NCBI GenBank assembly: GCA_030432195.1
Contig: JAUIHE010000004.1
Location: 1-54,658 of the forward strand
DNA from: Alphaproteobacteria bacterium
GTDB lineage: Bacteria; Pseudomonadota; Alphaproteobacteria; UBA7985; JAUIBT01
DNA length: 54,658 nucleotides
Direction: 5' to 3'
The notes beneath the pieces are model-generated. The model was given only the letters and a program-made list of their open reading frames with translations. It did not search any database and was not told the DNA's origin. The position numbers were made by a program, and so were the translations under genes. Shown here in pieces: positions 1 to 54,658 of the stretch (positions are counted from its first letter, which is position 1; each line of letters opens with the position of its first letter).

Positions 1-62
1 CGTCCGACCATGCCAACATCAAATCACCTTGACGCTCTGTCTGACGCCCCATCGCCATCTGC

Positions 63-344
63 ATGTCCCCCGTTCAAATCGAGCTGGCAGAGAATCATGC
101 ATACGCGACTTCGTCAACGGGCTGTTATGAGTGCGCGCCCATCGCCTTTGTCATTGAGCAGGCCGGTGGCAAGGCCAGCGATGGCTCCGATCCCATCATG
201 TGCAAGACCGCGCAGAGCTTGCATGCCCGCACGCCGCTTGTTTTTGGCTCTGCCGAAAAGGTGAACCGCGTGGCCGCCTACTACGACCTTCCCGATCACG
301 AGGTCTCGGCCCTGTTCGGCGAACGCGGATTGTTCCGCGCTTAA
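63..344 (+). CDS. cbbF: Fructose-1,6-bisphosphatase class I, C-terminal fragment (cbbF)
   Basis: This is the 3' end of a Calvin-cycle fructose-bisphosphatase, which removes the C1 phosphate of fructose-1,6-bisphosphate during RuBP regeneration. The sequence shows [28 protein letters not shown] and the terminal GLFRA, all typical of the C-terminal part of proteobacterial CbbF. Recognisable similarity begins near base 120. Upstream of it the same frame has stops at 30-32 and 42-44, and none of the three frames in 1-119 gives the expected block that precedes this region (the GGVFLYP-type segment). The gene is therefore either truncated and rearranged, or frameshifted or misassembled close to the window edge. 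The ATG at 63 is only the first in-frame Met, not a proven start. cbbP follows 45 bases downstream. Confidence 0.7.
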
Positions 345-389
345 CCCCTCCCCAAGCCACGCGCCCGCTCGGGCTCAAAGGAACCTGTT

Positions 390-1262
390 ATGAGCAAGAA
401 GCATCCCATCATTTCAGTCACTGGTTCGTCCGGGGCGGGGACAACAACCGTCAAATCTACGTTCGACTACATCTTTCACCGCGAAGGCGTGAAGGCCGTG
501 TCAATCGAGGGCGACGCTTTCCACCGCTTTGACCGCGCCGCCATGCGCGCCGAGCTGGAGCGCCGCAAAGCCAACGGCGACCACACCTTTAGCCACTTTT
601 CCTATGAGGCCAATCTTCTGGACAAGCTGGAGGACGTGTTTCGTACTTTCGGCGAGACCGGTAGCGGCGAGACGCGCCACTACGTTCACGACGATACCGA
701 GGCCGAGCGTTGGAAGACCGAGCCCGGCACTTTTACCAATTGGCAGGCCTTTGACGACGGCGCGGACCTGTTATTCTATGAAGGCCTGCACGGCGCGGTG
801 GTCAACCATGAGGTCAATCTGGCGCAATTCGCGGATTTGAAAATTGGCGTCGTGCCGGTCGTGAACTTGGAATGGATCCAAAAGATCCATCGCGACAAGG
901 CCCATCGCGGCTATTCGACCGAGGCCGTTACCGATGTCATCCTGCGCCGCATGCACGCCTATGTGCATTGCATCTGCCCGCAGTTTATTGAGACCGACAT
1001 CAACTTTCAGCGGGTGCCGGTGGTCGATACCTCTGATCCCTTTATCGCGCGCTGGATCCCCACCGCCGATGAGAGCCTGGTCGTCATCCGCTTCAAAGAT
1101 CCGCGCGGCATCGATTTTCCCTACCTCACCTCGATGATTCAAAATTCTTGGATGAGCCGCGCCAACTCGATCGTGGTGCCGGGCGGCAAAATGGACCTGG
1201 CTATGCAGTTGATCCTAACCCCCATGGTCCGCCGCTTGGTGAGCGACAGCAAGCGCGCCTAG
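390..1262 (+). CDS. cbbP: Phosphoribulokinase
   Basis: Phosphoribulokinase converts ribulose-5-phosphate and ATP to RuBP, the substrate of RuBisCO. The 290-residue product has the size of the proteobacterial (class I) enzyme. A P-loop GSSGAGTTT lies at residues 12-20, and there is an EGDAFHR segment around residue 40. The LLFYEGLHGAVVN motif in the middle is the conserved acidic region of the family. The start is supported by an AAAGGAA ribosome binding site about 7 bases upstream of the ATG. It lies between the fructose-bisphosphatase fragment and transketolase, the usual order in cbb operons. Bacterial enzymes of this type are often controlled by NADH; nothing in the sequence tests that here. 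Confidence 0.95.
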   Translation: MSKKHPIISVTGSSGAGTTTVKSTFDYIFHREGVKAVSIEGDAFHRFDRAAMRAELERRKANGDHTFSHFSYEANLLDKLEDVFRTFGETGSGETRHYVHDDTEAERWKTEPGTFTNWQAFDDGADLLFYEGLHGAVVNHEVNLAQFADLKIGVVPVVNLEWIQKIHRDKAHRGYSTEAVTDVILRRMHAYVHCICPQFIETDINFQRVPVVDTSDPFIARWIPTADESLVVIRFKDPRGIDFPYLTSMIQNSWMSRANSIVVPGGKMDLAMQLILTPMVRRLVSDSKRA

Positions 1263-1332
1263 CACACCAGACACGCCAACTCCCCCCAAAACGACCAAAT
1301 AGCCGCCCGCCGCCCAGTTTCAGGAGGCCCCC

Positions 1333-3354
1333 ATGACCCAAGCCAACCTCAATCTTGCCAACGAAACCGTGATGGCCAACGCCATTCGCGCCCTGACCAT
1401 GGATGCGGTGCAGGCGGCCAATTCCGGCCACCCCGGCGCGCCGATGGGTTTGGCCGACGTTGCCGCTGTGCTGTTCAACCGCTTCATCAAGCTGGATCCA
1501 AGCCAGGACACCTGGCCCGACCGCGACCGCTTTGTCCTGTCAGCAGGTCACGGCTCTATGCTGGTCTACGCGGTCAACCACCTGCTGGGCTATGACGATA
1601 TGGACATGGACCAGCTGCGCAATTTTCGCCAATTGGGCTATCGCACGGCGGGCCACCCCGAATTCGGCCACGCCAAGGGGATCGAGACCACCACCGGCCC
1701 GCTGGGCCAGGGCCTTTCAACCGCCGTGGGCATGGCGCTTGCCGAGCGGATGGCCGCTGCGCGCTATGGCGCCGAGTTGGTCGATCACTTCACCTATGTG
1801 TTGGCCGGTGACGGCTGCTTGATGGAGGGTATCAGCCAAGAAGCCATTGACCTAGCCGGGCATCTGGGTTTGGGCCGCTTGATTGTCATTTGGGACGACA
1901 ATGCCATCACCATTGACGGTGCGACGGATCTCTCGACCTCTATCGACCAGGCCCAGCGCTTTGCCGCCAGTGGCTGGCAGGTGCAAGACATCGACGGCCA
2001 CGATCCCGAGGCCATCGCCGAGGCCCTTATCAAAGCGCGCAGCGACGACCAACGCCCCAGCCTGATCGCAGCCAAGACGCTGATCGGTTGCGGGGCGCCC
2101 AACAAACAGGGCAGCAAAGCCACCCACGGCGCGCCCTTGGGAGATGATGAGATCGCCGCAGCGCGCGAAAACCTCGACTGGCCGCACGCCCCTTTCGTCA
2201 TTCCGCAAACCGTCTATGACGCCTGGCACGCCGCCGCCGCACGCGGGCAAGCCGCTCGCCTCGCCTGGCAGACCCGCCTTGAGCAAAGCGACCAGCGCTC
2301 AGCTTTTGAGGCCGCGAACGCCGAACCCGATACCCAAGCTCTCGACGACGCCATGCAACGCTATAAGGCTCAGCTTATGGCCGATGCGCCCAAGGTGGCG
2401 ACCCGCAAGGCCAGCGAAATGGCGCTGGAGATCATCAACACCACGCTGCCCAACACGGTCGGCGGCTCGGCGGACTTGACCGGCTCTAACAACACCCGCA
2501 GTTCGGGCCAGTTCAGCGTCTCCAAGGGGGCCTTTGCTGGCGACTACCTGCACTATGGCATTCGCGAGCACGCCATGGGCGCCGTCATGAACGGCCTGGC
2601 TCTGCACGGCGGCTTTCGCCCCTATGGCGGCACCTTTTTGGCCTTTGCGGATTACTGTCGCCCGGCCATGCGCTTGTCGGCTCTGATGCAGGTGCCGGTG
2701 GTCTATGTCATGACCCACGATTCGATCGGGCTGGGCGAAGATGGCCCCACCCATCAGCCGGTTGAGCACCTGGCCAGCCTGCGCGCCATGCCGAACATGC
2801 GGGTCTTCCGGCCAGCCGATGCCGTCGAGACCGCCGAAGCCTGGCACTTGGCCATGAGCGAGACCCGCTTTCCGCCTGTGTTGGCCTTGTCGCGCCAGGC
2901 CCTGCCCAATTTGCGGGGGCTGTTGGCCGACTACCAGCTCGCCGACAACTTGAGCGCAAGGGGCGCCTACGTCCTTCGGGAAGCTGAAGGCCCGCGCGAT
3001 ATCACCTTGATTGCAACCGGCTCTGAGCTGGAAATCGCTCAAGCCGCCGCCGACGCCTTGCAGGCCGAGGGCGTCAAAGTCGCCTTAGTCTCTGCCCCCT
3101 GTTTTGAGCTGTTCGAGGAGCAAGACGCGGACTACCGCGCCAGCGTCCTGGGACACGCGCCGCGGGTCGGCGTCGAGGCCGCGGTTCGCCAAGGCTGGGG
3201 CGGTCTGTTGACCACGACCGACGCCTTCATTGGCATGGCGGGCTTTGGTGCTTCTGCGCCCGCGCCCCAGCTCTATCAGCATTTTGGCATCACCCCAGAG
3301 GCGGTCGCCACGGCAGCGCGGCGCCTTATGGCAGAAGGAAAGAAAGAAGCATGA
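1333..3354 (+). CDS. cbbT: Transketolase
   Basis: Transketolase moves two-carbon ketol units between sugar phosphates in the regenerative half of the Calvin cycle, using thiamine diphosphate. The product has 673 residues, a normal full length. Visible landmarks are the N-terminal [10 protein letters not shown] and [16 protein letters not shown], the cofactor-binding GDGCLMEG...WDDN segment, and [15 protein letters not shown] in the pyrimidine domain. The ATG is preceded by AGGAGG. The stop codon overlaps the start of gap as ATGA (3351-3354), so the two genes are probably translationally coupled. It belongs to the cbb operon and not to a housekeeping tkt locus, judging by its neighbours. Confidence 0.96.
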
Positions 3355-4385
3355 CTGTAAGGGTAGGTATCAACGGTTTCGGACGCATCGGACGCTGCAC
3401 CTTGAGCGCCATCGTCGAGCAAGGCCGCAACGATATCCAAGTTGTCAAAATCAACGCCACCGGACCGCTGGAGACCAATGCGCACCTGCTGAAGTACGAT
3501 TCGGTCCATGGCCGTTTCAGCCAGGAAATCCGCCTTGATGGCCCGACCTTGGACGTAGGCCAAGGCCCCATCCAAATGTTCTCGACCTACCAGCCTAATA
3601 CTCTGGATTGGGAAGGTGTGGATGTGGTGCTGGAATGCTCGGGCCAATTCAATTCATACGAAGGCTCTAAGGTCCACTTGGAGCGCGGTGCCAAGCGTGT
3701 GCTGGTCTCGGCGCCCGCCAAAAACGCCGACAAGACGCTGGTCTACGGCGTCAATCACGCACGTTTGGAGGCCAGAGATCGCATTATCTCCAACGGGTCT
3801 TGCACCACAAATTGCCTCGCGCCCTTGGCCAAGGTCTTGAACGAGGCTGTCGGCATTGAGGCGGGTGTCATGACCACGGTCCACTCTTACACTGGCGACC
3901 AGCCGACCTTGGATCGCCGCCACGATGACCTCTATCGCGCCCGCGCCGCCGCTGTTAGCCTCATCCCCACATCAACCGGCGCCGCCAAGGCCATCGGCGA
4001 AGTGCTGCCCGAGTTGGCCGGCAAGCTGAACGGGTCGGCTATTCGCGTCCCCACCCCCAATGTCTCAGCGGTGGATTTGACCTTCACCGCTAGCAAAGAT
4101 GTCAGCGTCGCCGACATCAACGCGATTATGGCCGAAGCCGCAACCACCACGATGCGCGGCATCATCTCCTATGAAACCGAGCCCAAGGTCTCGGTGGACT
4201 ACAACCACGACACCCATTCCTGCAACTTCGCCAGCGATCAAACCAAGGTCATGGGCGCCCGCTTGGTGCGCGTCCTGGCTTGGTACGACAATGAATGGGG
4301 CTTTTCCTGCCGAATGGCCGACAACGCGGTTCACATTGGCCGCATGGCTTGGCAGAGCGCCGCCAGTTCCGCGCGCTTGCAGTAA
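3351..4385 (+). CDS. gap: Glyceraldehyde-3-phosphate dehydrogenase, probable NADP(H) type
   Basis: This type I GAPDH (344 aa) carries out the reductive step of the Calvin cycle. [10 protein letters not shown] forms the Rossmann start, and the catalytic Cys is C151 in [17 protein letters not shown] lies near the C-terminus. Two features differ from NAD-specific glycolytic enzymes. The Asp that normally follows IN at the end of the second strand is Ala36 (KINATG). The Leu-Pro pair of the S-loop is replaced by Arg189-Arg190 (TLDRRHDDL). In the family these positions discriminate NAD from NADP, and the Arg pair could bind the 2'-phosphate, so NADPH use is inferred. It is coupled to cbbT by an ATGA overlap. 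Confidence 0.93.
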
Positions 4386-4411
4386 CTTTTCCGTTTCAAG
4401 GAGGCCCGACA

Positions 4412-7034
<2,623 letters not shown>

Positions 7035-7058
7035 GGCGCAAGAATAGGAGATCACAAC

Positions 7059-7448
7059 ATGCGTATTACTCAAGGATGTTTTTCCTTCCTGCCCGACCTG
7101 GACGATGTCCAAATCGCCAAGCAGGTTGAATATTGCCTGGAAAACGGCTGGGCGATCGGCATCGAGCACACCGACGATCCGCACCCGCGCAACACCTACT
7201 GGGAAATGTGGGGCAACCCCATGTTTGACCTGCGCGACGCCAAGGGCGTGATGATGGAGCTGGACGACTGCCGCAAACTGCACGGCGATGACTATATCCG
7301 CCTTTGCGCCTTTGAAGATGAACGCGGTATCGAGTCGGTAAAAATGAGCTTCATCGTCAACCGTCCGGCCAAGGAACCCCGCATCACCATGACCCGCAGC
7401 GATTATGTCGATCGCGCGCAAAAGTACGCTTGGCAGGTCAACCGCTAG
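7059..7448 (+). CDS. cbbS: RuBisCO small subunit
   Basis: This is the RuBisCO small subunit, 129 residues, forming the S8 caps of the L8S8 holoenzyme. It begins MRITQGCFSFLPDL, and GWAIGIEHTDDPHPRNTYWEMWG is the typical hairpin region in the first half. The extra C-terminal segment (about residues 105-129, ending AQKYAWQVNR) fits the C-terminal hairpin extension of red-type small subunits. AATAGGAG precedes the ATG. It lies 24 bases after cbbL, so equal co-expression is likely. The 142 bases between cbbS and cbbX contain no gene, only short imperfect copies of GGAAAGACC. Confidence 0.97.
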   Translation: MRITQGCFSFLPDLDDVQIAKQVEYCLENGWAIGIEHTDDPHPRNTYWEMWGNPMFDLRDAKGVMMELDDCRKLHGDDYIRLCAFEDERGIESVKMSFIVNRPAKEPRITMTRSDYVDRAQKYAWQVNR

Positions 7449-7590
7449 GCCTGGCCTGAACTTTCTGGCTTGATCTATCTGGCTTGGGCCGTCCGGTTTG
7501 GGTCTTCGGGTCTGGCCCCCCGCATGTCGTCACCTCGACCAGGAAAGACCAGTCCACCCGGAAAGACCCGTCAACCAGGAAGGAGCGGCC

Positions 7591-8604
7591 ATGAGCCTAG
7601 ATTTGGAGCAAAGCGTGACCAACGACACGACCAAAAGCGACGAGACTACCGGCGACGAGATAAACAGCCCAGTGCAAGCCGATGAGGCGACCAGCACCGC
7701 GCAAGCCGTTGATCTTGCCAGCGAATACGAAAGCTCGGGCGTCGCAGACGTTCTGGCCGAACTGGACCGCGACTTGATCGGCCTGGCTCCGGTCAAGCAG
7801 CGCATCCGCGAAACCGCGGCGCTGTTGCTGGTCGATCGTGCCCGCCGCGCGCTGGGGCTCAGCCACCAAACGCCGACCCTGCACATGTCCTTTTCCGGCA
7901 ACCCCGGCACCGGCAAGACCACCGTTGCCCTGAAAATGGCGGACCTATTGTATCGCCTGGGTTATGTGCGCAAGGGCCATTTGGTCAGCGTGACCCGCGA
8001 TGATCTGGTCGGCCAATACATCGGCCACACCGCGCCCAAGACCAAAGAGGTGTTGAAAAAGGCCATGGGCGGCGTGCTGTTCATCGACGAGGCCTACTAT
8101 CTCTATAAGCCCGACAATGAGCGCGACTACGGCCAAGAAGCTATCGAGATCTTGTTGCAAGTCATGGAAAACAACCGCGATGACTTGGTGGTCATCATGG
8201 CGGGCTATGCCGACAAGATGGACATGTTTTTCCGCGCCAATCCCGGTTTTCGTTCGCGCATTGCCCACCATATCGAGTTCCCTGACTATAGCGGTGAGGA
8301 GCTGATGGGTATTTCTGAGCGCATGCTAGCTGAACAAAACTACCTGCTGGACGAGGGCGCCAAACAGGCATTGAGCGCCTATATTGAATTGCGTCGTCGC
8401 CAACCCCACTTCGCCAATGCGCGCTCGATCCGCAACGCCCTAGATCGCGCCCGCCTGCGCCAAGCCAATCGCCTCTTCAGCCAGGCCAAAGGGCCATTGA
8501 GCGGCCAGGCGCTGAGCACGATCAGCGCAGCCGACATAAGGGCTAGCCGTGTCTTCCAAGGCGGGCTAGATGTTGACCGCAACCAGTCTGGCGATGGCCA
8601 GTAA
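7591..8604 (+). CDS. cbbX: Red-type RuBisCO activase CbbX (AAA+)
   Basis: CbbX is the AAA+ motor that removes inhibitory sugar phosphates from red-type RuBisCO by pulling on the large-subunit C-terminus; RuBP allosterically stimulates family members. Walker A GNPGTGKT is at residues 103-110 and Walker [10 protein letters not shown] around 162-170. Further on are IMAGY, the NPGFRSRI arginine-finger region and an [12 protein letters not shown] sensor-2 segment. The protein has 337 residues from ATG 7591, which follows AGGAGCGG. The N-terminal 50 residues are Thr, Ser and acid-rich and look disordered, longer than in many CbbX proteins. A longer upstream frame has no ribosome binding site. Confidence 0.95.
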
Positions 8605-8631
8605 ACGCGCAGCCGCTTTTAGGAAAAGACC

Positions 8632-9321
8632 ATGACCTTTGATCGTTCTATCAAGATCGCCCCTTCCATATTGTCCGCCGATTTCGCCAACTTTGGCCAA
8701 GAAATCCAGGCCATCGAAGCGCAGGGCTGTGACTGGGTGCACGTCGATGTCATGGACGGCCATTTTGTGCCGAACATCACCTTTGGTCCTCAGCTCTGCG
8801 CGGCTATTCGCCCGCATATCAAGACCGTGATGGATGTGCATTTGATGATCACGCCGGTTGATCCTTATATCCAGGCTTTCGCCGACGCGGGCGCGGATAT
8901 CTTGACCGCCCACCTGGAGGCGGGCCCTCACATCCACCGCACGCTGCAAGCTATTCGCGGAGCTGGCTGCAAGGCGGGCCTCGCGCTCAACCCCAGCACG
9001 GGCATCGAAGATGTCGATTACCTGCTGGACATGGTGGATTTGATCTGCGTGATGACCGTCAACCCGGGGTTTGGCGGCCAGAAGTTCATTCACAGCCAGA
9101 TCGACAAGGTGCGCAAGCTGCGCGCGCTGATCGGTGACCGGCCCATCCATATTGAAATCGACGGCGGCATCACGCCCGAGACCGCGCCTTTGATGGCGGC
9201 AGCGGGCGCCGATGTCTTGGTGGCAGGATCTGGCGTCTTTAAGGGCGGCTCGGTCAGCAATCCAGGGCCCTACGGTGACAACATCCGTGCCATTCGCGCG
9301 GCCGGTGAAGCCGCGCGCTAG
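8632..9321 (+). CDS. rpe: Ribulose-phosphate 3-epimerase
   Basis: This epimerase interconverts ribulose-5-phosphate and xylulose-5-phosphate, feeding phosphoribulokinase; it is CbbE in cbb operons. It is a 229-residue TIM barrel with IAPSILSADFANFG, VDVMDGHFVPNITFG, the phosphate-binding MTVNPGFGGQKF and EIDGGI, all diagnostic of the family and containing its metal-binding His and Asp residues. It sits 27 bases after cbbX, and its stop codon is only 3 bases from the following phosphatase, indicating a continuous transcript. Confidence 0.96.
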   Translation: MTFDRSIKIAPSILSADFANFGQEIQAIEAQGCDWVHVDVMDGHFVPNITFGPQLCAAIRPHIKTVMDVHLMITPVDPYIQAFADAGADILTAHLEAGPHIHRTLQAIRGAGCKAGLALNPSTGIEDVDYLLDMVDLICVMTVNPGFGGQKFIHSQIDKVRKLRALIGDRPIHIEIDGGITPETAPLMAAAGADVLVAGSGVFKGGSVSNPGPYGDNIRAIRAAGEAAR

Positions 9322-9324
9322 ACG

Positions 9325-10014
9325 ATGAGCCAAAACCCGCGTGCCGCGCTCGTTTTTGATCTGGACGGCACCCTAATCCACTCAGCGCCGGACATTCACG
9401 CCGCCGCCAACGCCATGCTGGCGAATGAGGGCAAAGAGCCTCTGGATCTGGCAACCATCACCAGTTTCATCGGCAATGGCGTCCCCAAGCTGGTCGAGCG
9501 GGTCATGCGCGCGCGCGATCTGGCACCGGATCAACACCCTCGGCTGGTGAGCGCCATGATGCGTCATTACCGCGACCAGAACTCGGCCTTAACCCGCCTG
9601 TTTCCGGGGGTCATGGCCACGCTTGAGGGTCTAAAGCAAACGGGATGTGCGCTCGGCATCTGTACCAATAAGCCGGAGGCAGCGACCCATGATGTGCTGC
9701 GCGATTTTGCTCTAGCTCAGCTGTTTGATGTGGTGATCGGCGGCGACAGCCTTGCGCAGCGCAAACCCGATCCAGCGCCTCTTGTGGCCGCCTTCCGGGG
9801 GCTGCCAACGGGCGTACCTCGGCTCTATGTCGGCGACAGCGAGGTCGATGCCGCCACCGCCGAGCGCGCTGGTGTTGATTTTGCACTCTTCACTAAGGGG
9901 TATCGCAAAAAGCCCGTAGACGCCCTGCCCCACGTGCTTGCCTTTGATGAATTTCCGGCGCTAACGGCCTGGGTTGATGATGCCGCCGAGGGCCCGGTGT
10001 GGACGAAACCCTAG
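9325..10014 (+). CDS. cbbZ: Phosphoglycolate phosphatase, HAD family
   Basis: This HAD-superfamily hydrolase of 229 residues is most likely the phosphoglycolate phosphatase that removes the product of RuBisCO oxygenation. Motif I is FDLDGTLIHS at residues 10-19, ICTNKPEA is the motif II region, and GDSEVDAATAERAG carries the acidic motif IV. The cap domain is the helical type of the Gph group. It is the last gene of the cbb operon and converges on the export operon 63 bases further on. A short inverted repeat GCCGC/GCGGC at about 10070-10085 lies at the junction but has no T tract. Substrate specificity is inferred from context. Confidence 0.88.
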   Translation: MSQNPRAALVFDLDGTLIHSAPDIHAAANAMLANEGKEPLDLATITSFIGNGVPKLVERVMRARDLAPDQHPRLVSAMMRHYRDQNSALTRLFPGVMATLEGLKQTGCALGICTNKPEAATHDVLRDFALAQLFDVVIGGDSLAQRKPDPAPLVAAFRGLPTGVPRLYVGDSEVDAATAERAGVDFALFTKGYRKKPVDALPHVLAFDEFPALTAWVDDAAEGPVWTKP

Positions 10015-10077
10015 CAGAGACCGACGAGGCGCAACCAACACCGACAAGCCGCTTTCAATCGGGAAACCCGCCGCCAG

Positions 10078-11370
10078 CTAGCGGCTGTTGCGATCCGCCA
10101 CGACCTGACCTTCGCGCAAGTCTTTGTCCGGGTAGAGCACGACTTGATCACCTTCATTCAGTCCAGAATCCAAAGCGGCATGCAAACCATTGTTGGCCGC
10201 AAGCGTAACCAGGCGCTTGGTCAGCCGCTTGACGGCAGCGCCGGTCCAGGTCTTTTCTTCGCTCTGCTCTAGGGCAAAAACCGCCCACCCGCCTTCCTCG
10301 CGAAACAGGGCCGCCGCGGGCAAAATCAGAGCGTCCTCGTCTTGCCAGGTGATAATGCGCACCTTCAACCGGTAGCCGTGACCCAGCCCGCGCCGCGCTT
10401 CTGGCGCGCTCAAGATATCGACCGTCACGCGCACCCGTTGCTCTTCAACGCCCAAGGCCGAAACCTTGGTGACCGCGATGGGTTCAATGCGCGCCACCTT
10501 GCCTTGCAGGCTCTCGCCGCCGCCCCATGCTTCCAGCGCTACCGCATCGCCCGCTTGGATGCGTACCGCATCACTAGAGACCAACGCCACTTCGACCATC
10601 AAGTCCTGTTCGATATTGCCAACCTCCAAGATAGGTGTGCCCGCTGCGATCGGCGTCTCGCTGCGATGCAACACTTGCAAGACTTGACCGTCGATTGGCG
10701 CAACCAGCGTCATGGGCTCTTGAGATGCGCCTCCAGCAGCGCCCGCATCGGCGGGCGAGGGCTCACCGTCCATCAATTGGGCTTGCGAGCGCGCCAGTTC
10801 GGCCTCGCGCAAGGCGATGGCGGCCTGGCTGGCCTCCAGGCGCGACTGTGCTCCCCGCTGGACTTGCTGATAGCGCTCCAGTTCGGACAGACTGACCAAG
10901 CCACGCTCGAACAGGGTTTGCATGCGCGCTTGATCGGATTGGGCCTGCTCCAGTTGGGTCTCAGCAGACGCCCGCTCAACCTTGGCCACCTCCAAGGCGG
11001 CCGTGCTGGCTTTGACCACCGCACGAGCCTGCTCGCGGGCGCGTTCATCCAGCGCGGGCGGCAAACTCGGCCACAGGCGCGCTAGCGGTGTTTTGTGCGC
11101 TTCAACCAGATCACCCACCGACAGCTCGACGCGCTCAAGGCGCCCGGACGCGGGCGCAGCCACCAAATAGGGATTGCGCACCAGGGCGCGGCCTTCTTCG
11201 TCAACGCTGACCTGCAATGGCCCGCGCACCACCGCGGCCAAATCAACCAGGGTCGGGCGGGGCCAAAACGCCACGATCGACCCGGCCGCAATTAAAATCA
11301 GGGCGAGCGCGATAAAGACAAAGCGCGACAAACGAGGCCGGTGAGCTGATGGGGAGCGTTGCTTAGACAT
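10078..11370 (-). CDS. HlyD-family periplasmic adaptor (membrane fusion) protein
   Basis: This is a 430-residue periplasmic adaptor of the HlyD/RND type. It has one N-terminal membrane anchor (about residues 15-36, FVFIALALILIAAGSIVAFW), then a split lipoyl/barrel-sandwich region (VAAPASGRLERVELSVGD and VAPIDGQVLQVLH) flanking a long Ala/Gln/Glu-rich coiled coil (about 105-200). A beta-barrel domain follows. It is the last gene of an operon with an ABC ATPase and an FtsX-like permease, 54 bases after the permease stop. It probably links the permease to an outer-membrane factor or shuttles substrate in the periplasm. The substrate is unknown, and no outer-membrane TolC-like gene is in the window. 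Confidence 0.85.
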   Translation of the reverse strand: MSKQRSPSAHRPRLSRFVFIALALILIAAGSIVAFWPRPTLVDLAAVVRGPLQVSVDEEGRALVRNPYLVAAPASGRLERVELSVGDLVEAHKTPLARLWPSLPPALDERAREQARAVVKASTAALEVAKVERASAETQLEQAQSDQARMQTLFERGLVSLSELERYQQVQRGAQSRLEASQAAIALREAELARSQAQLMDGEPSPADAGAAGGASQEPMTLVAPIDGQVLQVLHRSETPIAAGTPILEVGNIEQDLMVEVALVSSDAVRIQAGDAVALEAWGGGESLQGKVARIEPIAVTKVSALGVEEQRVRVTVDILSAPEARRGLGHGYRLKVRIITWQDEDALILPAAALFREEGGWAVFALEQSEEKTWTGAAVKRLTKRLVTLAANNGLHAALDSGLNEGDQVVLYPDKDLREGQVVADRNSR

Positions 11371-11424
11371 AAGACACCTTTGCAGGCCTTGGGGATGGAG
11401 AGTAGAGCGGCTGTGACCATGGCG

Positions 11425-13824
11425 CTACTCGCGAGACTTAAGAGCGGCGGTCAAATCGCGCTTGGCCAGGCCGCGCTGTACCAACCAACCAGAGACCGCC
11501 GACGCGCAAAGAACGGTCAACGCCGCTGTGCCATGGGTCTGGGGAATGAAACGGGCTGGGACTTGATAGAGTTCGGTCGAAAAGCCCTCTGCAATGGCGA
11601 AGGACAGAAAATGTCCAATCAGCGATCCAAGTGGGATTGCCAACAGAGTGATGACCGCCAGTTCGCCCAACAACACATAGGCAACTTCTGAATGCGAATA
11701 GCCCAAGATTTGTAGGCTGGCCAAATCGCGCGCGCGCTCGGCCTGGGCTACCCGCGCAGCGTTGTAGACGATACCAAAGGTGATGATAAACGCCATGAAA
11801 CCCATGACAAAGCGCATGGCACCCGCGCCTTGATCCATCAGGGTCTCAAAGGCCTGTTTGGCCTCGGCCTGCAAGCTAACCCCCGCGATCAGCGGCATGT
11901 CCTTGAGCTGGCGATAGACCTCGGCCTCGCGCCCGGGTTCGATCTCCAGCGCCGCGGCATTGATCCGCCCCGGCTGTTGCAACAAGCGGTTCAGGGCTTC
12001 CAGATTGATATAGACAGGCGCACCCATCAGGGTCTCGGCAAGGCCCACAACGGGGATTTGCAGCACCGGCCGCGCGCCCTCGCGCACCTCGACCCGCAAG
12101 CTTTCACCCGGTTGCACATTCAAGATCTTGGCCAGCGGTTTGGCCAACACCAAGCCCGCACCGGGCAGCTCTTGTTGGCGGCCCTTATCGTCCACCACCC
12201 GCAACAGCCGGGCTTGATGCCCCAGACCGGTTAGGCTGGATTTGTGACTGTGGCGCCCATTGCGCAGCACCACCGGAACATGGCGTTGTGCCTCGACCTG
12301 CCAGACACCTGGCAAACGCTGCAAGGCGCTGAGCGCGTCGGGCGGCATGGGGCGCAAGAAGGCCACACTGGCATCGCTGCGGTCCAAGACCTGAAAGGTG
12401 AGATCAAGCGCGCGCTCAAAGCCCGCATAGATGGTCAGCATCGACAGCGTTAGCCCCATGCCAGAAGCGATGCCCAGAACCGCGCCCGCCATGCGCCAAG
12501 GCTGGCGCAACAAGCGGCGCAGGATCATGCGGCTGAGCTGGTCCATCAGCCCGGTCAACCCCTGTGCCCAGCGCGCGGAACGGCTGAAATCCGCCGGGGC
12601 GGGCGGACGCATGGCCTCGGCGGGTACCAGGCTCACCAAACGGCGCAACACAAACAGGCTGCCAGCAGCAGCTGAGCCCAAAGCCGCCAGGATACCAATG
12701 ACGAAGGCGCTGGGCTCCATCTGAAAGACCAAGAAGGGGAATTTGTAGTACTGCGTATAGAGCCCGATCAGTGCCTGGCCCGCCCAAATACCCAGCCCAC
12801 AGCCCAGCAAAGCACCCGCAAATGCGATAGCCAACACCAACTGCATATAGTGCCAGCCCACTTCGATATTGGTGTAGCCAAAGGCTTTCATCAGGCCAAT
12901 TTCTTGGCGCTCGGCCTGGACCATCCGGCTGATAACGATATAGAGCAGGAAAGCGGCAATCGCTAAGAAGATCGGCGGCACCACCAGCGCTGATACCTCC
13001 AGGCCCTTGATTTCCTCGGACACAAACCGGTTCGAAAACTGGTCTTCAAGGCCATAGGCGCCTTGCCCCCCATAAGGCGTTAGGAGGCGATCAACCGCAG
13101 CCAAAACCGCGGTCAAACGGGCTTGCCGGGTGAGCGAGAGCAGGGCTTCGTTAAACGCTCCGTCCAGGTCATAGTTGGCAGCCAGCGCCGAGCGGCTCAT
13201 CCAAAGCACCGCGAAACGAGCATCATCGGGAATAAGCTCACCTGGGGCAGCGGTGTAGAGGAACTCCGGCGATTGCACGCGCCCAACCATCGTTAGCTGG
13301 CGCCGGTGCCCGTTCATTGTAACGGTTAGCGGCTCACCAAGCTTGAGATCGTGTGCTTTTGCAAAGCTCTCAAGCACCAAAGCTTCGTTGCGGGCGCTGG
13401 CATCAAGGCCGCGGCCCGACACCGGAAACAGAGCCCCTAGCCTCGGCTCGCCAAAATCGGGCAAGGACAGGAGGCGGGCGGCGATTGGCAGGGGTCGCCC
13501 TTCAATCTCAACCCGTCCGGCGCCGACAATTCGGGTCTCGGCCTGAGCAACGCCTTCGATGCGCGTCAGCTCAGCGCGCAAGTTCTCTGGCGCGCGGGCA
13601 ACCGGGGCAAAGACCTGAGCCAGACGATAGCCTTGGTAGTAGGCGTCTCTTGTCTCGGACAAAGAGGCTACCAAGCCCGCCATCATGACCTGCATCATGA
13701 CGCCAATCGCGATAACAACCGCGATCGCGGCGGCCTGACCTTTGATGCGCCAAAGATCGCGCCCCAGCTTGGCGGTCAGCGGCGCGACCTGCCAAGAGCC
13801 CAACACTCTAGTCCGGGCTACCAA
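11425..13824 (-). CDS. FtsX-like ABC transporter permease
   Basis: This large permease (799 aa) has two FtsX/MacB-like modules. A first membrane helix lies at about residues 30-52, with a long extracytoplasmic domain after it, then helices near 280-305, 330-350 and 370-390. A second copy of the arrangement starts near residue 440 and ends with three helices in the last 130 residues. The start is TTG 13824, overlapping the ATPase stop in the heptamer TTGGTAG; a GTG six codons later is an alternative. Such proteins pair with an ATPase and an adaptor and act mechanically on periplasmic or membrane substrates instead of using a classical translocation channel. The substrate cannot be inferred. 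Confidence 0.85.
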
Positions 13825-14594
13825 TGGATATCCTCTGGCGCCGCGGGGTTCGCATTGCGCTCCACTTTTCGAATTTGGCCGTCGGCGAAGTGTAAGACCT
13901 TGTCGGCCATGGCAGCCGTGGCGGCGGCGTGGGTCACGATCATGACCGTTGTGCCCAGCTTGCGATTGACGTCGGCCAACACCCGCAAAACGGCGCGGCC
14001 GGTCTGGCTGTCCAGCGCCCCGGTCGGCTCGTCGCAGAACAGCACGGTCGGCTGTTTGGCAATGGCCCGCGCAATGGCCACGCGCTGTTGCTCACCGCCC
14101 GAAAGCTGTGAGGGAAAATGATCCAGTCGTTCCCCTAGCCCCACCAGGGCAAGCGCCTCATCGGCGGGCAAGGGCTGGCGGGCGATTTCGGTCACCAGCT
14201 CAACATTTTCACGCGCGGTCAGACTCGGCATGAGATTGTAGAACTGAAAGACGAAGCCCACGTGATCTCTGCGATAGCGCGTCAGCTGCCGGTCGTTCAT
14301 GAGGGTCAGATCATGATCGAGAAAATGAACCTGGCCCGCGGTGGCCCGATCCAGCCCGCCCAGGATGTTCAGCAAGGTCGATTTACCGCTGCCTGAGGGC
14401 CCCAGCAAAACCACCAACTCGCCTTGCGTTATCTCCAGGTCAACGCTGCGCAGCGCGTGCACGGCCGAGCGGCCTTCGCCATAGGTCTTTGTTAGATCCC
14501 TGGTAATATAGGCTGGCCCCCGCTGTTGCTTGGCAGCAGCCGGATCATCGAACAGAGCCGCAGGCGGACGTTTGAATGCCGAAAGTAAACTCAT
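13818..14594 (-). CDS. ABC transporter ATP-binding protein (LolD/MacB/DevA type)
   Basis: This is the ATPase subunit of the export system encoded with the following permease and adaptor. It has Walker A GPSGSGKS at about residues 65-72, Q-loop [12 protein letters not shown], signature [14 protein letters not shown], Walker [13 protein letters not shown] and the switch His in [17 protein letters not shown] and the FtsX partner are typical of the LolD/MacB/DevA branch. The protein has 258 residues with an N-terminal extension of about 30 before the ATPase core. It is the first gene of the operon; upstream lie 169 bases without a gene, then the stop codon of pdxH. Confidence 0.92.
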
Positions 14595-14763
14595 AGACCT
14601 TTAGTCTAGACCGCGCGCCGCCCTTTGTCCCTGAGATATCGCAATTTGCCAAGTCCGCCAGACGCGTTGGTCTTGGCGCCCAAAATGCAAATGCTCGGAC
14701 CAAAACCGACGTTCGGACCTAAGGCAAACGGTAGGGCCCGAGACAAACCCTAGGAATAGAGCC

Positions 14764-15357
14764 CTAAGGATAAAGCAAAGTCGTCGTCCAACCGCTCTGG
14801 TCGGGCAATGCGCTATAGCGCCAGCGCTCGTGCAGACGGAAAGGCATGTCTTTCCAAAACTCGATGGTCTTGGGACGCACCCGGTAGCCGGACCAATGTT
14901 CTGGCCGCGGCACATCGCTTCCTTCGGGGTACTTTTCTTCCATCTGGCGCACCCGCTCAATCAGAATGGAGCGCTCCTCCAGAGGCTCCGACTGCTTGGA
15001 AGCCCAAGCGCCCAGGCGGCTGCCGTGCGGGCGCTGGGTATAGTATTCATCGGCTTCACCTGTGCTAACAGGCTCTGCTGTGCCCTCAATTCGCACCTGC
15101 TTGCGGATGCTCTTCCAGTGGAAACACAAGCCAACGCGCGGATCATGGGCAATGGCCTGACCCTTGCGGCTTTGGGTGTTGGTATAGAAAACGAAGCCGT
15201 CGCGGTCGAAATCCTTCATGAGAACGATGCGCACGGACGGCCAGCCGTCGGGGTCCAAGGTGGTCAAGGACATGGCGTTCGGATCGTTGATCTCGGCCGC
15301 CTTGGCTTCGCCATACCATTCTTCAAAGCGCTGAAAGGCTTCATCCCAATCGATCAT
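14764..15357 (-). CDS. pdxH: Pyridoxine/pyridoxamine 5'-phosphate oxidase
   Basis: PdxH is an FMN enzyme that oxidises pyridoxine or pyridoxamine 5'-phosphate to PLP, the last step of the DXP-dependent vitamin B6 route. The protein has 197 residues. PSVRIVLMKDFDRDGFVFYTN, SRKGQ and the C-terminal PFRLHERWRY with the final LLYP are characteristic, and RPHGSRLGAWAS carries FMN/PLP-binding residues of the family. The ATG is preceded by AAAAGGAGA. Two other genes of the same pathway, pdxJ and pdxA, are elsewhere in the window. The 231 bases upstream hold a 12-bp palindrome TGCCTTAAGGCA (15502-15513) and a doubled GCTAGC (15480-15494) of unknown role. Confidence 0.96.
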   Translation of the reverse strand: MIDWDEAFQRFEEWYGEAKAAEINDPNAMSLTTLDPDGWPSVRIVLMKDFDRDGFVFYTNTQSRKGQAIAHDPRVGLCFHWKSIRKQVRIEGTAEPVSTGEADEYYTQRPHGSRLGAWASKQSEPLEERSILIERVRQMEEKYPEGSDVPRPEHWSGYRVRPKTIEFWKDMPFRLHERWRYSALPDQSGWTTTLLYP

Positions 15358-15588
15358 TCCAGGTCTCCTTTTGCACCGCTGTAGGGCTTGTCGCCACAGG
15401 GCCGCAAGTGTTGGTCATGCGCCGCTGTCGGCATCTGTTCGCGCCGAACCGCAGCGTGGCCATATATGTGGTTCTTAAAGCTAGCAAGGCTAGCGCCCCT
15501 CTGCCTTAAGGCAAATCAGATTGGCGGCCCGCTTGTCACGATTGGCCTGATCGACCCGATCGACGCCGGGGCAACAAGCAGCCTCTGC

Positions 15589-17307
15589 TTAGCTCTCCTC
15601 GTCCATCAAAGCCTGAATCTCGCGGCGAATGGCATCCAAGGTCACCGAATCGTCGTGGGCCTCGGCTTCGCCCTCGCCCTCGCCCTGGGTATCACGCCAA
15701 GGCGACCCGCCCGATGTCATCGCGGCATAGTCCTGGGCACCAACAATGCCGTCGGCGCTCGCCGCTTGCGGTTGGCTTTGACCCGCCTGCCAGGGTGAAT
15801 GACCGCTGACCATGACATCATAATCGCCCGCCCCCAAGATACCGGCTTGCTGACCAGCGCTTGCCGGACGGCCAAGCGCCAAATGCAAGGCGCGGGTCTG
15901 TGGGGTGGCCTGCGGCGGTGCGCTGGCTTCGGGCGAGCGCACCATTCGGTGCCCACCGGATGTATATGAGCCGGGTGCGTGGGCCTCTTGCGCTGGCGAC
16001 GATGCCTGCTCGGGCTGGACTTCTTCAGGCTGGGCTTCGGGCTGGGGCTCAGATTGCGGTTCTTGCGTCGCTTCTGGCGCAGATCGCGGGTTCGGCGCGG
16101 CAGCGATCGCCGCGGATGCTTGCCCCACTGTTGCAGATACGGGCCGGGGCGCCAAAGGCATAGCTTCAGCGCTCTGGGCGTCAATGGCTTCCAAGGTGTG
16201 CGGTTCTTGCGGCGCTTTGCGGACCGCCTCGTCCGGCATGCTCGTCAAATCCGCCAAGCTGACCCCTTGCCAACCCAGATTATGCGCCTCGCCGACCAAG
16301 GGCGTTGCCGCCGTCGCGGCCACCTTGCCCGAAAGGCCCAAAGCCCCGGCCACCGCTTCAACCTGGGTGCGCTCTGGAGGCCAAACCCCAGCCCAACGGC
16401 CCTGGGTCAAACGCGCCAACGAGGCATCCTTAAAGCGTCGCAACAGTTCTTCGGTCTCGGCCACCGGGACGCGGGCAGCGGTCGCTAACTCGGCAGGGGA
16501 CACCTTGTCTCTGGAGGCCGCCAGTCCGGCCAAGATCATCAGGCCGTATTCCAGAGCTTGGCCCTCACCTAAGTCCGTGAGGCTCGCCAGACCATCGGTC
16601 GCGCGCTGAAGAGCGAACATGAAAAACAGGCAGAGCAAAAACAAGACCAGGACCAGCATGAACAGCGGACCAAGCGCTGGCACGCCAATCGCCTTAAAGC
16701 CCCACATGACCACCGCATAGATCAAGCCCCAGGTCAGGGCCTGTCCAGCAATGACCCCCAAGGCGATACGCCGGGGCAGCAGCAAAATAGCAGCCAAAAA
16801 CATGACCAAAGATACGGCAACCAAATCCGCAATGACCCCCAAAAACCCTGCTTCGCCGGTTGCTTGACCGTCGGGCACCCACTGCACATACAGCAAGGGC
16901 ACCATAATCGCGGCCGCGGGCAAGATAAACAGCACACCCAACCAAGCCAGGCTATCGCGCCCCAGCTGAGCGTGGCTGGCCTGACGGAAGATGAACAAGG
17001 CGGCATACCCCCAAGCCAGCCAGCAGACCAAGGTCAGGATCACAAGACCGGGCAGGAAGCTGGCACCGGGCAGCAAGGCTTGCAGACCACGATCAAAGGA
17101 GCCCACCAGCACGTGCCAACCAACCGCACTAGTCAGCAGGTTATCATCGTTGCGCCAAAGATCTTGCAGATCAAACAGACCCAGGCGATGAGCGCCAACC
17201 GCTTCATAGCCAAGCAGCAATAGGCTAAGCGCTGTCATCGCCGCGGCGGCCAGTAAGGTCGATGGCAGGCGCGAAAACAAAGAGCGGCGCGCAGGTTGGG
17301 TGTTCAT
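15589..17307 (-). CDS. Uncharacterised six-helix membrane protein with winged-helix-like and repeat-bearing tail
   Basis: I do not recognise this 572-residue protein. Six hydrophobic helices occupy roughly residues 15-240. A region around 255-330 (GLMILAGLAASRDKVSPAEL, then VAETEELLRRFKDASLARL) looks like a small winged-helix domain of the kind that begins with a marker for age or class of helix-turn-helix, placed on the cytosolic side. Residues 390-460 are Pro/Glu/Gln/Ala-rich and probably disordered. Near the C-terminus a motif occurs twice, GILGAGDYDVMVSGHSPW (about 489) and GIVGAQDYAAMTSGGSPW (about 520), followed by an acidic helix ending IQALMDEES. ATG 17307 is chosen over an upstream TTG because AAGGGAG precedes it. 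It could be a membrane-bound regulator; that is inference. Confidence 0.75.
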   Translation of the reverse strand: MNTQPARRSLFSRLPSTLLAAAAMTALSLLLLGYEAVGAHRLGLFDLQDLWRNDDNLLTSAVGWHVLVGSFDRGLQALLPGASFLPGLVILTLVCWLAWGYAALFIFRQASHAQLGRDSLAWLGVLFILPAAAIMVPLLYVQWVPDGQATGEAGFLGVIADLVAVSLVMFLAAILLLPRRIALGVIAGQALTWGLIYAVVMWGFKAIGVPALGPLFMLVLVLFLLCLFFMFALQRATDGLASLTDLGEGQALEYGLMILAGLAASRDKVSPAELATAARVPVAETEELLRRFKDASLARLTQGRWAGVWPPERTQVEAVAGALGLSGKVAATAATPLVGEAHNLGWQGVSLADLTSMPDEAVRKAPQEPHTLEAIDAQSAEAMPLAPRPVSATVGQASAAIAAAPNPRSAPEATQEPQSEPQPEAQPEEVQPEQASSPAQEAHAPGSYTSGGHRMVRSPEASAPPQATPQTRALHLALGRPASAGQQAGILGAGDYDVMVSGHSPWQAGQSQPQAASADGIVGAQDYAAMTSGGSPWRDTQGEGEGEAEAHDDSVTLDAIRREIQALMDEES

Positions 17308-17871
17308 GGTTGCTCTCCCTTGCAATGGGCGGACGCTGCTTAGGGACCATCAACCGGCTTTTCGGTTTATTGGCTCCCACCCGCTCTCAAAGGTCACCCT
17401 TGATAAGCCAGGCCAGCAAGCCAGTCTGGCCGTTCAACAGCAACCCAAATCTGAGGCTCGAAGCTGGGCAGCGAGGCCTAGACGTCCCAAAGTCACATTA
17501 TTGACCTGTTTCCTTAGCAGGCCCTCGGGTTTGGGCAATGGTGTAATTTGCCACCAGGCATGATCGTGCGCTGCACTTGGGGGTTAGGGGGATATCTTTG
17601 CCAATCTCTCTTGGATCCCCTGGGTTGCTTGACGCCTGTGTTTTCGCTTCTTCGGGCGTGCGCAAGGCTTCCGTTTGTCTTGCATGTGTCTTGCGTGGCC
17701 CATCAGCACCGGTAAACAATTGTCTTACCCCAGCAGATCGTCTAAAAGCGTTCTCGTGAGCGTTCCGGGCGCGATTCTTAGCCCGCAGAGCAAGGATTTA
17801 AGGCAAGACTGCTTGCCAATTCGTGCATTTCACGACACTAAGAGAGACCCTAAGACAGTCCGGAGAAAAAG
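17308..17871. other. Intergenic region between divergent genes, no gene seen
   Basis: This 564-base stretch separates the minus-strand membrane protein from plus-strand fabI, so it should carry two divergent promoters. I see no convincing ORF. A weak promoter match for fabI is TTGCGT (17691-17696), a 16-base spacer and TAAACA (17713-17718). Immediately upstream of fabI the sequence TCCGGAGAAAAAG gives a good ribosome binding site. No terminator hairpin is obvious. Confidence 0.4.
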
Positions 17872-18723
17872 ATGACGCAAGAGGCACAGGCAGGCGCTGG
17901 TTTGATGGCAGGCAAGCGCGGGCTCATTATGGGCTTAGCGAACGATAAGTCGATTGCTTGGGGCATCACCAAAGCTTTGGCCGAACAAGGCGCGGAAATC
18001 GCTTTGTCCTACCAAGGCGAAGCGTTGCTGAAGCGCGTCAAGCCTCTGGCAGAAAAGCTGGGCATCGAAAAGTATATCGAGTGCGACGTTGGCAATGACG
18101 ACAGCATCGACGCCATGTTCGATTCGCTTAAGCAAGACTGGGATTCGATCGATTTCATCGTTCACGCGATCGGCTACTCCAACAAAGACGAACTCAAAGG
18201 CGCTTACCTCAACACCAGTCGCGATAATTTCCTGCTCTCAATGGATATCTCGGTCTATTCGCTGACTGCCGTTGTCAAGCGTGCGGAGACCTTCCTGGCT
18301 GACGGTGGCTCGATTCTGACCCTGACCTACCACGGCTCCACACAAGTCATGCCGCACTACAACGTCATGGGCGTTGCAAAAGCGGCCCTTGAAGCCTCTG
18401 TGCGCTATCTGGCGGCCGATCTGGGACCTCGCGGTATTCGCGTTAACGACATTTCAGCAGGTCCAATCAAGACCCTGGCCGCATCCGGCATCGGTGATTT
18501 CCGCGCCATCTTGCGCTGGAATGAGCTGAACGCGCCCCTGCGCAAAAACGTTAGCATCGACCAGGTTGGCGGCTCATCGCTCTACCTGCTGTCGGACCTG
18601 TCTACCGGCGTGACGGGCGAAGTTCACTATGTCGATGCGGGCTACAACGGCGTTGGTATGATTGCCGTCGATTCGGCCCCGCAAATCGCCGACCTATTGG
18701 CCAGCATGGGCCCCAAAAACTAA
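17872..18723 (+). CDS. fabI: Enoyl-[acyl-carrier-protein] reductase (NADH), FabI type
   Basis: FabI reduces trans-2-enoyl-ACP in the last step of each fatty-acid elongation round and is the target of triclosan-like inhibitors in the family. The protein has 283 residues and a short-chain dehydrogenase fold. GLANDKSIAWGI is the modified cofactor-binding loop of FabI, and the catalytic Tyr-Lys pair lies in HYNVMGVAKAALE. RGIRVNDISAGPIKTLAASGI is the substrate-binding loop region. The usual TYLG before the active site reads TYHG here. The ATG follows CCGGAGAAAAAG. It stands alone, 179 bases ahead of aroC, with a hairpin between them. Confidence 0.96.
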   Translation: MTQEAQAGAGLMAGKRGLIMGLANDKSIAWGITKALAEQGAEIALSYQGEALLKRVKPLAEKLGIEKYIECDVGNDDSIDAMFDSLKQDWDSIDFIVHAIGYSNKDELKGAYLNTSRDNFLLSMDISVYSLTAVVKRAETFLADGGSILTLTYHGSTQVMPHYNVMGVAKAALEASVRYLAADLGPRGIRVNDISAGPIKTLAASGIGDFRAILRWNELNAPLRKNVSIDQVGGSSLYLLSDLSTGVTGEVHYVDAGYNGVGMIAVDSAPQIADLLASMGPKN

Positions 18724-18732
18724 ACCCTTGCC

Positions 18733-18764
18733 GCAGCGAGTGGGTCTTTGAACCTGCTCGCTGC
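18733..18764 (+). terminator. Stem-loop after fabI, possible terminator
   Basis: GCAGCGAG (18733-18740) pairs perfectly with CTCGCTGC (18757-18764) around a 16-base loop, 10 bases after the fabI stop. The T tract expected of a strong intrinsic terminator is missing (TGCCTCATC follows), so it may be a weak terminator or an mRNA 3'-end stabiliser. Confidence 0.45.
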
Positions 18765-18902
18765 TGCCTCATCGCGCCCAACGCTAACCAGGGCTGGTCC
18801 TGATTCTGTCGCTGCAATTTGGCCGCTCGCCCTCCTTTCGCGCGGCGAAATGCAAAGGCATTAGTTGGCCCTAACCTTCAAGAGCCGGACTAGACTCCTT
18901 TT

Positions 18903-19991
18903 ATGGCAAGTAATTCTTTCGGTCGTCACCTGCGATTTACCACCTTTGGCGAGAGTCACGGGCCAGCGATCGGCTGCACGATTGATGGGGTTCCAGCGGG
19001 TGTCCCCTTGAGCGAAGCCGACCTGCAACCCCACCTAGACCGCCGCCGCCCCGGTCAATCCAAGCACACCACACAACGCCAAGAAGCCGATCAAGTACGC
19101 ATCTTGTCTGGCGTCTTTGAGGGCCAAACCACCGGCACCCCTATCGGCCTGTTGATCGAGAACACAGACCAGCGCTCCAAGGACTATGGCGAAATTGCCC
19201 GCCAGTACCGGCCCGGTCACGCCGACTACACCTACCAAACCAAGTACGGCATTCGCGACTATCGCGGCGGCGGGCGCTCCAGCGCGCGTGAGACCGCTAT
19301 GCGCGTGGCAGCAGGCGGCGTGGCGCGCCAGATCCTGAAAGCTGCGCTGGGTGAGCAGGACTGGTGGGTACGTGGCGCGCTGGTGCAAATGGGTGCGCGA
19401 AAGGTCGATCGCGCCAACTGGGACTGGGATCAGGTCGATCAAAACGATTTCTTTTGCCCCGATGCCAAGGCCGCAGCGCTCTATGACCAAGACCTGAGCG
19501 CCATCCGCAAGCAAGGCTCGTCGATTGGCGCGGTGGTCGAGGTCGTGGCCCACGGCCTGCCCGCTGGCCTGGGCGATCCGATCTACGCCAAGCTCGATTC
19601 CGACTTGGCGGCCGCCATGATGAGCATCAACGCGGTCAAGGGCGTAGAGATTGGCGAGGGCTTTAACGCCGCTTGCCTGCGCGGCGAAGAAAATGCCGAC
19701 GAAATCCAGCCCGGCAACGATGGTCAGCCGTTGTTCTTGTCCAATCATGCGGGCGGCGTGCTGGGCGGCATCTCAACAGGTCAAGACATTGTGGTCCGTT
19801 TCGCGGTCAAGCCAACCTCTTCGCTGTTGATCGAGACTAACTCTATCAACACAGCCGGTGAGGCGGTCAAGGTACGCACCAAGGGTCGCCATGACCCTTG
19901 CGTTGGCATTCGTGCCGTGCCGGTGGGCGAGGCCATGATGGCCTTCGTTTTGGCCGACCTCTTGCTCTGCGCGCGCAGCAACAAAATCTAG
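18903..19991 (+). CDS. aroC: Chorismate synthase
   Basis: AroC forms chorismate from EPSP using reduced FMN, the last step of the shikimate pathway. The product has 362 residues. Family signatures are [19 protein letters not shown] near the N-terminus, RRRPGQS, the FMN-binding [10 protein letters not shown] (around 121-130) and the C-terminal [17 protein letters not shown]. No Shine-Dalgarno sequence precedes the ATG. A TAGACT hexamer ends exactly 6 bases before it, the spacing of a -10 box for a leaderless transcript. It converges on the PHP-domain gene, with stops 9 bases apart. Confidence 0.96.
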
Positions 19992-20000
19992 AGTAAAGCC

Positions 20001-20933
20001 CTAGCCCTGCTCCAGCTCGTCGAACCAATAGGGATTGGACCAAGCGCGCGCGCCGCCATTGCCGATGACCGTGACGCGGAAGTAGCCACCGCGGGCACGA
20101 ATACGCGCGATGTTGATTTCGGCGTAGGTCAGGTTCGGGCCCATGGCCACGGCCGACACCTCGCCCGGCCCTGCCACTGCCACCGACACCGCCGGCGAGC
20201 AGCGCACCGTCAGTATGTCGCCCTCCAAGCTCAGGTCGTGGAGTTCGGCGCCGGTCGATGAATAGTTGTGACCAGCCTTGAGTGCCGCCAACAGCAAGTC
20301 GGGATCGTTGCGTTCGGCGGCCACCATGACCCAGCCACCGCCAAAATCATCAATGCCCAAATGGCTGTCGTCGGTGGCGTTGAATTTCAGCCGCTTGCCC
20401 TCGTTCAAAAGGTAGTCGGCGACCGCGATGCCCGAGCCTCGATCGCACTCGACAACGCAAGAATGGTTATAGACCTCAACAGCATCCGCATGCGACACGC
20501 TCATGGCCTCATCCATGGTCAGCCCGTACCATTCGGGGTGCGCAATGGAGACATAGGCGCCGGCGGCCAAAGCCCGGCTCACCAGCTCAGGGCCGGTTTC
20601 ATCTTCGCGCGGCGCGGCAAAGTCCAAAGGCAGGCCATTGGCCACTATGTGCCACACGCCGCGTTTATCGTACTTTTTGCCCGGACAATGCAGTTCCGCA
20701 CTCAAAAGCGTGGTGAAGCGCACGTCGCGCAGGCTGCGGCTGTCAGGAACGCTGGGGGCCGAGATGTCGAGCCCCTGCATGTAGTGATCCGACAAGCAGG
20801 TAAAATCGTAACCCATGGCCTTATAAATTGCGATGACCTCCGCCGGGCTCCGCTTGCCGTCCGAGAGATCGGAATGACCGTGCAGATTGCCGCGAAAGAA
20901 GCGATGGCCAGTGTCGAAAGGAGCAAGTTTCAT
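20001..20933 (-). CDS. PHP-domain metallophosphoesterase
   Basis: This 310-residue protein belongs to the PHP (polymerase and histidinol phosphatase) superfamily of metal-dependent phosphoesterases. Metal-binding motifs occur in the expected order: HGHSDLSDGK (about residues 17-26), LSDH (about 47), SAELH (around 84), AHPEWYG, VEVYNHS and TDDSH (about 206). The C-terminal 75 residues form a beta-rich domain after the PHP core, as in CehA/McbA-like hydrolases. The substrate is unknown. An open frame extends another 108 codons upstream, but ATG 20933 begins right at the PHP domain, and the upstream segment has no recognisable content. It is not in an operon. Confidence 0.85.
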   Translation of the reverse strand: MKLAPFDTGHRFFRGNLHGHSDLSDGKRSPAEVIAIYKAMGYDFTCLSDHYMQGLDISAPSVPDSRSLRDVRFTTLLSAELHCPGKKYDKRGVWHIVANGLPLDFAAPREDETGPELVSRALAAGAYVSIAHPEWYGLTMDEAMSVSHADAVEVYNHSCVVECDRGSGIAVADYLLNEGKRLKFNATDDSHLGIDDFGGGWVMVAAERNDPDLLLAALKAGHNYSSTGAELHDLSLEGDILTVRCSPAVSVAVAGPGEVSAVAMGPNLTYAEINIARIRARGGYFRVTVIGNGGARAWSNPYWFDELEQG

Positions 20934-21411
20934 GGTGCGCGCCTGTAAGAAAGAGTTGATGCGCCATGTAAACCCAAGCCCGTGCCAATTGCATCCCAAA
21001 TTCCTGTAAATTCTGCGCACTGGGCTAGAGCGCGCGCCGATCGCCACCCGACCCCCCGATCCCCCCAGCCTACAACTGCTGCGCGCATAGGGCCTCACCT
21101 CAAGACGGTGGCGGCGCCGGGCCATAAAAACCGCGTTTTGCACATGTGCTTTTCTGGTTGCAAAAGCGGGGCAGTCTGGCCCCGGCAGCCTCGCTTGCGC
21201 CTCGCTGTTGCCACGAAGAGCGCATTCACGCCACACCTCACAGGACTTGTCCCCCACCCCGCGGCCTTAGCCCGTGTGAGACGAAAAAACTGTTGCCTTG
21301 CCACGCAAGGGGGCTACCTGATTTGGATTGTAGCCGTTGCGCCCCCACCTGACCCGGTTGATTTGCTGCCGCTTCATTGCTCTGCAGCTCCTGCCTGTTT
21401 AAGCTGAGCCT
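20934..21411. other. Intergenic region with a long hairpin, no gene seen
   Basis: This 478-base stretch separates divergent genes (PHP protein and MscS-like channel). Short open frames here are not convincing. A hairpin lies at 21131-21169: CCGC-G-TTTTGCA pairs with TGCAAAAGCGG, with one bulged G and a 16-base loop. It has no T tract in either direction, and its role is unknown. Confidence 0.4.
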
Positions 21412-24132
21412 ATGCCCATGCGCCGCCCTTTTAATTTGCTTCCAATAATCGAACCGCAGCGGAGCCGCCCGTTCGCCTGGCGCGCATTGAGCCTGAGCCT
21501 ATTGGTAGGCCTGGCCCTGGCGCTGTCCTCGGCGCCTGGTCCCGGTCTGGCCCAAAGCGAAACCGCCGCGCCCAGCAATGCTGCGACCAGCCAGACGGCT
21601 GCGCCCGCCACCAGCAATGAAAGCACGGGGCTTGAAAGAACCGGCGAGCCGTCGGAACCCGCAGCGACCGTCTCCCCCCAGACCATCCCCACACCGGTTA
21701 ACCTCAAACTGACCGCTGAGCAGCAAGCGCTAATCGAGCGCAGCACCGCACGCATCGAGAGCCTCAGCACGCGCCTAGACGGCATTGACCAGGAGTTACT
21801 GAGCGAAAACGGTCTAGCCGAAGAAAGGCTCGTACAGCTTCGCAGCCTGTTGCGCAGCGAAAGCGCCAACTTGCAGGCGCTTCGTGATGAGCTGACGACG
21901 AATTCCGCACCGATCAGCCTGAAGCTGGCCGACCTGGCCCCGACCAGCAGCGAAGGGCAGAGCGAAGAAGAAGCCAGCCTTGCCAAGTTGAGGGGCGAGG
22001 TCGAGGCCTTGCTTGCCCCCTTCTTGGCCCTTGTCACCCAAGCCGACACCTTGCTGATGCAAATGGATCGCCAACTGGGCCTGATTGCCGATCAACGCCG
22101 GGATCTATTCTTGGCCAACATCTTTACGCCGACCCCAGCGGTCTACAGCGCCGCGTTTTGGCTCACGGTGCCCGATCTGATTTCGGGGCTTGTTCAAAGC
22201 ACCAGCTCACTGGTCAGCTTTCGCCTCAAGGCCATCGCGACGCAGCTTGCCAAGCCAGGAGTCGCCACAAGTCTGCTGGTCTATCTAGTCTTTCTGCTGG
22301 CCGTCTTGGCCCTGCCGTTCGCCTTGCTGCGGCGCTATGGGCAGCGACGCGGCTGGATCGCCGACGGTTCTGTCGCTGGGCGGTTGGCGATCGTCGAACG
22401 CGGCATTGCCCAGCTGTGGCCACCGCTTTGGCTGATGCTCAGCGCCGGGGGCTTTGTGTTGCTGTTCCATGTTGAGCTGAATTTGGTCAGCTCGTTTTCA
22501 TGGCTGGTGACGAGTTTGGTCGGCTGCCTTGCGGCCTGCCTGTTGGTCGCGCGCTTGCCGCAGTGGCTTGATCAAGTCAGCGCTCGGCCCGCCGCGGGGG
22601 CCTTTTTGGCCGACGCGAACGCCCCCCTGCCCCCCCAGGCCCCCCAGGCGGGAACTCCCAAGCAAGACAGTCGGATACAAGAATCGCTGGTGTTGGTGGC
22701 GGTGACGGCCCTGGTTAGCCTTCAGTTCGTGCTGCAAGGGCTCATTGATATCTTCGACAAGCCCGTGGAAAGCGAGTGGTTGACCGCCCTGGTCTTTGCA
22801 CCCCTGCAAATGCTGGGTTTGTTCTGGCTGATGCGTCTGCCACGCTACCGCCGTCTATTCTTGCGGTTCTTCCCGTGGATCTTCGGCGCTTGGCCACTGC
22901 GCTGGGCGCTGCGTAACAGCCCCTGGTTGGCGCTAGCCGGGCTAATCCTAGGCTTCATCGCCATGGTCGGTTTTGTTCTGCCGCGACTTTGGATCGTCTT
23001 GATGGTCTTCATGGTGGCCGCCGCCCTAAGGCTGAGCCTCTATCTTTGGCTCGACAGCAGCAGCGAAACGGTCGCCCCTCAATCCGCGAGCAGCGAGAGC
23101 CCGCCGCCCCCCGAAGGGCAGGAGAGCGCCAGCGATATCCAGCGCTTCTGGCTGGTGTTGGCGGTCAACACCCTGCTGCTGGCCCTGGGGCTGCCCCTGG
23201 TCCTAATGCTCATGGGCTATGACGCCTGGGCGTTGTGGAGCTGGCTGGACCGTCTGGCACAACCGATATCGGTTGGCTCGCTCAATCTGTCGCCCTTCAA
23301 TTTGATCCTGGGCGGGGTTTTGTTTGGCCTGTCCTGGATGGCCGTGCGCTACATCAAGGTCGTCATGGCCGAGCAGGTCTTGCCGCGTACCAACTTGATG
23401 GCTGACGTGCGCCACTCGCTGGTGACGCTGTTGGGCTATGTCGGCTTTACCATCGCTGGCTTGGTCGGTTTGGGCGTTGCAGGTTTGGACCTGTCGCGCT
23501 TTGCCCTGATCGCGGGCGCTTTGTCGGTGGGTATCGGCTTTGGACTGCAAGCCATTGTGTCGAATTTCGTTTCAGGACTGATCTTGCTGTTTGAGCGCCC
23601 GGTCAAGCTGGGGGACTGGGTGGTGCTGGCCTCAGGCGAAGGCATCGTCAAACGCATCTCTATCCGCGCGACCGAAATCGAGACCTTCGACGGCCGCGCT
23701 ATCATGGTTCCCAACTCCGAGCTGATCTCCTCTCCGGTGGCCAACTGGACTCACCGGTCGCATAAGGGCCGGGTCATGGTCACGGTTGGGGTCGCCTATG
23801 AATCGGACCCCAAGCAAGTCGAGGCCCTTTTGTATCAGGTCGCCAACGACAACCCGTTGGTGCTGCGCGCGCCAGCGCCCATGGTCTACCTCGCGAACTT
23901 TGGCGATTCCTCGCTGGATTTCCAACTGCGCGTCCACATCGCGGATATCTTCAACGTCTTGACCGTAAGCCATCAGTTGCGCTTGGCGATTTTTGAGGCT
24001 TTCCAGCAGCACGACATCTCCATCCCTTTCCCGCAGCAAGAACTGCGAATCAAAACAGAGACCGATGGCATTCAGTTTGCCTCGCCTGTGCTTCAGGTCG
24101 ATGTCAAGCCGGAGCCACCGCGCGACGCCTAA
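21412..24132 (+). CDS. Large MscS-family mechanosensitive channel (DUF3772-like)
   Basis: This is a 906-residue member of the MscS superfamily. A signal sequence (about 25-48, ending in GLAQSE) is followed by a Ser/Thr/Ala-rich linker and a periplasmic helical domain (about 95-230) like the DUF3772 part of large alphaproteobacterial MscS proteins. About ten membrane helices follow. The pore helix and gate region is ALSVGIGFGLQAIVSNFVSG near residue 710, then LLFERPVKLGDWV and the cytoplasmic beta domain with VPNSELIS. Such channels release solutes on hypo-osmotic shock. A good intrinsic terminator follows the gene. Confidence 0.9.
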   Translation: MPMRRPFNLLPIIEPQRSRPFAWRALSLSLLVGLALALSSAPGPGLAQSETAAPSNAATSQTAAPATSNESTGLERTGEPSEPAATVSPQTIPTPVNLKLTAEQQALIERSTARIESLSTRLDGIDQELLSENGLAEERLVQLRSLLRSESANLQALRDELTTNSAPISLKLADLAPTSSEGQSEEEASLAKLRGEVEALLAPFLALVTQADTLLMQMDRQLGLIADQRRDLFLANIFTPTPAVYSAAFWLTVPDLISGLVQSTSSLVSFRLKAIATQLAKPGVATSLLVYLVFLLAVLALPFALLRRYGQRRGWIADGSVAGRLAIVERGIAQLWPPLWLMLSAGGFVLLFHVELNLVSSFSWLVTSLVGCLAACLLVARLPQWLDQVSARPAAGAFLADANAPLPPQAPQAGTPKQDSRIQESLVLVAVTALVSLQFVLQGLIDIFDKPVESEWLTALVFAPLQMLGLFWLMRLPRYRRLFLRFFPWIFGAWPLRWALRNSPWLALAGLILGFIAMVGFVLPRLWIVLMVFMVAAALRLSLYLWLDSSSETVAPQSASSESPPPPEGQESASDIQRFWLVLAVNTLLLALGLPLVLMLMGYDAWALWSWLDRLAQPISVGSLNLSPFNLILGGVLFGLSWMAVRYIKVVMAEQVLPRTNLMADVRHSLVTLLGYVGFTIAGLVGLGVAGLDLSRFALIAGALSVGIGFGLQAIVSNFVSGLILLFERPVKLGDWVVLASGEGIVKRISIRATEIETFDGRAIMVPNSELISSPVANWTHRSHKGRVMVTVGVAYESDPKQVEALLYQVANDNPLVLRAPAPMVYLANFGDSSLDFQLRVHIADIFNVLTVSHQLRLAIFEAFQQHDISIPFPQQELRIKTETDGIQFASPVLQVDVKPEPPRDA

Positions 24133-24221
24133 TACCAAAGCCGCGCCGCTCCATACCGTGCGCCGCTGTGATCCGACTTGTTTTTCAACGCCGTATCGAC
24201 AGAGTTAGCGGTCACTGCGGT

Positions 24222-24246
24222 GCGGCTTCCGTATAAGCCGCTTTTC
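24222..24246 (+). terminator. Intrinsic terminator after the MscS-like gene
   Basis: GCGGCTT (24222-24228) and AAGCCGC (24235-24241) form a perfect 7-bp stem with the 6-base loop CCGTAT, followed by TTTTC. It lies 89 bases after the channel gene's stop. Confidence 0.7.
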
Positions 24247-24264
24247 ACGGTCCTTGGTGGGGGG

Positions 24265-24372
24265 CCGTTCGCTGTCCCGTCTGCTGCCCCGTTTGCTGCC
24301 CCGTTTGCTGCCCCGTTTGCTGCCCCATTTGCTGGCCCATTTGCTGGCCCATTTGCTGGCCCATTTGCTGGC
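24265..24372. repeat. 12-bp tandem repeat (minisatellite), nine units
   Basis: Nine contiguous 12-base units run from 24265 to 24372. The first is CCGTTCGCTGTC, the second CCGTCTGCTGCC, the next three are CCGTTTGCTGCC, and the last four are CCATTTGCTGGC. The change from one variant to another in blocks fits expansion by slippage. The unit is a multiple of three, so all frames stay open and short ORFs with PFAA/PFAG or GQQM repeats appear on both strands; none has a convincing start. The region 24133-24566 holds no recognised gene besides this repeat and the terminator. Confidence 0.9.
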
Positions 24373-24566
24373 TTCGGCGCCGTCTGAGCCGCAAAACCCG
24401 CTCACAGTTTGTTACAAAGCCGCCTGTTTCATCACGACCCCTCACAAGGATGCGTGAGGCGGGCGCTTGCCCTGCCTTTGCCCCATTTCAGCATCACCTG
24501 ACTTGCAATCGAAACGCGCCCTGCTATCAGGTCGCGCCCTTCCCAAATCAAGTGAAAGGATGCACT

Positions 24567-25178
24567 ATGTCAAACAAGCTCACTCGCCGCGCCGCGCTCT
24601 TGGGCCTCGCGGGCCTTGCCGGCACGACCGGTCTGGGGCTGATGTGGCGGTCAAGCAACAGCTTTGCGTCCAACAACAAGACCGCTTCCCCTCAGGCTTC
24701 TATGGGCAGTGCCCCCAAATCAGGAGACCCTATGACCCACACCAACGTTAGCGCTGGCCTCTCCCCGCTGATCGACCCCAATGCCTATGAGATTGAGCTG
24801 ACCGAAGCGCAGTGGCGCGAACTGCTGGAGCCGAACGCCTTCAAGGTGTTGCGCAAGCATGCGACCGAGCGCTCCTTCACCTCACCGCTGAACGATGAAA
24901 AGCGCAAAGGCACCTTCCATTGCGCAGGCTGTGATTTGCCGGTCTACTCAAGCGAGGCAAAATTCGACAGCGGTACGGGTTGGCCCAGCTTCTGGCAATC
25001 CTTGCCCGATGCGGTGCGTACGAAAAAGGACCGCTCCTTGTTTATGGTGCGCACAGAAGTGCATTGCCGTCGCTGTAAGGGCCACTTTGGGCACATCTTC
25101 AACGATGGCCCCCAGCCAACCGGCATGCGTCATTGCATCAACGGCCTGGCCCTGAGCTTCAAGACCGATGCCGCTTAA
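24567..25178 (+). CDS. msrB: Peptide-methionine (R)-S-oxide reductase with Tat-type signal
   Basis: MsrB repairs methionine-R-sulfoxide in proteins. The 203-residue product has an N-terminal extension of about 65 residues before the MsrB domain, starting MSNKLTRRAALLGLAGLAG. This is a twin-arginine motif (TRRAALL) with a hydrophobic stretch, so export to the periplasm by Tat is likely. The MsrB domain has zinc ligands in CAGC and CRRC, DSGTGWPSFW, and the catalytic Cys in MRHCINGLAL. The usual RYC reads RHC here, and a second (resolving) Cys is not evident. ATG 24567 follows GAAAGGA; a longer upstream frame lacks a ribosome binding site. It precedes the CRISPR locus. Confidence 0.92.
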   Translation: MSNKLTRRAALLGLAGLAGTTGLGLMWRSSNSFASNNKTASPQASMGSAPKSGDPMTHTNVSAGLSPLIDPNAYEIELTEAQWRELLEPNAFKVLRKHATERSFTSPLNDEKRKGTFHCAGCDLPVYSSEAKFDSGTGWPSFWQSLPDAVRTKKDRSLFMVRTEVHCRRCKGHFGHIFNDGPQPTGMRHCINGLALSFKTDAA

Positions 25179-25605
25179 GTGTAGGGCGAGGCACTAGCGC
25201 GAGGCACAAGGCAGGGCGTGTAGCGGGTTCGCGTGGCGTTCTAGAGCGTCGGGCGCTGACCTTGCAACAGCCCTTCCGCTCTAGCTGGCTGATTTCTAAC
25301 GCAAGTCCATGCTCATTCGTAGTGCCACTCATTCGCGGCATGCTCTAGAGCGCGTTTCGTTGAATTGCAATCACAGGGCGCGCCCACACTATTTAATTGT
25401 GCTGCAAATACTCCTTGCCGATCTTTGGCACAATCGATGGCGGTTGCTCGGGCTTTGCTTTAGGATAGGCAGAGCGGCGCCGCGCGCGGGATCGTTCGCG
25501 CGAAAAAAACGAGGTAAAACCGGCCAGAATCACGGCAAAATGCATGGATTTTTTACAAGAAAACCGGATATTCTTTTGCAAAAACAAAAGCGTATCCGGT
25601 ATCTA
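25179..25605. other. Intergenic region between msrB and the CRISPR array
   Basis: No gene is seen in this 427-base stretch. It contains two TCTAGAGCG boxes (about 25241 and 25345) and one GCTCTAGC. The second box sits in a sequence (CTCTAGAGCGCGTTTCGTTG followed by AATTGCAATCA) that recalls the short dispersed CTAGAGC elements seen between genes in many alphaproteobacteria. A direct repeat GCGAGGCAC lies just after msrB. The part nearest the array is AT-rich and ends with the hairpin at 25563-25600. No anti-repeat that could mark a tracrRNA gene was found here. Confidence 0.5.
25563..25600 (-). terminator. Hairpin abutting the CRISPR array, terminator-like on the minus strand
   Basis: ACCGGATA (25563-25570) pairs with TATCCGGT (25593-25600). 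Inside that, CTTTTG (25573-25578) pairs with CAAAAG (25585-25590) around a 6-base loop, with one 2x2 mismatch between the stems. Read on the minus strand the hairpin is followed by TTTCTTGT. It would therefore stop a transcript coming out of the array. The distance to the first repeat is 5 bases. Confidence 0.55.
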
Positions 25606-26170
25606 AGTGTAGCAGTTCAGAATTTGTGGTCCAGCCGCAACTTGCTTGCTCTGCAGCTTGTACGTCTTCTTAGTGTAGCAGTTCAGAATTTGTGGTCCAG
25701 CCGCAACCTTCGGCGGTGGCGGCGGTGCGCCAGGCCAAAGTGTAGCAGTTCAGAATTTGTGGTCCAGCCGCAACGCTCGCAATGATGCGATCGATCTCGG
25801 CCAGAGTGTAGCAGTTCAGAATTTGTGGTCCAGCCGCAACAGATCGCCAGTCAAGAGCGCATCGCTCTCAGTGTAGCAGTTCAGAATTTGTGGTCCAGCC
25901 GCAACGGCCAGGACTACCAGACCGCCTATCGCATTAGTGTAGCAGTTCAGAATTTGTGGTCCAGCCGCAACGAAGCTGATGATAGCGGCGACGCCAATTT
26001 GCAGTGTAGCAGTTCAGAATTTGTGGTCCAGCCGCAACAATTGCTTCGCGCCTTCGCTGCGATGGCGGAGTGTAGCAGTTCAGAATTTGTGGTCCAGCCG
26101 CAACTATTGAAGAGCTCTATGGCGACCTGCGCACAGTGTAGCAGTTCAGAATTTGTGGTCCAGCCGCAAC
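25606..26170 (-). CRISPR. CRISPR array, type II-C-like repeat, nine repeats and eight spacers, no adjacent cas genes
   Basis: Nine identical 36-base repeats start at 25606, 25672, 25739, 25805, 25870, 25936, 26003, 26069 and 26135. The eight spacers between them are 29 to 31 bases and all different. On the plus strand the repeat begins AGTGTAGCAG and ends CAGCCGCAAC. Its reverse complement begins GTTGCGGCTGG and ends CTGCTACACT, the pattern of type II-C (Cas9) repeats in alphaproteobacteria, which also have 36-base repeats and 30-base spacers. The end TGCTACACT resembles the extended -10 box carried by some type II-C repeats, so minus-strand transcription is inferred. No cas9, cas1 or cas2 and no tracrRNA anti-repeat is present in the window. 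Lack of repeat decay suggests a recently active array. Confidence 0.95.
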
Positions 26171-26264
26171 AAAAGCTACTATGGCGCGCGCCCGGCGCAA
26201 AACCTTGCCGCAAAATCAGGGCGCATGACCCCAACGCAATCAAATGCAATCAAAGGAGAAATCC

Positions 26265-26687
26265 ATGAAAGTCGCGCCCTACCTGGTCTTCAATGGCAAT
26301 TGCGAGGAGGCTTTCAAAGCCTACGTGGACATCTTGGGTGCAGAGCTCATCGTGCTGATGCTTTTTTCCGACATGCCGCAGCCGTCGGGCGACGAGCCGG
26401 CCTTTGAGGTGCCCGAGGACCACAAGCAAAGGGTCATGCACGCCCAACTGAAGCTAGGCGACAGCGTTATTATGGCCTCGGACAATGCCCCGGGCCGTCC
26501 GCCGGTCGTCATTGATGGTATTTCGGTGCAGACCGCTTGGGATACGCCCGAAGAGGGGCGACGTGTCTTTGAGGCCCTGGCCGAAGGCGGCGAGATCACC
26601 ATGCCCTACGAGGCCACTTTTTGGGCGCGCGGCTTTGGCACCTGTCGCGATCGCTTTGGCGTACCTTGGATGGTCAACTGCGACTAG
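26265..26687 (+). CDS. VOC-family (PhnB-like glyoxalase/bleomycin-resistance fold) protein
   Basis: This 140-residue protein resembles the PhnB/YjdN group of the vicinal-oxygen-chelate superfamily: it starts KVAPYLVFNGNCEEAFKAYVDILGAE and ends DRFGVPWMVNCD, both typical. SVIMASDNAPG lies in the middle. The function of this group is unknown; members are not phosphonate enzymes in spite of the name. ATG 26265 follows AAAGGAGAAATCC, a strong ribosome binding site; an in-frame ATG at 26244 does not have one. The gene begins 94 bases after the last CRISPR repeat. It is unlikely to be CRISPR-related. Confidence 0.85.
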   Translation: MKVAPYLVFNGNCEEAFKAYVDILGAELIVLMLFSDMPQPSGDEPAFEVPEDHKQRVMHAQLKLGDSVIMASDNAPGRPPVVIDGISVQTAWDTPEEGRRVFEALAEGGEITMPYEATFWARGFGTCRDRFGVPWMVNCD

Positions 26688-26766
26688 ACTTTTAAGCCCC
26701 AGCGCGTATAAGGGCGCTCCCTTCAACCGGGCTGCCCGACGGCCCGCAAGCGACGACGACAGACCC

Positions 26767-27708
26767 TTGGCACGACGTAAAAAAGGCGATCCCGTCCACG
26801 GCTGGATTATCATTGATAAGCCCGTGGGCATGAACTCCACCCCGGTGGTGGGCAAGGTGCGCCGCGCCTTCAATGCGCAAAAGGCCGGCCACGGCGGCAC
26901 CCTGGACCCGCTGGCGAGCGGCCTGCTACCGATCGCGCTAGGCGAGGCCACCAAGACGGTGAATTTCGTCATGGAGGGCATGAAGGCCTATGATTTCACC
27001 GTGCGCTGGGGCGAGGCTACCGATTCCGACGACAGCGACGGCACGGTGATCGCCACCAGCGACCAGCGGCCCACCCCCGAGGCCATAGAGCAGGCATTGG
27101 CGGAGTTTGAAGGCGAGATTTGGCAGCGACCACCGGCCTACAGCGCGATCAAGGTCGATGGCCAGCGCGCCTACGACCTGGCGCGCTCGGGCGAAGAGGT
27201 CAAGCTGGCGGAGCGGCAGGTTTGGATCGACTCGATTGAGCTGGTCGAGGCCTGCGACGACGAAGCGGACTTGCGCGTTTACTGCGGCAAAGGCACCTAT
27301 GTGCGCTCGCTGGCCCGCGATTTGGCCGAGTCCCTGGGCACCTGCGGGCACATCGTGACGCTGCGGCGCTGCCAAGTGGGGCCATTTAGTGAATCCCAGG
27401 CGATTTGTCTGGACAGCCTAGAAGATTTGGAGCATAGGGAGCAGCGGTTTGAGCGGCTCTTGTCGCTTGAGTCTGCGCTGGACGACATCCCGGCGCTGGA
27501 CGTGACCCCCGGCGAAGCTCAAAGTGTTCGTAACGGTCAAAGTCTTCCACTTTTAAAGCGATCTGATCATCATCGTCTGTCGGCCTCTTTCTGGGAAGCC
27601 TTCGAGGATGGCGATAATCGTCTTTGGCTCCGATTGGAGGGGCAAGCGGTGGCTTTAGCTGAATTCGACGCAGGCGTGGTGAAACCGGTCCGGGTTTTCA
27701 ACCGTTGA
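26767..27708 (+). CDS. truB: tRNA pseudouridine-55 synthase
   Basis: TruB makes pseudouridine 55 in the T-loop of tRNAs. The protein has 313 residues from a TTG start. The N-terminus then reads (M)ARRKKGDPVHGWIIIDKP, which matches the family start; a longer open frame upstream runs over the VOC gene and is not credible. The catalytic Asp lies in GHGGTLDPLASGLLPIALGEATK (about residues 39-61), and RPPAYSAIKVDGQRAYDLAR is the next conserved block. GTYVRSLARDLAE is also present. It leads the truB-rpsO pair, a conserved arrangement, with rpsO starting 30 bases later. Confidence 0.95.
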   Translation: MARRKKGDPVHGWIIIDKPVGMNSTPVVGKVRRAFNAQKAGHGGTLDPLASGLLPIALGEATKTVNFVMEGMKAYDFTVRWGEATDSDDSDGTVIATSDQRPTPEAIEQALAEFEGEIWQRPPAYSAIKVDGQRAYDLARSGEEVKLAERQVWIDSIELVEACDDEADLRVYCGKGTYVRSLARDLAESLGTCGHIVTLRRCQVGPFSESQAICLDSLEDLEHREQRFERLLSLESALDDIPALDVTPGEAQSVRNGQSLPLLKRSDHHRLSASFWEAFEDGDNRLWLRLEGQAVALAEFDAGVVKPVRVFNR

Positions 27709-27738
27709 TGCTAAAGACGACTAGAAAGGAAAAAGTCG

Positions 27739-28008
27739 ATGTCGATTACGGCAGAGCGTAAAGCCGAACTGATTAAAGAATATGGCCTTGCAGAAGGCGA
27801 TACCGGTTCTCCAGAAGTGCAGGTTGCGATCCTCACTCAGCGGATTTTGAACCTGACCGAGCACATGAAAGAGCACAAACACGACTTCCACTCACGCCGC
27901 GGTCTGTTGGTCATGGTGGGTCAGCGTCGCCGCTTGTTGGACTATGTGCGCAAGAAAGATCACGCGCGTTATCAGTCGCTGATTCAGCGCCTAGGCCTGC
28001 GTCGCTAG
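27739..28008 (+). CDS. rpsO: 30S ribosomal protein S15
   Basis: S15 is an early-binding small-subunit protein. The 89-residue product is the normal length and has [29 protein letters not shown] and [11 protein letters not shown], all highly conserved. The ATG follows GAAAGGAAAAAG. It lies between truB and pnp, the classical order, and is followed by a strong intrinsic terminator about 250 bases downstream. In other bacteria S15 represses its own translation by binding its leader; no such structure was identified here. Confidence 0.98.
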
Positions 28009-28255
28009 GGCCTGTGTCGCGAGGGCTTGCGCCACCAAGGCGACCTTGCGGAAAACAGCTGACGAGACCGACCGCCCGTTGCCCGAAAGTTCTTCCACTC
28101 TGTTGTTGACTTCTTGCTTTGCTCTCGCATGCGCGGGCTCTGTTGAGCCGACATGGGGGCAAGGCTTGGGTGCAACCCCTGGCATCGCGGACAAACATCG
28201 GTCCAATTTTGGCTGTAACAACCGATGGGCTTGGGCCCATTGAAACGGTTTTGAG

Positions 28256-28286
28256 AACGGTTTGAGTTTGCGCTCAGACCGTTTTT
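28256..28286 (+). terminator. Intrinsic terminator after rpsO
   Basis: AACGGTTTGAG (28256-28266) pairs with CTCAGACCGTT (28273-28283) over 11 bp with one G-T wobble and a 6-base loop, followed by TTT. Together with the last two T of the arm this makes a run of five T. Confidence 0.8.
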
Positions 28287-28536
28287 GCGTTTGATTACGC
28301 CCCTCGTATGATCACGCCCCTCGTATCGCTGCTTTCTTGCGCCGGTGGGTCCCTGCCAGCGCTGCGTCGCGGCCCAGAGCCGAGCAGTGTCCCCTCCCTC
28401 TAACCCGCTTTGTCTCCGCTAGATGCCGTCGGTTCCAACCGGCGGTGGCCATGTGAGGCCAAGAGAACCCTAGGCCTGCGCCAGCTTGTTTGGCGCCGGG
28501 CCTGCAGAACCACACCTTGAGCGCTCGGGCCTGCGG

Positions 28537-28571
28537 GTCAGAGATCTTGGAGCTTTGTTGAGATCTTTGAC
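28537..28571 (+). promoter_or_regulatory. Leader hairpin upstream of pnp
   Basis: GTCAGAGATCT (28537-28547) pairs with AGATCTTTGAC (28561-28571) over 11 bp with one wobble and a 13-base loop. It ends 75 bases before the pnp start. In Escherichia coli a stem-loop in the pnp leader is cut by RNase III and mediates autoregulation by PNPase; this hairpin is in a comparable place but is shorter. Whether it is transcribed with pnp depends on an unmapped promoter. Confidence 0.45.
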
Positions 28572-28646
28572 CCGTCGGTCTGGCTGCTTTAGCCACCAGC
28601 AGCGCCCCCGCGTTGTTGGCGGACCGATACAATTGAAAGAAGATGT

Positions 28647-30752
28647 ATGTTTGAGATTACAAAAAAATCTATGGAATGGGGCGGCCGCACGCTGACCCTG
28701 GAATCTGGCCGCGTGGCCCGTCAAGCCGACGGTGCGGTGCTGGCTCAATACGGCGAGACCGTTGTGCTGGCGACCGTCGTTGGTGCCAAATCCGTCAAGC
28801 CGGGTCAGGATTTCTTCCCTCTGACGGTCAACTATCAGGAAAAAGCCTTTTCGGTTGGTCGTATCCCTGGCGGTTTCTTTAAGCGCGAAGGCCGTCCGTC
28901 TGAAAACGAGACCCTGACGTCGCGCCTGATCGACCGCCCGATCCGCCCGCTGTTCGCTGAAGGCTTCTTCAACGAGGTGCAGGTCATCGCCACCGTTATG
29001 TCCTACGACCTGGAAAACAATCCGGACATCGTGGCGCTGATCGCTGCCTCTGCGGCTCTGACCATTTCTGGCCTGCCCTTCATGGGCCCCGTTGGCGGCG
29101 CGCGCGTTGGCTTCAAAGACGGCGAATACGTCCTGAACCCGAGTTCTGCGGACTGCAAAGACCCCAGCGGCAAGTTGGATTTGATCGTTGCCGGTACGCG
29201 CGAAGGCGTCTTGATGGTCGAATCTGAGGCCTCGGAATTGTCGGAAGACGTCATGCTGGGTGCGGTCGAATTCGGGCACAAGGCCTTCCAGCCCGTTATC
29301 GACATGATCGTCGATCTGGCTGAAGACTGCGCGAAAGAGCCCTGGGATCTTCCCGCAAAGCCGGCCGACTACGACACAACGCTTGGCAAGGTCAAAGAAT
29401 TGGCTCAGGCGCGCATCGAAGCCGCCTACACTCTGACCGACAAGCAAGAGCGCTCTCAGACGCTGGCTGCCATCCGTGAGGAAGTCTTGGCTCAGTTCGA
29501 GGACGATCAGACTTTGACCGTTGATAAGATGATCAAGGGCCTGTCTGCCGACGTGGTGCGTGGCGCCATTCTGGCGGGTAAGCCGCGTATCGATGGTCGC
29601 ACCACCACCGATATTCGTAACATTTTGGGACAGGTCTCTGTGCTGCCCCGCACCCACGGTTCAGCCCTGTTCACTCGCGGTGAGACCCAGGCTTTTGTGA
29701 CCGCAACATTGGGCACGGCGCAAGATGAGCAAATCATCGATAGCCTGGACGGCGAGTACAAGCAGCACTTCTTGCTACACTATAACTTCCCGCCCTTCTC
29801 TGTGGGTGAGACCGGTCGTGTCGGCTCTCCAGGCCGTCGCGAGATTGGCCACGGCAAGTTGGCATGGCGCGCGCTGAACCCCGTTCTGCCCGCCAAGAGC
29901 GAGTTCCCCTATTCCTACCGCCTGGTGTCTGAGATCACAGAATCAAACGGTTCGTCGTCTATGGCAACCGTTTGTGGTGGCTCGCTGGCGCTGATGGATG
30001 CAGGCGTTCCGCTGCCGCGTCCGGTCGCTGGCATCGCCATGGGCTTGATCAAAGAAGGGGAAGACTTTGCGGTTCTGTCGGACATCTTGGGTGATGAAGA
30101 CCACCTGGGCGACATGGACTTTAAGGTTGCGGGCACCAGTGACGGCGTGACCTCTTTGCAGATGGACATCAAGATCACCTCCATCACCTTTGAAATCATG
30201 AAGATCGCTCTGGATCAGGCTAAGTCTGGCCGCCAGCACATCCTGGGTGAAATGGCCAAGGCTCTGCCGAACGCCCGTACCGGCATGTCAGAACACGCGC
30301 CTAAGATGGAGACCATCAAGATCAACAAGGACAAGATCCGCGAAGTCATCGGCTCTGGCGGTAAGGTCATTCGTGAGATCGTGGAAGTCACCGGCGCTAA
30401 GATCGACATCGAAGAAGACGGCACCATCAACATTTCTTCTGTCAGCCAGGAATCGATCGACAAGGCGCGCGCCTGGATCGACGGCATTGCTGCTGAGCCA
30501 GAGTTGGGTCGCATCTATCGCGGTAAGGTCGTGAAGATCGTCGATTTCGGTGCCTTTGTGAACTTCATGGGCTCACGCGATGGGTTGGTTCACATTTCGA
30601 ACCTGGCCGATTATCGCGTCAAGCAGACCAGCGACATCGTAAAAGAAGGCGAAGAGGTCTGGGTCAAGTGCATCGGCTTCGACGAGCGCGGCAAGGTCAA
30701 GCTGTCGATGAAGATTGTTGACCAGGAGACCGGCGAAGACCTGGAAGACTAG
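28647..30752 (+). CDS. pnp: Polyribonucleotide nucleotidyltransferase (PNPase)
   Basis: PNPase is a trimeric 3'-to-5' phosphorolytic exoribonuclease and part of the RNA degradosome. The 701-residue protein is full length. It has two RNase PH domains (about 10-230 and 310-530) with [18 protein letters not shown] and IDRPIRPLF, and [15 protein letters not shown] followed by the catalytic [18 protein letters not shown] domain ([20 protein letters not shown], about 555-610) and an S1 domain ([15 protein letters not shown] to the end) close the protein. ATG 28647 has AAAGAAGA upstream. A near-perfect intrinsic terminator follows. Confidence 0.98.
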
Positions 30753-30782
30753 GCTAGTTCGTCGATCTAGATCGCAAAATTG

Positions 30783-30817
30783 AAGAAGGGGAGGCTTTGG
30801 GTCTCCCCTTCTTTTTT
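30783..30817 (+). terminator. Intrinsic terminator after pnp
   Basis: AAGAAGGGGAG (30783-30793) and CTCCCCTTCTT (30803-30813) form a perfect 11-bp stem with a 9-base loop, followed by TTTT. It begins 31 bases after the pnp stop. Confidence 0.9.
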
Positions 30818-30838
30818 GGCGCCAAGGGGGCGCATCGC

Positions 30839-31498
30839 TTAGACAATCGGACCTGCGGGGCACAGGTCTGAAAAACCGCAATGCTGCCAAATCCAGGCTT
30901 CGGCATGCGGGTCCAGCCAGCCCGTTGTTGTGACGATCTCTTGATAGATCTTTGGTAGGTTCAAATGGACTATTGGTTCATGATGGGCAATGCGATTGCG
31001 CAGCATGCGAACGCGCGTCAAGAACTCTCCCGCTTCCTTCATACCCCAGCCTTTGCCGTTTGGCTTGGCCACCATGGAGCCTAAGCTGCTAAACCAAAGC
31101 TCTCTCTAGTACTGCTGCGAAAACGCCGTCCAAAAGCCAAAAGTTAGGCTTGCGACCAGATCGTCATGATTTGGATCGCGCTTCTTGATCTTTTTGAACT
31201 TACCGGTCGCCTTATCGATTTCTTGGGTGTGATACGACATCATCTGCCCTGTTGCGTTTAAGATCCAGTCGCTTCCCCACTGACATTGCAATTTTAGATC
31301 GACTTTGGAGCGCAAGGTAATTTCAAAGACATGCAAGCAGACATGGAGCTCACGGGCCAGATTGTGATTTAGAGCGTATAACTCCAAGGCTCTTGGAACG
31401 CTTTGTTGGCGCCAATCCAGATATTTGGCAAATCGGGGTTTGGCCAACATTTGTGCAAAGCAGCGCGCATCTGAGCTTGTGTAGAAAATGGAATTCAT
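30839..31498 (-). pseudogene. Abi-like (Abi_2) family gene interrupted by one in-frame TAG
   Basis: Two open segments in the same frame, separated only by a TAG at 31108-31106, together give a protein of about 219 residues. The first segment has YTSSDARCFAQMLAK, YALNHNLARELHVCLHVFEITLR and LTFGFWTAFSQQY. The frame continues through the stop as RELWF, then has RVRMLRNRIAHHEPIVHL. This order (N-terminal helices, LTFGFW, LW, RNRIAHHEP) is that of the Abi-like family associated with abortive phage infection. No frameshift is needed. ATG 31498 is the best start; an upstream ATG 31582 with AGAGG ahead is possible. The region is visibly lower in GC than its neighbours, suggesting acquisition. Stop-codon readthrough or a sequencing error cannot be excluded. 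Confidence 0.75.
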
Positions 31499-31711
31499 AT
31501 TTTCGCCGAAATTTACCTTGCGCGAGCCAGGATATTTGTCTAACTGGATTCTGTAGACCTCAGCAGGCCCCTGACTTGTCATGCCTCTGGGGTAATTTTT
31601 TGCCTTCGCCCCGGAAAGCTGGGCTGCCACGAAGAATAAAGCATCGCCGAACATTGTAGTGTGTTGCAAGAAAATTCTAAGGAATCGCGGCTTGCTGTAG
31701 GATTTCGTTCC

Positions 31712-32251
31712 TTGCAAACACAGACAGAAGAACGCGCTCTGGTCATCATGGGTGTGTCGGGCTGTGGCAAGTCCAGTCTGGCCCAAGGCTTGGCGGCGCT
31801 GCTGGGTCTGGACTGGCTGGACGCGGACGATTTCCACTCGCCCGCCAACATCCAAAACATGGCACGCGGCATCGCCCTGGCTGACAAGGATCGCTGGCCT
31901 TGGCTGGCGGCCGTGGGCAGCGCTTTAGCTGATATGGCAAAACGACAACGTCCGGCCATCCTGGCCTGTTCGGCCTTGAAAGCCGACTACCGGCGGGCGT
32001 TGGAGCGCGCCTCTGGTCTGCCCCTGACCTACCTGCAGCTCGACGCTCCGCGCGCGCTTTTGCAAGATCGTCTAGAAAACCGGCGGGGGCACTTTATGGG
32101 CAGCGCGTTGTTGGACAGCCAATTGGCGACGCTCGAACCGCTGCGGCTCGGCGGGCAAGACCCTGAAGCGGGGCTTGTCCTCGACGCCAGCCAACCGGTT
32201 GCAGACTTGGTCGATCAAATCCAGCAATGGCTGGCAACCTCGCTCGGCTAA
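31712..32251 (+). CDS. gntK: Gluconokinase
   Basis: GntK phosphorylates gluconate to 6-phosphogluconate. The P-loop MGVSGCGKSS begins about residue 13, followed by LDADDFHSPANIQNMARGIALAD and DRWPWLAAVG, which match the GntK pattern, and CSALKADYR and GHFMGSALLDSQ. The start is uncertain: TTG 31712 gives 179 residues, GTG 31661 would add 17, and ATG 31748 would begin right at the P-loop, which is too short. None has a strong ribosome binding site. It is divergent from the broken Abi-like gene and converges on pdxJ. Confidence 0.85.
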   Translation: MQTQTEERALVIMGVSGCGKSSLAQGLAALLGLDWLDADDFHSPANIQNMARGIALADKDRWPWLAAVGSALADMAKRQRPAILACSALKADYRRALERASGLPLTYLQLDAPRALLQDRLENRRGHFMGSALLDSQLATLEPLRLGGQDPEAGLVLDASQPVADLVDQIQQWLATSLG

Positions 32252-32308
32252 TCCCGCATCGCTGCAATCGTGAGGCCCAACCAGCTCGGGCGTACACAAT
32301 GCGGCCTG

Positions 32309-33061
32309 TTAGCTTGTCTCGGCCTGGCAGATGGCCACAAAGCGGCGCACAGCTTCGGCCATACCCAGTTCCAAAGCTGCCGCCGTGATGCCGTGACCAA
32401 TCGAGACTTCGGCGATGTGCGGGCAGGTTTCGAACAGATAGGCCAGGTTATCGAGGGTCAAATCGTGCCCGGCGTTGACGCCTAGTCCGTGTTGTTCAGC
32501 AAGGGTGGCGGTCCGACAAAGCTGCTCGCGCCGCTCATCTTGCAGGGCCGGGTCGTCATAGCAAGCGCCATAGGGTCCGGTGTAAAGTTCGATACGATCG
32601 ACGCCCAAGGCCTGAGCGGTCTCGATCTGCTCTATCTTGGCGTTGGGCTCGCAAAAGGCTGACACGCGCATGCCCTGGGCCTTGAGGCGTTCGACGACCC
32701 GCTCCAGAATGTCGCGATCCGCGATGAAGTCCCAGCCGTGGTCTGAGGTTGATTGATCGGGCGAGTCGGGCACAAGCGTCACTTGATCGGGACGATTGGC
32801 TTCTACCAGCTGCAAGAAATCCTCGCTGGGGTAGCCTTCGATGTTGAATTCCTTGCCCTTATTGCTGTCCAGAAGTCGGCGCAGCACGGGCAAATCACTA
32901 AAGCGAATATGGCGCTGGTCGGGGCGAGGGTGCACGGTCAGACCGCCCGCGCCAGCATCCAGGGCTATTTGCCCCAGGTGGGCCACGCTTGGCCATGGCA
33001 AGTCACGGCGGTTGCGCAGCATAGCGACAGCGTTCAAGTTGACCGAAAGCGAGCAGGTCAT
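32309..33061 (-). CDS. pdxJ: Pyridoxine 5'-phosphate synthase
   Basis: PdxJ condenses deoxyxylulose-5-phosphate with the product of PdxA to make pyridoxine 5'-phosphate. The protein has 250 residues, a TIM barrel of normal length. It begins [15 protein letters not shown] and continues with [17 protein letters not shown], where the usual TRRGG-like Asp/Arg set is seen, and [14 protein letters not shown] and [15 protein letters not shown] complete the picture, and [10 protein letters not shown] is the C-terminal phosphate loop. The other two genes of the route in this window, pdxA and pdxH, are about 9 and 18 kb away. Confidence 0.96.
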
Positions 33062-33332
33062 AGCGATCCCTCGTATCTTGGAACCAATGGGAGCAGCGAG
33101 ACTAGAGCAGCGCTAAGTTGTGAGCAAGACAGCAAATAAATCAGCGCTTTAAATCCCATAAGACGGCATGGCACTCCTGCTTTGAAGGCCCCGGGCATGG
33201 GCCGGAACGTGCAAACGCGCCGGAGCGATGCGGCCCCTTTGCCGAGTTGGGATCTGTCGCGGGTTAGCAGCGCTTGGAGGGCCGAACAGGACAAGGGCTA
33301 GGCCGCTGGCTACGTGGCGGCCCAGAAATGGT

Positions 33333-33374
33333 TACAAGGCGGCAGCTACAAGGCGGCAGCTACAAGGCGGCGGC
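33333..33374. repeat. 14-bp tandem repeat, three units
   Basis: TACAAGGCGGCAGC occurs at 33333-33346 and 33347-33360, and TACAAGGCGGCGGC at 33361-33374. The period is not a multiple of three, and the site is intergenic. Confidence 0.85.
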
Positions 33375-33407
33375 AACAAGTTGTGAAGCCCTGCACGCAT
33401 TTGCCTC

Positions 33408-33435
33408 TTGCGTCCCCTAGCCCTTCTCTTATATA
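33408..33435 (+). promoter_or_regulatory. Candidate promoter of the DUF442-SQR gene
   Basis: TTGCGT (33408-33413), a 16-base spacer and TATATA (33430-33435) form a reasonable sigma-70-like promoter about 110 bases ahead of the gene. It opens a short AT-rich patch in GC-rich DNA. ATATAC occurs at 33431 and again at 33447, 16 bases apart, and could be part of an operator. Blh/SQR-type genes are often controlled by sulfide-sensing ArsR-family repressors such as BigR/SqrR, but no such gene is in the window. Confidence 0.4.
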
Positions 33436-33545
33436 CAAACAATCGAATATACGAAATTAAGGCCATTTGCCGTCCGGCCTCGCTTTTGTGACCCTGCAGG
33501 CCGGGGCGCGGGCGACCAGGCCGCCACACCACAGGAAGCTTTCCC

Positions 33546-35252
33546 ATGAAGGTTAAGGCACTTTCATCGCAAATCAGCGTCTCGCCCCAGCTCAGCCTGG
33601 ATGATGTTCGCCAAGCCCACGAGGCCGGTTTTCGCACGCTCATTTGTAATCGTCCCGACGGTGAAGGCCCAGATCAGACGACCTTTGTAGAGATCAAGCG
33701 GGCTGCTGAAGAACTCAGCATGCAGGCGCACTACCTGCCCATCATTTCGGGCCAGATGGATGACGCGCACGCCGCCGAGTTTGGCCGCTTGCTGGCAACC
33801 TCCGAGCAGCCGGTTCTGGCCTATTGCCGCACGGGCACCCGCTCCACCAATTTGTGGGCCTTGAGCCAGGCCGCTGAAGCGCCCGCGGATGATCTGCTGC
33901 GCGCGGCCCAGACGGCAGGCTATAACATAACCTCCCTGCGCGGTCGCCTACTGGCGGCCAACCCAGAAGGGCAAAGCAGCACGGCCACCACGGAACGAAA
34001 TGCGGGCGATGACGCTGCAACCGTTTGGGACGTGCTGATTATCGGCGGCGGCGCTGGCGGTATCGCGGCGGCCTCAAGCCTGTTGGCGCGCGACTGCTCG
34101 CTGAAGATTGCTATCGTCGATCCTTCCGAACACCACTACTATCAGCCCGGCTGGACGCTAGTCGGCGGCGGCGTTTTCCAGCCGCAAGTGACCAAACGTG
34201 TCATGAAAGACGTGTTGCCGTCACGATGCCGGTTGATCGCTGAAGGCGTGGAGAGCTTCCAGCCGGAAGAAGACAAGATCACCCTGTGCAACGGTCAGCG
34301 CCTGTCCTACAAGGCGCTGGTCGTAAGTCCTGGCCTCAAGCTGAATTGGGACGCCGTTGAAGGCCTGCCAGAGACCTTGGGCCGCAACGGCGTGACCTCC
34401 AACTATCGCTATGACCTGGCGCCCTACACCTGGAAACTGGTGCAGGAGACCAAGAGCGGCACCGCGCTGTTCACCCAGCCACCCATGCCGATCAAGTGTG
34501 CGGGCGCGCCGCAAAAAGCCATGTATCTGTCCGCTTATGAGTGGGAGCAGCAGGGAGACCTTGGCAACATCAAGGTTGAGTTCAACAACGCGGGCGGTGT
34601 CTTGTTCGGGGTCAAGGACTACGTGCCAGCCCTGATGGAATACGTTGAACGCTATGGCATCGACCTGGCTTTCAATTCCAATTTGGTTGCCGTTGACGGT
34701 CCGAACAAGCGGGCGACATTTGAAGTTACAGATGGTGACGGCAAAACGAGCCGGGTTGAGAAGTCCTTTGACATGCTGCACGTCTGCCCGCCGCAGACCG
34801 CGCCCGACTTTATTCGGGTCAGCCCTCTGGCGGATTCTGTCGGCTGGATGGACGTTGACCAGTACACCTTGCGCAGCGCCAAGTATCAAAACATTTGGGG
34901 CTTGGGCGATGTCACCAACGCGCCCAATGCCAAGACCGCCGCTGCCGTGCGCAAGCAAGCGCCCGTAGTGGCCGAAAACGTCCTGCGCTTCGTGCGCAAC
35001 AAATCCCAGACGCGTGAAGCGCTGTATCGCGGCTATGGCTCCTGCCCGCTGACCGTTGAGCGCGGAAAAATCGTCCTGGCCGAGTTCGGATACGGCGGCG
35101 TGTTGGAGCCCAGCTTCCCGCGCTTCATCATCAACGGCACGCGGCCATCGCGCGTCTCTTGGTGGCTGAAAGAGCGGATCTTGCCGCCGATCTATTGGAA
35201 CGCGATGCTCAAAGGGCGCGAATGGCTGGCAAAGCCAGTCTACGAGAAGTAG
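33546..35252 (+). CDS. DUF442 (Blh-like) domain fused to sulfide:quinone oxidoreductase
   Basis: This is a 568-residue fusion. Residues 1-140 are a phosphatase-fold DUF442 domain with the CRTGTRS loop (C94). From about residue 160 comes a flavoprotein of the sulfide:quinone oxidoreductase type, with DVLIIGGGAGGIAAAS, HHYYQPGWTLVG, PIKCAGAPQKAMYL (C318) and YGSCPLTVERGK (C500). Two redox Cys about 180 residues apart, with KCAGAPQK, fit type II SQR (the mitochondrial-like group). The enzyme oxidises sulfide and passes electrons to quinone; the DUF442 part may handle the persulfide product, which is inference. The N-terminal domain has a complete open frame with AGGAAGC ahead of the ATG. Confidence 0.9.
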   Translation: MKVKALSSQISVSPQLSLDDVRQAHEAGFRTLICNRPDGEGPDQTTFVEIKRAAEELSMQAHYLPIISGQMDDAHAAEFGRLLATSEQPVLAYCRTGTRSTNLWALSQAAEAPADDLLRAAQTAGYNITSLRGRLLAANPEGQSSTATTERNAGDDAATVWDVLIIGGGAGGIAAASSLLARDCSLKIAIVDPSEHHYYQPGWTLVGGGVFQPQVTKRVMKDVLPSRCRLIAEGVESFQPEEDKITLCNGQRLSYKALVVSPGLKLNWDAVEGLPETLGRNGVTSNYRYDLAPYTWKLVQETKSGTALFTQPPMPIKCAGAPQKAMYLSAYEWEQQGDLGNIKVEFNNAGGVLFGVKDYVPALMEYVERYGIDLAFNSNLVAVDGPNKRATFEVTDGDGKTSRVEKSFDMLHVCPPQTAPDFIRVSPLADSVGWMDVDQYTLRSAKYQNIWGLGDVTNAPNAKTAAAVRKQAPVVAENVLRFVRNKSQTREALYRGYGSCPLTVERGKIVLAEFGYGGVLEPSFPRFIINGTRPSRVSWWLKERILPPIYWNAMLKGREWLAKPVYEK

Positions 35253-35640
35253 TGCGCTTAACCTCAAACAGTTCCGCGTGGGGCGCGCGGTTATCCCGTC
35301 CTTCTCTTCTCTTTGCTCCTGTCTTCTGATGCCGGACCTTTCCGGGTCTTGGTAGCAGAAGCGTTTCCTTTTAGGGGTTCGGGATTTGGTGGCAACGCCA
35401 AGCGCCGAGCCCCATTTTTTTGACCCCGCGTTGGTCCGCGCTGGCGGTAATGGCCCGTGTGGGCCCGTATTGGCCCGTCCGGCCAGGCAAGACGGCAAAG
35501 GTTTGATTTTCACCATACTGGCCTGCTAGAAGTCATGGTCTTGGCTAAGCTTGCTTTTGCCATCGCCCCCCCTATTGACCTGCCTTTTGTCCGCGTTTTC
35601 TCGCTTTCGTATTCTCGCCACCGTTTTGTAGCCCGCGCCC
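35253..35640. other. Intergenic region between the SQR gene and lptF
   Basis: No gene is seen in these 388 bases. A short stem CCGCG (35274-35278) / CGCGG (35286-35290) after the SQR gene might be a weak terminator. Three 10-base copies around GGCCCGT lie at 35451-35480. A weak promoter match for lptF is TTGATT (35503-35508), 18 bases, TAGAAG (35527-35532). Confidence 0.4.
35451..35480. repeat. Three 10-bp direct repeats around GGCCCGT
   Basis: TGGCCCGTGT, GGGCCCGTAT and TGGCCCGTCC follow each other directly. The GGCCCGT-like core (GGGCCCGT in the second) recurs every 10 bases, about one helical turn, ahead of the lptF operon. It may be a protein-binding site or just slippage. Confidence 0.6.
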
Positions 35641-36762
35641 TTGCTGTCTCTTCACCGCTATATCCTTTGGTTGCTTGCGCCCTTTTGGATCGGATTGGTT
35701 TCCGGTCTGGTCTTTTTGGCGGCTATGGTCAATTCGCTCAATTTCCTAGCCAAAGTCATCAATGACAACATGTCGGTTTGGTTGCTGTTGAAGTTTGTCT
35801 CGTTCGGGGTGCCGGTCGCGGTGTGGTTAGTGCTGCCGATCACGTTGTTTCTGGCCATCATGGTGGTCTACTCACGGCTTCGAAACGATACCGAGACTGT
35901 GGTGATGCAGTCCTGTGGCGTCAGCCAGTTCTCGTTGGGGCGACCGGCGATCTATCTCGGGCTGGTGGGCGGCCTCATCATGGCTTTTTTGGTCGCCAAC
36001 TTGATGCCCAACGTCAACCGAGCCTTTCGCGATACCAAGAACGAGTTGGTCTTCGCTCTAACGCCTTCGGCCATCCGTGAGGGCGTCTTTTTCAGCCCGG
36101 TGCAAGGGATCACGCTCTATATTCGTGAGAAGGCGCAAGGCTCGGTCTACCGCGGGTTCATTATGCATGATCGCCGTGATCGCGACCATCCGATGACGGT
36201 GACGGCTGACGAAGCGCGGCTGGAAGAACAGGACGGCAATTTTGCGATCGTCCTCAAAGGCGCGACGCGCTTTGAACAGCGCGAGAAGGACCGCCCTTCA
36301 AGCCTGCTGAACTTTGATCGTCACGTTTACACCTATACGCCTGACAGATCTTACACCGATCGCCCCTACGTAAAGCCGCGCGAACTGTTTGTGTTTGAGC
36401 TGATCGCGGCCATTCGCAACAAGACAACGCCCAAATACACCAGCGGCTATGTTGCCGAGCTGATTGACCGCTTCACCACGCCGCTGTTGCCTCTGGGCTA
36501 TGCGCTGTTGGCGTTGTCGATCATCAATCAAGCTCAACACGGGCGGCGCGGGACATCGACGCAAACCTTGGTGGCTGTGGGCAGTTTGGTCGGCGTGGAA
36601 GTGCTGCGCTTTAGTGCTAAATCCTTGGCGTCCGAGAGTACAGCCGCTGCCCCCTTGCTGGTGGTGGCCGAACTCATGCCGTTCATCCTTGCGCTTCTGT
36701 TTTGGCAGGCGATGAACCTACGCGCTTGGTTCTTATCACTTCGGGCCTCGCGCCATGTTTAG
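35641..36762 (+). CDS. lptF: LPS export ABC transporter permease LptF
   Basis: LptF is one of the two inner-membrane permeases of the LptB2FGC machine that extracts lipopolysaccharide and drives it to the outer membrane. The 373-residue protein has the YjgP/YjgQ layout: three N-terminal helices, a periplasmic jellyroll domain (about 125-255) and three C-terminal helices. VVMQSCGVS and the ELIDRFTTPLLPLGYALLAL region are family signatures. An in-frame TAG at 35629 forces the start to be downstream of it, and TTG 35641 is the only reasonable one. Its end overlaps lptG by 8 bases, so translation is coupled. Confidence 0.92.
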   Translation: MLSLHRYILWLLAPFWIGLVSGLVFLAAMVNSLNFLAKVINDNMSVWLLLKFVSFGVPVAVWLVLPITLFLAIMVVYSRLRNDTETVVMQSCGVSQFSLGRPAIYLGLVGGLIMAFLVANLMPNVNRAFRDTKNELVFALTPSAIREGVFFSPVQGITLYIREKAQGSVYRGFIMHDRRDRDHPMTVTADEARLEEQDGNFAIVLKGATRFEQREKDRPSSLLNFDRHVYTYTPDRSYTDRPYVKPRELFVFELIAAIRNKTTPKYTSGYVAELIDRFTTPLLPLGYALLALSIINQAQHGRRGTSTQTLVAVGSLVGVEVLRFSAKSLASESTAAAPLLVVAELMPFILALLFWQAMNLRAWFLSLRASRHV

Positions 36763-38074
36763 CTTGCCCACACTGCGACGGTGGAGCAGGCCCCCGGCGC
36801 CGACACCCGATGAGGTGCTTGGGCATGCGGACCCAGCGTCGGACGCAAACGCGAAGACATCCGCTGATGCCGGCGAGGAAGAAGCGAGCAGCCAAGAGCC
36901 AACGGCCGCGACACGCGATGGTGAGTCCCAGTTGCTCGTGGCGGCCAAATCCGCGACACAGGCCTTTGCGAAGAGCAACGGCTCGCCCATGGCGCTCTAC
37001 GGCTACTTACGCCGTCAGTTGGTCGCCTGGTTCTTGGGTTTGCTGGCAGGCTTTGTCGGCTTTGTTTTCCTGATCGACTATATGGCCGGTCTGGATCGCT
37101 TTTCTTACGCGGACCTGGCCCAGATCGAAATTCTCTACATTTCAGTCATGCGCCTGCCGTTCTTGGCGCGCGAGGTTCTGCCCTTTGCCCTCTTCCTAGC
37201 GTGTATGGTGGTTTTGTCGCGCAACACCCGCAGCCTGGAACTGGTGGTCATGCGATCAGCCGGTGTGTCGGCTTGGCGCTTTTTGCGCCCCTTTGTGACG
37301 CTCAGTCTGTTTACTGGACTCATCATGATGCTGGTCTGGGATCCCTTGGCCAAGCACCTTAATCAGACATTGGCCGATGATCTGTTTGAACGCTATCAAC
37401 TGCGGATAAGCGCCGAGATCGGCAACGCCAGCGATGCCAAAGGCTGGTATGCACAAAAGCTGCCCAATGGCTTTATGGCGATCAAGGTTGGCCGACAGAC
37501 CAAGACACCGACCCAATATCGCAATGCGGCGCTGATGCGCTTTGATGGGCAGAACCGCTTTGAGGTGCGCTATGAAGCCAAGACCATGACCATACAGGCC
37601 GTTCAATTGGTGCTGAATGAGGTGTGGGAAATGCGCCCGGACAGTCCGCTGACCTTCCATGAGCAACTCGTTCTCAACTTGTCGGTGGATTTGGACCGCT
37701 TCATTCCGTCCTTCGCACCGCCGGATGCGCTCAGCCTCTATGAGCTGCCGAGCTATACGCAAGAAGCCGCACGCATGGGCTTTCGCACGCGCGGCTATGA
37801 CACCCAGTGGCACCGCCTGCTCTCGCTCCCGCTCTATTACGTGGCTTTGGCCTTGTTGGCCGCTTGCTTTTCCTTGCGGCTACAGCGCAAGGGCGGCGCA
37901 GCCTTGTTGATGGCCGCAGGGGTCATCGCGGGTCTTCTGGCCTATTTCGGTCGCTCAATGACCGTTGCCTTTGGAGCGACGGGCTTGTTGCCCGCTTCGG
38001 TCGCCATTTGGGCGCCGGCGGCTTTGCTTTTTCTGGCTTGCACGGTCTATCTGTTAGCCATGGAAGACGGCTAG
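36755..38074 (+). CDS. lptG: LPS export ABC transporter permease LptG, with N-terminal extension
   Basis: LptG is the partner permease of LptF. The product has 439 residues. The core from about residue 80 has the six-helix YjgP/YjgQ topology with ELVVMRSAGVSAWRFLRPF, a periplasmic domain containing GWYAQKLPNGFMAIKVG, and RGYDTQWHRLLSLPLYYVALALLAACFSLR before the last helices. The first 80 residues, rich in Pro, Ala, Glu, Asp and Ser, are not part of the usual LptG and look disordered. A start at Met79 (NGSPMALYGYLRRQL) would remove them, but ATG 36755 overlaps the lptF stop as expected for coupling. The gene for the Lpt ATPase is not nearby. Confidence 0.9.
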   Translation: MFSLPTLRRWSRPPAPTPDEVLGHADPASDANAKTSADAGEEEASSQEPTAATRDGESQLLVAAKSATQAFAKSNGSPMALYGYLRRQLVAWFLGLLAGFVGFVFLIDYMAGLDRFSYADLAQIEILYISVMRLPFLAREVLPFALFLACMVVLSRNTRSLELVVMRSAGVSAWRFLRPFVTLSLFTGLIMMLVWDPLAKHLNQTLADDLFERYQLRISAEIGNASDAKGWYAQKLPNGFMAIKVGRQTKTPTQYRNAALMRFDGQNRFEVRYEAKTMTIQAVQLVLNEVWEMRPDSPLTFHEQLVLNLSVDLDRFIPSFAPPDALSLYELPSYTQEAARMGFRTRGYDTQWHRLLSLPLYYVALALLAACFSLRLQRKGGAALLMAAGVIAGLLAYFGRSMTVAFGATGLLPASVAIWAPAALLFLACTVYLLAMEDG

Positions 38075-38252
38075 ACCAACCTGCGAACCCGTGGCCAAGC
38101 GCGGCCGACTGCATGCGCGTTCGACGCGCTCGTTCACCGTCAGCGCTGTTTTGTGAATTGCCCCTATCCAGGCCTAAGGCTTACACATTTGCGCCTCGCT
38201 TGTGTGTCACTTCAAGCTTGGGATTTTGAATTGATTGAATTTTTAGCCGAAC

Positions 38253-40514
38253 ATGGGTCTAGCACTCGATTTTAGCGCGGCAGAGCGCAAAGCATTTCAG
38301 CGCCGGTTGCAGGACTGCAAAGCCGCCACGGTACGGCGCTGCTCGTCTGCTTTGTTGCTTGTGGCCGTGCTCGGGCTGGCAACGGGCCTGCTTGTTGCTG
38401 GCGGGGCTTTGGCACAACCCGCTCTGGAGCGCGATATCACCCGCAGCTTTGAGTTCAACGGTGAGCAGATTTTCATCGCCGCCGACGAAATCGTCTATGA
38501 CGATGACAACAATATCATTCGCGCAACGGGCAACGTCGAAATCTTCTCCGGCAAGCAGCATCTGCGCGCCGAAGAGATCATCTATTACCAAGATTCTGAG
38601 ACCATCATCGCCACAGGCGGCGTTTATGCGGTGACCAACGAGGGTGAGGAGATCATCGCAGAGTCGGTGAACCTGACCAACCGCTTCACCGCTGGCGAGG
38701 TCAAAGATTTCTATTTGGAGCTGACCAATCAAGGCCGCCTGGCTGCCAGTCGTGTCGCGCGAAATGGCCAAAGCTATAGCCTGCAACGCGGCGTCTATTC
38801 GGCCTGCCCGGCCTGTGAGGATGATCCAAGCAAGCCGCTGCTCTGGCAGCTAAGAGCAAACCAGGTCATTTTGGATGAAGAAGAGCAGCAGATTTACTAT
38901 CGCGATGTCTACTTCGATATCTACGGGATGCCGATCTTCTATATGCCCTATTTCCGTCAGGCTGACCCACGGGTTGAGCGCATGTCGGGTTGGATCGGCT
39001 CAGGCATTGATGGCAACAACCTGCTGGGCCTGTCGCCAGAGGCCAGCTATTTTTGGGCAATAGACGACCACAAGGACCTGACCTTGACCCCCAAAGTCCA
39101 TGCGCTCAGCGGTGTCTCGCTGGCCTTTGACTACAACCAAGCTCTGTCGATCGGCAGCGTTGGGCTGGATGGCCAGGGCTCCATGCTGCCCGGCTTCATG
39201 CCCAGCCACGACGCGCTGCTTGACGGGGACGCGGGCTTGTTTGAGGGCTGGCTTGCCGGCGATATCTCGTTGGATTTGGCGCGCGAATGGCGCCTGACGG
39301 GCAACGGCCAGATCTTTTCGAGCCCGGACTACCTCAACGAATTCAACATCGACAGTTCGACCGTCCAAGAATCCCAACTCCATCTAGAGGGCTTCCACGA
39401 TCGGTCCTACAGCCAGCTGAAAGCGAAAAAGGTGCAAGCCGGGCGCGCGGCGATCAACGACCAGATCCTGCCAGCGCTCAGCTTGGTGCAGTACAATTAC
39501 AATTCGGGGCCGATTTTGGGGCAGACCTATTTGGAGACAGCTGCTGACTTGCGCGGCATCTTTCGTCCCGATGGCCGCGATTCTCTTCGTGCCTCGCTGC
39601 GTCCGGCGCTGGTCATGCCGATTGAAACCGAGTTCGGCTTGGATTGGCAGGCCACCATTGCGGGGCAAATCGATTATTACGCGACCGAAGATGCCAGCGC
39701 CGCTATGCCGGGCGAAAGCGGGTATCGCATCGTGCCCTATGCTGAGGTCATGGCCGCCTATCCGCTGATGCGTCAGGGACCAAAGTACACGCAATACCTG
39801 ACGCCCAAAGCTTCGGTTACGACCAGCCTATTTGAAGACCAGTTCGGAACCATGCCCAACGAAGACAGTATCGGTATCAACATCGACGTTACCAATTATG
39901 ACCGCGCGAACCGGTCGGCGGGCAGCGACGTGGTCGACACGGGGCTCAGGCTCAACTACGGCGTTGAATGGGCTCTGTTCAGTCCTGATCGCCAGCTGGC
40001 GCAGGTCGAGATCGGCCAGGCCCAGCATCTGGCGGGCGATGACATGGTGCAAGATCGTCTGGGGCGCCAGCAGTCCTATCGCAATGTCGTTGGCAAGGTC
40101 AGCATTTCGCCCAGAGACGATGCCAATATTACCTACCTCTTCAGTCTTGATCCGAACGAGGCGCGGTTTGATCTTCATGATCTTAGTTTCGATTGGCAAC
40201 TGGGGAAAACCGGCATCGCGGGCTCCTATCTCTATTTTCAGCCAGACAGCAATGAGGGCACGGCTGCCAATCAATTGCGGACAACTTTCTCACAGGGCCT
40301 GTTTGAAAACTGGACGCTGCAACAAAGAAACCTGTATGACTTTGATGATGGGCGATTGGAGCAAATTGGTCTGGGGTTCAGCTACCGCCATCCTTGTGCT
40401 CAAATCGGCATCTCCTATGATCGCTTTGACGATGCCTCCAGCATCGATCATCGCATTTCTTTTTCTTTGTCGCTGGACACCCTGGGTGGCTCGACCTTCT
40501 CGCGAACCTTTTAG
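38253..40514 (+). CDS. lptD: LPS-assembly outer-membrane protein LptD
   Basis: LptD is the outer-membrane barrel that inserts lipopolysaccharide in the outer leaflet with LptE. The 753-residue precursor has a signal sequence with a rather long n-region (hydrophobic core about residues 34-52, ALLLVAVLGLATGLLVAGG, cleavage near GALAQP). An OstA/LptA-like domain follows (IFIAADEIVYDDDNN, RATGNVEIFSG, LRAEEIIYYQ). CPACEDDPSKPLLWQLRA and MPIFYMPYFRQADP lead to the barrel. The protein ends in Phe (TFSRTF), as outer-membrane barrels usually do. surA starts 11 bases downstream. Confidence 0.94.
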   Translation: MGLALDFSAAERKAFQRRLQDCKAATVRRCSSALLLVAVLGLATGLLVAGGALAQPALERDITRSFEFNGEQIFIAADEIVYDDDNNIIRATGNVEIFSGKQHLRAEEIIYYQDSETIIATGGVYAVTNEGEEIIAESVNLTNRFTAGEVKDFYLELTNQGRLAASRVARNGQSYSLQRGVYSACPACEDDPSKPLLWQLRANQVILDEEEQQIYYRDVYFDIYGMPIFYMPYFRQADPRVERMSGWIGSGIDGNNLLGLSPEASYFWAIDDHKDLTLTPKVHALSGVSLAFDYNQALSIGSVGLDGQGSMLPGFMPSHDALLDGDAGLFEGWLAGDISLDLAREWRLTGNGQIFSSPDYLNEFNIDSSTVQESQLHLEGFHDRSYSQLKAKKVQAGRAAINDQILPALSLVQYNYNSGPILGQTYLETAADLRGIFRPDGRDSLRASLRPALVMPIETEFGLDWQATIAGQIDYYATEDASAAMPGESGYRIVPYAEVMAAYPLMRQGPKYTQYLTPKASVTTSLFEDQFGTMPNEDSIGINIDVTNYDRANRSAGSDVVDTGLRLNYGVEWALFSPDRQLAQVEIGQAQHLAGDDMVQDRLGRQQSYRNVVGKVSISPRDDANITYLFSLDPNEARFDLHDLSFDWQLGKTGIAGSYLYFQPDSNEGTAANQLRTTFSQGLFENWTLQQRNLYDFDDGRLEQIGLGFSYRHPCAQIGISYDRFDDASSIDHRISFSLSLDTLGGSTFSRTF

Positions 40515-40525
40515 GATCTTGGCCC

Positions 40526-41884
40526 ATGTTTGAACGCCCGGCCCGGCGCTCAAGTCTTCCTCGTCCCGCAGCACCGGCTCAGCGTTGCGCCTGCTCGCGG
40601 GCTTGTTGTGCCCTTGTTGCTGGTTTTGTTTTGACCGCAGCGGTGGTCGTCAGCCTGGCGCCCCAGGCCGCACTGGCTCAGCAGGCCAGCGGCGTCAGCT
40701 ATTCCATTACGCCCATTGTGGTGGTCAACGATGAGGCCATCACCAATGTTGATTTGGATGCGCGTATCCGCTTTTTGGCGCTGACCAACAACCGCCCCTA
40801 CAACGATGCGCTGCGCCAAGAATTCTATCAACGCGCGCTGGATGAACTGGTTGACGAGATCTTGCAGCTGCAAGAAGCCAAGAAGGCCGGCGTTGAGATC
40901 AGCGATGAAGAGGTCAACAAGTTTGTCACGGGCCTAGCCCAACAAAGCAAGCAATCGCCAGAGCAATTCTTGGGCGGTCTGCGCCAAGCCGGTGTCGATC
41001 CCAATACCTTTTTGCGCCAGGTGCGGGCCCGGTCGGCTTGGCAAAAACTGGTCATCAAGCGCTTGCCTGCCAGTCAGATCATCGACCGCGACGAACTCAA
41101 GAGCGAAATCGAAGCCGAAAAGGCGCGCGCTGGCCAGGTGGAACGCGACATTTACCAAATTTATCTGCCCTACGCGGGTCAAGATCCGGCGCAGGTCATG
41201 GCTCAAGCGCAGGGCCTGATTCAGGCGATGGGGGCGGGGCAATTGCGCTTTACCCAGGCCGCCAAGCAGTATTCCAAGGGCCCGGCGGCGGCCGCAGGCG
41301 GTTCGCTCGGCTGGCTGGTCGAGGCGGATTTGCCAGCGCTTATTGCGCCAGCGGTCAAGGCGCTTGGCAAAGGCGGCATCTCGCCACCGATCCAAGCAGA
41401 TGATGGTATCTACCTGGTGGCGGTGCGCGATCAACGCACGGTCGGTCAGAAGCAAGGCCGCAGCGTGTTTGATATCAAACAGCTGTTCTTGCGCCTGCCC
41501 GCCAACACCAATAGCCTTGAAGCGCAACAAAAGCTGGCTTTGGCACAGCGCGTCACGCAAGGTGTGGCCGGTTGCGCGGCCTTCAACGAGGCCATGATCT
41601 CAGCGGGCGATCAAGGCTCGGGCGATCTGAACGGTATTGATGTGACGACCCTGCCGCAGCAAGTGGCGGCGGTCTTGAGCCAGCTTCCCATCGGTCGCGC
41701 TTCGCCGGTGCTGCCGGTGCCGAACGGCGCCTCCATCTTTATGGTCTGCAACAAGCGCAACGAGGTTGAGGAAGTCGAAGAGGGTGAGATTCGCACGCGC
41801 TTGATTGCCGCAAAGGCCGAACGCTATGCCGAGCGCTTGCTGCGTGAGCTACGCCGCCAAGCCTTCATTGAAGTCAAGGGCTGA
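40526..41884 (+). CDS. surA: Periplasmic chaperone / peptidyl-prolyl isomerase SurA
   Basis: SurA escorts outer-membrane proteins such as LptD through the periplasm. The 452-residue precursor has a signal peptide (about 25-50, ending PQAALAQQA). A SurA N-terminal domain follows: ITPIVVVNDEAITNVDLDAR, ALDELVDEILQLQEAKKAGVEISDEEVN. There is one clear parvulin domain (about 205-310: IYQIYLPYAG, AAKQYSKGPAAAAGGSLGWL, ISPPIQADDGIYLVAV). The second parvulin copy of enterobacterial SurA is replaced by a divergent segment. It lies between lptD and pdxA as in many proteobacteria. Confidence 0.92.
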   Translation: MFERPARRSSLPRPAAPAQRCACSRACCALVAGFVLTAAVVVSLAPQAALAQQASGVSYSITPIVVVNDEAITNVDLDARIRFLALTNNRPYNDALRQEFYQRALDELVDEILQLQEAKKAGVEISDEEVNKFVTGLAQQSKQSPEQFLGGLRQAGVDPNTFLRQVRARSAWQKLVIKRLPASQIIDRDELKSEIEAEKARAGQVERDIYQIYLPYAGQDPAQVMAQAQGLIQAMGAGQLRFTQAAKQYSKGPAAAAGGSLGWLVEADLPALIAPAVKALGKGGISPPIQADDGIYLVAVRDQRTVGQKQGRSVFDIKQLFLRLPANTNSLEAQQKLALAQRVTQGVAGCAAFNEAMISAGDQGSGDLNGIDVTTLPQQVAAVLSQLPIGRASPVLPVPNGASIFMVCNKRNEVEEVEEGEIRTRLIAAKAERYAERLLRELRRQAFIEVKG

Positions 41885-41886
41885 GC

Positions 41887-42897
41887 GTGACCAGCGCTGT
41901 CTTAGCCCTCACAATGGGCGATCCCGCCGGTATTGGCCCCGAACTGACCTTGCGTGCCTGGCAGGCCTTGCGGGCAAACCAACACGCGCCGCCCTTCGTC
42001 TTCATCGGTGATTGTGATTTGTTGGCGACCACGGCTGCGCACCTGGGCTTTGACATCCCCGTTAGGGTGATCGACCGGCCGATAGACGCCCCAGCGGTTT
42101 TTGCCTCTGGCCTACCGGTATTGCATCAGCCCTTGGCCAAGCCCGCCGAAGCAGGCCGCCTGGACCCTGCCAACGCGAAAGCCGTGCTGCTGTCGATTGA
42201 AACGGCGGTCGCTTTGACACAAGCGGGCGAGGCTGCGGCTGTCGTCACCAACCCCATCAACAAAGCCGCGCTCTATGAGGCGGGCTTTAGTTTTCCTGGT
42301 CACACCGAATACCTGGGGCACCTTGCGGGCCTGTCGCAACCCACCGTCATGATGTTGGCTTGTGATGCGCTAAGGGTCGTGCCGGTCACGCTGCACGTGT
42401 CTTTGCAGGAGGCCATAGCGCAACTGGACGGCAAGACCCTGGCACATGCTTGCCGGGTGACGCATGCCTATTTGCGCGATCACATGGGTATTGCTCAGCC
42501 GCGCTTGGCAGTCTCGGGCCTCAATCCGCATGCAGGCGAACAAGGCGCCATGGGTCGCGAAGAAATCGATGTGATCGCCCCAACGCTGAAGGCCCTGCGC
42601 GCCGAGGGTCTTGATCTGCGCGGCCCTCTGCCCGCCGATACCATGTTCCACGCCCGCGCGCGCCAGAGCTATGACGCGGCGCTCTGTATGACCCACGACC
42701 AAGCCCTGATCCCGATCAAGACGCTGGCATTTGACGAAGGTGTCAATATCACCATGGGCCTTCCCTTTGTGCGGACCTCACCCGATCACGGAACGGCGTT
42801 GGATATCGCGGGCCAAGGCATCGCCCGCCCCGACAGCCTGTTGGCGGCACTACGCATGGCGGGCCGGCTCAGCGCTAGCGGGACGGTCCATGACTAG
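41887..42897 (+). CDS. pdxA: 4-hydroxythreonine-4-phosphate dehydrogenase
   Basis: PdxA oxidises 4-phosphohydroxy-L-threonine in vitamin B6 synthesis; its product is used by PdxJ. The protein has 336 residues. LTMGDPAGIGPELTLRA at the N-terminus, VVTNPINKAALYEAG, FPGHTEYLGHLAG and SGLNPHAGEQGAMGREE are diagnostic, and the metal-binding His residues are within the last three. The start is GTG 41887, two bases after the surA stop. Its stop overlaps rsmA, so surA, pdxA and rsmA are probably one transcript. Confidence 0.96.
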   Translation: MTSAVLALTMGDPAGIGPELTLRAWQALRANQHAPPFVFIGDCDLLATTAAHLGFDIPVRVIDRPIDAPAVFASGLPVLHQPLAKPAEAGRLDPANAKAVLLSIETAVALTQAGEAAAVVTNPINKAALYEAGFSFPGHTEYLGHLAGLSQPTVMMLACDALRVVPVTLHVSLQEAIAQLDGKTLAHACRVTHAYLRDHMGIAQPRLAVSGLNPHAGEQGAMGREEIDVIAPTLKALRAEGLDLRGPLPADTMFHARARQSYDAALCMTHDQALIPIKTLAFDEGVNITMGLPFVRTSPDHGTALDIAGQGIARPDSLLAALRMAGRLSASGTVHD

Positions 42898-43789
42898 ACC
42901 CCCACGCGATCTGCATATACCCACGCGTTTGGCCTTTGACGGTCTGCCGCCCTTGTCGCAAGTCGTGCGCCAACACGAGCTGATGGCCAAGAAGAGCCTG
43001 GGGCAGAACTTCCTTTTCGACCTCAATCTGACCGCCAAAATCGCCCGACACGTGCCGGTGGCCAACAAAGCATCGGGCCAAGACACGACTGGTTGCTTGA
43101 TCGAGATCGGGCCGGGGCCAGGGGGGCTCACGCGGGCTCTATTGCACGAGACCGACTTGCCGGTCTATGCGATTGAAAAAGATGCCCGCTGCCTGGCGGC
43201 CCTGGCGCAAGTCGCCGATCACTACCCTGGCCGTCTGCAGGTCATCGAAGGCGATGCGACGGCCTTGGACTTGGGCGAGCTGGGCAGCGCGCCGCGCCAT
43301 GTGGCCGCCAACCTGCCGTACAATATCGGCACGACCTTGCTGACCGCTTGGCTGGCGCGCGAGGCCGCGACGCCCGGCAGTTTTGCCAGCTTGACGCTCA
43401 TGTTTCAGCGCGAAGTGGCTTTGCGTATCACGGCCCAGCAGGGCGATAAGCACTATGGTCGCTTGGCGGTCTTGGCGTCGTGGCTCTGCCATTGCGAGCG
43501 GCTGTTCGATATCCCGCCTGAGGCCTTCACGCCAGCGCCTAAGGTTACGTCCAGCGTGGTGCAGCTTATCCCGCGCGACCAGCCCTTGTTAGATTTGCCG
43601 CTGACCGCTCTGGAAAAGGTTACGCAGGCCGCCTTTGGCCAGCGGCGCAAGATGCTGCGTCAGTCGCTCAAGGGCCTGGCGCTGACGCCCGAAGCGCTGT
43701 GCGAAGCCGCAAATGTTGCCCCCACTCAGCGCGCCGAAGAGGTGCCGGTGCTGGGCTATTGCCGTATGGCCGCCGCGCTGGGTGTTTAG
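42890..43789 (+). CDS. rsmA: 16S rRNA (adenine1518-N6/adenine1519-N6) dimethyltransferase
   Basis: RsmA (KsgA) dimethylates two adenines in the 3'-terminal hairpin of 16S rRNA. The 299-residue protein begins with an unusual extension of about 30 residues before KKSLGQNFL. SAM-binding IEIGPGPGGLT and the catalytic NLPYN motif follow, then SLTLMFQREVA, YGRLAVLASW and FTPAPKVTSSV. ATG 42890 overlaps the pdxA stop by 8 bases; a longer upstream frame overlaps pdxA and is not credible. An alternative start Met31 (HELMAKKSLGQNF) would give the standard length. The order lptD-surA-pdxA-rsmA is conserved in proteobacteria. Confidence 0.95.
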   Translation: MTRPPRDLHIPTRLAFDGLPPLSQVVRQHELMAKKSLGQNFLFDLNLTAKIARHVPVANKASGQDTTGCLIEIGPGPGGLTRALLHETDLPVYAIEKDARCLAALAQVADHYPGRLQVIEGDATALDLGELGSAPRHVAANLPYNIGTTLLTAWLAREAATPGSFASLTLMFQREVALRITAQQGDKHYGRLAVLASWLCHCERLFDIPPEAFTPAPKVTSSVVQLIPRDQPLLDLPLTALEKVTQAAFGQRRKMLRQSLKGLALTPEALCEAANVAPTQRAEEVPVLGYCRMAAALGV

Positions 43790-43836
43790 GGTTGGTTCGA
43801 GCACTGCCGGCCCAATTTTGACGAAATTCTCCCCGT

Positions 43837-45246
43837 TCAGGTCATTTTGATCCGATTTCGTACGCCAAGGCCAAATAAAAAGAACAGTGTTGTTGAGATG
43901 GTTTTGTGCAGGTAGACAAAGACCTGCTGGAAGATACTCAAAGTCAGATTTGGTACTTCAAACCCGAGCGGAAACATGCCTTGAAGCGCAATTCGCGGTG
44001 CAAAAATCCCGGCTACTTCAGGGTAGGGGTGCTGTATAGGGCCGCGCGATGCAAGCTCCGTCAGCGCCAAGGATATAATCCCAACGCTTTGAACCGCCTG
44101 GTTGCCGTCCTGCAAGGTTGCCAATCCATGTTCCAGGAACCACCCGCCCACAAGCAACGTGTGGAGCAGGGTGAAAAACAGCCCAAAAAGGAGCCACCAG
44201 ATGAGTGGCAGCACGATGCTGTTTCCGTAGTCGCTCGTCAGCTTGTACGCCCCGAGCGAGAACCACGTCGCCCAAGCTCTTGGCTTTTGCTGCTGGGCCC
44301 ACATAAGATCGGCGTCATATTCCCGTCTCATGAATAGATGGCGAAGATAGTGACGTTCAAGGTCCGTCATGTGCTTGCGCAATACCTCGTAGCTACGACG
44401 ATCATTGAAGCCACGGGTTAGCATGTCGCCGCCGTCAACGGTCTCCAGATATTTAGGTCGGGCAGGTGGCCAAGCATCTGGGCTTTCCGGCAGCCGAACG
44501 TCCGGAGGCAACTGCGCGCCTTCAAGCTGTGGCACTGAATGAAATTTCAATCCGCTCAAATTTAGTGTCTTTTCAAATACGCTTCCCCGCAAATCTAGCA
44601 GAGTTTCTGTATCCGCCTGAATGCCGTTCATAGGCACGCAGTCATCTTCAAAATGGCAATTCACCAAGTGAATTCGCCTATTGTTCGCGATGTCTAAATA
44701 GAAATGTCCAAACGTTGTATTCTCAAAAGTGATCTGTTGATGTTCTGGATCATCGCACATGCTCTCATGGAACCTGCAGTTTTCAATGTGCAGGTTGCCA
44801 AATGAGCAATCAGATGTTGGGGTCAGCGGTGCGCAAAAGGTTACGTTAAATAAATCAATGTGGCCGTTCCTGCTGTTTTGGAAATCTACCGGTGCAGGCA
44901 TTATTACGTCAGAAATTGAGATAGATTGACCGTTGGCGCCTTCAAAAAGAGAGATGCCGTGGATGCCTCGCTCCTTGAGCCCCGGTCGGTCAGCTAGTGA
45001 AAATCGAGTGAGCTGGCTGAGCCGTTCGAAGGTTTGTCCTTCGAGCATGACCCGATGCTCATCAGGCCAAAGATCCTCAACGTTTTTCCTGAAGTCTTCG
45101 GTCAGGTGGTGACGGTGCGTCCACCACCAAGCATTCCAAAAGAACGGAGTTGTTGGTTTGACATTAGATAGGGCTGGATACTCACCCCGAAAATGCCGCA
45201 ACAAGCCACCGTCGTCACCTGCGCTTGCTAATCCTGCCCAGTACAT
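43837..45246 (-). CDS. Pentapeptide-like repeat protein with C-terminal membrane helices, function unknown
   Basis: I cannot assign a function to this 469-residue protein. Residues 95-260 contain a degenerate right-handed repeat pattern (ISLFEGANG, HIDLFNVTF, NLHIENCRF, ITFENTTF, RIHLVNCHF, LLDLRGSVF, TLNLSGLKF) resembling pentapeptide-repeat proteins. The last 150 residues have a hydrophobic helix (LPLIWWLLFGLFFTLLHTLLVGG) and another near the C-terminus (LHKTISTTLFFLFGLGVRNR) with the KTI-like end of an ion-channel-type or anchoring segment. ATG 45246 follows AGGGTG; GTG 45255 is a less likely start. GC content is visibly lower than in the neighbours, which suggests recent transfer. It converges on rsmA. 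Confidence 0.75.
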   Translation of the reverse strand: MYWAGLASAGDDGGLLRHFRGEYPALSNVKPTTPFFWNAWWWTHRHHLTEDFRKNVEDLWPDEHRVMLEGQTFERLSQLTRFSLADRPGLKERGIHGISLFEGANGQSISISDVIMPAPVDFQNSRNGHIDLFNVTFCAPLTPTSDCSFGNLHIENCRFHESMCDDPEHQQITFENTTFGHFYLDIANNRRIHLVNCHFEDDCVPMNGIQADTETLLDLRGSVFEKTLNLSGLKFHSVPQLEGAQLPPDVRLPESPDAWPPARPKYLETVDGGDMLTRGFNDRRSYEVLRKHMTDLERHYLRHLFMRREYDADLMWAQQQKPRAWATWFSLGAYKLTSDYGNSIVLPLIWWLLFGLFFTLLHTLLVGGWFLEHGLATLQDGNQAVQSVGIISLALTELASRGPIQHPYPEVAGIFAPRIALQGMFPLGFEVPNLTLSIFQQVFVYLHKTISTTLFFLFGLGVRNRIKMT

Positions 45247-45377
45247 CTTGTTCACCCTGCAAATTGCTCAAGCACTACGCTTTATAGGCTAACAAACCAA
45301 TGTCAAATACCAAGCAATATTTTATGGGGTAGCCATGGTCTCATGTCTACATTGGCAGAAATCACGACCGCTAAATC

Positions 45378-47036
45378 CTAAAAATCCGTGGCCGCGCCGC
45401 CCGCTTCCACGCGCTTGGCGACGAAGGCATCTACCGCGTCACGGCAAGCTGGGTCCATGGCGGGTTCTTGGTAGTCCGCCAGAATTTGCTTATAGAGCGC
45501 GTTGGCTTTGTCGTAGGCGCTGGGGCTGCCCGCCTCGCTCCAGGTCTCAAAGTTGCGCCAATCAGAGATCAGCGGTTCATAAAAGGCCGTCTTATAGCGC
45601 GCTTGCGTATGGGCGGTGCCAAAGAAGTGGCCACCAGGGCCGACCTCAGCCATGGCGTCTAGCGCCATTTCGTCGTCGGTGATGGTCAGCGGCTCCAGGA
45701 AGGCGCTCACCATGTGCAATAGGTCGGCGTCCAGCACCATCTTTTCAAACCCGGCGTGCAGGCCGCCCTCCATCCAGCCCGCGCCGTGCATCAGGATATT
45801 GACCCCGCCTTGCACCGCGCCCCAGAGCGAAAAGACGCTCTCGTAGGCGGCTTGGGCGTCCAAGGTGTTGGCGGCGCAGACGTTCGATGATCGATAGGGT
45901 AGGCCGTACTTGCGCGCGAGCTGACCGCCCAACATGGCCGCCTTCATATATTCAGGCGTGCCAAAGGCGGGCGCGCCCGATTTCATATCAACGTTCGATG
46001 TAAAGCCGCCGTAGGCAAAGGGTGCTCCCGGATTGGCGAGCTGATGCACCACCAAGCCCGCCAAGACCTCGGCGTTTTGCTGGGTTACCGCGCCTGCGAT
46101 GGTGACGGGTGCCATGGCTCCGGCCAGCGTAAAGGGCGTCAGCACCACCAATTGCCCCTTGCGAGCCATCTCAATCACGCCGTTGAGCATGGGCATATCC
46201 AACTTCAGCGGGGAGTTGGAATTGATGATGGTGAAAATGCAGGGCGTCTTGGCGAAATCGGCCTCGCTGAGGCCGTGTGCCAAGCGCACAATCTCCATGG
46301 CGTCGGTGATGCGATCGTGACCCAGTGAATAGGCATTGGGCACCTTGTCGGTCATGACCATGATATCGCGAATGGCGTGCAAGTGGCGCACCGAGGCGTG
46401 CAGATCAACGGGCTCGACCGGATAGCCGCCCCAAAGATGCACCGAGTTCAGGCTCTGACCCAGGCGCAGAAAATCCTTGTAGTCCTGATAGTTGCCCGAG
46501 CGGCGGCCCCTGTCGCGGTCGAAGGCATTCGGGGCAGAGGCCACGGCGCAAAAGGCCGCCCAGTCGCCGCCGATCTTCAGCGAGTGGTCGGGATTGCGTG
46601 CATGCAAGGTGAGCTCGCTGGGCACGCTTGCCAGGGCTTGTTCCACCAGCGCGCGCGGAATGCGGATACGATCGCTGTCTGGGTCAAGCTCGGCTCCTGC
46701 GGCGCGAAGCAAGGACTTGGCCTCAGGATACAGAACGTCGAGGCCGATTTCTTCCAGCACGCGCAGGGAGGCTTGATGGATGGTCTCCAGCTGATCGTCG
46801 CAGACAATTGCGGTCGGCGCGAAGAGACGCCGGGGCTGTTTAAAGGGCCGCTGATTCAGTGTGGGGCCACTGCGCGCACCGGCTTGGCGGCGACCGCGTC
46901 GGGCAGGTCGGCTTCGGGTATCAGCGCCAAACTCATTTGCACTGGACTCATTTGCACTGGACTCATTTGCACTGGACTCATTTGCGCCGGACTCATTTGC
47001 GCCGGACTCATTCATGCGACTGGTCTGGTCAGACAT
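45378..47036 (-). CDS. MttB-family (trimethylamine methyltransferase-like) protein, non-pyrrolysine
   Basis: This 552-residue protein belongs to the MttB superfamily of corrinoid-dependent amine methyltransferases. It has HQASLRVLEEIGLDVLYPEAK, IRIPRALVEQALASVP, NSNSPLKLDMPML and GGVNILMHGAGWMEGGL. No in-frame TAG occurs, so there is no pyrrolysine; such homologues act on quaternary amines such as glycine betaine in some bacteria, but the substrate here is unknown. Residues 10-35 are an ESSAN/ESGAN pentapeptide repeat, followed by an Arg-rich stretch. ATG 47036 is chosen; GGTG lies close upstream. No cognate corrinoid protein is adjacent; cobB about 6 kb away could supply cobalamin, a weak link. 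Confidence 0.88.
   Translation of the reverse strand: MSDQTSRMNESGANESGANESSANESSANESSANEFGADTRSRPARRGRRQAGARSGPTLNQRPFKQPRRLFAPTAIVCDDQLETIHQASLRVLEEIGLDVLYPEAKSLLRAAGAELDPDSDRIRIPRALVEQALASVPSELTLHARNPDHSLKIGGDWAAFCAVASAPNAFDRDRGRRSGNYQDYKDFLRLGQSLNSVHLWGGYPVEPVDLHASVRHLHAIRDIMVMTDKVPNAYSLGHDRITDAMEIVRLAHGLSEADFAKTPCIFTIINSNSPLKLDMPMLNGVIEMARKGQLVVLTPFTLAGAMAPVTIAGAVTQQNAEVLAGLVVHQLANPGAPFAYGGFTSNVDMKSGAPAFGTPEYMKAAMLGGQLARKYGLPYRSSNVCAANTLDAQAAYESVFSLWGAVQGGVNILMHGAGWMEGGLHAGFEKMVLDADLLHMVSAFLEPLTITDDEMALDAMAEVGPGGHFFGTAHTQARYKTAFYEPLISDWRNFETWSEAGSPSAYDKANALYKQILADYQEPAMDPACRDAVDAFVAKRVEAGGAATDF
46931..47005. repeat. 15-bp minisatellite inside the MttB-family gene, five units
   Basis: ACTCATTTGCACTGG repeats at 46931, 46946 and 46961, and ACTCATTTGCGCCGG at 46976 and 46991, with a partial sixth unit. 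The 15-base unit keeps frame and on the minus strand encodes the pentapeptide ESSAN or ESGAN. Confidence 0.95.
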
Positions 47037-47196
47037 AGGCACCTCATTGCAGCTTTGCCTCAAGCCCTAGCCCATGACCAACGCGCCAGCTAGCCCACTT
47101 GGCCCGCAATATGTACTGTCTGCGCAGCCTCGCTGCCTGGAACCTGAGCAAGGGCTCATGGTTGAGCGGGGGGCTGCGCGGGAAAAGCGACGGTGG

Positions 47197-47832
47197 CTAC
47201 CACATAGATTCGGCGGCGCGCCCCGGCCACTCGGCGTCATAGGTGGCGCCGTCGAAATCGCCTTGGCTGATCTCTTTTAGCATGTCGCCAATGCTTGGCA
47301 GCTCTGGAGTGTGGGCTGCCTCTTGCCAAACCTGCGAGCGCATCAGCGCGCGGGCGCACTGCGGATAAACTTCTTGAATCTTAAAGACCAGTACCGAGCG
47401 CGGGAGTTTGCCCTTCTTTTCAAACCGAGCGCACAGATCGGGATCAAGGCTAACGAAGCCCTGACCATTGATGCGCATGACGGTTGTGCTGCCGGCCACG
47501 AAAAACATCAGGGATGCGCGCGGGTCTTGGACCAAATTTTGTAGGGTATCTATGCGGTTGTTGCCGCGCCAATCGGGCATTAGCAAGGTCCGCTCGTCCT
47601 GGATCGTTACCACGGGGCCCTCATCCCCGCGCGGGCTAGCATCGGTGCCGCCCGGGCTCACGGTGGACACGATGCACAGGCGCGACGCCTCGATCCAGCG
47701 CCGATAGCTGGGCGTCAGGACCGGCGTGACTTTGAGCAAGGAGGCGGGCGCGGGCGCCCCGTAGACGTCGGCCAATTCTTCAACATGGCGGACAAAGGGG
47801 CCCCTGGTGGGATCTGCGGATTGATCGCTCAT
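47197..47832 (-). CDS. PPOX-class (pyridoxamine-phosphate-oxidase-like) flavin-binding protein
   Basis: This 211-residue protein resembles the FMN-dependent PPOX-class family often annotated with MSMEG_1061. SYRRWIEASRLCIVSTVSPGGTDASPRGD, LLMPDWRGNNRIDTLQNLVQDPRASLMFFV and MRINGQGFV form a split-barrel flavin fold. C-terminal LPRSVLVFKIQEVYPQCARALMRS is also typical. It is distinct from PdxH, which is encoded elsewhere in the window. The ATG lies immediately after the radA stop (no gap), so the two may be co-transcribed. The substrate is unknown. Confidence 0.85.
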   Translation of the reverse strand: MSDQSADPTRGPFVRHVEELADVYGAPAPASLLKVTPVLTPSYRRWIEASRLCIVSTVSPGGTDASPRGDEGPVVTIQDERTLLMPDWRGNNRIDTLQNLVQDPRASLMFFVAGSTTVMRINGQGFVSLDPDLCARFEKKGKLPRSVLVFKIQEVYPQCARALMRSQVWQEAAHTPELPSIGDMLKEISQGDFDGATYDAEWPGRAAESMW

Positions 47833-49299
47833 CTAGCTCTCGTCATCTTGGGTCTCAAGCCCCGGCCCGCCGCGTTGGGTCGAACGCTTGGAAAAGTGCA
47901 TGACCAAATCCATCAGTTGGGCGAAAGGGTAGGTCTTGAGCCCTTTGGCCACCTTGGGCTTGACCGCTTTGCCCGACGCGCCCCGCAAGGGTGGCATCAG
48001 AGCGGCGGTAAAGCCGAGCTTGTCGGCCTCGCTCAAGCGGGCTTCGGCCTGGGCGACACTGCGCACTTCGCCCGACAGACCAACCTCGCCGAAGACCACG
48101 CAGGAGGCGGGCACGGGCACATCGGTAATCGAGGACAGCACGGCGGCGGCAACCGCCAAATCGGCGGCGGGTTCGGTGATCCGCAGGCCGCCCGCGACGT
48201 TCAAGAAGACATCTTTGTTCGCCAGAACCACGCCGCAGCGGGCTTCCAAAACCGCGAGCAGCATGGATAGGCGCGCTGAATCCCAGCCCACCACCGCCCG
48301 GCGAGGCTGGGCCAGCGGCGAATTGGCGACCAGGGCTTGGATCTCTACCAGCACCGGCCGTGTTCCCTCCATGCCCGCAAAGACCGCCGCGCCCGACACG
48401 TCTTCCTGGCGTTCGGCCAAAAACAACGCCGAGGGATTGGCGACTTCCTGCAAGCCCGCTTCGGCCATTTCAAAGACGCCGATCTCTGCGGCAGGGCCAA
48501 AACGGTTTTTAATCGCGCGTAGCAAGCGGAATTGATGGCCGCGATCGCCCTCAAAATACAGCACGGCATCGACCATATGTTCGACCACCTTGGGGCCGGC
48601 GATCATGCCCTCTTTGGTGACATGGCCGACCAATATCAGCGCAAAGCCCAGCTTTTTGGCTTGCGAGATCAGCTCTTGACTGGCTGCGCGCACCTGGCTG
48701 ACGGTGCCCGGTGCTGAATCCAGTGTATCCATATACAGCGTTTGGATGGAATCGATCACCACCACTTGCGGAATGGGCTCGACCTGCAGCGCTTCGACGA
48801 TGGCGCGCACCGACGTGCCGGTCGCCAAAGCAACGGGCGCGTCCGCCACGCCCAGGCGATCGGCGCGCAAACGGACCTGCTCGACGGCCTCTTCGCCCGA
48901 GATGTAGGCACAAGCCAGCCCGTCCCGCTCCGCATTGCCCACGGCCAGGGCAGCGCAGATTTGCAGCAAGAGCGTCGATTTTCCGATGCCTGGATCGCCG
49001 CCGATCAACAAGGCCGAGCCTGGCACCAGACCGCCGCCGGTTACGCGGTCGAACTCTTTGTTGCCGCTGACCATGCGAGGGGCGGCCTGAGATTGGCCCT
49101 TCAGGCCAGTAAAGCGAATGGAAGATCCGCCGATACCGCTGGCGCCACGGCTGCTACCCGCCAGCGAGCCTGGACGCGGCTTTTCGATCAATTCTTCGAC
49201 CAGCGTGTTCCATTCGTTGCAGGCTTCGCATTTGCCCGACCATTTCGGGCTGACGGCGCCACAAGATTGACAGACGTATTGCTTGTTCGCCTTGGCCAT
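47833..49299 (-). CDS. radA: DNA repair protein RadA
   Basis: RadA is a RecA-like ATPase that promotes branch migration in homologous recombination. The protein has 488 residues. The N-terminal zinc finger is CQSCGAVSPKWSGKCEAC (residues 9-26), followed by Walker A GGDPGIGKST around residue 100 and VVVIDSIQT (Walker B). The RadA-specific KNRFGPAAEIG motif comes next, and a Lon-like domain makes up the last 180 residues (ANKDVFLNVAGGLRITEPAADLA, CVVFGEVGLSGEVR). ATG 49299 begins right before the zinc finger; a longer frame runs back into mlaF. Only 10 bases separate it from mlaF. Confidence 0.96.
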   Translation of the reverse strand: MAKANKQYVCQSCGAVSPKWSGKCEACNEWNTLVEELIEKPRPGSLAGSSRGASGIGGSSIRFTGLKGQSQAAPRMVSGNKEFDRVTGGGLVPGSALLIGGDPGIGKSTLLLQICAALAVGNAERDGLACAYISGEEAVEQVRLRADRLGVADAPVALATGTSVRAIVEALQVEPIPQVVVIDSIQTLYMDTLDSAPGTVSQVRAASQELISQAKKLGFALILVGHVTKEGMIAGPKVVEHMVDAVLYFEGDRGHQFRLLRAIKNRFGPAAEIGVFEMAEAGLQEVANPSALFLAERQEDVSGAAVFAGMEGTRPVLVEIQALVANSPLAQPRRAVVGWDSARLSMLLAVLEARCGVVLANKDVFLNVAGGLRITEPAADLAVAAAVLSSITDVPVPASCVVFGEVGLSGEVRSVAQAEARLSEADKLGFTAALMPPLRGASGKAVKPKVAKGLKTYPFAQLMDLVMHFSKRSTQRGGPGLETQDDES

Positions 49300-49309
49300 G
49301 CGGCTGTTC

Positions 49310-50068
49310 CTAAACGTGGGTTTGGCTGACCGCGCGACGGTAGGCCACCACAGCTGAATTGTCGGTGGTGGCGAAATCGGCCGGGGCGCCGTCCCAAGCG
49401 ATACGGCCATCGGCCAGCAGCACGAGGCGGTCGGCAATGCGTTGGGCGCTGGCAAGATCGTGGGTGATGGTTAGGCAGGTCATGTTGAACTGATCGACCA
49501 GGCGGCGAATCAGCGTGTCAATGACCAAGCCCGAGACCGGATCTAGGCCGGTGGTGGGCTCATCGCACAGCAAAATTTCAGGGCGAGTCGATACCGCACG
49601 CGCCAGAGCCACACGCTTGGCCATGCCGCCGGACAAATCCCGCGGATACTTGTCGGCCACATCAGCAGCCAGATCGACTTGTTCCAGCAGGTAGATCGCG
49701 AACTCACGGGCTTGGCGCGCATTCCAGCCTTCGACATCGCGCAGGCTGAAGGTGATGTTCTCCCAGACCTTCATCGAATCGAACAGAGCGCCTTGCTGGA
49801 ACAACACGCCAATGCTCTCCATCAAAGCGCGGTCGGGCTTGCGCCCTTTGACCAAGACTTGACCGCGATCCGGGTGCAAAGCGCCGGTGATGTGCTTGAG
49901 CATAACCGACTTGCCGGAACCCGAGCGCCCCAAGATGACGATCGACTGGCGCTTGGGGATCGCCAAATTGAGATCGCTCAGAACGCTGCGACCGTTGAAG
50001 GCTTTGCTAACATTGATGAACTGGATTTCCAGCTCTTGTGCGCTGGCCTGGGGGGTGGGATCTGTCAT
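49310..50068 (-). CDS. mlaF: Phospholipid transport ABC ATPase MlaF
   Basis: MlaF is the ATPase of the MlaFEDB complex that moves phospholipids between inner and outer membrane. The product has 252 residues. It has Walker A LGRSGSGKSV, Q-loop VLFQQGALFDSMKVWENI, signature LSGGMAKRVALARA, Walker B LLCDEPTTGLDP and ITHDLASA. FQQGALFDSMKVWENI and GMAKRVALARA are typical of the Mla family. ATG 50068 is preferred over an upstream codon in the same frame. mlaE lies just upstream (136 bases), but genes for MlaD, MlaB and MlaC do not follow; the next gene is radA. Confidence 0.92.
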   Translation of the reverse strand: MTDPTPQASAQELEIQFINVSKAFNGRSVLSDLNLAIPKRQSIVILGRSGSGKSVMLKHITGALHPDRGQVLVKGRKPDRALMESIGVLFQQGALFDSMKVWENITFSLRDVEGWNARQAREFAIYLLEQVDLAADVADKYPRDLSGGMAKRVALARAVSTRPEILLCDEPTTGLDPVSGLVIDTLIRRLVDQFNMTCLTITHDLASAQRIADRLVLLADGRIAWDGAPADFATTDNSAVVAYRRAVSQTHV

Positions 50069-50204
50069 GCTGTGTTTCCGACGCTCGTGCTTGCCGTTCG
50101 TTATAGCGCAGCTTGGCGGCAGGTAAAGCAAAGGCCCAGCTATACACGCGGCTAGAGGCCGTGCGAATAATCGCGCGCTGGGGCAACAAGCGTGGCGCCG
50201 TCGC

Positions 50205-51023
50205 CTAGCGGTTAAAGAAGGCTTCGGTAATCAGATAGTTGGAGACCAAGATCAAAATAGCCGACAGCACAACGGCGCTGGTGGTGGCGCGGCCCACGCC
50301 CTGGGCGCCAGAGCTGGCGTAATAGCCCTTGTAGGCCCCGACCACGGTGACAATAAAGCCGAAGACCGCGGCTTTGACCAAGCCCGATACCACGTCGTAG
50401 AACTCAAGGAACTCAAAGGTAGCGTTGAGATAGCTGGCCGAATTGAAGCCCAGGCGATAGACCGCCACCATATAGCCCCCCATAACGCCGATGGTGTCGG
50501 CGACCAAAACCAAAATCGGCATGGCGATGACACCCGCGATCAGGCGCGGCACCACCAGGTAGGAAATGGGGTCTTTGATCATCGCCTGCATGGCTTCAAT
50601 CTGATCGGACACACGCATGGTGCCCAGCTCTGCTGCGATGGCCGCTCCGACTCGTCCAGCGATCATCAGGCCGGCCAACACCGGACCGAGTTCGCGCGTT
50701 AAGGACACCACCACGACTTGCGGAATGGCGGACTCCGCTGAGATGCGCGCAAAGCCCGTGTAGGACTGCAGCACCAAGACCATACCGCTAAAGATGGCGG
50801 TCAGGCCCACAACCGGGAGCGATAGCAGCGCCAGATCGAGGCAGGCGCTCAGGATTCGGCGCGGGCGATAAGGCGGTGTGAGGGTCTGGCTGATGGCCAT
50901 GCTCATGAAGAGGGTGAAATGCCCAATGGCACCCAAGAACCCCAAACTGCGATAACCGATCCAACCGACAAAGCCCAGCACGCTCATCTTCCCCTTGTTC
51001 GCGGCCCGACTTTGCGGACCCAT
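50205..51023 (-). CDS. mlaE: Phospholipid transport ABC permease MlaE
   Basis: MlaE is the membrane subunit of the Mla phospholipid transporter. The 272-residue protein has five predicted helices and the conserved LTRELGPVLAGLMIAGRVGAAIAAELGTMRVSDQIEA in the middle, with PRLIAGVIAMPILVLVADTIGVMGG following. ATG 51023 is 9 bases after the alr stop; a second Met at 50987 has GGGGAAG directly ahead and might be the real start. The gene sits between alr and mlaF on the minus strand. Confidence 0.94.
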   Translation of the reverse strand: MGPQSRAANKGKMSVLGFVGWIGYRSLGFLGAIGHFTLFMSMAISQTLTPPYRPRRILSACLDLALLSLPVVGLTAIFSGMVLVLQSYTGFARISAESAIPQVVVVSLTRELGPVLAGLMIAGRVGAAIAAELGTMRVSDQIEAMQAMIKDPISYLVVPRLIAGVIAMPILVLVADTIGVMGGYMVAVYRLGFNSASYLNATFEFLEFYDVVSGLVKAAVFGFIVTVVGAYKGYYASSGAQGVGRATTSAVVLSAILILVSNYLITEAFFNR

Positions 51024-51032
51024 GACCCTGAT

Positions 51033-52121
51033 TTATGCTGCCTCATAGCGTCGTTCATAGCGCGCGCCTAGTGAGGTCAGGATATCATAGGCGATGGTAT
51101 GGGCGCTTTGCGCCAACAGATCAACGGATTGTTGCGGCCCTAACAGCTCCAAATAGTCCCCAACCTGCGGCAACGGGCCTTGGCTTGGATCAAGCGCGCT
51201 TAGGTCGATGGTGACCAGGTCCATCGAGACACGGCCGACTATTGGGAGCGCATGTCCCCGCCAATACAGGTGACCCCTATTGGAATGGTGGCGCGAGAAA
51301 CCGTCGGCATAGCCGAGCGGAATGGTGGCAATCCGGCTTGGCCGTTCGCTGGTCCAGGTGGCATTATAGCCGACCGGGCGCCCGCTGGGCAGTTCGCGGA
51401 TTTGCAGGATTGGGCAATCCAGGCGCACGACCGCGCGCATCGGGTTTGACTGGTTGGGCGTCGGATTAGCGCCATAGAGCGCTACGCCCGGCCGCAGCTG
51501 ATCGAAATGGTAGTCCGGTCCCAGAAAAATGCCGCTGGAGTTTGCAAAGCTCACGGGTCGCTCCAGAGCGCTGGCCAAGGACCGCATCTGTGTGCACTGG
51601 TCCGCATTGCTGGGGTTTTCGGGCTCTTCGGCGCTGGCCAAGTGGGACATGAGAAAGGGCCGGTCAAGGGCTTGCAGCAGGTCCGGGCGTTCCAGCAGTT
51701 CGGCTTGCTCGCGATCGTCCAAACCCAGGCGCGCCATGCCGGTGTCCAGATGCAAATTGGCGGGCGCGGGCGCGGGCAAGGCACCCCAGGCTTTGAGCTG
51801 GTCCAGGCTGTTGAGGACCGGGCGCAAGCGGGCTTCCAAAAAAGCGCGAGGCTCGGCAACCAACCCGTTGAGAACCGCAATCTCTGCATCGGGCAAAATA
51901 TCGCGAAGCCTCAAGGCTTCTTCAAAGTGAGCCACGTAGAAAAAGCGGGCTCCAGCCTGCCAGAGCGCGCGCGCGACAGGGGCAATGCCCAAGCCATAGC
52001 CGTCTGCCTTGACGACGGCAGCGCACGGCACGTGAGGGGCCTCGGCTTGCAGTTGCTGCCAGTTGGCGCCCAAGGCTTGGGTGTTAATGGTCAGGACGGA
52101 ACGCAGGGATGAAGTGGTCAT
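51033..52121 (-). CDS. alr: Alanine racemase
   Basis: Alanine racemase makes D-alanine for peptidoglycan, using PLP. The 362-residue product has the PLP-binding Lys in CAAVVKADGYGLG (about residues 33-45), HLDTGMARLGL, LRPGVALYGANP and the C-terminal IPLGYADGFSR and GRVSMDLVTIDL, which contains residues of the second active-site domain. VGDYLELLG and YDILTSLGARYERRY close the chain. It needs PLP, as made by the pdxJ/pdxA/pdxH products of this window. The ATG has no strong Shine-Dalgarno match. Confidence 0.95.
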   Translation of the reverse strand: MTTSSLRSVLTINTQALGANWQQLQAEAPHVPCAAVVKADGYGLGIAPVARALWQAGARFFYVAHFEEALRLRDILPDAEIAVLNGLVAEPRAFLEARLRPVLNSLDQLKAWGALPAPAPANLHLDTGMARLGLDDREQAELLERPDLLQALDRPFLMSHLASAEEPENPSNADQCTQMRSLASALERPVSFANSSGIFLGPDYHFDQLRPGVALYGANPTPNQSNPMRAVVRLDCPILQIRELPSGRPVGYNATWTSERPSRIATIPLGYADGFSRHHSNRGHLYWRGHALPIVGRVSMDLVTIDLSALDPSQGPLPQVGDYLELLGPQQSVDLLAQSAHTIAYDILTSLGARYERRYEAA

Positions 52122-52449
52122 GCCGGCTGTTTAGCGCAAGATTCTGGCTGTGAATAGCGATCCGGCCTTGGCCGAATGATCGCAGGTTTTGCATCGGGTC
52201 TGTTGGTCCGAGGGGCAGTGCAACAAATAGCGGGCGCAAAAAATAGCAGGCACAAAAAAACACAGGGCGCCTGCCCCCTCCAAGCCCCTAACAAGGAAGG
52301 TTCATGCACCCTGTGCTGTTCAATACCGTCGCGCGGCCAGCCTTGCTTGCCGTTGGCAAGCGCAGCACCGGCCCCGAATATAGGCCCGCTGCGCGGCAGA
52401 TATCCTAAGCGGCCGATCCATACCGGATCAAAGGCCGCGAAATTGCTGT
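52122..52449. other. Intergenic region upstream of alr, no gene seen
   Basis: No gene is seen in these 328 bases. Imperfect direct repeats near AAAAAATAGCAGGCACAAAAAA (52238-52260) are the most AT-rich part. No clear promoter or terminator can be assigned. Confidence 0.4.
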
Positions 52450-52668
52450 TTAAGCTTGGTTGGCCTTGCGGTGGTCTTCAACGAAGCAATCCATCGCTTC
52501 GGCGGCGCAGGCGATCAGGTGGCCAGGGAAGACATAGCCGTTACGCAGGGCTTCTTCTTGCAAGTACTCCAAGCAAGCGCGGAAAGATTCGGGGCTCGAT
52601 TGTTCGAATTGCCCGCCAAACTCGTCACGGTCGTGGAATTCGCGCTCGTCAGAAAAATCAAATGGCAT
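52450..52668 (-). CDS. Small conserved-looking protein of unknown function (72 aa)
   Basis: I do not recognise this 72-residue protein. It is acidic, starts MPFDFSDEREFHDRDEFGGQFE and has a helical second half (SFRACLEYLQEEALRNGYVF, HLIACAAEAMDCFVEDHRKA). No signal peptide or membrane segment is visible. The ATG is preceded by AAAAGAGACATT, a weak ribosome binding site. It has a normal codon pattern for the window, no gene overlaps it, and it stands alone between alr and cobB. Confidence 0.55.
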   Translation of the reverse strand: MPFDFSDEREFHDRDEFGGQFEQSSPESFRACLEYLQEEALRNGYVFPGHLIACAAEAMDCFVEDHRKANQA

Positions 52669-52990
52669 GGTTAATGTCTCTTTTATCTATGCATTTTTGC
52701 TAAAATCTTTGTCATCGAAAGCGCCTTGAAATAAGGGACGCTTCACCCTGAGGACAAAATGGATACTACGCCATTTGCCCGGTCGGTTCAATCGGCCGCA
52801 AGCCGGAAAGTGCCTTTCAAATAGGGGTTTGTTGGGGCCGTCGCCTTGGTGTCATCGCAGTTGGTCCTATTCTCGCCACAGCCCGGCACAAGCGGCCTTT
52901 AACTGGCCCCCGATCACGCCTTCTTGAGCGCAGTCGGTCTTGGTTGGGGCTTTCCTAGGTGCGCCTTAAGCGGGAAAAGGGCTGTTAAAA
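52669..52990. other. Intergenic region between the 72-aa gene and cobB
   Basis: These 322 bases hold no firm gene. A 21-codon frame at 52759-52824 (+) begins with ATG after GAGGACAAA, a fair ribosome binding site, but it is too short to judge. Just upstream of the 72-aa gene the sequence is AT-rich (TTTTAGCAAAAATGCATAGATAAAA on the minus strand), as expected of its promoter. Confidence 0.4.
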
Positions 52991-54325
52991 TCAGGGGTGC
53001 GAATCAACTAGATGGAGATATGAGCCAAAAACCTGGCCCCTTATCTGGCCAGCTGGCCCCAAATCTTGGCCTTGTGCATCTTGGCAGGTCCATAGCGGCT
53101 CAAGGTTCTGGTCGAGTGGATCTTGCACAGAATAGTGAAATTCGTGGCCGCGGAAGGCTTGACCGCTTTTGCCCAGCGGGCAATCGTGTGCCAGGCGCAT
53201 CGCGCGATAGCCCAAATGGCGTTGCGGCCGGTCAAAGCGTGTTGTGTGATCCAACAACCCCGCCATGGGCCAAGAATGGCCGTTAGCATCGACCAAGGCG
53301 CGGCCCAAACTCATGTAGCCGCCGCACTCGCCATACACCGCGCCGCCTTGCTTGACCAGGTGGTGCAGGCTGGCCCACCAGGTTGCCGCCTGGCTCAGCT
53401 GTTGGGCGTGGAGCTCTGGATAGCCGCCCGGCAAGAAGACCGCATCAACGCCACTCGGCAGGGCCTCACCGGCCAGGGGAGATATAAATGAAAGCTGGGC
53501 GCCTTGCGCGCGCCAGTCGGCCACCATATGCGGATATATAAAGCTGAAAGCAGCATCGCGCGCGACGGCGATATGACGCCCAAGAGCGGGCAAGCGTCGC
53601 TGGGGCGAAACGGCCACCGGGGGCTTTGGACGCTTATGGGCACGGGCCAGCGCTGATAGCGCCGCAGGAAGGCCCGCCGCCTCGACCCAATCGGCCAGCG
53701 CGTCGAGCTTGCGGTCCAACTCTGGCGTATCGCCCGCCTGGACAAGGCCCAAATGACGCGACGGCAAATGCAAGTCTTTTTGGCGCGGCAGGCAGGCCAA
53801 GATCGGCAGATCGAGCGGCTCCAGCGCGTCGGCCAGCAGCGCTCCGTGTCGCTGGGAGGCCACCTTATTCAAGATCACGCCTGCCAGGTTGAGGCCGGGA
53901 TCAAAGCTGTGAAAGCCGTGGACCAGCGCCGCGATCGAGCCTGCCATACCGCTGGTGTCCACAACCAAGACGACGGGCAAGCCCAGGTGCTTGGCAAGGC
54001 TCGCAGTGCTGGCGCTGCCGTCGCCAGCGCCGTCGAACAGGCCCATCGCACTCTCGATCAGGGTTAGATCGCATTCTGCCTGCACATCGGCGAGTTGATG
54101 GATCAGGCGCGCCTCGGGCATGGCCCAGGGGTCCAGCGTTTGGCTGGCTTGCCCGCAAGCGGCTTGGTGAAAGGCCGGATCAATGTAGTCGGGCCCGATT
54201 TTGGCGGCCTTTACCCGCAATGCAGGGCCGCTACGTCGGCTGAGCGCGCGCAGCAAGCCCAGCGTGACCGAAGTCTTGCCGCTGTGGCTGGAAGGGGCAG
54301 CGAGGATAAAGGCGGGCGTTGTCAT
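52991..54325 (-). CDS. cobB: Cobyrinate a,c-diamide synthase
   Basis: CobB amidates the a and c side chains of (hydrogeno)cobyrinate using glutamine and ATP in cobalamin synthesis. The protein has 444 residues. The N-terminal ATPase domain has FILAAPSSHSGKTSVTLGLL, KIGPDYIDPAFH and ESAMGLFDGAG. A glutamine amidotransferase domain (from about 240) has DAVFLPGGYPELHA, GGAVYGECGGYMSLG with the catalytic Cys in YGECGGY, and GHEFHYS. No other cob gene is in the window; the nearest possible consumer is the MttB-like protein. No cobalamin riboswitch was recognised upstream. Confidence 0.95.
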   Translation of the reverse strand: MTTPAFILAAPSSHSGKTSVTLGLLRALSRRSGPALRVKAAKIGPDYIDPAFHQAACGQASQTLDPWAMPEARLIHQLADVQAECDLTLIESAMGLFDGAGDGSASTASLAKHLGLPVVLVVDTSGMAGSIAALVHGFHSFDPGLNLAGVILNKVASQRHGALLADALEPLDLPILACLPRQKDLHLPSRHLGLVQAGDTPELDRKLDALADWVEAAGLPAALSALARAHKRPKPPVAVSPQRRLPALGRHIAVARDAAFSFIYPHMVADWRAQGAQLSFISPLAGEALPSGVDAVFLPGGYPELHAQQLSQAATWWASLHHLVKQGGAVYGECGGYMSLGRALVDANGHSWPMAGLLDHTTRFDRPQRHLGYRAMRLAHDCPLGKSGQAFRGHEFHYSVQDPLDQNLEPLWTCQDAQGQDLGPAGQIRGQVFGSYLHLVDSHP

Positions 54326-54420
54326 GGCCTCAGATCAAGCGCGGGCGGGCGCTTCTGGCAAGGCTTTTATTGCTGTCTGTTTGAGAAGCGGCAAACAAAC
54401 GCCGGAGCCTTGGCCCGATA

Positions 54421-54459
54421 GCGGTTGAAGGCAGTGGTTGAAGGCAGCGGTTGAAGGCT
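54421..54459. repeat. 13-bp tandem repeat, three units
   Basis: GCGGTTGAAGGCA, GTGGTTGAAGGCA and GCGGTTGAAGGCT follow each other directly between the cupin gene end and cobB. Confidence 0.85.
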
Positions 54460-54468
54460 GCCAGTGGC

Positions 54469-54658
54469 CTAGGCGCCGAGGTATTGCTCGTCGCTCACGT
54501 GTTCCAACCACTCAACCGCCTTGCCGTCCAGCATTTCGTGGATAGCCATGTGGGTCATAGCGGTGTCAGGCCCAGCGCCGTGCCAGTGCTTTTCACCGGG
54601 TTCGATCCAGACCACGTCGCCGGGTCGAATGGTTTGAATGGGCTCACCCCAAAGCTGT
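54469..54658 (-). CDS. Small cupin-domain protein, C-terminal part (cut by window edge)
   Basis: The minus strand at the edge has an open frame of 62 codons ending at TAG. It reads [20 protein letters not shown], then [20 protein letters not shown] and a tail [31 protein letters not shown] is the second cupin motif with metal-binding His residues; the sequence resembles small cupins annotated as (R)-mandelonitrile lyase-like or associated with carboxymuconolactone decarboxylases. The start is outside the window. The exact function is unknown. Confidence 0.8.

What the first reader, a model, noticed from the sequence alone, without database searches (positions are those of the whole stretch)
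25606..26170. CRISPR array with type II-C-like repeats but no cas genes nearby
Seen: nine identical 36-base repeats and eight distinct spacers of 29-31 bases between msrB and a VOC gene. Known: 36-base repeats beginning GTTGCGGCTGG (minus strand) with 30-base spacers are typical of Cas9 type II-C loci in alphaproteobacteria. Inference: either cas9-cas1-cas2 and the tracrRNA are elsewhere on the chromosome, or this is a cas-less remnant. Identical repeats argue against long decay. The eight spacers are a usable record of past phage exposure.
Basis: partly seen in the sequence, partly recalled or inferred. Interest (0 to 1): 0.75.

Follow-up and report, generated by a model that had tools for sequence, protein, structure and literature searches.

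The report
Type II-C CRISPR array, cas genes missing
This is a genuine bacterial immune-memory array of the Cas9 (type II-C) kind, one of at least two in its genome, with some spacers matching phage genes; the Cas9 machinery itself is not in the 86%-complete assembly and is absent from two nearly complete sister genomes.

Summary
A second array with the same repeat (8 copies) lies on contig C105 and runs off the contig end. No cas9, cas1 or tracrRNA anti-repeat was found in the 86%-complete genome or in two ~99%-complete congeners. One of those (G001) keeps a single spacer-less repeat plus leader at the orthologous transketolase locus. Rhodobacteraceae loci with near-identical repeats show array / hairpin leader / cas2-cas1-cas9 / tracrRNA. 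Their covarying hairpin always sits on the crRNA-3' side, so the acquisition end of the window array is its left end (hairpin 25563-25600), the crRNA strand is minus, and the newest spacer is 25642-25671. Spacers are real memory: W5 matches an SU10-type portal gene in a G001 prophage and, separately, the same motif in an IMG/VR phage; C5 and C3 of the second array match a G001 prophage region and, probably, a roseophage capsid gene. Family assignment: about 0.95. Whether Cas9 acts in trans from an unassembled locus (about 55%) or was recently lost (about 40%) is unresolved. New member of a known kind.

The parts
25606..26170 (-). CRISPR array: nine identical 36-nt repeats (crRNA sense GTTGCGGCTGGACCACAAATTCTGAACTGCTACACT) and eight spacers
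25563..25600 (-). Leader hairpin at the acquisition (crRNA-3') end, followed by a short T-run; likely array terminator
   Evidence: folds at -21.7 kcal/mol, z -7.8; homologous hairpin with compensatory changes in 11 other loci; 86% identical in G001 over the leader query
25541..25605 (-). Leader region (conserved core), acquisition end of the array
   Evidence: about 90% identity to G001 from 25550 into the first repeat; same position as the leaders of cas-linked relatives
25642..25671 (-). Spacer W8, leader-proximal, inferred newest
   Evidence: position relative to the leader hairpin; polarity rule from PMC12080349
25841..25869 (-). Spacer W5: matches SU10-type phage portal genes; its complement encodes IASQERIAL
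26105..26134 (-). Spacer W1, leader-distal, inferred oldest
26171..26264 (.). Crna-5' side flank of the array and upstream region of the VOC gene; no conserved element found
24450..25178 (+). msrB-like gene (SelR domain), left neighbour, not part of the system
   Evidence: Pfam SelR 9e-47
26265..26687 (+). Glyoxalase/VOC-type gene, right neighbour, not part of the system
   Evidence: Pfam PF06983 5e-10 and PF00903 4e-9

Best explanation
A cas-distal array of a type II-C CRISPR-Cas9 system. Inferred working: Cas1-Cas2 of a II-C operon added spacers next to the hairpin leader at the left end (25605/25606). RNA is made on the minus strand, probably from a weak extended -10 (TGnTACACT) at the 3' end of each repeat, runs right to left and stops at the hairpin 25563-25600. 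tracrRNA pairs with the repeat part, RNase III trims, and Cas9 uses the spacer to cut phage DNA. The same machinery would serve this array and the second array on contig C105. Shown here: the array, its twin, the leader hairpin and its conservation, the II-C gene set beside near-identical repeats in relatives, and phage matches of spacers. Inferred: transcription, processing, interference, and that cas9-cas1-cas2-tracrRNA lies in the unassembled ~14% of the genome.
For: Same repeat in two arrays. Near-identical repeats next to cas2-cas1-cas9 and an anti-repeat in Rhodobacteraceae-type loci. Covarying leader hairpin shared with those loci. Spacers match phage genes in a congener's prophages and in phage records, and no spacer matches its own genome outside the arrays. 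16 of 17 repeats are identical, so there is little decay. The assembly is 86% complete and breaks inside the C105 array, with no second leader copy found, so the DNA next to that array is missing.
Against: No cas9, cas1 or anti-repeat in the held assembly. Two ~99%-complete congeners also lack them, and G001 has no cas beside the orthologous repeat-leader. No expression data exist here.
Confidence: 0.55

Rival explanations
1. Recently orphaned II-C array: the lineage lost cas9-cas1-cas2-tracrRNA a short time ago. Both arrays persist as silent memory, on the way to the state seen in G001 (one repeat plus leader, no spacers) and G002 (nothing).
For: No cas9, cas1 or anti-repeat in G000, G001 or G002. 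G001 shows the relic state at the orthologous C105 locus. G002 has no repeat with up to 3 mismatches.
Against: Repeats are undecayed and one spacer is 29/30 identical to a congener's prophage region, so acquisition was recent. The assembly is incomplete exactly where an operon could lie.
Confidence: 0.4
2. The array is served by a Cas effector of another type that happens to use this repeat.
For: None found; only Cas9 and Cas1 families were searched for in the own genome, so other effectors were not excluded directly.
Against: No Cas1 of any type by the general Pfam model. Repeat and leader match II-C loci.
Confidence: 0.03
3. Not a CRISPR array but a tandem or dispersed repeat.
For: The region also holds dispersed repeats.
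Against: Eight unique spacers, phage matches, and cas-linked homologous repeats elsewhere.
Confidence: 0.01

Closest known systems
Type II-C CRISPR-Cas9 loci of Rhodobacteraceae (e.g. Sedimentitalea arenosa L067, Loktanella sp. L064, Aliiroseovarius sp. L066, Sinisalibacter aestuarii L058)
   Same: Near-identical 36-nt repeat, ~30-nt spacers, covarying hairpin leader on the crRNA-3' side, mutated first repeat in several arrays including C105
   Different: They carry cas2-cas1-cas9 and, where seen, an anti-repeat next to the array; here none is in the assembly
Single repeat plus leader in congener G001 (L035 7871-8130)
   Same: 35/36 repeat identity and homologous leader hairpin
   Different: No spacers; it sits at the orthologue of the C105 locus, not at the window locus
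Orphan CRISPR2 of Enterococcus faecalis (type II-A; PMC4580645)
   Same: A cas-less array kept at a fixed locus while cas operons are present only in some strains
   Different: Type II-A and Firmicutes; there the cas-bearing strains are known, here none is

Membership tests
CRISPR array | Identical direct repeats with unique spacers of constant length | tested here: met
CRISPR array | Spacers derived from mobile elements | tested here: met
   W5, C5 and probably C3 match phage or prophage DNA; the other 12 spacers have no convincing match
Type II-C CRISPR-Cas | 36-nt repeat of the II-C family with about 30-nt spacers | tested here: met
   near-identical repeats are linked to cas9-cas1-cas2 in relatives
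Type II-C CRISPR-Cas | cas9 in the genome | tested here: inconclusive
   not found in an 86%-complete assembly; the same model finds Cas9 in 9 of 60 relatives
Type II-C CRISPR-Cas | cas1 and cas2 in the genome, no csn2 or cas4 | tested here: inconclusive
   cas1 not found; cas2, csn2 and cas4 were not searched for
Type II-C CRISPR-Cas | tracrRNA with an anti-repeat to this repeat | tested here: inconclusive
   only the arrays themselves match the anti-repeat pattern; assembly incomplete
Type II-C CRISPR-Cas | Acquisition at the last (3') repeat, with the first repeat mutated | tested here: inconclusive
   leader position and the mutated first repeat in C105 and relatives fit, but the first repeat of the window array is intact and no strain comparison of spacers was possible
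Type II-C CRISPR-Cas | crRNAs made from the array and used by Cas9 | not testable with these tools
   needs small-RNA sequencing or an interference assay

The most novel reading that the evidence does not exclude
The ~38-nt covarying hairpin at the acquisition end is a conserved structured element of alphaproteobacterial II-C arrays with a joint role (array terminator and Cas1-Cas2 docking site), and it outlives the cas genes: in this genus leader hairpin plus repeat persists at two different loci without any cas operon in cis. No Rfam family matched it.
Probability: 0.3. Interest if true: 0.5.

Novelty: new member of a known kind. Interest (0 to 1): 0.33.

Why it matters
It gives phage-linked spacers for a poorly sampled alphaproteobacterial genus, and three related genomes caught at different stages: full arrays, one repeat plus leader, nothing. 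That makes the loss of a II-C system readable. The leader hairpin offers a testable marker for the acquisition end of II-C arrays, whose orientation is a known problem for prediction tools (PMC12638026).

Tried and rejected
TIGR01865 hit on C38 (18 bits): an ordinary HNH endonuclease ORF, not Cas9. Spacer W7 hits in many genomes, plasmids and viruses: GC-rich low-complexity sequence, rejected. IMG/VR L102 hit of the W5 seed: no match to the rest of the spacer within 7 mismatches, rejected. Seeds of W8, W6, C5 and C7: no IMG/VR hit. The repeat itself is absent from IMG/VR, so no phage-borne array was found. Portal-protein search in IMG/VR confirmed no relative. PAM: 3' flanks are GAGCGATG and GGGCAATG (C5 targets), TGGCCATC and TCTCGCGC (W5 targets) and GACATCGT (C3 target, read by hand); too few and too distant for a call. 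The idea that dispersed element A moved the array was dropped: A has at least 40 copies in the genome, so chance proximity is not negligible. The simple promoter and terminator scan found nothing, so the terminator reading rests on the fold and the T-run.

Full report
OBSERVATION. Nine identical 36-nt repeats occupy 25606-26170 with eight unique 29-31-nt spacers between msrB and a VOC-family gene. The pattern occurs 17 times in the whole genome: nine here, and eight on contig C105 (11168-11666), where the 5'-terminal copy has one changed base (G1 to C) and the contig ends 2 nt after the last repeat. The assembly is 3.14 Mb in 224 contigs, 86% complete. A break inside an array is a usual result of two arrays sharing repeats, so whatever follows the C105 array is not in hand; no second leader copy exists elsewhere in the assembly.

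WHAT IT BELONGS TO. A relaxed repeat pattern found 11 records in the GTDB-species genome collection, mostly labelled Rhodobacteraceae. Read in crRNA sense, nearly all spacings are 65-67 nt, and where the flank after the last repeat is held it is a short junction (often NGAT) and a hairpin; in most loci the end of a convergent cas2 appears to follow, judged by the shared sequence and confirmed by profile only in L067. In L067 the order is array, hairpin, cas2 (2302-2646), cas1 (2643-3554), cas9 (3614-6841), anti-repeat (6925-6948), with clear Cas2, Cas1 type II/NMENI and Cas9 profiles. The same anti-repeat core is in L061, L064, L066 and L067. This is a II-C layout.

POLARITY. The window has a matching hairpin at 25563-25600 on the minus strand, directly left of the array (-21.7 kcal/mol, z -7.8). 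Over 12 loci 85.8% of cells pair, and 34 cells show double changes that keep the pair, against 13.5 in shuffles (0 of 500 as high); slid registers score lower. One caution: the structure was derived from this same alignment and the sequences are related, so both controls lean towards it; the strong folds of single sequences support it separately. Published work states that II-C arrays gain spacers at the last repeat and that the extra repeat at the other end gathers mutations (PMC12080349; PMC12638026). The mutated first repeats in C105 and in L059, L060, L062, L063 and L064 fit that rule; the first repeat of the window array is intact. So the left end is most likely the acquisition end, and W8 (25642-25671) the newest spacer. 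In the window and G001 a T-run follows the stem, so ending the array transcript is a likely role (inference).

SPACERS. No spacer matches its own genome outside the arrays at the threshold used. W5 (25841-25869) matches, at 25/29 with 13 perfect 3' bases, the portal gene of a G001 prophage whose neighbours are TerS, TerL, scaffold, SU10_MCP and SU10_adaptor. The complement of W5 reads IASQERIAL, identical to the G001 portal peptide. A 20-nt seed scan of IMG/VR (one position left as C or T to admit the G001 variant) found one further portal gene (L101; 30% amino-acid identity to the G001 portal) hit at the homologous motif IASQERVAM. Two portal genes hit at one motif is very unlikely by chance. 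C5 on C105 matches G001 C12 29/30 next to a YqaJ/RecE-like exonuclease gene, and two further G001 contig ends 24/24, one of them carrying a CI-like repressor. C3 matches the major capsid gene of Roseobacter phage CRP-406 26/30; the E-value is only 2, but the match is in frame (GTEVGVARAR against GTEVGIARAR, read by hand), so I count it as probable. The other 12 spacers have no convincing match.

CAS STATUS. Own genome: no Cas9 (TIGR01865), no Cas1 (PF01867, TIGR03639), no separate anti-repeat. Congeners G001 and G002, both about 99% complete: no Cas9, no type II Cas1, no separate anti-repeat. Control strength: PF01867 rang over its cut-off in 9 of 14 control genomes and TIGR01865 in 9 of 60 relatives, so these searches work; TIGR03639 rang over its cut-off in none of its controls, so it has no positive control here. 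cas2 was not searched for on its own. G001 holds one repeat (TTTGCGG..., 1 mismatch) plus the homologous leader hairpin at the orthologue of the C105 transketolase locus, with no spacers. The simplest reading is that the C105-type locus predates the split of G000 and G001 and that G001 lost its spacers and cas. The window locus has no counterpart: msrB and the VOC gene are not adjacent in G001 or G002, and similarity stops at or near the gene ends.

INFERENCE. In relatives cas9, cas1 and the anti-repeat lie together in about 5 kb, so their joint absence is one event, with about a 14% prior chance of being an assembly gap, and more because the assembly broke inside an array. Undecayed repeats and fresh phage matches argue for recent activity; two cas-less congeners argue for loss. 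I put in-trans function from an unassembled locus at about 0.55 and recent loss at about 0.40. These are judgements, not computed values. The closest known precedent for a cas-less array kept at a fixed locus while cas operons are patchy is CRISPR2 of Enterococcus faecalis (PMC4580645).

NOVELTY. The array is a new member of a known kind. The acquisition-end hairpin has no Rfam match, and I found no paper describing it, but the literature held here is partial and I searched it only lightly, so I do not claim it is new.

Noticed in passing
window 25241-25348: Dispersed element A (~108 bp, ends near TCTAGAGC), at least 40 copies in this genome and at least 36 in G001, few in G002; partial tandem copies on C180. 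One copy also lies near the G001 repeat-leader relic.
   Followed up: partly
window 25348-25466: Dispersed element B (~117 bp), more than 25 copies in G002, only a few in this genome.
   Followed up: partly
L035 7871-8130 (G001 C85:56040-56130): A solitary repeat with leader hairpin and no spacers in a ~99%-complete genome without cas9, between a transketolase gene and its likely terminator.
   Followed up: yes
L090 5171-12275 (G001 C68): SU10-type podovirus head module in a congener: TerS, TerL, portal, scaffold, capsid, adaptor.
   Followed up: partly
window 25179-26264: The msrB / VOC junction is a rearrangement breakpoint relative to both congeners; similarity stops at or near the gene ends.
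   Followed up: partly
window 390-9321: Calvin-cycle gene cluster, judged by reading the ORF translations only: phosphoribulokinase, transketolase, GAPDH, aldolase, RuBisCO large and small subunits, CbbX, ribulose-phosphate epimerase.
   Followed up: no
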